Assembly (NCBI GenBank): GCA_020426575.1
Contig: JAGQPT010000351.1
Span: 1-32,424, forward strand
DNA from: Planctomycetales bacterium
Lineage (GTDB): Bacteria > Planctomycetota > Planctomycetia > Pirellulales > JAEUIK01
Direction: 5' to 3'
Length of the DNA stretch: 32,424 nucleotides
Of the stretch, positions 1-32,424 are shown piece after piece. The position numbers were made by a program, and so were the translations under genes. The notes beneath the pieces are model-generated. The model saw nothing but the letters and a program-made list of their open reading frames with translations. It searched no databases and was not told where the DNA came from. How positions within the stretch are numbered: position 1 is the first letter of the stretch; each line of letters starts with the position of its first letter.

Positions 1-52
1 ACATATCCCGATCTGTTGTTTCATCGCTCGCCGTTGCGAGGACGTTGCGATT

Positions 53-1030
53 CTACTCATCCGGGAATGCTTGCGCTTTGTCTACGACGCTAAACGTGTG
101 GCCGTTTCTGTCGTCGTGCATGCGCGTTCCCACCGGAAACACGATGTACATGTCATCCTCTGACTGTGACGGATCGTTGAGATTGTATTCCTCCACCTGA
201 ACTGTGTCGATCGAGACTGCTCCACGTTCAAGCGGCGTCGTGCGGGCCTTTGAAAACCGCAACTTCCTTATGCGTCGCGGCAGTCTCACCCCACCAATGT
301 CGACAAAATCGTCGCAAGTCACCTCCAGGCCGACAAAGTCTTTGAACTTGACGGCATAGGACGTAAGTGCTGCCCCGCGCGTCGTATCGAATGTCCACTC
401 GTGCTCGACATCGCCCTTTTCATCGCGACGGCACAGGACAAGTAGTCCATCGTCAAAGCTCTTTTGCTCAAGCGCTGCATAAGACTCAGCGGACATCACA
501 TCCTGACTGTCGTACGTACGGAGCCCTAGACCCATTTCAAGTGCTGTTTCCACTGGCCGTCGCTCCGCCCGAATCGAACCCTGCATGCGGCCGGACGGAG
601 ATTCCTGTATGAATTGTTCGTATCGCCCATTACCGGTCGAGAACATCTTTCGCTTGATCTCAATTCTGTGTGTTCCCGGCGTACCATATTGAAGGTATTC
701 CTCTTCCAGCTTCGCTGCACCTCGCAAGAACGCAAATGTGCAATCGGACTTGTACCTGCCAGTATGAAACTCGAAGACAAGGTTGTCCTTGCTGCCCTCT
801 GAGACAACCTTCTTGAGCGCCTCTGCGACTGGCCCGTCAGTGGGATACGCTGCGAACTCCTCGACGTCTTGGTAGTGCGCTTTAAGGTTTTGTAGTTTCT
901 CAATTCGTGCCACGACGCTCCTGTGTGCCGCATCTTGTTCGTCGGACCCCCAAGCCGTCGCGCACAACGCTGAACCGGTCCAAACGATCAACGCCAGCGC
1001 AGTGGGTCCCAAGTGGTTTTTCAGATACAT
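53..1030 (-). CDS. Secreted hypothetical protein
   Basis: About 325 aa if started at the ATG at 1030. That start puts a hydrophobic signal-like stretch (roughly residues 9-24, followed by AWGSDEQD) at the N-terminus. The frame stays open to an ATG at 1105, which would add 25 basic residues in front of the signal, and neither ATG has a convincing Shine-Dalgarno. The mature part is soluble and mixed alpha/beta. It has a helical opening (RIEKLQNLKAHYQD), then strands, and a late 'GGVRLPRRIRKLRF' segment like those seen in LolA/LppX-fold secreted proteins. The function is not recognised, and the LolA-fold idea is only a weak resemblance. It lies downstream of two small membrane-protein genes on the same strand and may be co-transcribed with them. 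Confidence 0.6.
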   Translation of the reverse strand: MYLKNHLGPTALALIVWTGSALCATAWGSDEQDAAHRSVVARIEKLQNLKAHYQDVEEFAAYPTDGPVAEALKKVVSEGSKDNLVFEFHTGRYKSDCTFAFLRGAAKLEEEYLQYGTPGTHRIEIKRKMFSTGNGRYEQFIQESPSGRMQGSIRAERRPVETALEMGLGLRTYDSQDVMSAESYAALEQKSFDDGLLVLCRRDEKGDVEHEWTFDTTRGAALTSYAVKFKDFVGLEVTCDDFVDIGGVRLPRRIRKLRFSKARTTPLERGAVSIDTVQVEEYNLNDPSQSEDDMYIVFPVGTRMHDDRNGHTFSVVDKAQAFPDE

Positions 1031-1118
1031 TGCTTGCCAAGCCTCGAAACATGGAGGGAAGGAGAATGACGGCATACGACGTGTTTTTGTCCGCCCTGAT
1101 TTCATGGGTCCGTCACCG

Positions 1119-1136
1119 GTCAGCGTGGCCGACGCC
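1119..1136. repeat. 18-bp direct repeat, copy 1
   Basis: GTCAGCGTGGCCGACGCC, identical to the copy at 1378-1395. The two copies are in the same orientation and flank the 42-aa membrane-protein gene. Confidence 0.8.
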
Positions 1137-1218
1137 AGTCATGACACCAAGTGACCCGTTCGCCACTGAACGGATTCCAGCGCTGTGAACTCACTCGTCG
1201 TGCGTCCGTACAACGTGA

Positions 1219-1347
1219 CTACCTGTCGTTCTTCTTCGCGTTCACCATTAGGACAACAGTTGTGACTACGACCACAATGAGTAGGCCGCCCAGTCCGATC
1301 AAGGTGTATGTAAACCACGAACTCCAAAATGCCTCGGATGCTGTCAT
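1219..1347 (-). CDS. 42-aa single-pass membrane microprotein
   Basis: A 42-codon frame from ATG at 1345-1347 to TAG at 1219-1221. Its mRNA-sense upstream sequence is AGGAGCGTTCCG directly before the ATG, a strong Shine-Dalgarno at ideal spacing. The product begins MTASEAFWSSWFTYTLIG. It has one hydrophobic helix (about residues 15-35, rich in Gly, Leu, Ile and Val) and a short basic tail, NAKKNDR, which suggests an N-out/C-in topology. It sits between a 3-helix membrane protein upstream and a secreted protein downstream, all on the same strand. No family is recognised. The strong ribosome site and clean helix make it more credible than most frames of this size. Confidence 0.6.
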   Translation of the reverse strand: MTASEAFWSSWFTYTLIGLGGLLIVVVVTTVVLMVNAKKNDR

Positions 1348-1377
1348 CGGAACGCTCCTGCTGACGTTCGCCCGAAT

Positions 1378-1395
1378 GTCAGCGTGGCCGACGCC
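1378..1395. repeat. 18-bp direct repeat, copy 2
   Basis: Exact second copy of the 18-mer at 1119-1136. It lies about 30 bp upstream (minus-strand sense) of the start of the 42-aa gene. The flanks of the two copies differ, so the match is limited to 18 bp. Confidence 0.8.
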
Positions 1396-1488
1396 GAGGC
1401 TCCCAGCACCTCGATGCGTCGTACAACGCTGTAATTTCTACTGCGCGGTCGCTTTCAACGCAAATTCGCGGCGTATCAGTTTCCAGAG

Positions 1489-1773
1489 TCACGCGCCATG
1501 AAAGTACCGCACGGCTAGGCCGCGGTACCACAGAACGACTAGAAACAAAAGCCCGGCCCAGCCGATCAACGGCATCCCAGCGTATGCGTCTTTGACGCCG
1601 CCAAGGTGCAGCAGGCCCGCGAGCGCGTTTATTCCAAATACGGACCACACAAGAATTCGCGTAGTTACGTTGCTTGGGTTCCACATGCGAAAAGCGCGCG
1701 CACTGAAAAATGCCCCAAGCAGAAACAGGGCAGGAATACTTAGTAGCCAGGCAATCGCGACCACGTCTGTCAT
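1489..1773 (-). CDS. Small 3-helix membrane protein
   Basis: 94 aa from the ATG at 1771-1773. That start is favoured because AAAGGAC lies 8 bases upstream, and because longer upstream extensions are low-complexity Arg/Ala sequence. Three hydrophobic segments are visible: about residues 3-22 (VVAIAWLLSIPALFLLGAFF), 38-58 and 65-85. It has a short loop containing WNPSN and ends in RYFHGA. There are no catalytic motifs and the family is not recognised. It is the first gene of a possible minus-strand unit with the 42-aa microprotein and the secreted protein downstream. Confidence 0.6.
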   Translation of the reverse strand: MTDVVAIAWLLSIPALFLLGAFFSARAFRMWNPSNVTTRILVWSVFGINALAGLLHLGGVKDAYAGMPLIGWAGLLFLVVLWYRGLAVRYFHGA

Positions 1774-2185
1774 CGAACACGTCCTTTGGCTAGCGCCGGC
1801 CCACTGCACCCCAACAACAACTTGTCGCATAGCACGCCCCGTCTCGACAGTCGGACCGATCGTCACCGCCATTCTGGCGCGCCCGCGGAGAGCATACAAG
1901 GAAAACTCCGCGAATCGCGCCCGAGCCCCGCTCACACCTTCACGGTGGCCGGGGCTTCATCCATCCGGCGGGGTCGGGACGCGTAACCGACGGCCAGCAC
2001 GCTGGCCCAATACGACTGGCTGGTGAAACTCGACACGATCCGCCAACTCGGCGACGGCGCGACGGTCGACCAACAGGCGTGAGGCGGGGAAAGCCGTCGG
2101 TGCGCTACGTCCGGCAGCAGCAAAGCTGCCGCGCTATGGTCAGCGTCGGTTGCTGGTAGGATCGGACATTTCCATAACAGCTATG
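1774..2185. other. Gene-free spacer with a possible gene remnant
   Basis: No intact gene is supported here. The spacer holds a copy of the purF 3' end (1931-1960) and a stop-to-stop plus-strand frame at 1987-2082 that reads like protein (TLAQYDWLVKLDTIRQLGDG) but has no start codon. It also holds a 7-bp-stem hairpin at 2112-2131 (CGGCAGC/GCTGCCG). The hairpin lies downstream of the LRR gene on the minus strand but has no T-tract, so it is at most a weak terminator. Confidence 0.4.
1931..1960 (-). repeat. Degenerate second copy of the purF 3' end
   Basis: 26 of 30 bases match 3308-3337, which encodes the last residues and stop of PurF. On the minus strand this copy reads ...EAPATVKV-stop, compared with ...EAPRTVKA-stop in PurF. 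The two copies bracket the LRR gene, 1377 bp apart, in direct orientation. Confidence 0.6.
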
Positions 2186-3208
2186 TCAGTCGTCGGTCAC
2201 GTCGTACGTCCGGCCTTCTAGTGCAGGACACTCCCGTCGCAGCCTGGCAACCGCTTCGTTGGACAGTGGTGTCCCAACGAAATCGACTGACTTGAGACTT
2301 GTCATTTGTGCAATAGCCTGAACAGCGTCGTCGCCAACGGGGCATTTGTGAAGCTCGATGTGCCCAAGGTTCTTCAGCCCCGACAGGTGGGTCGACCCTG
2401 AGCCCGAGATTGGAGTCCGCGAAAGGCCTAATCCTCGCAGGTTTGACAGGCGAGACAAAGCCTTAAGACCGTCGTCACTTATCGGCGCACTTTTGATTGT
2501 CAAACTTTGGAGATTGGCCAATGACCCCAGGTGGGCTAAGCTCTCGTCGGTTACTTCCTCACTGTCTAATATCAAGTACTCCAGCCGTTTCAGCCCTCCA
2601 ACATGACGAAGGCAATCCTCTGTTACCATCGTTCCACTCAACTGCAGATACCAGAGGTCCCGCAATTTCAAAAGCCAATCCCAATCTTCAACGCCGTCGC
2701 CTCTACCGGACAGGACGAGGCATTTCAGGTTCGCCAAGCGGCCTAACTTCCTGCGGCCTTCGTTGCTTAGATCGTCGCCATCGAGCTTGAGGCCTTGAAG
2801 GCTCGTCGCACCTGCTATCGAATTGACGCCGACGTCGGTGACGATTCCGGAGCTAATCTCCAATTGGTCTAAGTGAGGTAGGTTCGCTAGATGAGCGACG
2901 ATCTCATCGCTCGCGATGTTGCGTATGAATCGCACGTGCACGACGCGTGACACGAAGTCCTTCGGCAGCGCGCGGTCAAGCCACGTTTCTTCACGTAGTT
3001 CGTGGCTTAGAACTGTCGCTGGACCGATAGTCGGTGGATCAACGTCGTACGTGACCTCAGCTCCCGCGGCTCGCAGCGCCGCAACGGCATCGCGCTGCCT
3101 CAGGGCGTGTCGCGTTTGCACTCCCAACCAGATTCCTAGGCATAAGACAACCAACAACAACGAGCGGAGGCTGAACCGAAACAAACCTCGATAGTGTCGC
3201 TGCACCAT
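2186..3208 (-). CDS. Membrane-anchored leucine-rich-repeat protein
   Basis: 340 aa from the ATG at 3208. An in-frame TTG at 3241 is possible but has no ribosome site. A basic N-terminus is followed by RFSLRSLLLVV and one transmembrane helix (about residues 13-31). Then comes a short linker with a DAVAALRAAGAEVTYD segment, which is common in planctomycete anchored LRR proteins. From about residue 95 to 330 there are ribonuclease-inhibitor-like LRRs of about 24 aa with the pattern LxxLxxLxLxxTxItDxGLxxL. The role is probably protein-protein interaction at the cytoplasmic membrane; the partner is unknown. It resembles the LRR gene at 8874-10256 in architecture but is much shorter. It is bracketed by copies of the purF 3' end, so it may be an acquired or duplicated segment. 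Confidence 0.85.
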   Translation of the reverse strand: MVQRHYRGLFRFSLRSLLLVVLCLGIWLGVQTRHALRQRDAVAALRAAGAEVTYDVDPPTIGPATVLSHELREETWLDRALPKDFVSRVVHVRFIRNIASDEIVAHLANLPHLDQLEISSGIVTDVGVNSIAGATSLQGLKLDGDDLSNEGRRKLGRLANLKCLVLSGRGDGVEDWDWLLKLRDLWYLQLSGTMVTEDCLRHVGGLKRLEYLILDSEEVTDESLAHLGSLANLQSLTIKSAPISDDGLKALSRLSNLRGLGLSRTPISGSGSTHLSGLKNLGHIELHKCPVGDDAVQAIAQMTSLKSVDFVGTPLSNEAVARLRRECPALEGRTYDVTDD

Positions 3209-3307
3209 CTTTCGCGCACTCTCGCTGATTACGCACGACAACAGGAGGCTGCCTCATCTTCCCCGATTTTGGTTGGGCAGGCCGGCGACGTCCAGCGCTA
3301 GCGCCCA

Positions 3308-3337
3308 CTCACGCCTTCACGGTGCGCGGGGCTTCGT
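3308..3337 (-). repeat. purF 3'-end sequence, genuine copy
   Basis: This is the end of the purF coding region and its stop codon. It is matched at 26 of 30 positions by 1931-1960, on the far side of the LRR gene. Confidence 0.6.
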
Positions 3338-4898
3338 AGGTGCGGGCGCCGTTTGTGGCGTTGTGGCCGCGGGCGTTGGCCAGGGCGACCTGGTAGAGTT
3401 GCTGGCCGCAGGAAGTGGGGTATTCGCCCGTGATGCAGGCCTGACAAAGGTCACTCGCCTGGAAGTTCACCGCCCGGGCGATCGACTCGACCGGCAGGTA
3501 GCGGAGCGAATCGGCGCCCAACTCCTCCGCCATCGCCGCTTGGGCCTCTTCGGTCAGCTCGCCATCGACGAGGAAACGCGGCGCAAACAACTCGCCGATC
3601 GTCGACATGTCGATACCGTAGAAACAAGGCGCCACGATCGGCGGACAGGCGACTCGCACGTGGATCTCGCGGGCCTTGCCAAGTTGGCGGATGCGTTTGA
3701 CCAGCACGCGCATGGTCGTCGAGCGGACGATCGAATCTTCGACCAACAACACGCGCTTGCCGGCCAGCACTTCGCGCAGCGGCGTGTACTTCGACTGGGC
3801 CCGACTTTCCCGGCGGTCCGATCCCTCGATGAAGGTGCGGCCCGTGTAGCGATTGCGGATCAGGCCTTCGAGCGACGGCACACCGAGGGTGTAGGCCATC
3901 GCGTCGGCCGCCGCCTTGCTGGTGTCGGGCACCGGCACGACGATCGTGTCCCGATCGAGCGGCACAGTCTCTTGGGCCGCCAACTCCTCGCCGAGCGCCT
4001 TGCGGGAAACGTACACGCCGCGGCCGTCCATCCGGCTGGCAACGTTGGCGAAATAGATCCACTCGAAGAAACAATGCGCGCTACGCTGGTTCTCGGCAAA
4101 CCGCTCCACTTCAATTTGACCGTCGACGATCGAAACCATTTGCCCGGGTTCCAGCGAGCGGATGCTGTCGGGTTGGAAACCGAGATTCAACAGGGCCACA
4201 CTCTCGCTTGCCGCGGCAAACAACGGCCCTTCGATCGCGTAGCACATCGGCTTGATGCCCAACGGGTCGCGGGCCACGAACATGTCGCCCCGGGCGTTGA
4301 GCAGCGCCAGGCAATAGGCGCCGTCGATCTGACGGTCGATGTTCCGCATCAGCTCGACCGGCGAGGGATCGCGGTCGCCCGATAGCTCCTTGCCGATCAG
4401 GTGCAGCAGGATCTCAGTGTCGGTCTCGCGGGCGAGGTAATTGTCGTTGTCGCGGAGGATGCGGTCGCGCAGCTCGACGTAATTGGTGATCTGCCCGTTG
4501 AAGCCGAAACTGAACCACTTGTGCTTCTGCAGGTGGTGGTTCTCGAAGGGCTGGGCATAGCTGCGGTCTTCGGCGCCACAGGTGGCGTAGCGCACGTGGC
4601 CGATCGCGGCCCGGCCGGCGTATTCGTTCATCAGGCTTTCGAACTTGCCGCGATGACCGAGCCGGAAAACCTCGCTGACGACCCCCAGCTCTTTGTGGGT
4701 GTCGATCAACTGGTTGCGATGCGGGTTGTAGGTAGTGAAGCCGGCCGAGAGTTGCCCGCGGTTCTGGATATCCAGCAACATGCGGGGCATCAACCGCGAG
4801 ACTTCGTCGGCGCCTTGCGCGGGGCAGAGCGGACTCACGGCGGGGCCGCGAAGGTGGTAGATCGCCGCAACCCCACACTCGTGGTGCAGTTCACTCAT
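3309..4898 (-). CDS. purF: Amidophosphoribosyltransferase (PurF)
   Basis: 529 aa. It catalyses the first committed step of de novo purine synthesis, converting PRPP and glutamine to 5-phosphoribosylamine. The ATG at 4898 gives MSELHHECG. Cys8 would become the N-terminal glutamine-amidotransferase nucleophile after removal of a 7-residue propeptide, as in the B. subtilis-type enzyme. The class II amidotransferase domain spans about residues 8-240 (GHVRYATCG at 100-108, FGFNGQITN at 131-139, RDPLGIKP at 210-217). The phosphoribosyltransferase domain follows, with the PRPP loop [13 protein letters not shown] at 383-395. Cys276, Cys418, Cys485 and Cys488 (CQAC) sit where the [4Fe-4S] ligands of the B. 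subtilis enzyme lie. It is longer than the usual ~470-500 aa, with a tail of about 25 residues past the GEYPT motif. No other purine gene is adjacent. Confidence 0.97.
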
Positions 4899-5315
4899 AG
4901 GGGAGTATTCCAACCCAGGGCCGATCCAATCGGTGCGCCATCATGCGCGACGGTGGCGGAGCCGTCCTTACCGAGCCACGCCAGTCGCTCCGCAATACCG
5001 GGCGCCTGCGTTGCGACTTGTGCGCTGCCCACGTGCGGGGAGGTGAAAGTCGCATCGTCGTAGCAGTAGACATTCTAGGCCGACACGCCGTCGGCCTCAA
5101 CCGGCCTCGGGGAGACAAAAACCCACGCGCCACGGGTCGGCACCTTTTTGCACCGCCGCGCGACCGAAAGTGTCGTCTTACGCCGGGACGCGCCGTGCCT
5201 ATAATGGGCCCACTCAAATCGTTCGGCACGGCCTCCGCAACCCGCGCCCGTTGCCCGACCCAACCCGTCCCCCCCCACGTGCCGTCCCACACACCCTTGA
5301 GGCCGCTGTGAACCG
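4899..5315. other. Divergent purF-proB intergenic region
   Basis: 417 bp between two divergent biosynthetic genes. It contains a promoter-like sequence for proB near 5177-5205. Open frames crossing it have Arg/Pro-rich composition, no ribosome site and no recognisable motifs, so I call none. I see no riboswitch-like fold that I could defend, although a purine- or proline-responsive leader would be conceivable here. Confidence 0.5.
5177..5205 (+). promoter_or_regulatory. Putative sigma-70 promoter of proB
   Basis: A perfect -10 box TATAAT at 5200-5205, with a weak -35 candidate CTTACG at 5177-5182 and 17-bp spacing. Transcription would start near 5212 and give a leader of about 100 nt before the proB ATG. 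A perfect TATAAT is notable in such GC-rich DNA. Confidence 0.5.
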
Positions 5316-6455
5316 ATGACCGATCTGGTGCGACAGGAAATCGCCGCCACCGCCGACACGATCGTCGTGAAGATCGGTACGCGGCCACTGACGGGTGACG
5401 ACGGGCTGCTCGACGAGGCGCGCATCGCGCTGTTGGCCAGCGAGATCAACGCGCTGCTGGACGCCGGTCGACGCGTCGTGCTGGTCAGCAGCGGAGCCGT
5501 CGGCGCCGGCATGGGACAGTTGGGATTGAAGAACCGCCCCGGCGACGTCGCCCACCTCCAGGCCGTCGCCGCCGTCGGGCAAAGCTACCTCGTGCAGACC
5601 TACAATCGCGCGCTGCGGGTCCACAACCGACACGCCGCCCAGGTGTTGCTCACGGCCGACGACCTCGACGAGCGCACCCGCTACCTCAACGTCCGCAACA
5701 CGCTGGTCTCGCTGTTGGAGATGGGCGCCGTGCCGATCGTCAACGAGAACGACACGGTCAGTGTCGACGAGTTGCTCACCACGTTTGGCGACAACGACCA
5801 CCTGGCGGCCCTGGTGACCAACCTGCTGCGGGCGCCGCTGCTGGTGATCCTATCGGACGTCGATGGCCTGTACGACGGCGACCCGGCCGATCCGGGCTCA
5901 CAGCGCATCGAGCTGGTGAAAAAAATCGACAGCGGGACGATGCAACTGGCGCAAGCGCACGTCGCAGGCCTCTCCAAGGGCGGCATGGCGAGCAAGTTGC
6001 GCGCGGCGCGGATCGCGACGGCCGGCGGCGAGAACGTGATCATCGCCAGCGGCAAGACACCCGGCGTGTTGGGACGGATCGTGGCAGGCGAGACCGTCGG
6101 CACACTTTTTCTCGCCCAGGGCTCGACCATCACGGCCCGCAAGCGCTGGATCGGCCTGACGGTCCAGCCGCGCGGCTACCTGGTGCTCGACGACGGTGCC
6201 CGCCGCGCCATCGAGACGAGCGGTCGCAGCCTGCTCGCCATCGGCGTCACCGAAACGGTCGGCGACTTCGCCAAGGGGGACGTCGTGGCCCTGCGCGACC
6301 GACTCGGCCAGGAGTTCGCCCGCGGCTTGACCAACTACACGGCCGACGAGTTGCGGCGCATCCAGGGCCTCCGCACCGAGCAGATCGCCGCCGAACTGGG
6401 CCACTGCCCCTACGAAGAACTCATCCACCGCGACAACCTGGTACTGACGGGGTGA
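5316..6455 (+). CDS. proB: Glutamate 5-kinase (ProB)
   Basis: 379 aa. ATP-dependent phosphorylation of L-glutamate to gamma-glutamyl phosphate, the first step of proline synthesis. An amino-acid-kinase domain covers about residues 14-260: VVKIGTR (17-23), VSSGAVGAG (57-65), NENDTV (143-148), FGDND (157-161) and LSDVDGLYDGDP (179-190). The glycine-rich segment is SKGGMASKL, where the family more often shows GTGGMxTK. A C-terminal PUA domain spans about residues 280-365, giving the full-length bacterial ProB architecture. The start at 5316 fits the family N-terminus; the only SD-like sequence (GAGG) is rather far upstream. proA is not in the window. The gene is transcribed alone and ends 44 bp from a convergent methyltransferase gene. 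Confidence 0.97.
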   Translation: MTDLVRQEIAATADTIVVKIGTRPLTGDDGLLDEARIALLASEINALLDAGRRVVLVSSGAVGAGMGQLGLKNRPGDVAHLQAVAAVGQSYLVQTYNRALRVHNRHAAQVLLTADDLDERTRYLNVRNTLVSLLEMGAVPIVNENDTVSVDELLTTFGDNDHLAALVTNLLRAPLLVILSDVDGLYDGDPADPGSQRIELVKKIDSGTMQLAQAHVAGLSKGGMASKLRAARIATAGGENVIIASGKTPGVLGRIVAGETVGTLFLAQGSTITARKRWIGLTVQPRGYLVLDDGARRAIETSGRSLLAIGVTETVGDFAKGDVVALRDRLGQEFARGLTNYTADELRRIQGLRTEQIAAELGHCPYEELIHRDNLVLTG

Positions 6456-6499
6456 CGCGATGATCAAAACGTTCGCAGCGTTTTGGGCATCACGCACCG

Positions 6500-7291
6500 C
6501 TAGTCGCGAAATTCAAACACGTGCGCATCGATGCGGTGCAGCACGCTGAACTCGTGACCGGCGACTTTCCGCAACAATCGATCGTGCGCCGCATCGAAGG
6601 CGGCGACTTCATCAGACGAGAGCGTCGCGCCGATGCCGCGGCAGGCCCGGATGCGGCCGCGCCAGGTCTCCCGTGTGAAGCGGATCGGCTCGTCGAAGTA
6701 AAACATCGCCCGCTCGTGAAAGTACGGCTCGGCCCAGCGCGGCAACGGAGGAATGACGCCGGAAAAGTCGTTGCCGCTCCAGTCGGGATTGTATTCGAGC
6801 ACGAGCGCCTCGGACGCGCGAGCGATCTCGTCCTGTCGCGGCAGCCAACAAAAGTGCGACGTCACCAGCAGTCCTCCCGGCTTGAGCACGCGCCGCAGTT
6901 CGGCCACGGTCCGCGGGACGTCGAAGTAGAGCCAACACTGATTGGCGGTCGCCACGTCGAACGTGGCCGCCTGCCACGGTAACGACTCAGCGGCGGCGAC
7001 ACGAAAGTCAACGTCGAGCCCCTCGGCGGCGGCCAACTCGGTGGCCATCATCACCTGTTCGGGCGCGACGTCAACGCCGGCGACAACCGCTCCCTGCCGA
7101 GCAAACTGACGGGCCAACACACCGGTGCCGCTGCCCAGGTCGAGTATGGACTGTTCCGGCAACCCCACGCCGAGTGCGGCCAAACGGGTGTACAAACCCA
7201 GAGGCGGCCCCGGCCGATACGCTCCGTAGTCTGCCGACGTCCGGCCCCAGTCGATCGATCGCTGTCCGTCAGTAGGCGGTATCTCGTGCAT
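6500..7291 (-). CDS. Class I SAM-dependent methyltransferase
   Basis: 263 aa from the ATG at 7291. The frame stays open far upstream, but the extra sequence overlaps the next gene and is low-complexity. The order of motifs is that of Methyltransf_11: an N-terminal helix (DWGRTSADYGAYRPGPP), motif I ILDLGSGTGVLAR with the glycine-rich SAM loop, motif II acidic end VAGVDVAPEQV, motif post-II ATFDVATANQCWLYFD, and motif IV RVLKPGGLLVTSHFCW. The C-terminal third carries an aromatic-rich substrate-lid region (NPDWSGNDFSG, RWAEPYFHER). The substrate cannot be inferred; small-molecule methylation is likely. It lies just downstream of the 154-aa helical protein on the same strand, with a 74-bp gap. 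Confidence 0.88.
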   Translation of the reverse strand: MHEIPPTDGQRSIDWGRTSADYGAYRPGPPLGLYTRLAALGVGLPEQSILDLGSGTGVLARQFARQGAVVAGVDVAPEQVMMATELAAAEGLDVDFRVAAAESLPWQAATFDVATANQCWLYFDVPRTVAELRRVLKPGGLLVTSHFCWLPRQDEIARASEALVLEYNPDWSGNDFSGVIPPLPRWAEPYFHERAMFYFDEPIRFTRETWRGRIRACRGIGATLSSDEVAAFDAAHDRLLRKVAGHEFSVLHRIDAHVFEFRD

Positions 7292-7365
7292 TGCGGCGCC
7301 GGAAGCGTGTTCGTTTGCGTGAACTGGTAAAACAGAGCGCGCACTGTCATCAATCGACTTGCCGG

Positions 7366-7830
7366 CTACCCGATCGTCTCCAGGTCGGCCTGTAATTGGG
7401 TGCGCGATGCTTCGTCGCTGAGGGTCTCGGCGATGCGGGCGGCCTCGTCGTGGTGGCGGCGCATCGTCTCGACGTCGCCCGCCAGAGCGGCGGCGCGGGC
7501 GGCGGCCTCGTGGGCGTAGGCCAGGAAGAACGGCTCGACGTCGCTGCCGCTGCTCACCTCCAGGCAATGGGCCGCATAGCGCCGGGCGTTGTCGGCCTGA
7601 CCCAACACGGCATACACTCGGGCCGTCTGCCAGTAGCCGATCGAGAAGTTCTCGCGGGTCGCACCTTCGACCTGTGTCCAGTGCCAGTGCGAGGCGTGAA
7701 CGAGTCGCACAAGTTGCAGATCGTCGTCGGCCGTGCGGTTGGTCTTGTCGAGTAGATTCCAGGCCTCGTTGAAACATGCCGCCGCAAAACGGCGGTGCGC
7801 CTTCTGCTGGTCGAACGTTGTGTCGTTCAT
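7366..7830 (-). CDS. Conserved helical (TPR-like) hypothetical protein
   Basis: 154 aa, all-helical, beginning MNDTTFDQQKAHRRFAAACF. It has the pattern HxxFAxxxFNxxWxLLDKxxRT, then LVRLVHASHWHWTQV, then TPR-like helices with QTARVYAVLGQADNARRYAAHCLE and AYAHEAAARAAALAGD. I recognise this layout as a widespread uncharacterised bacterial family of about 150 aa with TPR-like packing. No enzyme motif is visible and the protein is probably cytoplasmic. It is upstream of the methyltransferase on the same strand and 57 bp downstream of the aquaporin gene. Confidence 0.8.
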   Translation of the reverse strand: MNDTTFDQQKAHRRFAAACFNEAWNLLDKTNRTADDDLQLVRLVHASHWHWTQVEGATRENFSIGYWQTARVYAVLGQADNARRYAAHCLEVSSGSDVEPFFLAYAHEAAARAAALAGDVETMRRHHDEAARIAETLSDEASRTQLQADLETIG

Positions 7831-7887
7831 GATGCCCTCGTGAAAACGTACGGTGATGTCACGTCCGGCCGCCGGGTGCAGCTCGCG

Positions 7888-8634
7888 CTACGATTGCAGC
7901 AGGAACAGGCCGGCGGCGGCGCTGGCGCCAACCAGTGGTCCGACGACGGGGATCGCCGCATAGGACCAGTCGCTGTCGCGCTTCCCGGGGATCGGCAGTA
8001 CGGCGTGTGCCAGACGTGGCCCCAGGTCGCGGGCCGGGTTGATGGCGTAGCCGGTCGTGCCCCCCAGCGACAGCCCGATGGCGAACACGATCAGTCCGAC
8101 GGGGAGCGCGCCGATCGAGCCGAGGCCCACCTGCACCGGATCGGCGACGTCGCCGCCTGGCAGTTGGAACGTGGGCTCGACCGAGAGCAGCACGGCATAG
8201 ACGAGCACAAACGTGCCCACGACTTCGGAGAACGTATTGGACGTGCCCTCGCGAATCTGCGGCGCGGTGCAGAACGTCGCCAGCTTGGCATTGCCGTCGT
8301 CGGTCAGGGCGTAGTGCGGCCGATAGAACAGATAGACGAGCACGCCGCCGAGGAAGCCGCCGGCCAACTGCGCGGCAACGTAGCCGGGCACAAGCGCCCA
8401 GTCGAATTCGCCCGCCACAGCCAGGCCGACCGACACCGCCGGGTTGATGTGGGCGCCGCTGAACTGCCCGACGCAGAGCACGGCGACAAAGACGGCAAAG
8501 CCCCAGCCGGCCGTGATCACGATCCAGCCGCCGCCGTGTCCCTTGGTGTTGGACAGCACGACGTTGGCGACGACGCCATTGCCCAAAAGGACGAGAATCG
8601 CCGTACCGACCAGTTCGGCCAAAAACGGATTCAT
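7888..8634 (-). CDS. MIP-family aquaglyceroporin (GlpF-like)
   Basis: 248 aa, with the start ATG at 8634 preceded by TAGGAG at about 11-base spacing. It is an inner-membrane channel with six hydrophobic helices and two half-helices carrying the NPA boxes: GAHINPAVS (NPA at 64-66) and GYAINPARDLGPR (NPA at 199-201). The Asp directly after NPAR in the second box is characteristic of glycerol facilitators rather than strict water channels. Glycerol or other small-polyol uptake is therefore the best guess, but water or urea permeation cannot be excluded. No glpK or glpD is adjacent. Confidence 0.93.
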   Translation of the reverse strand: MNPFLAELVGTAILVLLGNGVVANVVLSNTKGHGGGWIVITAGWGFAVFVAVLCVGQFSGAHINPAVSVGLAVAGEFDWALVPGYVAAQLAGGFLGGVLVYLFYRPHYALTDDGNAKLATFCTAPQIREGTSNTFSEVVGTFVLVYAVLLSVEPTFQLPGGDVADPVQVGLGSIGALPVGLIVFAIGLSLGGTTGYAINPARDLGPRLAHAVLPIPGKRDSDWSYAAIPVVGPLVGASAAAGLFLLQS

Positions 8635-8873
8635 CGAAACACTGCTCCTACAAGAATGAAGGACCACCGAGGACCGCGAAGTTGTCAGGGCCCGTAGCGC
8701 ACTGCGGCGAGGCCATCGGCCGCGCGGCATCGAGTCACTAGACATCGGGCCGTGTGTCGAGAAGTCTAATCGAGCGGCGCGCGGCACACCAGCAGCGGCA
8801 AGAACGGCTCATGCGGCCGGCCGCGTCGCCGTCGCCAAGCTCAGCTCCGGACATGCCGAGACGGCGAATTCGG

Positions 8874-10256
8874 TCATGGGGCGCTGGTCGACGGCGTCGG
8901 CTGTGTCCAACGGATTTCACACCCAGGCCGCGCTTCACGCAAGCGAGCGACTCCGGCTGCGGTCACGTTAGTTCCCTCAAGGTTGAGTTGCCGTAGTGAG
9001 GCAACGTGTTCAAGGTGCGTGAGACCGGCATCCGAAATCCTACAGCGTTCCAGATCGAGCGATGAAAGTTGGTTCATCCCGGCGAGGTGAGCGAGACCGT
9101 CGGCGGTGACAAGAGTGCCGCCAAGATCGAGTGCTTCGAGGTTCCGCAGGTCCTCCAGGTGCGCCAACCCCGCGTCGCCGACGTTGGTATTGATGAGTCT
9201 GAGATATTGCAGGTTGGTAAGACGGTCCAGCTGCGCTAGATCGGCGTCGGTGATGCCAGTCGAGTCGAGCCGTAGTGACACCAGCGCGGGAAGCCGACCG
9301 ATTTCTGCGAGCCCAGCGGTGGTGACAGGGGCGGCCGATAGGTTGAGCATGGTAAGCCCGCTGCCGCGCAGATGTTGCAGGCCGACGCCGGTCACACGTG
9401 TGCCTTCCAGATCAAGTCTCTGCAGCTTGGCGAGTCCGGCGAGGTGTTCCAAGCCGGTATCGCTGACATTGTCGTTGCTGAGGTCGAGAAAAGTGAGGTT
9501 CACGCAGCCGGACAAGTGTGCCAAGCCGGCGTCGCTGATTCTCGTACCGTTGATCTGCAGACTTTCCAGATCGACGAGCCCGGCCAGCGCCGCCATGCCG
9601 TCGTCGTCGAGATTGCACAAGCAAACCGCGACGTAGGGGTAACCCGCAAGGTCCGTCGCCGCGAGCACCTGGTTGTCGATTTGCGACTGACTCAGGCTGA
9701 TCGCGAAGGGGTCGGCAAAGAAGTCTTCGCCGAGAACGTCGATCAGCCAGCTCGGCAGCAACCAACCTTCGTCGGTACGAAACCAGTCACCTTCGCGCCG
9801 CACGCTGTAGCGAACGCTCACGCCCATCGGCTCGAGCGCGGCGATCGCGCGGCGGCGGCCCTGGATGTCGTACCAGCGCTTGCCCACCAGGGCAAACAGC
9901 ACGGCCGCGATGGTCATCATCACAAAGAGCGTCCGCAAGCCGAAGCGAAAACGGTGCCGCAAGGTGCTGCCGGCCACGAGCCAGACAAACATCACCGCCA
10001 GCACGGCGCAGAGCGCCTGGCCGTTGACCCACGCGGCGCCCAGATACCAGAACGCGGCCAGCACGGCGAGCGTGACGGCCAGCGCGCCGAACGTGAGCAC
10101 GCGGCGCTCGAACAGCAGCGCCCGGCGCCGGACGGGCAAAGTCCCGGCCGCCGACGATAGGGCCTGCACAGACGCCGTCTCGGGCGTCGCTGCGTCGGAA
10201 GTCGTTGCGTCGGGCGCTGCTTTGGCGGACGTTGCTGTCGAGGTCGTATCGGCCAT
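8874..10256 (-). CDS. Polytopic-anchored leucine-rich-repeat protein
   Basis: 460 aa from the ATG at 10256, chosen because AGGGGGAC lies 5 bases upstream. An Ala/Thr-rich N-terminus of about 45 residues is followed by three membrane helices (about 53-73, 79-97 and 105-125). The third is introduced by RFRFGLRTLFVM. After RRRAIAALEPMGVSVRYS comes a soluble domain, then about ten LRRs of 24 aa (roughly residues 215-445) with the pattern LxxLxxLxLxxTxVtDxGLaHL. The tail, IRWTQPTPSTSAP, is low-complexity. It is most likely a membrane-held interaction scaffold; the partner is unknown. It is divergent from the glutamate-synthase-like gene. Confidence 0.88.
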   Translation of the reverse strand: MADTTSTATSAKAAPDATTSDAATPETASVQALSSAAGTLPVRRRALLFERRVLTFGALAVTLAVLAAFWYLGAAWVNGQALCAVLAVMFVWLVAGSTLRHRFRFGLRTLFVMMTIAAVLFALVGKRWYDIQGRRRAIAALEPMGVSVRYSVRREGDWFRTDEGWLLPSWLIDVLGEDFFADPFAISLSQSQIDNQVLAATDLAGYPYVAVCLCNLDDDGMAALAGLVDLESLQINGTRISDAGLAHLSGCVNLTFLDLSNDNVSDTGLEHLAGLAKLQRLDLEGTRVTGVGLQHLRGSGLTMLNLSAAPVTTAGLAEIGRLPALVSLRLDSTGITDADLAQLDRLTNLQYLRLINTNVGDAGLAHLEDLRNLEALDLGGTLVTADGLAHLAGMNQLSSLDLERCRISDAGLTHLEHVASLRQLNLEGTNVTAAGVARLREARPGCEIRWTQPTPSTSAP

Positions 10257-10293
10257 CCGCTGTCCCCCTGGTTTCCGCCGAGTGCCGCGCCGA

Positions 10294-10314
10294 CGACCGC
10301 CCCGCAGGCGGTCG
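10294..10314. other. Hairpin upstream of the LRR gene
   Basis: Perfect 8-bp inverted repeat CGACCGCC/GGCGGTCG with a 5-base loop, lying 38-58 bp upstream of the LRR start codon in the divergent promoter region. It could be a leader hairpin or an operator; no other evidence. Confidence 0.4.
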
Positions 10315-10330
10315 TGTCGGGCGCACTTCA

Positions 10331-10339
10331 TGCTACACT
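10331..10339 (+). promoter_or_regulatory. Extended -10 promoter-like element
   Basis: TGCTACACT matches an extended -10 (TGn followed by TACACT) about 75-85 bp upstream of the glutamate-synthase-like gene. No good -35 is visible, as is often the case with extended -10 promoters. Confidence 0.35.
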
Positions 10340-10414
10340 CTTCGGAACCCCGGGTACAAACTCGGCGGTCAGGCGTTTGGGCGCCGCACGATTGGCTGGT
10401 TGTGGTAAGGAGAC

Positions 10415-11998
10415 ATGCTTCCGATGGGTTGGACGATTCTGCTGTTGGTTGTTGGTGGGCTCATGGCGCTCGTGATTCATGACGTCACACAGCGCAAGCA
10501 CGCCGTGCTGCACAACTTCCCGATCATTGGCCACTTCCGCTACTGGCTCGAAGCGATCGGGCCCGAGCTGCGACAGTACATTGTCACCAGCAATGACGAA
10601 GAGCGGCCATTCAGCCGCGACCAGCGCCGCTGGGTCTATGCGTCGTCGAAGAACGAGAACAACTATTTCGGCTTCGGCAGCGACGACGACTTCGAACGCC
10701 CGCACAACCGGCTGCTCATCAAGCACGCGGTGTTCCCCTACGTGCCGCCGCCGGTGATGCCGACGCCGTCGTCGGCCGACGTAGCCGCGGGGGTGAAATA
10801 CCCCATCCCCGTCGCCAAGGTGTTGGGGGGCTCTCGCGGTCGGGCCCAGGCGTTTCGGCCGCCGTCGATCCTCAACGTCTCGGCCATGAGTTTCGGTTCG
10901 CTCAGCGCGCCGGCCATCGAGGCGATCAATCGCGGCTGTCGGCTGGCCGGCTGCCTACACAACACCGGCGAAGGGGGTATCTCGCCATACCACGACAACG
11001 GCGGCGAACTGATCTGGCAAATCGGCACGGGCTATTTCGGTTGCCGCGATGAGCGCGGGGACTTTTCGCTCGACCGTTTTCTGGAAAACGTACAGCGACA
11101 TCCGGTCCGCGCGATCGAGATCAAGCTCAGCCAGGGGGCCAAACCTGGCGTGGGTGGCATCGTGCCCGGCGCTAAGGTAACGCCCGAGGTCGCGGCGATT
11201 CGCGGGGTGCCCGTCGGGCAAGACTGCATCAGCCCGCCGCGGCACAGCGCGTTTCACGATGCTGACAGCATGCTCGATTTTGTCGAACGCTTGGCCGACG
11301 CCTCGGGGCTGCCCGTCGGCATCAAGTCGGCCGTCGGCGAAGCGGGCTTCTGGACCGACCTGGCGCGACTGATGGCCGACGGCAAACGCGGCGTCGACTT
11401 CATCACCGTCGACGGCGGAGACGGCGGCACCGGCGCCGCTCCGCTCGTCTTCGCCGATCACGTCTCGCTGCCGTTTCGAGTGGCGATCGTACGCGTCTAT
11501 CGCACCTTCGTCGAACACGGGCTGCACGAACGCGTCGTGTTCATCGGATCGGGGCGGCTCGGATTTCCCGAAACGGCGCTGCTGGCGATGGCGCTCGGCT
11601 GCGACATGGTCAACGTCGGCCGCACGGCGATGCTGTCCATCGGGTGCATCCAGGCGCAGCGCTGTCACACGGGACACTGCCCCACGGGCGTCGCCACGCA
11701 AAACCGCTGGCTGATGCGGGGGCTCGACCCCACGCTCAAAAGCGCGCGGCTGGCCAATTACGTCACCACGCTGCGAAAAGAAATGCTGCAACTGAGCCAC
11801 GCCTGCGGCCATTGCCACCCGGCGCTGGTGACGCTTGATGCCTTCGACATCATGCAGGAAGCGATGCGCAGCGTGCCGGCGCGGGAAATGGTGGGCTACG
11901 AGGCCGGCTGGGGGCTTCCCGCGCCCGAGGACCGCCGCCAGATCGAGAAGATCATGCGCGGCGAGGTGGACGGCGTGCCGAGCCCGGCAAAGTGCTAG
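10415..11998 (+). CDS. FMN-binding glutamate-synthase-like protein, membrane-tethered
   Basis: 527 aa, or 524 if started at the second ATG (10424). AAGGAG lies 2 bases before the first ATG and 11 before the second, so the second may be the real start. One N-terminal transmembrane helix (about residues 5-23) precedes a domain equivalent to the central and FMN part of GltB: NVSAMSFGSLSAPAIEA, NTGEGGISPYH, IEIKLSQGAKPGVGG, FITVDGGDGGTGAAP and VNVGRTAMLSIGCIQ. Cys411, Cys417 and Cys422 form C-x5-C-x4-C, the [3Fe-4S] pattern of glutamate synthase. The glutamine-amidotransferase domain and the C-terminal GXGXG helix domain are absent, so it cannot by itself be a classical GltB. This is the known stand-alone 'FMN-binding glutamate synthase family' type, whose physiological reaction is unsettled. 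Confidence 0.92.
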   Translation: MLPMGWTILLLVVGGLMALVIHDVTQRKHAVLHNFPIIGHFRYWLEAIGPELRQYIVTSNDEERPFSRDQRRWVYASSKNENNYFGFGSDDDFERPHNRLLIKHAVFPYVPPPVMPTPSSADVAAGVKYPIPVAKVLGGSRGRAQAFRPPSILNVSAMSFGSLSAPAIEAINRGCRLAGCLHNTGEGGISPYHDNGGELIWQIGTGYFGCRDERGDFSLDRFLENVQRHPVRAIEIKLSQGAKPGVGGIVPGAKVTPEVAAIRGVPVGQDCISPPRHSAFHDADSMLDFVERLADASGLPVGIKSAVGEAGFWTDLARLMADGKRGVDFITVDGGDGGTGAAPLVFADHVSLPFRVAIVRVYRTFVEHGLHERVVFIGSGRLGFPETALLAMALGCDMVNVGRTAMLSIGCIQAQRCHTGHCPTGVATQNRWLMRGLDPTLKSARLANYVTTLRKEMLQLSHACGHCHPALVTLDAFDIMQEAMRSVPAREMVGYEAGWGLPAPEDRRQIEKIMRGEVDGVPSPAKC

Positions 11999-12286
11999 CA
12001 AACGGCACCGGCCCCCAATCGAACCCTTCTGTGGATGGGTTTCCAGCTGCGGCGGCCGGGCTGACGAAAAAATCGCGCTTTTCGGCCGAATTGATCAAAC
12101 CCTCACAATGTCATCGGCCGATATAGCGGGTGACCGGCGAGCGCCGTCGGCATTGCTGTCAGAGTCAACCGACCTCGGTTGGCCCGTGGCGGTGGTGTCT
12201 AGCAAGGATGCGAAAAGTCTCAGGTGTCGGGTCGATTCGTTGGGGCACACGACGCAATCGGCCCGCCCACGGCAAGGGAGTGTTAA

Positions 12287-12529
12287 ATGCAAGCGACGCG
12301 ACTGCGAGTATACTACGGACCCGAGTCAGCTCCGGCCGCGCTGGCCGATCACGACGTCGACGTCGATTCGGTCACGGTGCCACTGGGACACATCCTGCCG
12401 TTGATGCTCGAGGCCGTTCGCTCCGAGCGGACCTGGCTGGAAGACTTCGAAGGCGACGAGGTGACGCTGTCGCGCGACCTCTACGAGGTGATCCTCGCCT
12501 ACCAGCACTGCCGCCGACCGTCGGCCTGA
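12287..12529 (+). CDS. Small conserved-type hypothetical protein
   Basis: 80 aa, acidic, starting MQATRLRVYYGPES. The ribosome site GGGAG lies 7 bases before the ATG at 12287, which supports translation. The layout is a short beta N-terminus (TRLRVYYG), an acidic strand/turn region (ALADHDVDVDSVTVPLG), and two amphipathic helices (HILPLMLEAVRSERTWLEDF, then TLSRDLYEVILAYQHC). No signal peptide, membrane helix or catalytic motif is seen. The family is not recognised with certainty. It is followed about 140 bp later by a strong terminator and may be monocistronic. Confidence 0.7.
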   Translation: MQATRLRVYYGPESAPAALADHDVDVDSVTVPLGHILPLMLEAVRSERTWLEDFEGDEVTLSRDLYEVILAYQHCRRPSA

Positions 12530-13091
12530 CCGCCGCGTGCAGCCACCACCAGCCGGACGCTGCGCTGGTGGTTTGACGGTCGCGTTGCCGGCGCAGCGAC
12601 GTCGATCGAGCCGCCGAATCACGGCATGCTGTCGGTGCAGCAGGTTGTGAATCAACGAGTGTAGGGAAAACAAAAAAGGACCGCTGATGCTGCGGTCCTT
12701 TTTCATGCGCGGCGGAGAACTGCAACTCGCCCGACACGCCGGGAAATCAGAAAAAACGTCCACGGCCGAAGGGGCCCCTGCAGCCGCGGACGCAGGCCAC
12801 TTGTTCGGCGCCTCCCTGGCCACGTGGTCTATTGCGGGGGCAATCGTAGCAGCGGCGCCACCGTCTGTCAGGCACCTATTCCACTATTTTTTCGCAAAAC
12901 ACCGCGCACCGGTTCTTTGCGTGCATCTTGCCCGCCTCGATTTTTGCAGGCGCACTGCCGAAGCGGTAAGCTGAACGCGCCGCGCCAGGGATTGCTCCAC
13001 TTCGGCAAGTCCTTCTTCGACAAGTCCTTGGCCGCGACGACCGACGCCAGGCCGGAACGACGCCAAACGTGCCGCCGGTAAATCGGCTCGC
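12530..13091. other. Gene-free spacer with terminator
   Basis: 562 bp. It has an 8-bp-stem inverted repeat at 12545-12572 (ACCACCAG/CTGGTGGT, 12-base loop, no T-run) and the strong terminator at 12673-12703. After the terminator no frame has coding character; short open frames here are Arg/Cys-rich without ribosome sites. Downstream it must contain the promoter of the three-gene membrane cassette, but no box is clear. Confidence 0.45.
12673..12703 (+). terminator. Rho-independent terminator
   Basis: Perfect 12-bp stem AAAAAGGACCGC/GCGGTCCTTTTT with a 7-base loop, ending in TTTTT. Because the other arm begins with a run of A, it could also work in the opposite direction. It closes the transcript of the 80-aa gene. 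Confidence 0.85.
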
Positions 13092-13991
13092 GTGTCACCC
13101 AGGGAATCGATCGTGCCAACCGTGTTACTTGCCGCTTACCAAGCCATGGTGACGACGCCGGCCTGGGTTTCAGCGCTCTGGTTGGCCTGCGGAGGTCACG
13201 GCATGCGGAGCGGTTGGGTGCTGGCGGCGGCGCTAATCATCGTCGCAACCGTCGCTGGCTTTCCCGGCGTCGCGCTTTTGTCGCCCGGATTTTTTGCCTA
13301 CGTGCTTTCGGTGATCGTCGGCCAGTGGCTGGCCATCTTTGCCGCTGCCACGGTGATGCGAAAGGCTGGCTGGGAATTCAAGCGCGCGGCCCACCGTCAT
13401 GACGACGAAACCACGTCCACGGCCCGACGCCCACAACTGAGCATCCGCGAAGTCATCCTGGCAACCGTCGTATTCGCGATGTGGCTCGCCGTGTATCGCC
13501 AGGCCGTCTCGCTCGCCCGTTTCGATTTCAGCGGGACCGGCTCGGATGCGTCCATGAAGATCGCCACGCAAGTTGCCGTCGGCGTGCGGACCATCTCGTC
13601 GTCGATCGTCAACGCAATCCAGATCTCGATCGCCGCACTGACAATCGGCCGAAATCGCAAGGTGCTGCCCGGATTCCTCGCTGTATTGGCCTTCAGCGTT
13701 GCCGGATTGACGGTTTTCGAGATCGCCGCAATCATCACCGGAGCACCTCGTGTTTTCGCTCGGGCGTATCTCGTCCACAATCTTACCTGGGACGTCTGCG
13801 AATTCCTTCTGATCGGCCTGGCCATGCTCTGGCTGCGGCGCAGGGGGTATGATTTGGAATGCGGGGTCAACTCCCGGCCCGGGCAGGAAACCAACGACGC
13901 GGCAATAACATCGGCACGCGACCCGGCTGCACGCGAAGTCCACGGCACATCCGTCGCCCACGACACAACGGTCGCCCACGAACACTTATGA
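13092..13991 (+). CDS. Polytopic membrane protein, cassette gene 1
   Basis: 299 aa from a GTG at 13092; the later ATG at 13146 is an alternative, and neither has a clear ribosome site. About seven hydrophobic helices: three in the first 90 residues, a cytoplasmic-type linker (residues 91-113: KAGWEFKRAAHRHDDET...), then the anchor motif PQLSIREVILA (114-124) opening a second bundle of about four helices. The C-terminal tail of about 45 residues is hydrophilic and ends HEHL. The stop codon overlaps the next ATG (ATGA at 13988-13991), so translation is probably coupled. The function is unknown. Its halves resemble those of the two following proteins, suggesting paralogy. Confidence 0.75.
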   Translation: MSPRESIVPTVLLAAYQAMVTTPAWVSALWLACGGHGMRSGWVLAAALIIVATVAGFPGVALLSPGFFAYVLSVIVGQWLAIFAAATVMRKAGWEFKRAAHRHDDETTSTARRPQLSIREVILATVVFAMWLAVYRQAVSLARFDFSGTGSDASMKIATQVAVGVRTISSSIVNAIQISIAALTIGRNRKVLPGFLAVLAFSVAGLTVFEIAAIITGAPRVFARAYLVHNLTWDVCEFLLIGLAMLWLRRRGYDLECGVNSRPGQETNDAAITSARDPAAREVHGTSVAHDTTVAHEHL

Positions 13992-14902
13992 ACGAATCGA
14001 CCTCAGCGGCCGCCGGTGACCATGGTGCACATCGGCAGCGCGTCGTGCTCGCCACGCTCGTCGTGCTCTACTTGGCCCTGCTGGGGGCGACGGTCGTGTG
14101 CTGGCCTGAGGACGGCAGCGACCCCACGTTCTATTGGCAGGTCGAGGTGGTCTGTGGCGAGCTCTCCGCCCTGGTAAGCCTCGCGGCACTGGGAATGGCG
14201 GCTCGCTCGGTTCCACTGGCAACGCGACTGACGACCGCCATGTTCTTGCCCGCCGCCGTCTGCCTGACGCTGATCGTGACGTTCACCCGGGCCGGAGGAT
14301 TCACCAGCACGGCAGTGATCGTGCTGTTGGCCGCGTACGTGACGACGGCCCACCTGGCCCAGGGTATTTTGATGACAAGCGTGATGGTTGTACCCGACTG
14401 GTGGCGTCGCTTCCGCGCCCGCCGCAACCGCGCTGCTGCACCGGCCAAGCGACCGACGATGTCCCATCAGTTCGGCCTGCGACACGTGATCCTCTGGATG
14501 TTCCTCACCGGGATTGTGCTCAACAGCGTGCGCGGCGTCGACTGGCACGACATCCCCGACTACGAGTGGCGCGACCTTGGTGAAGTCGACCCCGTGCTGC
14601 TGTTCTATTCGAGCCTCGGCGCGTTCCTGGCCTTTGCCGGCTGGACCACGATCGTCTGCGTCGGCGCTCACCGCGGCTGCGTCTCCTGGCTCGCGGTCGT
14701 CGCGGTCAACGCATTAATGGCCGGGGTCACTTACCTGTTGTGTCGCGTCTGGAGCGACGGCAACGCCCAGGAACTGCCGTACGTCGTGATCTGGCCGGTC
14801 ACGCATTTCATCTGTCTGGCCATCAGCTTGCTGATCTTGCGCTTGGCCGGAACTCCTGCCGCGGAGAAAAGCGTGGCGCCGGCGGGGCCGTCCCACGGAT
14901 GA
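13988..14902 (+). CDS. Polytopic membrane protein, cassette gene 2
   Basis: 304 aa, starting MNESTSAAAGDHGAHRQRV. The start is fixed by the ATGA overlap with the preceding gene. Eight hydrophobic helices are arranged four plus four. Helices 1-4 lie within residues 18-135 and are followed by an Arg-rich linker (WWRRFRARRNRAAAPAKR). The motif HQFGLRHVILW (160-170) opens the second bundle, with helices to about residue 292. The short extramembrane segment WHDIPDYEWRDLGEVDP is acidic and aromatic. No transporter signature is recognised. The stop again overlaps the next gene by ATGA (14899-14902). Confidence 0.78.
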   Translation: MNESTSAAAGDHGAHRQRVVLATLVVLYLALLGATVVCWPEDGSDPTFYWQVEVVCGELSALVSLAALGMAARSVPLATRLTTAMFLPAAVCLTLIVTFTRAGGFTSTAVIVLLAAYVTTAHLAQGILMTSVMVVPDWWRRFRARRNRAAAPAKRPTMSHQFGLRHVILWMFLTGIVLNSVRGVDWHDIPDYEWRDLGEVDPVLLFYSSLGAFLAFAGWTTIVCVGAHRGCVSWLAVVAVNALMAGVTYLLCRVWSDGNAQELPYVVIWPVTHFICLAISLLILRLAGTPAAEKSVAPAGPSHG

Positions 14903-15807
14903 ATCCAGCGCGGCGCACTTCCGGACGAAGCATCGGCCGCCTCACCGTCGGCCGGACGGCGATTGGGCTGGCCGCGCTGGCGCTCACCCTTGCCGTCGCA
15001 GTACTCAGCGTCCCGCATCCGGCGGCGCGTCGAACGCTACTGCTGGCGGCGTTGGTGTACGGCACAATTTCGGCCGCCGTCAGCCTCTCGGCCTGGTGGC
15101 TGACTCTCCTGCCTCGACGTCCCCAGCGTGAATGGTCGCGACATGCCCTCGTGGCCGCGGTTGTCGTCTGGCTGGGTCTCACCTGGCAGGTGACACCGAC
15201 AATGGCCGAACCGGTCGACGAGCGCACCGCGGCCGATGCGATGGCCATTGCTTGGGGTTATCAGTGGGCGCTGCTGTGCGCAATGCTCTGGTGGACACGA
15301 CGCGGCAGTGGCCGTTGGGCGATCGACACCCTCTCGGAAGGTGCGTCCCACGGCACGAACGGCGGGCCGCGGTTCACGATCCGTGGCATTCTTATCGCGA
15401 CGGCCGTCGTCGCGGTCGTGTTGGCCGTTAGCCGCGAAACCTTGTTCACGAGCGACACGCCCCGCCCCACCATGAGTTGGACGATCGTCCGCACGCTGCT
15501 GATCTGCGTCGCCGGTGGGTTTTGTCAGGCCGTCGTGGGGCTGGCGGCGTCGACATTGGCGGCCTTTGGGCGGGCAGGCGCAGCCGATTCACCCGTCGGG
15601 CGAATCTGGTGGCGACTGCCGCTCAGCGTCGCCGTTGCCGCCGCCGCTTGCCTGTTGCAGACGGCTTGCCTGCTGCTGGTTGCCGGCACTGCCGATGCGA
15701 TTCCCCTTGCCGCGGCCGTTGGCGGCGTCGGCGGCGTTCACTTCACCGCGCTGGCCACCGTGCTCAGCGTGCTCCGCGACGCGGTGGCCCGGCGACGTCG
15801 CACCTGA
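14899..15807 (+). CDS. Polytopic membrane protein, cassette gene 3
   Basis: 302 aa, start fixed by the ATGA overlap at 14899. It has the same four-plus-four helix plan as gene 2: helices at about 21-37, 46-70, 83-99 and 115-132, then a hydrophilic linker, then the anchor motif PRFTIRGILIA (156-166) leading into helices to about residue 295, and a basic end, RDAVARRRRT. No catalytic or transport motif is recognised. It is the last gene of the cassette: the next gene is convergent, only 10 bp away, and no terminator hairpin fits between them. Confidence 0.78.
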   Translation: MNPARRTSGRSIGRLTVGRTAIGLAALALTLAVAVLSVPHPAARRTLLLAALVYGTISAAVSLSAWWLTLLPRRPQREWSRHALVAAVVVWLGLTWQVTPTMAEPVDERTAADAMAIAWGYQWALLCAMLWWTRRGSGRWAIDTLSEGASHGTNGGPRFTIRGILIATAVVAVVLAVSRETLFTSDTPRPTMSWTIVRTLLICVAGGFCQAVVGLAASTLAAFGRAGAADSPVGRIWWRLPLSVAVAAAACLLQTACLLLVAGTADAIPLAAAVGGVGGVHFTALATVLSVLRDAVARRRRT

Positions 15808-15817
15808 CGTCCCATCG

Positions 15818-16564
15818 CTAGAGCAGGCTTTCGAGCAACAGACGCATCTTGCGCATTTCGGCGGCGTGGTCGACGTCTTCGAGCGGCTGAATGTCGACTG
15901 CCAGGGCGCGATCGTAGCCCGCCCGGTCCAACTGCCCGATCAACCGTCCGTATTCGATGTCGCCCTGCCCGATTCGCACGAGCAACTCGTTTTCGGTCGA
16001 GTCACGAAGCTGCACGTGATAGACGTAGCCAAGCAGCTTGTCGTAGCTGCGCCCCGCGGGGCCGACGACAAAATGGCTGGGATCGAGCGTCACGCCGAGC
16101 CCCTTGACGTTGTCGCAAAGCACGGTGACCGTGTCCGGGTCCTGGCTCATGCGATCGACTTCGGTCTTGATGCTCACGAGCAGGCTTTGCGCAGCGGCAA
16201 TCCGCACGAGTTCGCGGAGGCGTTCCACCTCGGCGTTGAACGGTGTGCCGAGTTCCGACGACGGCACGGTGATCGAAAACACCTTCATCGTCTTGGCCAA
16301 CTGGCAAATCGAGGCGAACGTGGCGTAGTCCTGCTCGCTCGTGCCCACCATGTCGACCGTGATCGCCACGGGAATCAAGCGCAGCAGTCGGCCACATGTG
16401 CGAACGGCCTCCTCGACGTCAGCGTGGACGGCCGACGGGCGCAGGTGCCGGCCGTCTTCGCGCAGGGCGAGTTCCACGGCCGTGTACTCCAAGTCGACCA
16501 TTCGGTGTAGCGCTTCGTCGAGCGACAAGTCGGGGAAACAGTCGGTCGAGGCGGCTACGATCAC
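15818..16564 (-). CDS. Sugar phosphate isomerase/epimerase-like TIM-barrel protein
   Basis: 248 aa from a GTG at 16564, chosen because AAAGGAG lies 7 bases upstream; extensions beyond it are low-complexity Arg/Pro sequence. It has the AP-endonuclease-2/xylose-isomerase-like TIM-barrel pattern: an N-terminal strand VIVAASTDCFPDLSLDEAL, TAVELALREDGRH, AITVDMVGTSEQ, FSITVPSSELGTPFN, LLVSIKTEVDRM, LGVTLDPSHFVVG (metal-type D and H), YVYHVQLRDST and ALAVDIQPLED. Divalent-metal residues are plausible at the D/H of DPSHF, the H of HVQLRD and the acidic residues in IKTE and DIQP. The substrate is unknown. It is divergent from sppA. Confidence 0.8.
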   Translation of the reverse strand: MIVAASTDCFPDLSLDEALHRMVDLEYTAVELALREDGRHLRPSAVHADVEEAVRTCGRLLRLIPVAITVDMVGTSEQDYATFASICQLAKTMKVFSITVPSSELGTPFNAEVERLRELVRIAAAQSLLVSIKTEVDRMSQDPDTVTVLCDNVKGLGVTLDPSHFVVGPAGRSYDKLLGYVYHVQLRDSTENELLVRIGQGDIEYGRLIGQLDRAGYDRALAVDIQPLEDVDHAAEMRKMRLLLESLL

Positions 16565-16946
16565 GTCGCTACTCCTTTGCGTCTGTCGGGCGTCCAGATG
16601 CACGTGCCGGCACAAAACAGCCGGCCTTGTCAGCCGGCGACGCACGCGCGGTCCCGACTCACCTGCCTCGGGTCGGGACGAGTCGGCTAGCTTACAACTC
16701 GGCCGGGCTGCTTGGCAACACCGCGCCGCGCCGACGGCGCCGCACGGCCAATCTCCGCCCACGCCCGCGTCGATCGAGCCCCTGCGCGCAGTGCCCTACT
16801 TCGCACTCTGCCGCCGAGGGCGTAGAATGCCCGCTGTGTCGCCAGATGGCGCCGGTGCTAGCATCGGTGCCATCTGGTGCGCCGGCCCGGCGACGACACG
16901 CCGCAGCGTCCCCACGCCCGCAACCGTCCCCAGAGGAGCAGAAGTG
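16565..16946. other. Divergent isomerase-sppA intergenic region
   Basis: 382 bp with no supported gene. The main structure is the 36-bp palindrome at 16842-16877. Plus-strand open frames here are Arg/Pro/Ala-rich continuations upstream of sppA and have no ribosome site of their own. Confidence 0.5.
16842..16877 (+). promoter_or_regulatory. 36-bp near-perfect palindrome
   Basis: Two 18-bp arms meet without a spacer around GCTAGC. Only two positions break perfect symmetry, and in plus-strand RNA both become G-U pairs, so an 18-bp hairpin forms with no mismatch. It ends 69 bp before the sppA ATG. No T-tract follows, so it is unlikely to be a simple terminator; an operator or a stabilising leader hairpin is more plausible. 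Confidence 0.65.
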
Positions 16947-18101
16947 ATGACAGCCGAATCCCCCGACCCACGCGAAGAACCCGCAACGGTCGAAGCCGAG
17001 GCGATCCCCACCGGCGCGACGGCGGCAAGGGCGCCACTGGCTCGGCCCGCCGCACCAGCCCAGTTCGCCGCTCCCCCGCGCCGCGGCGGACGTGGCCTGC
17101 TGATCTTCTTTTTATTCGTGCTCTTGTTCTTCCTCGCCGGTTCGATGCTGATGAACCTTGGCCTGATGGCGTCGCTCGGCTCGTCCAGCAGCGTCGAACG
17201 ACCACTCACCGAGCGACACGTCGCCCTCAGCCAGACCGGCACCAACAAGATCGCCATCATCGAAGTCTCGGGCACGATCACTGAAACCGACGGCGGCTTC
17301 GTCAAACGCCAGATCGACCAGGTCCGCGCCGACGACGACGTCAAAGCCGTGATCGTGCGGATCGATTCGCCCGGCGGCACGGTGTTCGCCAGCGACTACC
17401 AGTACCATCACCTCAAGAAACTGGCCGAAGAACGCGAGATTCCGCTCGTGGTGAGCATGGGCAGCCTCGCCGCCAGCGGGGGCTACTACGTCGCCATGGC
17501 CGTCGGCGACACCGAACGCACGATCTTCGCCGAACCGACCACCTGGAGCGGATCGATCGGCGTGATCATGCCCCACTACGACGTCTCCGGCCTGCTCACC
17601 GACTGGAAAATCGAAGACGATTCAATCGTCAGCCATCGCCTCAAGGGCATGGGCAGCCCCTCGCGACCCATGACCGAAGAAGAACGCAAGATCTTCCAGC
17701 AACTGGTCACCGACAGCTTCGACCGCTTCAAAGAAGTGGTGCGCTCCGGGCGACCCAAGTTCGCCGAGAACGAAGCGGCCCTCGACGCGGTCGCCACCGG
17801 CCAGGTCTTCACGACACCGCAGGCCATGGACAACGGCCTCGTCGACGAGGAAGGCTTCCTCGAAGACGCCATCGACCGCGCCGTAGAACTCGCCGCCATC
17901 GATCCCGACAACACCGAGGTCGTCAAATACACGCAGCCAGTCGGACTCATGGACGCCTTGATGTTCGGTGCCCAGGGTCGCGCGGCGATGTCCGGCAGGT
18001 CGCTGCCCGGTTCGCTCGACGGCCTTTTGGACCTGGCCACGCCGCGGGCCTATTACCTCTGGACCTGGCCCGCTACCGCCGGCCTCGGCGCTCCGAACTG
18101 A
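16947..18101 (+). CDS. sppA: Signal peptide peptidase SppA (S49)
   Basis: 384 aa from the ATG at 16947, preceded by AGAGGAG. It is a membrane-bound serine protease that degrades leftover signal peptides and some membrane proteins. A Pro/Ala-rich cytoplasmic N-terminus (residues 1-49) is followed by one transmembrane helix (about 50-70) and a single S49 domain: IAIIEVSGTI (102-111), VIVRIDSPGGTVFASD (135-150), nucleophile Ser177 in GSLAASGGYY, GSIGVIM (202-208), and Lys233 in SHRLKGMGSPSRPMT as the probable general base. It is the short 36K-type form with one protease repeat rather than the ~600-aa E. coli form. The SDR gene follows 74 bp later on the same strand. Confidence 0.93.
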   Translation: MTAESPDPREEPATVEAEAIPTGATAARAPLARPAAPAQFAAPPRRGGRGLLIFFLFVLLFFLAGSMLMNLGLMASLGSSSSVERPLTERHVALSQTGTNKIAIIEVSGTITETDGGFVKRQIDQVRADDDVKAVIVRIDSPGGTVFASDYQYHHLKKLAEEREIPLVVSMGSLAASGGYYVAMAVGDTERTIFAEPTTWSGSIGVIMPHYDVSGLLTDWKIEDDSIVSHRLKGMGSPSRPMTEEERKIFQQLVTDSFDRFKEVVRSGRPKFAENEAALDAVATGQVFTTPQAMDNGLVDEEGFLEDAIDRAVELAAIDPDNTEVVKYTQPVGLMDALMFGAQGRAAMSGRSLPGSLDGLLDLATPRAYYLWTWPATAGLGAPN

Positions 18102-18175
18102 ACGACGGCTCTAAGCGATCGCATGGCGCGGCGGCGCGAAACAGCCGCTCCGAAAGACCGCACTGCCGGAAGGCA

Positions 18176-18973
18176 ATGACCGACCCCATGACGGAACCAA
18201 GCCTGCAGAATCGCGTGGCCGTCGTCACTGGTGGCAGTAGCGGCATCGGCCGGGCGACGGCCTGTTTGCTCGCCCGACATGGCGCCCGCGTGTTTGTCGG
18301 TGATTACGATCCCGACGAAACGGCCCGTGACGAGTTCGAGCGGCTCGGCGTCACACAGGTGCGTGCCGACGTGCGCGTCGAACACGACGTCCGCGCGCTC
18401 ATCGACGAAGCCGCCAGCGCCGGCGGCGGGCTCGACATCCTGGTCAACAACGCCGGCGTCGGCCTGGTCAAACAGATCACCGACGTCAGCGAGGACGAGT
18501 GGGACCGCGTGCTGGACACGAACCTCAAGGGCGCCTTTCTCTGCAGCAAACACGCGATCCGGCACATGCGCGAGCGCGGCGGCGGCAGCATCGTCAACAC
18601 GGCCAGCAACGCCGGCCTGCTGCCGCGGGCCCACGATCCCGTCTACAGCATCAGCAAGGGCGCGCTGGTCGCGATGACCAAGAGCCTGGCGCTGTGTCAC
18701 GCCGTGGACCGCATTCGCGTGAACGCCGTGTGCCCGGGGCCGGTCGAAGCGACGCGGATGATGGAAGCCGACCTCGCCGTTGCCGACGATCGCGAAGCCG
18801 CCGCCCGCAGCATCATCGAGGCCAGTCCCCTGGCCCGGGCGCTGGGGCGATTCATCCGTCCCGATGAGGTCGCCGCCGCCGTGCTCTACCTGGTGAGCGA
18901 CGCCGCCGCGATGGTGACCGGCACCTGCATCGGCATCGACGGCGGCAAATCGCTCGGCGTACCACCCCGCTGA
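18176..18973 (+). CDS. SDR-family NAD(P)-dependent oxidoreductase
   Basis: 265 aa; the ATG at 18188 is an alternative start with similar support. Classical SDR Rossmann fold: TGGSSGIG (18-25), Asp43 after beta-2 (VGDYD), which favours NAD over NADP, and NNAG (91-94). The catalytic set is Asn116, Ser144, Tyr157 and Lys161 (YSISK). The C-terminus carries RIRVNAVCPGPVEATRM and the usual TGTCIGIDGGKS ending. It is probably a soluble dehydrogenase of a hydroxyl substrate; the substrate is unknown. It lies downstream of sppA on the same strand. Confidence 0.93.
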   Translation: MTDPMTEPSLQNRVAVVTGGSSGIGRATACLLARHGARVFVGDYDPDETARDEFERLGVTQVRADVRVEHDVRALIDEAASAGGGLDILVNNAGVGLVKQITDVSEDEWDRVLDTNLKGAFLCSKHAIRHMRERGGGSIVNTASNAGLLPRAHDPVYSISKGALVAMTKSLALCHAVDRIRVNAVCPGPVEATRMMEADLAVADDREAAARSIIEASPLARALGRFIRPDEVAAAVLYLVSDAAAMVTGTCIGIDGGKSLGVPPR

Positions 18974-19022
18974 TTGCGGGACACGTGCCCGTCGCAACTA
19001 CGTGGCACCGCTGGCGATCGCG

Positions 19023-19445
19023 CTACCGCACGGCCGACCGGTGGAAGTGCACGTGCCGCCACGCGCCGTCGCGCCGCTGCCAGACGCGGGTTTCTTCCGT
19101 GGCGAGGGTTTCGACCACCGAGGCCGTCGACGCACTCGCGCCGTCGCCCGCCCCGCTGGTGACGACGCGCTGCAGCAGCCGCACGTAGGTGAGCACCGCA
19201 GCGTCGTCGCCGAGCATCCGCACCTGTGGCGATTGCATCGTCACGGCGATCGGCGCATCGGGATGGGGTAGATCGAAATAGAAGCGGTGAAAATCGAGTC
19301 CCGCGATCAACTGCCCCTTCGCCTCAGGCTCGAACGCCGTGAGCGTCTCGTCGCACAGCTCGGTGTACGTCGCCCAATCCCCCGCGGCAATCGCCTCAAG
19401 CAACCGCTGGTTAAGCCGTAGCAGTTCCGTCGTCGTGTCGGTCAT
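19023..19445 (-). CDS. CaMKII association (hub)-domain-like protein
   Basis: 140 aa with an NTF2-like fold. The sequence follows the association domain of eukaryotic CaMKII closely: helix 1 LLEAIAAGDWATYTELCD (15-32), LTAFEPEAKGQLIAGLDFHRFYF (35-57), VTMQSPQVRMLGDDAAVLTYVRL (68-90) and the final strands EETRVWQRRDGAWRHVHFH (117-135). There is no kinase domain. An Ala/Ser/Gly-rich insert (about 98-111) breaks the late beta region. In this family such proteins form ring oligomers with a deep pocket, but the bacterial role is unknown. The start at 19445 leaves 24 bp to thyX on the same strand, consistent with co-transcription. Confidence 0.88.
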   Translation of the reverse strand: MTDTTTELLRLNQRLLEAIAAGDWATYTELCDETLTAFEPEAKGQLIAGLDFHRFYFDLPHPDAPIAVTMQSPQVRMLGDDAAVLTYVRLLQRVVTSGAGDGASASTASVVETLATEETRVWQRRDGAWRHVHFHRSAVR

Positions 19446-19469
19446 AAGATTGTCCGAACTTACGTCGCG

Positions 19470-20387
19470 TTACACCTTTGCTTCGTCGCCGGTGAGGATG
19501 CCGAGGCGGACCAGTTTGGCACGGCATTCGTCGCGCTCGCGGCAACGCTTCAGGTCCACCCACGTCGGATCCTGCACCGCCAGGAAGTCAGCCTCTTCGG
19601 CGACCGCACGGCCCTCCACGGCCAAACGCGACAACAGCCGTGTGACCACCTCGCGGTCCAGCCGCGTCAGGTACATCGCCTCGAGCCGATAGTCGGTGAA
19701 CGCTTCCCAGGTGAGCGGGAACAGCGGCTCGATGATCTCCCGCCCGATCGCCGTGGCATACTGACGAATCTCCCACTGGGCGTGCGAGTCCATCCGCAGG
19801 GCGAGAAAGTGCAACAGGTTGTGCAGATCGACCTTCCAATACGCCTCGGTGTAGGTCGCCAACGGCAGGTCCTTGCGGGCCTGTTCGCGCGCCACGCCCA
19901 GCTCAACGCGGCGTTCGTACAAGTCGCGGGCCCGTTGCTGAAATTCGGCCTCGCTGGCACTCAGTTGGGCGCCGGTCTCCTCGTCGAAGAAGCCTTCGCT
20001 GCCCTGCCGATTCGACGCCGACTGCATCCGCCACTCGTCGGGCGGCGTCTGCTGCGCGGCGTCGATGGCGATCGAGTAGCGCGTCGAGTATTCGTTGACG
20101 TTGGCCGTGCGATGGCGAATCCACTGCCGCCAACAGTCCATCGGCACGCGGACCAGCAGCTTGATCTCGGCCATCTCGAACGGCGTCGTGTGGCGATGAC
20201 GCAGCAGATAGCGAATCAGGCCGCGGTCATCCGAAACGCGCTTGGTGCCTTCGCCGTAGCTCACCCGGGCCGCCTGCACGACCGACTGGTCGTCCCCCAT
20301 CACGTCGACCAGGGTGACAAAACCGTCGTCGAGCACGGGAAACTTCTTCCAGCGCAGCTCCTGCACCTGTGCGTCGTTGGTGGCCAT
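19470..20387 (-). CDS. thyX: FAD-dependent thymidylate synthase ThyX
   Basis: 305 aa from the ATG at 20387. It converts dUMP to dTMP using methylenetetrahydrofolate and reduced FAD. The signature RHRTANVNEYSTRY (residues 91-104) contains the RHRx7S motif with Ser101. Supporting segments are YLLRHRHTTPFEMAE, RQARK-like EQARKDLPLATYTEAYW, and LHNLLHFLALRMDSHAQWEIRQYA. It is longer than the ~220-250 aa of many ThyX proteins, with about 60 extra residues at the C-terminus (EGRAVAEEADFLAVQDPTW...). I saw no thyA in the window. Confidence 0.96.
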   Translation of the reverse strand: MATNDAQVQELRWKKFPVLDDGFVTLVDVMGDDQSVVQAARVSYGEGTKRVSDDRGLIRYLLRHRHTTPFEMAEIKLLVRVPMDCWRQWIRHRTANVNEYSTRYSIAIDAAQQTPPDEWRMQSASNRQGSEGFFDEETGAQLSASEAEFQQRARDLYERRVELGVAREQARKDLPLATYTEAYWKVDLHNLLHFLALRMDSHAQWEIRQYATAIGREIIEPLFPLTWEAFTDYRLEAMYLTRLDREVVTRLLSRLAVEGRAVAEEADFLAVQDPTWVDLKRCRERDECRAKLVRLGILTGDEAKV

Positions 20388-20544
20388 GGCGGCGTGGCGA
20401 CTCCATTCGGATCTGTCGGTATCAGCAGGCGGACGACGCGCGCGTCCCAAAAGGGTCAACGCGCACGTTACAAAGGCAACAACCCCGCGTCGCCCCACGG
20501 CCCGCCATTCTAGCCGCCGCGGACGGGAAAGTCAGGACCCGGCG

Positions 20545-21126
20545 TCAGCGGCCCAAATCGATCCAGTATCGCCGCAAAACGCCGTGTCCGCCGGCCGATT
20601 CCGACTCCGACGCAAGCACGCCGCCATTGGCCTCGATCACGCGGATCGAGCCGACGTTGTCCCGCTGGCACGTCAACAACACACGGTCCAGCCCCCGGCT
20701 GCGCGCTGCGAGCAGCGTGAGGGCCAACATCCGAGTGGCGACCCCGCGACGCCGCGCACTGGGCCGAACGCCGTAGCCGATGTGACCGCCGTGATCGCGG
20801 AGCCGGTCGTTGAGCTCGTGCCGCAGATTCGCAACACCGAGAATGGCCCGGCCGTCGGGCAAAGCGTCGCCGCCGGACCAGGCCTCGTCACTGGGCCAGG
20901 CCTCGTCGACGAGCCAGTACGTGGAGTGCGGCACCGCCTCGCTAAATCCGGCGGCCCCGGCCGTCCCGCTGCGCAGCTCATCGACCAGCGCCGCGAAGTT
21001 CTCACAAGGCAGGCCGAGCACCCACGGCGCCGGCTCCTCACCGGCGGCGACGAAGTCGTCAACCAGCGCGCGGTACTCCGCCTCCATGTCATGCTGCGGC
21101 GCAATGAGGTTGTAGCGGTCGGACAT
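20545..21126 (-). CDS. GNAT-family N-acetyltransferase
   Basis: 193 aa from the ATG at 21126. It has the GNAT acetyl-CoA fold with motif A at HIGYGVRPSARRRGVATRML (R-R-R-G-V-A pyrophosphate loop), followed by a helix and strand LDRVLLTCQRDNVGSIRVIEANGG, and the ending GHGVLRRYWIDL. The acceptor is unknown; the late region resembles acetyltransferases of small molecules or N-termini. It lies between the pseudo-receiver and thyX genes on the same strand with gaps of about 160 bp each side. Confidence 0.9.
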   Translation of the reverse strand: MSDRYNLIAPQHDMEAEYRALVDDFVAAGEEPAPWVLGLPCENFAALVDELRSGTAGAAGFSEAVPHSTYWLVDEAWPSDEAWSGGDALPDGRAILGVANLRHELNDRLRDHGGHIGYGVRPSARRRGVATRMLALTLLAARSRGLDRVLLTCQRDNVGSIRVIEANGGVLASESESAGGHGVLRRYWIDLGR

Positions 21127-21287
21127 GGTGTTGTCTCTCAGAAACGACGTCCGGCAAATGATGTCCTGCCCCGTGGTTGGACGTATCGGTCGCACACCAC
21201 ACAGGCGTCACTCGCCTCGAACAACGGCGATCGCGGGCCTGCACGGTGGCGTTGCAGACCTTGGGACTGGCCTGGCAACGAAGAGGT

Positions 21288-21665
21288 TCACCCGTTGCCC
21301 AAGAACGGGTCCAGGCGTTCGAGCGTCGTCGGCTTGCCGAGCTCGAGTTTGCCGAAGCCGAGTTCGCCGCCCGCCTCGATCGCCTGTTGCTGGTGGTCGG
21401 CGTAGTTGGTGATCAGCATCACCGGTACATCAGCGATAGAATCATCAGCCTTGATAGCCCGCAACACCTCGATGCCGTCGGAGTAGTCGAAGTCGAGCTT
21501 GCGGTTCACCAGGACCAGGTGGTAGCGGTCGCGCCGCAGGGCTTCGAGCGCCTCGGCGGGCGTGTCGACCTGAGTGACGTCGGCGGCGTAGCGCATCTCG
21601 AGCAGGCGACGGATCGCCGCGTGGTCGGGGGGGCACTGCCCCACGTCGAGGACACGTTTACTCAT
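21288..21665 (-). CDS. Stand-alone receiver-like domain lacking phosphoacceptor Asp
   Basis: 125 aa, a single CheY-type alpha/beta fold: MSKRVLDVGQCPPDHAAIRRLL, then EALEALRRDRYHLVLVNRKLDFDYSDGIEVL, then VPVMLITNYADHQQQA and GFGKLELGKPTTLERLDPFL. The acidic pair after beta-1 is replaced by Gly-Gln, and the phosphoacceptor at the end of beta-3 is Asn (codon AAC). The beta-4 Thr and beta-5 Lys are kept. It therefore cannot be phosphorylated in the usual way. There is no output domain, and no histidine kinase is nearby. The stop lies 161 bp upstream of the GNAT start, and the propeller gene ends 52 bp upstream. Confidence 0.85.
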   Translation of the reverse strand: MSKRVLDVGQCPPDHAAIRRLLEMRYAADVTQVDTPAEALEALRRDRYHLVLVNRKLDFDYSDGIEVLRAIKADDSIADVPVMLITNYADHQQQAIEAGGELGFGKLELGKPTTLERLDPFLGNG

Positions 21666-21717
21666 GCGCGCTCACTCATGCGCTGTCGTTGGGCTGGACG
21701 CCTGACGCCCGGGGCAC

Positions 21718-23394
21718 CTATTTGTCGTCTTGCTCGATGGCAAACAGGTGCGTACGGTTCGAGATGTAGAGCACGTTGTTGGCCACGACCGGCGTGCTGT
21801 AGACGCTGTTGCCCATGTTGATCTCAGCGATCTCTTCGAGCTCGCGACCGTGGGCGAACACGGCCACGTCGCCGTCTTCGTCACCGATGTAGACCTTGCC
21901 GTCGACCACCAGGGCCGAACCCCAACAGGCGGCCAACATGTCGTAGGTCCAAAGCGGTTCGCCGGTCAGCGCGTCGATGCAGTGCAACAGGCCGCTGAAG
22001 TCGGCGATGTACAGGATGTCGTCCTTGATCGTTGCCGTACCGCAAGTGCGGTGCATCGTTTCCTCGAAGTCGATGCGATTGTCGTTGTTGGCGTCGAACT
22101 CGCTGTAGTGCCAGACAACGCCCGTGTTCGGGTTCGGGCGGGCGACTTCACCCTCGGTGCCCACGACGGCCTGAATCCGCTTGTGGGGGATCGGCGTGTT
22201 GGGATCCGAGAGATTGAACGCCAACTCGGGGCTGATGTCGCCGCGCTTGGTCGGATCGATGCACCAGAGATGGCCCACGCCTTCGCCGTGCTCGGGGTCC
22301 TGGCCCACGGCCACGTAAACGCGATCCTTATACACCACCGCCGTGCCGATCACGTTGTTGCGCGTGCCGCGGCCGCCCAACTCCCACTTCGAATCTTTAG
22401 GGTTGGCGTCGAAGCGCCAGAGCAGTTCGGGCTTGCCGTCGCTGCCAGCGTCGCCGCGGAAGCTGTAGACCCAACCGTCACCGCCCGGGAAGATCACCTG
22501 CGGCACGCCGTCGATCACGGCGTAGGTGGGCGACGACCACTGGCCATGCAGAATGTTCGTGCCGGGTGAACGGTCGGTCCACAGTACTTCGCCGGTGTTC
22601 TTGTCCATCGCCATGAAGCTGGGCGCGTCGGGTGAAGGCAGATTGATGTGCGAGGCGTCGACGCCGTTCGACGTGTTGACAAACAGGATGTCGCCGGCCG
22701 AGGTGACCGAGCAACTGCACATGTTGTGCTGCGACGTGCCCAATTCGTCCATCATGTTGAAATTCCAGACGATGTCGGCTTCACCGTCGGCCTCGACCTT
22801 CTCGTCCTGGAAGGGACCGTCGTTCTCGCCATCGCGGAAACCCTGCGTGTCGAGACAGGCCACCTCGCCACGGCTGGTGACAAACCACGCCCGATCGCCT
22901 TCGACCAGCGGAGCGCAGCAGATGCCTTGCAGCGGCCAATCGTGCACGCGGCCCGTGGGAAGTTTTTCACTCGAGTGTTGCCAGAGGAAGCTGCCGTCGT
23001 CTTCCTTGAACGCCAGCAGACAGCCCAGGTCGACGTTCGAGGGATAACGTTCCAGCCAGCCACCGCCGTTGTTCGTGCCGGCGTAAATCTGACCGTTCGC
23101 GACCACTGGGTTACCGTAGCTCTGCGACCCCAGACGGGCGACCCACTTGATGTTTTTCGCCGATTTGGGATCCCACTCGCCGGTCTTGCGGTCGAAGCGG
23201 CCGATGTTCCACTCCGTGGGGATGTTCGTTCCCTCGGGAGTGTTGTTGCGGATCGAGTTGCCGCCCCACTGCGACCAGTCTGCCGCCCCCACGCCGTTGA
23301 GCGGCGCCGGCTCGGCGGCAGCGGCCACCACCGTCATCGCCAGACACGCTGACACGATCACACTTCCGGCCGCATAACGTTTCACGTTTACCAT
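21718..23394 (-). CDS. Secreted PQQ-type beta-propeller protein with EF-hand loop
   Basis: 558 aa from the ATG at 23394. Its signal peptide starts MVNVKRYAAGSVIVSACLAM and has a probable cleavage after the Ala run before EPAP. The mature protein is built of PQQ/quinoprotein-like blades: W-x-W openings (WSQWGGNSIRNN), NPVVANGQIYAGT, MAMDKNTGEVLW, TAVVYKDRVYVAVGQDPEHG, CIDALTGEPLWTYD and STPVVANNVLYISN. At about residues 434-445 it holds DANNDNRIDFEE, a complete EF-hand loop. The PQQ-dependent dehydrogenase active-site signature is absent, so an assembly or outward-facing binding role is more likely than an enzyme. It lies 109 bp downstream of a second propeller gene. Confidence 0.88.
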   Translation of the reverse strand: MVNVKRYAAGSVIVSACLAMTVVAAAAEPAPLNGVGAADWSQWGGNSIRNNTPEGTNIPTEWNIGRFDRKTGEWDPKSAKNIKWVARLGSQSYGNPVVANGQIYAGTNNGGGWLERYPSNVDLGCLLAFKEDDGSFLWQHSSEKLPTGRVHDWPLQGICCAPLVEGDRAWFVTSRGEVACLDTQGFRDGENDGPFQDEKVEADGEADIVWNFNMMDELGTSQHNMCSCSVTSAGDILFVNTSNGVDASHINLPSPDAPSFMAMDKNTGEVLWTDRSPGTNILHGQWSSPTYAVIDGVPQVIFPGGDGWVYSFRGDAGSDGKPELLWRFDANPKDSKWELGGRGTRNNVIGTAVVYKDRVYVAVGQDPEHGEGVGHLWCIDPTKRGDISPELAFNLSDPNTPIPHKRIQAVVGTEGEVARPNPNTGVVWHYSEFDANNDNRIDFEETMHRTCGTATIKDDILYIADFSGLLHCIDALTGEPLWTYDMLAACWGSALVVDGKVYIGDEDGDVAVFAHGRELEEIAEINMGNSVYSTPVVANNVLYISNRTHLFAIEQDDK

Positions 23395-23503
23395 CGGGGG
23401 AGAACTCCAGTTCATCAGCTTGATCAGCCCAGTGACTTTGAAATGCCGAGTGGCGGACGGCGTCGGTGCGAGGCCGCCCTGCACGTGCGATCTGCCGGCA
23501 TGG

Positions 23504-25774
23504 TTACGGCGCAGCGTCTTCATTCGGATATACGACGATGTTATCGAGAAAGATCTCGGCGTCGGTGGCGTTGCCAAACAGCCCCGGCGACCCCACCCGG
23601 TTCGGGCTCGTGTCGGCCGCCGTGATCGTCCATTCGTCAGGTTCGGGCTCGTCGCGCGGCCAAACCTTACCGGAAATCACCGCGACGTCGTCCTGGTTCT
23701 CCGCCCGCAGCTTCATGCGGTACCAGACGTCGGGTTGCCACTCGAACGGCACGTTGACCGCCATTCTCAACTGCGGCGCCCACGTGCGAATCTGCAACTG
23801 ACGGCTCGCCCCCATCATGTCGAACGTGTAGCGCTGGGCGACCAATCCGATGTCCGGCATCTTGTCGTCGCGAATCGAACCACGCACGTCGGCCTCGATC
23901 GTGTAGTCGTGCAGGTCGGTTTGCCCCATGAACGCCTGGCTCCGCGTCCCCTTGGGAATCGTCGTCACCTTGACCATCACCGGGTTGCCGTCGACGTCGC
24001 GGATCTGGTGGCGATACCGGGCGCCCACCCAGGTGATCGGCACTTCGCCCGCCGAGAAGTCGAACTGCCAGGGCAGATCGGGCACGACACGCACGCGTGC
24101 CGATCCGCTGAGATCACCCACTTTGGCCGTCACGGTCACAGCGTAGTGGCCTTGATCCTCGGCTGTGAACGTGCCGGTCGAAGCGTCGATCTGACCACCG
24201 CCGGCCACGCTGAACTCGGCCCGCGCGTCATCAACTCGTTGACCGCGCGCGTTGAACAGCCGCACGCGGTAGTCGATTTCATCGCCAGGGCGCACCAATG
24301 CTTCGGCCGGCACGACCTGCACCCAGGCCGGCTCGGGGTCGTCCGTCACAGGCGCCTCCTGCGGCTGAGGCGGCGCCGGATTGACGCCAGTCTCGGCGTC
24401 GGGGTCGCCGATGCAGTACAGCGCCTGCCCGGTGGGAATGTAAATCCTGCCGTGCGAGACAATCGGCGAACCGTTGCAACTGTCGCCCTTGAGCCGCTGG
24501 GTGTGGACTACTTCGACACCGTCAGGTCCACCCGGCCTGAGAATCCAGAGCCGCCCGTTGGCCTCGTTCGCATAAATCTTCCCGTCGGCGTATAACAGAC
24601 TCGCCCGCATCACCGTGCCGAGTTTCTTCGGCCGATCCAACAGGGTCTGCCCGGTGGCGACGTCCACCACGTCGAGCCCGCCGCGGTCTTCGGCGACGTA
24701 GAGTTTGCCGTCAACCAGCAACGGTGAACTCTTGCCGACCATCAATTCCTTGATGATCCAGAGTTCGCCGCCGTTCGCAGCCAGGTCGCCGGTGAGCGTG
24801 CCGTCCAGCGCCACCACGGCGCCCATCGTCACGTCGTCCATGTTCTCTTCGCTCTGCCCCATGTAGACTCGGCCCGCCTCGTCGACGATCGGCGATACGT
24901 TCAATCCACGGCGGGAGAATTGGTAGTTCCAAACCTCTTTGCCGGTGCGGGGCTGGAAGGCGTACACGCCGCCGTCACCCGAACCGAAGATCATCAGCGC
25001 CTGACCGTTGATCACCGCGATCACCGGCGTGCTGTACGTCGTGTCGTCGGGCAGCGGACGCGTGCCGTTGAACCAGACGATCTCGCCGGTGTTCTTGTCC
25101 ATTGCCACGAGCTGATGCGACGGCTTGGCCTTGTCGCCCCAGCCGATCACTACCGAACTGGTGATCACCAGGTCGTCGAACAACACTGGCGTGTTGGTGC
25201 GGCCGCCGTACGTGCTCAAGAAACCAAGCTCTTCGCTGAGCGAGCGGCTCCAAACGGTTTCGCCCGTGTTGGCATCGATGCAGAGGAACAAGTCGCCCAC
25301 GCCCTGGGCGTAGATGCGCTCGCCGACGGGATCGCCGACCAGGCTCGCCCACCCCACTCGTTCACCCGGCACGTCGGACGAGAAGACGTTGAAGCGATTC
25401 TCCCAGAGGGTCTCGCCGGTGGCGGCGTCGGCGCAGACGACGCGCTCGCCTTCTTCGGGAGTGCCGGCGGCGGCGCGGTTGATCATGTAGACGCGGCCAT
25501 GCATCACGATCGGCGTCGAGATGCCGCCCATCTCTTCATTGGCCCAAATCAGGTTTTCGCCGTCGGGGCTCCAACTGTCGACCAGTCCCGTCTCGAGCGA
25601 CACGCCGTTCTGATACGGCCCACGCCAGCTCGTCCAGTCGAGCGGATCGACCTCGCCGGCAACGAGTTGCGGTCCGCCCCACCACAGTCGGGCGGCGGCA
25701 AGAGTCAGTAATAGTGACGAGACAACGACGGCGCAGCGCATGCGCGCGGATTTTACATGCATCGGTCGGCTCAT
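23504..25774 (-). CDS. Secreted PQQ-type beta-propeller with C-terminal concanavalin-like domain
   Basis: 756 aa from the ATG at 25774; ATGs at 25762 and 25741 are alternatives nearer the signal sequence MRCAVVVSSLLLTLAAARLW. The propeller spans about residues 35-450, opening WTSWRGPYQNGVS with repeated PIVMHGRVYMIN, CADAATGETLWENR, CIDANTGETVWSR and MDKNTGEIVWFNG blades. A Pro-rich linker (PAPPQPQEAPVTDDPEP) is followed by a beta-sandwich, Big/cadherin-like domain (LVRPGDEIDYRVRLFNARG). The last ~190 residues are a LamG/DUF1080-like jelly roll (HDYTIEADVRG, FEWQPDVWYRMKLRAEN, AEIFLDNIVVYPNED). A periplasmic or surface location is likely, perhaps carbohydrate or polymer binding. It is the first gene of the propeller pair. 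Confidence 0.88.
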   Translation of the reverse strand: MSRPMHVKSARMRCAVVVSSLLLTLAAARLWWGGPQLVAGEVDPLDWTSWRGPYQNGVSLETGLVDSWSPDGENLIWANEEMGGISTPIVMHGRVYMINRAAAGTPEEGERVVCADAATGETLWENRFNVFSSDVPGERVGWASLVGDPVGERIYAQGVGDLFLCIDANTGETVWSRSLSEELGFLSTYGGRTNTPVLFDDLVITSSVVIGWGDKAKPSHQLVAMDKNTGEIVWFNGTRPLPDDTTYSTPVIAVINGQALMIFGSGDGGVYAFQPRTGKEVWNYQFSRRGLNVSPIVDEAGRVYMGQSEENMDDVTMGAVVALDGTLTGDLAANGGELWIIKELMVGKSSPLLVDGKLYVAEDRGGLDVVDVATGQTLLDRPKKLGTVMRASLLYADGKIYANEANGRLWILRPGGPDGVEVVHTQRLKGDSCNGSPIVSHGRIYIPTGQALYCIGDPDAETGVNPAPPQPQEAPVTDDPEPAWVQVVPAEALVRPGDEIDYRVRLFNARGQRVDDARAEFSVAGGGQIDASTGTFTAEDQGHYAVTVTAKVGDLSGSARVRVVPDLPWQFDFSAGEVPITWVGARYRHQIRDVDGNPVMVKVTTIPKGTRSQAFMGQTDLHDYTIEADVRGSIRDDKMPDIGLVAQRYTFDMMGASRQLQIRTWAPQLRMAVNVPFEWQPDVWYRMKLRAENQDDVAVISGKVWPRDEPEPDEWTITAADTSPNRVGSPGLFGNATDAEIFLDNIVVYPNEDAAP

Positions 25775-26280
25775 GACAAACAAGGAAGGTCGTCCGGTTG
25801 GGCGGGTTGGGAGGGCTCAGGCGTGTCATTCTAACATACGACGGCGACATACGGCGGGCAAGCAGCCTGACCAAGGGCATGCCACGCAATACCCCGTGGG
25901 AAACTCGACTTTCGCCGCGAATTTGCCTCCCGACGACTGCGTGCGGCACCCCCAATAAGGGTCACCCCTTAGCGATGAATGCAGTGAGTCCCAACGATGT
26001 TTTCTTCGCGTCCGACACTCCCGAGTATCGCCCACTCGGAGAGTTTGTCCCGACCTGGGCAGCGGGCCCGTTCCCTCGGCGAGTTCATTCCCCTGAACCG
26101 TGTCCCGTAGGGCAAGGGCGGCCTGACCGTTCGCTTGTTCGCCGAAGGCCGCGATGACCCAATCCCCGAACCGGCGCGTCTGTCCGGCGTCGGAGTCCTC
26201 GTCGGTTTCGGCGCGCTTCCCACGCTCACCGGCTGCCGCCCGCGGGGGTTGAGTACCAGTGGTACCTTCTTTCAACGGGA
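25775..26280. other. Gene-free spacer upstream of propeller genes
   Basis: 506 bp. It must carry the promoter of the propeller genes; TAGAAT near 25830-25840 on the minus strand is a possible -10 but has no well-spaced -35. A small inverted repeat TAAGGG-TCAC-CCCTTA lies near 25957-25972. Minus-strand frames across the spacer (for example one reading RDKLSEWAILGSVGREEN) have protein-like stretches but no ribosome site or recognised family. They could be a decayed gene or an intergenic repeat. Confidence 0.35.
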
Positions 26281-26652
26281 TCAGTCGAACCACTCGTCGG
26301 CGGGATCGAACTCGGGCACCACGATGTTCAGCACGCGCATCCGCCCGATGGCCCGGTGTCGCACCCCTGGCGGAATCACCACGCACATACCAGCGCGAAC
26401 GTCGATCACCTCGTCGTCGAGTTGCAGCTGCGCCCCGGGGCCGCACTCCAGGAAGTAATACGTTTCAGTGAGCCGTCGGTGGTAGTGCAGCCGGGCATCT
26501 GCGCTGATCTCGACCTGGTGGATCGTGCCGGGAAAGGCATCATCGCCAGCGAATGCTCGACGGCTGCTGCCGCAGGGACAGGCGACCGATGGCACGTCGG
26601 CAAAATCGACCACCCGGGGCCGAAGCCGTTGGTTGGCGGCAGGTACACTCAC
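26281..26652 (-). CDS. Cupin-domain protein
   Basis: 123 aa from a GTG at 26652, supported by AAGGGGG 7 bases upstream. Single-domain cupin: motif 1 ARLHYHRRLTETYYFLECG carries the metal-type H-x-H and Glu, and motif 2 is VRAGMCVVIPPGVRHRAIG with the second His. A Cys-x-Cys (VACPCGSS) sits in the N-terminal arm. It is probably a soluble metal-binding enzyme or sensor; the substrate is unknown. The sequence directly upstream carries a 17-bp-period repeat array and a 13-bp tandem duplication that may control it. Confidence 0.87.
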   Translation of the reverse strand: MSVPAANQRLRPRVVDFADVPSVACPCGSSRRAFAGDDAFPGTIHQVEISADARLHYHRRLTETYYFLECGPGAQLQLDDEVIDVRAGMCVVIPPGVRHRAIGRMRVLNIVVPEFDPADEWFD

Positions 26653-26676
26653 CGGCGGTCCCCCTTGATGTTCAAA

Positions 26677-26737
26677 TGCGATCGGCGATCTAGTGCGATC
26701 GGCTTTCAGGTGCGATCAACGTTGAGGTGCGGCTCTC
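26677..26737. repeat. 17-bp-period tandem repeat
   Basis: TGCGATC begins at 26677, 26694 and 26711, and TGCGGCT at 26728, giving an exact 17-bp spacing. Conserved flanks TTCAGG/TTGAGG precede the later units. The array lies 25-85 bp upstream of the cupin start on the minus strand. Confidence 0.7.
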
Positions 26738-26767
26738 GGACAAGACGGCGTCGCCGCACAGCGTCAC

Positions 26768-26792
26768 AGTACGTCATCAGAGTACGTCATCA
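26768..26792. repeat. 13-bp tandem duplication
   Basis: AGTACGTCATCA occurs twice, at 26768-26779 and 26781-26792, separated by one G. Confidence 0.75.
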
Positions 26793-27579
26793 CGGTAGCC
26801 GTTGCCAATTGCGCAGCGGTTGGCCACCTTGTGGCACTCCGGCGCGGCACCGTCGTTGTGTCGGCACCGCTCGGCGGCGCTGACCGTCAGGTGGCAACTG
26901 ACGCAGCGCAAGCCGGGCCGCCGACCGCACGATCGTTACATCCTACCAATCGGGCGTCGGTCGCGGCGAGCCGGTCGGCGTTGCCGGCTGCGAAATCGGC
27001 GACGGATCGGCTCGGCGGCGAAACTTTTTCTCGATCGGCCGAATTCGCCGTGTGGAACTTTGCGGGCGCGTTTGCCGCGCGGGGGTTCTAGCTGTTCCTT
27101 CCGGGCAAGCTGTGCGGGCAAAAAACGCAGCTACAACCGCTACGTCTTCACCACATTCCGGAGGCGGCAGTGTCAACGCAACAGGACCACTAAACCATTG
27201 GCAGAAAATTACTTCCGACCCCTCAAGGCCCATTTTGACGGCAGCCGATACGGTAGGTGTCCCATGACATCACCCCGCGTTGGTGCGGTCAGTCGTGGAT
27301 GAGGATGAGAGCGGCAGGTGACCGAGGACCCAGTGACGAGTCCGAGGAACGGCTCGACGGCCCTGCCCAGCAGTTAACCAGATGAACCGCGGGCGTACGC
27401 CCCACGCAATCCCACCTGGCACACTCCACAACGCCTACCCCAGCAGGGCTTCCACGGACCGGAAGCCACCGAAAACACCGAATCAGATTCGCCTGGAGCC
27501 CCGCGCTCGAGGCAGCTGACTGTGCAGTCCGTTGTGGGAAACGTGCGAACCCCGGTTCGAGTAGAGGAGACGTTGCTCG

Positions 27580-28407
27580 ATGAAGTGGAAAGTCCTGTTA
27601 GGAACGGTTGTGTTGAGTGTTGGCTTGTGTAGCCAAAGCTTCGGTTTCGAGCTTCTCGACCGGATGCTGGGAATCAACTCCCATGGCTGCAATAGCGGCT
27701 GCTGCGAGACCTCGTGCTGCGAGCCGTCTTGCTGCGAGCCGTCCTGCTGTGAGCCCGCCTGCTGCGAGCCGGCGTGCTGTGAACCGACTTGCTGTGAAGC
27801 GGCATCGTGCTGCGAGCCCAGCTGCTGCGAAGCCGCCTCGTGCGGTTCTTGCGGTGGTTGCGACGCCTGCAGCTCGTGCGACAGCTGCAGCTCGTGCAAC
27901 AGCTGTGGCTCGTGCAACAAGTGCGGTGGCTGCGGCCTGTTCGACGGCCTGGCTGGCTTGTTCGATTGTGGCCACTGCTGCAAGAAGAGCTGCTGCGAGC
28001 CTAGCTGCTGCGAAGCCGCTTGCGAGCCCACCTGCTGTGAAGCCGCTGCCTGCGATTCGTGCGGCGGTTGCGACAGCTGCAGCTCGTGCGATTCGTGCAA
28101 CAGCTGCTGCAAGAAGCGTCACTGCGGTTTCGACCTGTTCGGCCTCTTCAAATGCAAGAAGAGCTGCTGCAAGTCGAGCTGCGGCGGATGCGACAGCTGC
28201 TGCGGCGGTTGCGACAGCTGCGCCTCGTGCGATAGCTGTGGCGGTGGCTGCACCAGCTGCGGTGGCGGTGCCACGGCAACCGACGGTGGCGATGCCGCCC
28301 CGATGCCGCCGGCCCCCATGCCCGACGCCTCGGCGTCGATCAACAGCGGTCGTCAAATCTACCGCGCCAACGCCAGCGGCAGTGTCGTGCGTCGTCACTA
28401 TCGCTAA
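27580..28407 (+). CDS. Secreted modular cysteine-rich protein
   Basis: 275 aa, start ATG at 27580 with GAGGAG about 10 bases upstream. The N-terminal signal MKWKVLLGTVVLSVGLCSQS is followed by FELLDRMLG. About 63 of 275 residues are Cys. Modules are: A1 (residues 41-87), repeats of CCEP(S/A/T); B1 (88-118), repeats of two residues plus Cys (SCGGCDACSSCDSC type); hydrophobic bridge GLFDGLAGLFDCGHCCKKSCC (119-139); A2 (138-157); B2 (158-177); second bridge GFDLFGLFKCKKSCC (183-197); and B3 (198-227). The tail is Cys-free, with a Met/Pro-rich spacer (APMPPAPMPDASASI) and a basic end. Disulfide cross-linked envelope material or metal binding is plausible; cysteine-rich wall proteins are known in planctomycetes, but this exact repeat is not one I can name. 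A strong terminator follows. Confidence 0.88.
   Translation: MKWKVLLGTVVLSVGLCSQSFGFELLDRMLGINSHGCNSGCCETSCCEPSCCEPSCCEPACCEPACCEPTCCEAASCCEPSCCEAASCGSCGGCDACSSCDSCSSCNSCGSCNKCGGCGLFDGLAGLFDCGHCCKKSCCEPSCCEAACEPTCCEAAACDSCGGCDSCSSCDSCNSCCKKRHCGFDLFGLFKCKKSCCKSSCGGCDSCCGGCDSCASCDSCGGGCTSCGGGATATDGGDAAPMPPAPMPDASASINSGRQIYRANASGSVVRRHYR
27700..27789 (+). repeat. 15-bp coding minisatellite in the Cys-rich gene
   Basis: Six consecutive 15-bp units of the form TGCTGCGAGCCNNCN encode CCExx. Synonymous changes between units (TGC/TGT, GAG/GAA) show the copies are not all recent. Confidence 0.75.
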
Positions 28408-28428
28408 GACTTAGGCTGCTGTGAACCC

Positions 28429-28474
28429 AGCGGGCCTGCCTCGGCAAATCGCCGAAGCAGGCCCGCTTTTTTTT
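28429..28474 (+). terminator. Rho-independent terminator of the Cys-rich gene
   Basis: A 17-bp stem with one mismatch (arms 28429-28445 and 28451-28467, AGCGGGCCTGC.../...GCAGGCCCGCT), a 5-base loop and a run of eight T (28467-28474). It starts 22 bp after the stop codon. Confidence 0.92.
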
Positions 28475-28510
28475 GCGCCCCCTGTGTGCGTCGCCCTCTT
28501 ACCCGGCAAA

Positions 28511-28550
28511 CAAAAAGCGGCGCATCCACCGTCGAGATGAACGCGCCGCT
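28511..28550 (-). terminator. Rho-independent terminator of the one-heme protein gene
   Basis: In minus-strand sense, the stem AGCGGCGC/GCGCCGCT (28543-28550 with 28516-28523) encloses a 19-base loop and runs straight into TTTTT. It lies 38 bp after the stop of the minus-strand gene and back-to-back with the plus-strand terminator. Confidence 0.7.
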
Positions 28551-28587
28551 GTGATCGTGTCAAACGCTCCGCCGCTTTGCGGTCGCC

Positions 28588-29046
28588 CTACTCTTCTTTC
28601 TTCTCGACGACTTCCTGCGGCAGCTTGCCCGCCTTGATCCGCTCGCCAAAGGTTTCGCCCGTCGGTGACTTCTCTTCTTCGGCCTTCTTGAAGGCCTCGT
28701 CGAGCTCCTTGAGGATCTTGTCTTCTTCGGCGGCCTTGAGCGCCGCGGACTCGTCCGCGTCGGCGCCGGTGTCGTTGGCCGCCTTGAGGCGCGCGGCAGC
28801 GTCGCCCGGGATAAACTCGGCCAACACTTTGCCGTAGTCGTTGTTCACGTCCTTCTTCTCACCCTTGACGTGACACGTGTTGCACTTTGCTTTTCTGAAT
28901 TCCGCCTTGAGTGAGTCGCTGTCGCTGTTTTTGACGTACTTCTCTTCGAAGGCCTTGCTGAACTTCGGCATCGCGCTGGCCGTCGAGATGCTCAACACGA
29001 GTACGCCCAGTGCGACACAGGTCACCGTGAACAATTGTTTCATCAT
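28588..29046 (-). CDS. Small secreted one-heme c-type cytochrome-like protein
   Basis: 152 aa, or 151 from the second ATG at 29043. The signal peptide MMKQLFTVTCVALGVLVLSI ends in STASA, giving a mature start MPKFSKAFEEKYV. One heme-c attachment site, CNTCH, lies at residues 55-59, followed by VKGEKKDVNNDYGKVLAEF. After that the protein is highly charged and helical (Ala/Glu/Lys/Asp-rich to the C-terminus EVVEKKEE). No Met or His follows CNTCH, so no ordinary distal heme ligand is available on that side; His59 would be the proximal ligand. It is a periplasmic electron carrier or sensor, or a structural heme protein. It is convergent with the Cys-rich gene. Confidence 0.82.
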   Translation of the reverse strand: MMKQLFTVTCVALGVLVLSISTASAMPKFSKAFEEKYVKNSDSDSLKAEFRKAKCNTCHVKGEKKDVNNDYGKVLAEFIPGDAAARLKAANDTGADADESAALKAAEEDKILKELDEAFKKAEEEKSPTGETFGERIKAGKLPQEVVEKKEE

Positions 29047-29263
29047 CGCTGTTTTTCACCTGTCCGTTTCAGTAGTCGAGGGACCCTCACGCGCGATCGT
29101 GCGAAGCGGCGGAGCAGCCCGGCGCGGGGCCCCATCACGTCGCAGATCGACCTCTCAGTCTATTTGCTCCGCAGCCGGCTCGCCAGCGCCTCGCCCATCC
29201 GAGCGGCCAAGATCGACGGCATCACGCCGCCTGGCAACGACTTGCGCCTCACCGTAGCCGTCG

Positions 29264-30466
29264 CTAACCACGCCGCTGCTCGACGAGGCTCGCCGCGAAC
29301 CCGGTCAAATCACCCCGCTCGCGGCACAACGATTCGAGCAACGTCAACTCGCCGCTCGCCGCCCCCAGTTGCAACAGCGACGGCGCCCAACCGCTGGTCG
29401 GCGTTCCCGGCGGCAACATCGTCGCCAAAGCTCGCATCGCCTCGGCAGGGCGGCCACAGCGAGCCAACAGCACGACGTAGGCCTCGACCGGCAACGAACC
29501 GTGCGCCGCCGGGTCGAGCGACTCGGCCGCATCGCGAAAGAACGCCAACGCCGCGTCGACCTCTTCGCCCAACGCCGCCCGAAACCAGTGCCCGTGCGAC
29601 GGATAAACCTCGGCGAACGGCTCTTCGCCGGGAAACTGGTACTGCGGATCGAGCCGGCGGCCGTACTCTGTCAGATCAATGGCCAACTGCAGCGTCCGCT
29701 CATCATCCGCGTCGCCCGCTTCGAGCGAACGGGCGAACCGCACCACCGCGCCGAGATGCGACGCGTCGATGTGGTAGTTCCCCCCCTCGAGCAGTTCCGG
29801 GCGCGCCGTGATCAGGGGAGCGATCCGCTCGTCATCGCCGTGGGGCGCGACGATCGGGACTTCATCGCCACAGCCGTCGCGGCGACGAATGTCGGACTTG
29901 ACGTTGGTCAACAACTCGCCGTGCACGTGCCGCACGAGCACGCTGACCACGCGCCGGCGATCGGCGGCGGGCATGGCACCCCCGTGCCCTTCAAACATGG
30001 TGATCGCGTTGCACGTGCCATAGTGGTCCAGCACGAGGCGGAAGCCGTACGCCGGATCGACCCCTTCACCCAACGCGATGTCGATCAACTGCTGGAGGTT
30101 GTCGTCGCCGACGCCGAGCTGGCGGAGTACAGCCGCCGCCTCGGCGCGTTCACCCAGTGGCCGCAGATACATCCACGACTCGTGGATCTTACCCGCCTCG
30201 AGCAACAACATGCCGACTTCGCGGCAGGCATCGATGTAGGCCGACTCCGTGGCGTCGCGCTCATCCTCGGGCAGTTCGTCGAAGGTGCGGCTGGCAAGCA
30301 GCGGTTGCCCCAATCTCAGGCGCGACTGCATCAATCGCACGTCGAAGAGGTCGTGGTAGCGACGCTGGTCAATATAGTCCTGCGCCAACGCTTCCAACAA
30401 ATCGTCCCCCGAGGCCGAGTCGGCCAGCGCAGACAACCGGGCAAAGGCATCGGCGGTTTCACTCAA
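29264..30466 (-). CDS. Large helical hypothetical protein
   Basis: 400 aa from a TTG at 30466, with GGAG about 9 bases upstream. Almost entirely helical. The first ~130 residues look like TPR/HEAT-type repeats (DYIDQRRYHDLFDVRLMQSRLRLG, AYIDACREVGMLLLEAGKIHESWMYL). A central, more polar segment has HYGTCNAITMFEGHGGAM, HVHGELLTNVKSDI and GGNYHIDASHLGAVVRFAR. A repeat-like C-terminus follows (VYPSHGHWFRAALGEEVDAA..., VEAYVVLLARCGRPAEAMRAL). There is no signal peptide or membrane helix. The His-rich central segment might bind metal, but no enzyme family is recognised. It lies 218 bp upstream (minus-strand sense) of the one-heme protein gene. Confidence 0.72.
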   Translation of the reverse strand: MSETADAFARLSALADSASGDDLLEALAQDYIDQRRYHDLFDVRLMQSRLRLGQPLLASRTFDELPEDERDATESAYIDACREVGMLLLEAGKIHESWMYLRPLGERAEAAAVLRQLGVGDDNLQQLIDIALGEGVDPAYGFRLVLDHYGTCNAITMFEGHGGAMPAADRRRVVSVLVRHVHGELLTNVKSDIRRRDGCGDEVPIVAPHGDDERIAPLITARPELLEGGNYHIDASHLGAVVRFARSLEAGDADDERTLQLAIDLTEYGRRLDPQYQFPGEEPFAEVYPSHGHWFRAALGEEVDAALAFFRDAAESLDPAAHGSLPVEAYVVLLARCGRPAEAMRALATMLPPGTPTSGWAPSLLQLGAASGELTLLESLCRERGDLTGFAASLVEQRRG

Positions 30467-30631
30467 CGTGTTGTCTCCGCTACTGAAGCGTGTCCACGGC
30501 CTGTTGATGGGTGCAATTCCACTGTGTCATGGTAACAGTGCGCCGCGGCGGGGGCCACGGGCGTCGCGGCCAGCGCACCCCCACGCAAGACGTAACGACC
30601 TCGACGCACTCGATGCGTTACACTACTGGCC

Positions 30632-32424
30632 ATGACCCGAGGATGGACATCGACGTGCTGGCTCACGGTGATCGGCCTGGTCACCGGACTCGCGGTGGCG
30701 ACGCCCAGGTGGCTCTTGCCGCAGCCTGTGAAGCGGGCCCAGATCGCCGTGGCGGACTTCGTCTTGCTCAGCGACGCCGGTCCCCAACTGGCCGTTCAAG
30801 ACCCCTCCGAACAGATCGCGCTCGTGCTGTTCGACCAACGGTCGGTGGCGGCCCATCCGCTGTTGCCGACGCTCGATGAAGACCTCGAACTCTACGCCGC
30901 GATCGTCGACGCCGGAGCGACGCTGGTCGCCGACACGCGGTTGGTGGCCAACGCCGGCGACGAAGACCTGCCGAAATTGGTGGCGTTTCTCGACGCGTTC
31001 GTGGCGTTGGCCCCGCCCGGTCGGCTCTACCGCGACGTCTGGACGCCCGCCAGTTGGCCGCCTGAGCGGATCGGCAAGTACCGCCCCCACATCGCCCACA
31101 ATCTCGTCAACATGCACCCTGTGTCCGAGGGGTTCTACGACTCGCGCATCTATCCGCTCGTCACACTCACCAGCGACGGTCTCTACGAGACGATGCCACT
31201 CGTGCTAGCGCGGCGGCTGCTCGACCTCCCGACGGCCGAACCGGCAGATCTGATTGACCGCCTGAAACAGTCGGGAATCGCCGGAGAGTGGCAGCGCTCG
31301 CTTCCCGACACATTCCACCTGCCCGATCCCTATCGCTCCGACGTTGCGGCCGCCGCGCCCTTTGATGTTGGCGACCGCCGGATCGAGTGGCAGGGTTTCG
31401 CCAGCAACTCCGTGCTCGTACCACCGTCCGGCTTCTGGATCAACTATGCGGGCGACCCGGCGCGGTATCAACGATATTCCTACACCGACGTATTGAACGG
31501 CGAAGTCGCCGACGAGTTGGCCGACAAGGTCGTCTTCGTAGGATACGCCGCCGAGATCGACCCGACGGCAGACACCTACGACGTGCCCACCGCGCCGGCC
31601 CGTGGCGCGGCCGCCGAAGTGGCCGCTGCCGCACTGGAAACTTTGCTCATTCCCCGGTTGACGCGTATGCCGCCACAATGGGCACAGTGGGGTGCCGTCG
31701 TGTTGTGCGCGTGGCTGGCGGCACTCGTCGCCGGCTTGCTGCCTTCACTGCGAGCGGCGCTGGCGGTCGTCGCCCTGCTGGCGTGTTACGTCACAACGTG
31801 TGTGTTCGCGTACCGAAACGGTTGGCGCGTCGACCTCGTACTCGCGCCCACGGCGATCCTCGTGGCGGCCGTGGCGGGAGGCGCCTTCCGCTACGCGCAC
31901 GAGGTGCGAGCCCGCCGCCAGATTGTCGATCTCTTCGGTCGCTATGTGCCCCGCGCCGTTGTGCATCAGCTCGTGCAGTTGCCGCAGGCCGAGGCGCTGG
32001 CACTCGGAGGCGTGCGACGCGACGTCACGGTATTGTTCGCCGACGTGCGCGGCTTCACCACGTTTGCCGAACAGGTGCCGCCCGAGCAGGTGCTCTCGCA
32101 CTTGAATTCCCTGTTGGGCGTGATGGTCGACTGCACGTTCGCCGAAGACGGCACGCTCGACAAGTTCATCGGCGACGCAATCCTCGTGCTGTTCAACGCC
32201 CCGCTCGACCAGCCCGACCACGCCGCGCGCGCCGTGCGTACCGCCTGGGCCATTCAACAGGGGCTCGCCGGACACGCGACGGGCTTGGCCGTGGGAATCG
32301 GTATCCACCGAGGCGAAGCCGTCGTGGGCCGCGTCGGCACCCCGCAGCGAATGGAATACACGGCCGTGGGCAGTACGGTCAACGTGGCCTCGCGGCTGTG
32401 CAACGCCGCCGGGCCAGGACAGAT
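30632..32424 (+). CDS. CHASE2-domain adenylate/guanylate cyclase (3' truncated by window)
   Basis: Open from the ATG at 30632 to the window edge (597 codons, no stop). The first membrane helix (about residues 10-28) is followed by an extracytoplasmic CHASE2 domain (about 40-340: QIALVLFDQRSV, LYAAIVDAGATLVADTRL, SGFWINYAGDPARYQRYSYTDVL, DKVVFVGYAAEIDP). Three further helices lie at about residues 350-440, then comes a class III cyclase domain. The catalytic residues are all present: metal Asp471 (VTVLFADVRGFT) and Asp515 with Lys511 (LDKFIGDAI), and Thr577, Asn584 and Arg588 (EYTAVGSTVNVASRL). It makes cAMP or cGMP in response to an unknown extracytoplasmic signal. No ribosome site is obvious; an inverted repeat CGTAAC/GTTACG-type sits just upstream. 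Confidence 0.93.
   Translation, partial: MTRGWTSTCWLTVIGLVTGLAVATPRWLLPQPVKRAQIAVADFVLLSDAGPQLAVQDPSEQIALVLFDQRSVAAHPLLPTLDEDLELYAAIVDAGATLVADTRLVANAGDEDLPKLVAFLDAFVALAPPGRLYRDVWTPASWPPERIGKYRPHIAHNLVNMHPVSEGFYDSRIYPLVTLTSDGLYETMPLVLARRLLDLPTAEPADLIDRLKQSGIAGEWQRSLPDTFHLPDPYRSDVAAAAPFDVGDRRIEWQGFASNSVLVPPSGFWINYAGDPARYQRYSYTDVLNGEVADELADKVVFVGYAAEIDPTADTYDVPTAPARGAAAEVAAAALETLLIPRLTRMPPQWAQWGAVVLCAWLAALVAGLLPSLRAALAVVALLACYVTTCVFAYRNGWRVDLVLAPTAILVAAVAGGAFRYAHEVRARRQIVDLFGRYVPRAVVHQLVQLPQAEALALGGVRRDVTVLFADVRGFTTFAEQVPPEQVLSHLNSLLGVMVDCTFAEDGTLDKFIGDAILVLFNAPLDQPDHAARAVRTAWAIQQGLAGHATGLAVGIGIHRGEAVVGRVGTPQRMEYTAVGSTVNVASRLCNAAGPGQ

Follow-up and report, generated by a model that had tools for sequence, protein, structure and literature searches.

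Three overlapping genes of a Planctomycetales bacterium assigned by sequence to one membrane protein family

Genes A, B and C, which overlap end to end on a 32,424 nt stretch of DNA (hereafter the window), are by their sequences anciently diverged paralogs of one inner-membrane protein family of this order (Table 1). Our best overall explanation is that these are coupled ancient paralogs forming a heteromeric, probably non-enzymatic assembly, and we give this whole reading an even chance. Its parts differ in strength: the family identity of the three proteins, judged from profile alignments, is the probable part, and a hetero-oligomeric inner-membrane complex of A, B and C is a tentative proposal that falls somewhat short of an even chance. 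What is new here is that these proteins are recognised as a family, with an internal repeat, an invariant arginine and coupled arrays. The novelty of the family and fold is relative to Pfam, NCBIfam and PDB and is not one of mechanism; uncharacterised entries surely exist elsewhere.

Table 1. Features of the A-B-C region (positions in the window)
Feature	Position	Strand	Description
Gene A	13092..13991	+	Polytopic membrane protein, 299 aa, GTG start; family profile E 1e-16
FxLR module and helix in A (QLSIREVIL...)	13422..13505	+	Module profile
ATGA overlap, A stop / B start	13988..13991	+	Sequence
Gene B	13988..14902	+	304 aa, 8 predicted membrane helices, N-in/C-in; family profile E 3e-17
Arg80 codon of B	14225..14227	+	Invariant in 65/65 aligned members, A and C included; start of TM3, cytoplasmic side
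FxLR module and helix in B (QFGLRHVIL...)	14459..14536	+	Weak, 4.4 bits; start of TM5 in the model
ATGA overlap, B stop / C start	14899..14902	+	Sequence
Gene C	14899..15807	+	302 aa, about 8 membrane helices; family profile E 2e-14
FxLR module and helix in C (RFTIRGILI...)	15364..15438	+	Module profile

Genes and family membership

The sequence-only reading had described three coupled genes for membrane proteins of about 300 aa, joined by ATGA stop/start overlaps. This description is confirmed to the nucleotide, with both overlaps exact at 4 nt. Third-position GC peaks in the forward frames of A, B and C (0.73, 0.83 and 0.77), and the opposite-strand ORFs are therefore shadows of these frames. 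Many such long shadow ORFs overlap in the region, as would be expected if A, B and C were not genes and merely frames held open by high G+C. The codon-position GC, the in-frame overlaps, the family homology and the confident structure models all speak against this. It has practically no chance of being correct and was dropped, since codon bias and homology rule it out.

The true start of gene A is unsure. The GTG at 13092 has no clear Shine-Dalgarno sequence, and an alternative ATG at 13203 has GGAGG 7 nt upstream, at 13191–13195. Counted from the GTG, homology to the relatives sets in near residue 11, and the family profile covers residues 11–267. The region preceding the ATG aligns with TM2 of the relatives, and 13092 was therefore retained as the start. 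At the overlaps, a ribosome finishing A would reinitiate on the ATG there and translate B, and would go on to C in the same way (termination-reinitiation). The three proteins would thereby be co-produced in comparable quantities and enter the membrane next to one another.

Upstream of gene A there is a small ORF at 12287–12529 (+) of 80 aa (MQATRLRVYYGPES...), preceded by GGGAGTG, which from its sequence looks like a real small acidic protein. Between it and gene A lies an inverted repeat, GGACCGC-TGATGCT-GCGGTCC, at 12673–12702, flanked by A and T runs. This repeat, seen by eye and absent from the repeat scan, is terminator-like in both directions.

Pairwise BLASTP detects no similarity among A, B and C. 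An initial A+B+C profile searched in 197 same-order genomes found a few proteins built alike, the strongest at E 6e-5. By inspection, these relatives have about 270–350 aa, with four helices, a linker, an F-G-L/I type motif and further helices. A profile of seven of them (A5), with the window proteins left out, retrieves B (4.9e-10) and A (1.8e-7) unaided in their own genome. Iterative searching of 43 fetched loci then gave a profile of 65 sequences, all from outside the window, which scores A, B and C at 59, 61 and 51 bits (E values in Table 1). The maxima for shuffled A, B and C are 16–24 bits, and none of 1000 shuffles reaches the real scores. This indicates that A, B and C are deep paralogs, so that the paralogy proposed earlier is borne out at the profile level. 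There is some circularity in the test, because the first relatives were found with the A+B+C profile. Reversed B still scores 18 bits against the 65-sequence profile, hence hydrophobic composition adds some of the signal.

It could be argued that homology is confined to the FxLR-plus-helix module, around which A, B and C would consist of unrelated hydrophobic sequence. The empty BLASTP comparison would agree with this, as would the earlier leave-out test with the seven relatives, in which masking of the motif left A not significant and B and C marginal. With the 65-sequence profile masked C likewise stays weak and is not significant alone (E 0.77, 1/1000 shuffles), but masked A (3e-10) and B (3e-6) remain significant with 0/1000 shuffles. 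In addition, the N- and C-terminal parts of A each score separately and the invariant arginine lies outside of the motif. Homology limited to the module is therefore very improbable.

No known transporter, secretion or enzyme signature had been seen in the three proteins, which agrees with the searches of Pfam, NCBIfam and PDB. A, B and C have nothing significant in Pfam and NCBIfam. When the 65 members were searched against Pfam-A and NCBIfam, no family was reached by more than one member even at E<=0.01. The family profile matches no PDB sequence (best E 0.23), and Foldseek found no match at E<=0.001 in PDB (best fold E 0.27, TM about 0.2) or in the viral models.

Distribution and tandem arrays

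Of the 397 genomes searched in the order, 121 have a match to profile A5 at E<=0.01. Many of these matches are complete or almost complete in length; among the weaker ones, coverage is often limited to the motif region. The family, carried by roughly a quarter to a third of the genomes sampled from this large order, offers a concrete entry into membrane biology of the lineage that is so far unexplained. Its profile, its invariant arginine and its array pattern make it readily testable in cultured relatives.

Most family loci carry a single gene, and hetero-oligomers can therefore not be general for the family. Arrays of 2–4 adjacent members were found at 12 loci outside the window (L239–L246, L255, L259, L266 and L273), 10 of which had been fetched for their closely spaced matches, so that the frequency of arrays is not estimable from them. 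Counting the window, 9 of 21 junctions are exactly 4 nt ATGA overlaps, two of these being the window's own, and the remaining junctions are overlapping or no more than about 45 nt apart.

In the tree, the first genes of L240, L241, L242 and L273 fall into one supported clade and their second genes into another, and L243 and L245 have positional orthologs in common. The array orthologs of the relatives have dN of about 0.21–0.30 against dS of about 0.66–1.18; by this measure both array positions are under purifying selection in these relatives. The members of L244 group together with strong support and those of L239 with moderate support, and on the tree these two arrays look like local duplications. 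A, B and C fall apart on the tree, each on a long branch of its own. B is placed weakly (SH-aLRT 86) with L276 and with L247, which is from the same GTDB family; C is placed with a group from another such family (SH-aLRT 95), and the position of A is not resolved.

Conservation of the A-B-C order in other genomes, to which the sequence-only reading had looked, was not found. In 57 relatives of the same order no homologue of A or C reaches E<=0.001. Searches with A and C in 58 same-order genomes, with A and B in the own genome and with C in genome contigs returned self matches only or none, and the triplet is absent from the conserved TIM-barrel/SppA locus of related genomes. Other members of the family do stand in recurrent tandem arrays, several of which have conserved positional orthologs. 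The TIM-barrel/SppA locus itself is represented in the window at 15818–18101 by a divergent pair, a xylose-isomerase-like TIM barrel and an SppA-type peptidase, which stand side by side in at least 8 related genomes.

These distributions bear on a second explanation, repeated tandem duplication and divergence, in which each protein would work alone or as a homo-oligomer, and the overlaps would reflect compact operon packing only. The predominance of single-gene loci, the lineage-specific arrays (L244 and L239, with the support given above) and the lack of conservation of the A-B-C set elsewhere are all consistent with it. Set against these are the first and second genes of four arrays, which are separate retained orthogroups under purifying selection, and the window itself, where three deeply diverged genes have stayed adjacent, with overlaps in frame for coupling. 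Duplication without a joint complex is unlikely on this evidence, if far from negligible.

Plasmid records yielded nothing. Among 113 neighbour proteins of family genes there is no dominant partner and no functional hint, the commonest being PQQ_2 (6), methyltransferase (5), SHD1 (4) and MlaE (3). The leading place of PQQ_2 at these other loci probably reflects its mere abundance. In the window, two adjacent PQQ/BamB-like beta-propeller proteins are encoded at 21718–25783 (-).

Predicted fold and possible assembly

AF2 models were built with a family alignment (A6) of 65 rows, comprising A, B, C and 62 relatives. The model of B (pLDDT 79, pTM 0.75) has eight long helices. That of the relative L256 (pLDDT 88, pTM 0.84) has eight membrane helices in two four-helix units, in the order four helices, strand 139–143, four helices, strand 294–298. 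The strands appear to coincide with the conserved GWRL and GYRL stretches, and the second unit opens with the FxLR-type helix. The N- and C-terminal halves resemble each other (hhalign 27.9, against a maximum of 15.1 in 60 local shuffles and 12.1 when reversed), so that an internal direct duplication is likely. In 65/65 aligned sequences there is more K+R on the modelled inner side, in keeping with the positive-inside rule. For the family, the models predict an eight-helix fold whose N and C termini are both cytoplasmic.

The plan of four helices, linker, FxL-type helix and three helices is seen for B in the model, and the hydropathy of C is consistent with it. In A only about three helices precede the motif helix, which means that the family TM1 is not visible in this protein. 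The C-terminal strand region after TM8, R..G(Y/F).L, reads RRRGYDL in A and RLAGTP in B, and in C it has the R without the G. The most conserved columns of the family hold arginines at the cytoplasmic edge, a Trp, and small residues or Pro; no acidic residue, His, Ser or Cys is among them. The absence of such columns makes enzyme or classical transporter roles mildly less likely, and suggests that the assembly is probably non-enzymatic. A, B and C would then associate as a heteromeric membrane assembly that could serve as a scaffold, a sensor or a set of accessory subunits.

The Mrp antiporter subunits are an example of a heteromeric inner-membrane complex made from adjacent paralogous genes. 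A, B and C would work alike, as paralogous polytopic subunits from one operon, but neither by sequence nor by fold do they match any family of this kind in Pfam, NCBIfam or PDB. A transporter or channel is itself an alternative, in which two parallel four-helix repeats would form the pathway and the paralogs would give heteromeric transporters of differing specificity. The 4+4 internal repeat, the conserved Pro and Gln in the helices and the multigene arrays could be accommodated by this. The lack of any transporter match by sequence or fold in the same three libraries, and top conserved columns without an acidic or other typical substrate residue, make it rather improbable.

The FxLR helix module

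A, B and C are all polytopic and carry a basic linker followed by LSIR, FGLR and FTIR, respectively, at the start of a membrane helix. A shared plan built on a (F/L)(S/G/T)(L/I)R motif had been proposed. The motif is indeed present in all three at a helix start, but it does not define the family, since the module is also found on unrelated proteins of the order. The R of the motif is not conserved within the eight-helix family; the motif therefore ties A, B and C only loosely, and the body of the protein bears the family identity.

A module profile made from other examples in the same genome, without A, B and C, matches A and C strongly and B weakly. This draft genome has 29 copies, a count inflated by the profile having been trained on the same genome. 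The module is present in 47 of 58 searched genomes of the order, with up to 74 copies in one, and in 19 of 144 genomes sampled from elsewhere in the phylum, mostly as one or two weak matches. Among 45 genomes of other phyla it is absent (control genomes were obtained through an S12 scan). Its carriers include LRR proteins, small 4-TM proteins and zinc-ribbon proteins. A literature search with the motif strings FSLR and FSLRTLL found no paper.

The FxLR segment is a shared juxtamembrane module on the cytoplasmic side of the membrane, and a membrane factor common to its carriers may read it. Taken further, FxLR would be an order-specific sorting or assembly code read by that factor, and the coupled eight-helix arrays would be heteromeric hubs of a new fold that receive LRR receptors and 4-TM FxLR proteins; this extension is a long shot.

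Three types of known sequence can be compared with the module. The order-specific FxLR single-TM proteins with LRR ectodomains share with A, B and C the module of basic stretch, F(S/G)LR and membrane helix, and their genes, too, form overlapping tandem arrays in related genomes (L065, L074 and L078). They carry a leucine-rich domain, have between one and three membrane helices and lack the eight-helix body. The type IV pilin-like N-methyl leader consists of GFTLxEL and a hydrophobic helix, and is found with DUF1559/SBP_bac_10 in planctomycetes. At the membrane edge it resembles the motif of A, B and C (F-[ST]-L-x-x-L), whereas the A, B and C motif has no Gly(-1) and no consistent Glu(+5), is not N-terminal and is part of a polytopic body. 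A pilin-like export signal was rejected, the motif being mid-protein after Q or R, with no G(-1) and no Pfam N_methyl match. PF07595 is a planctomycete extracytoplasmic signal, RRLxxExLExRxLLA (PMC8567305). Like FxLR it is a short lineage-specific motif across many unrelated proteins, but its sequence differs, and A, B and C have no PF07595 match in the Pfam search.

In the window, the LRR proteins at 2186–3241 (-) and 8874–10331 (-) bear the FxLR helix module, the second with two helices before it. Tandem arrays of other FxLR proteins were seen in one genome (L065, L070, L074 and L078) and at L064, L067, L068 and L207. These arrays contain LRR proteins, 4-TM proteins with a soluble tail and small secreted-type proteins, and some have 4 nt overlaps. 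Elsewhere in the own genome (L073, C316), two adjacent proteins of 159–181 aa consist of an FxLR helix and about three helices; in sequence these look like the C-terminal half of the eight-helix family present as separate genes. Pilin-like N-methyl leaders at L017 and L029 have weak scores with the FxLR profile, a resemblance that may be convergent or a hint at the origin of the module.
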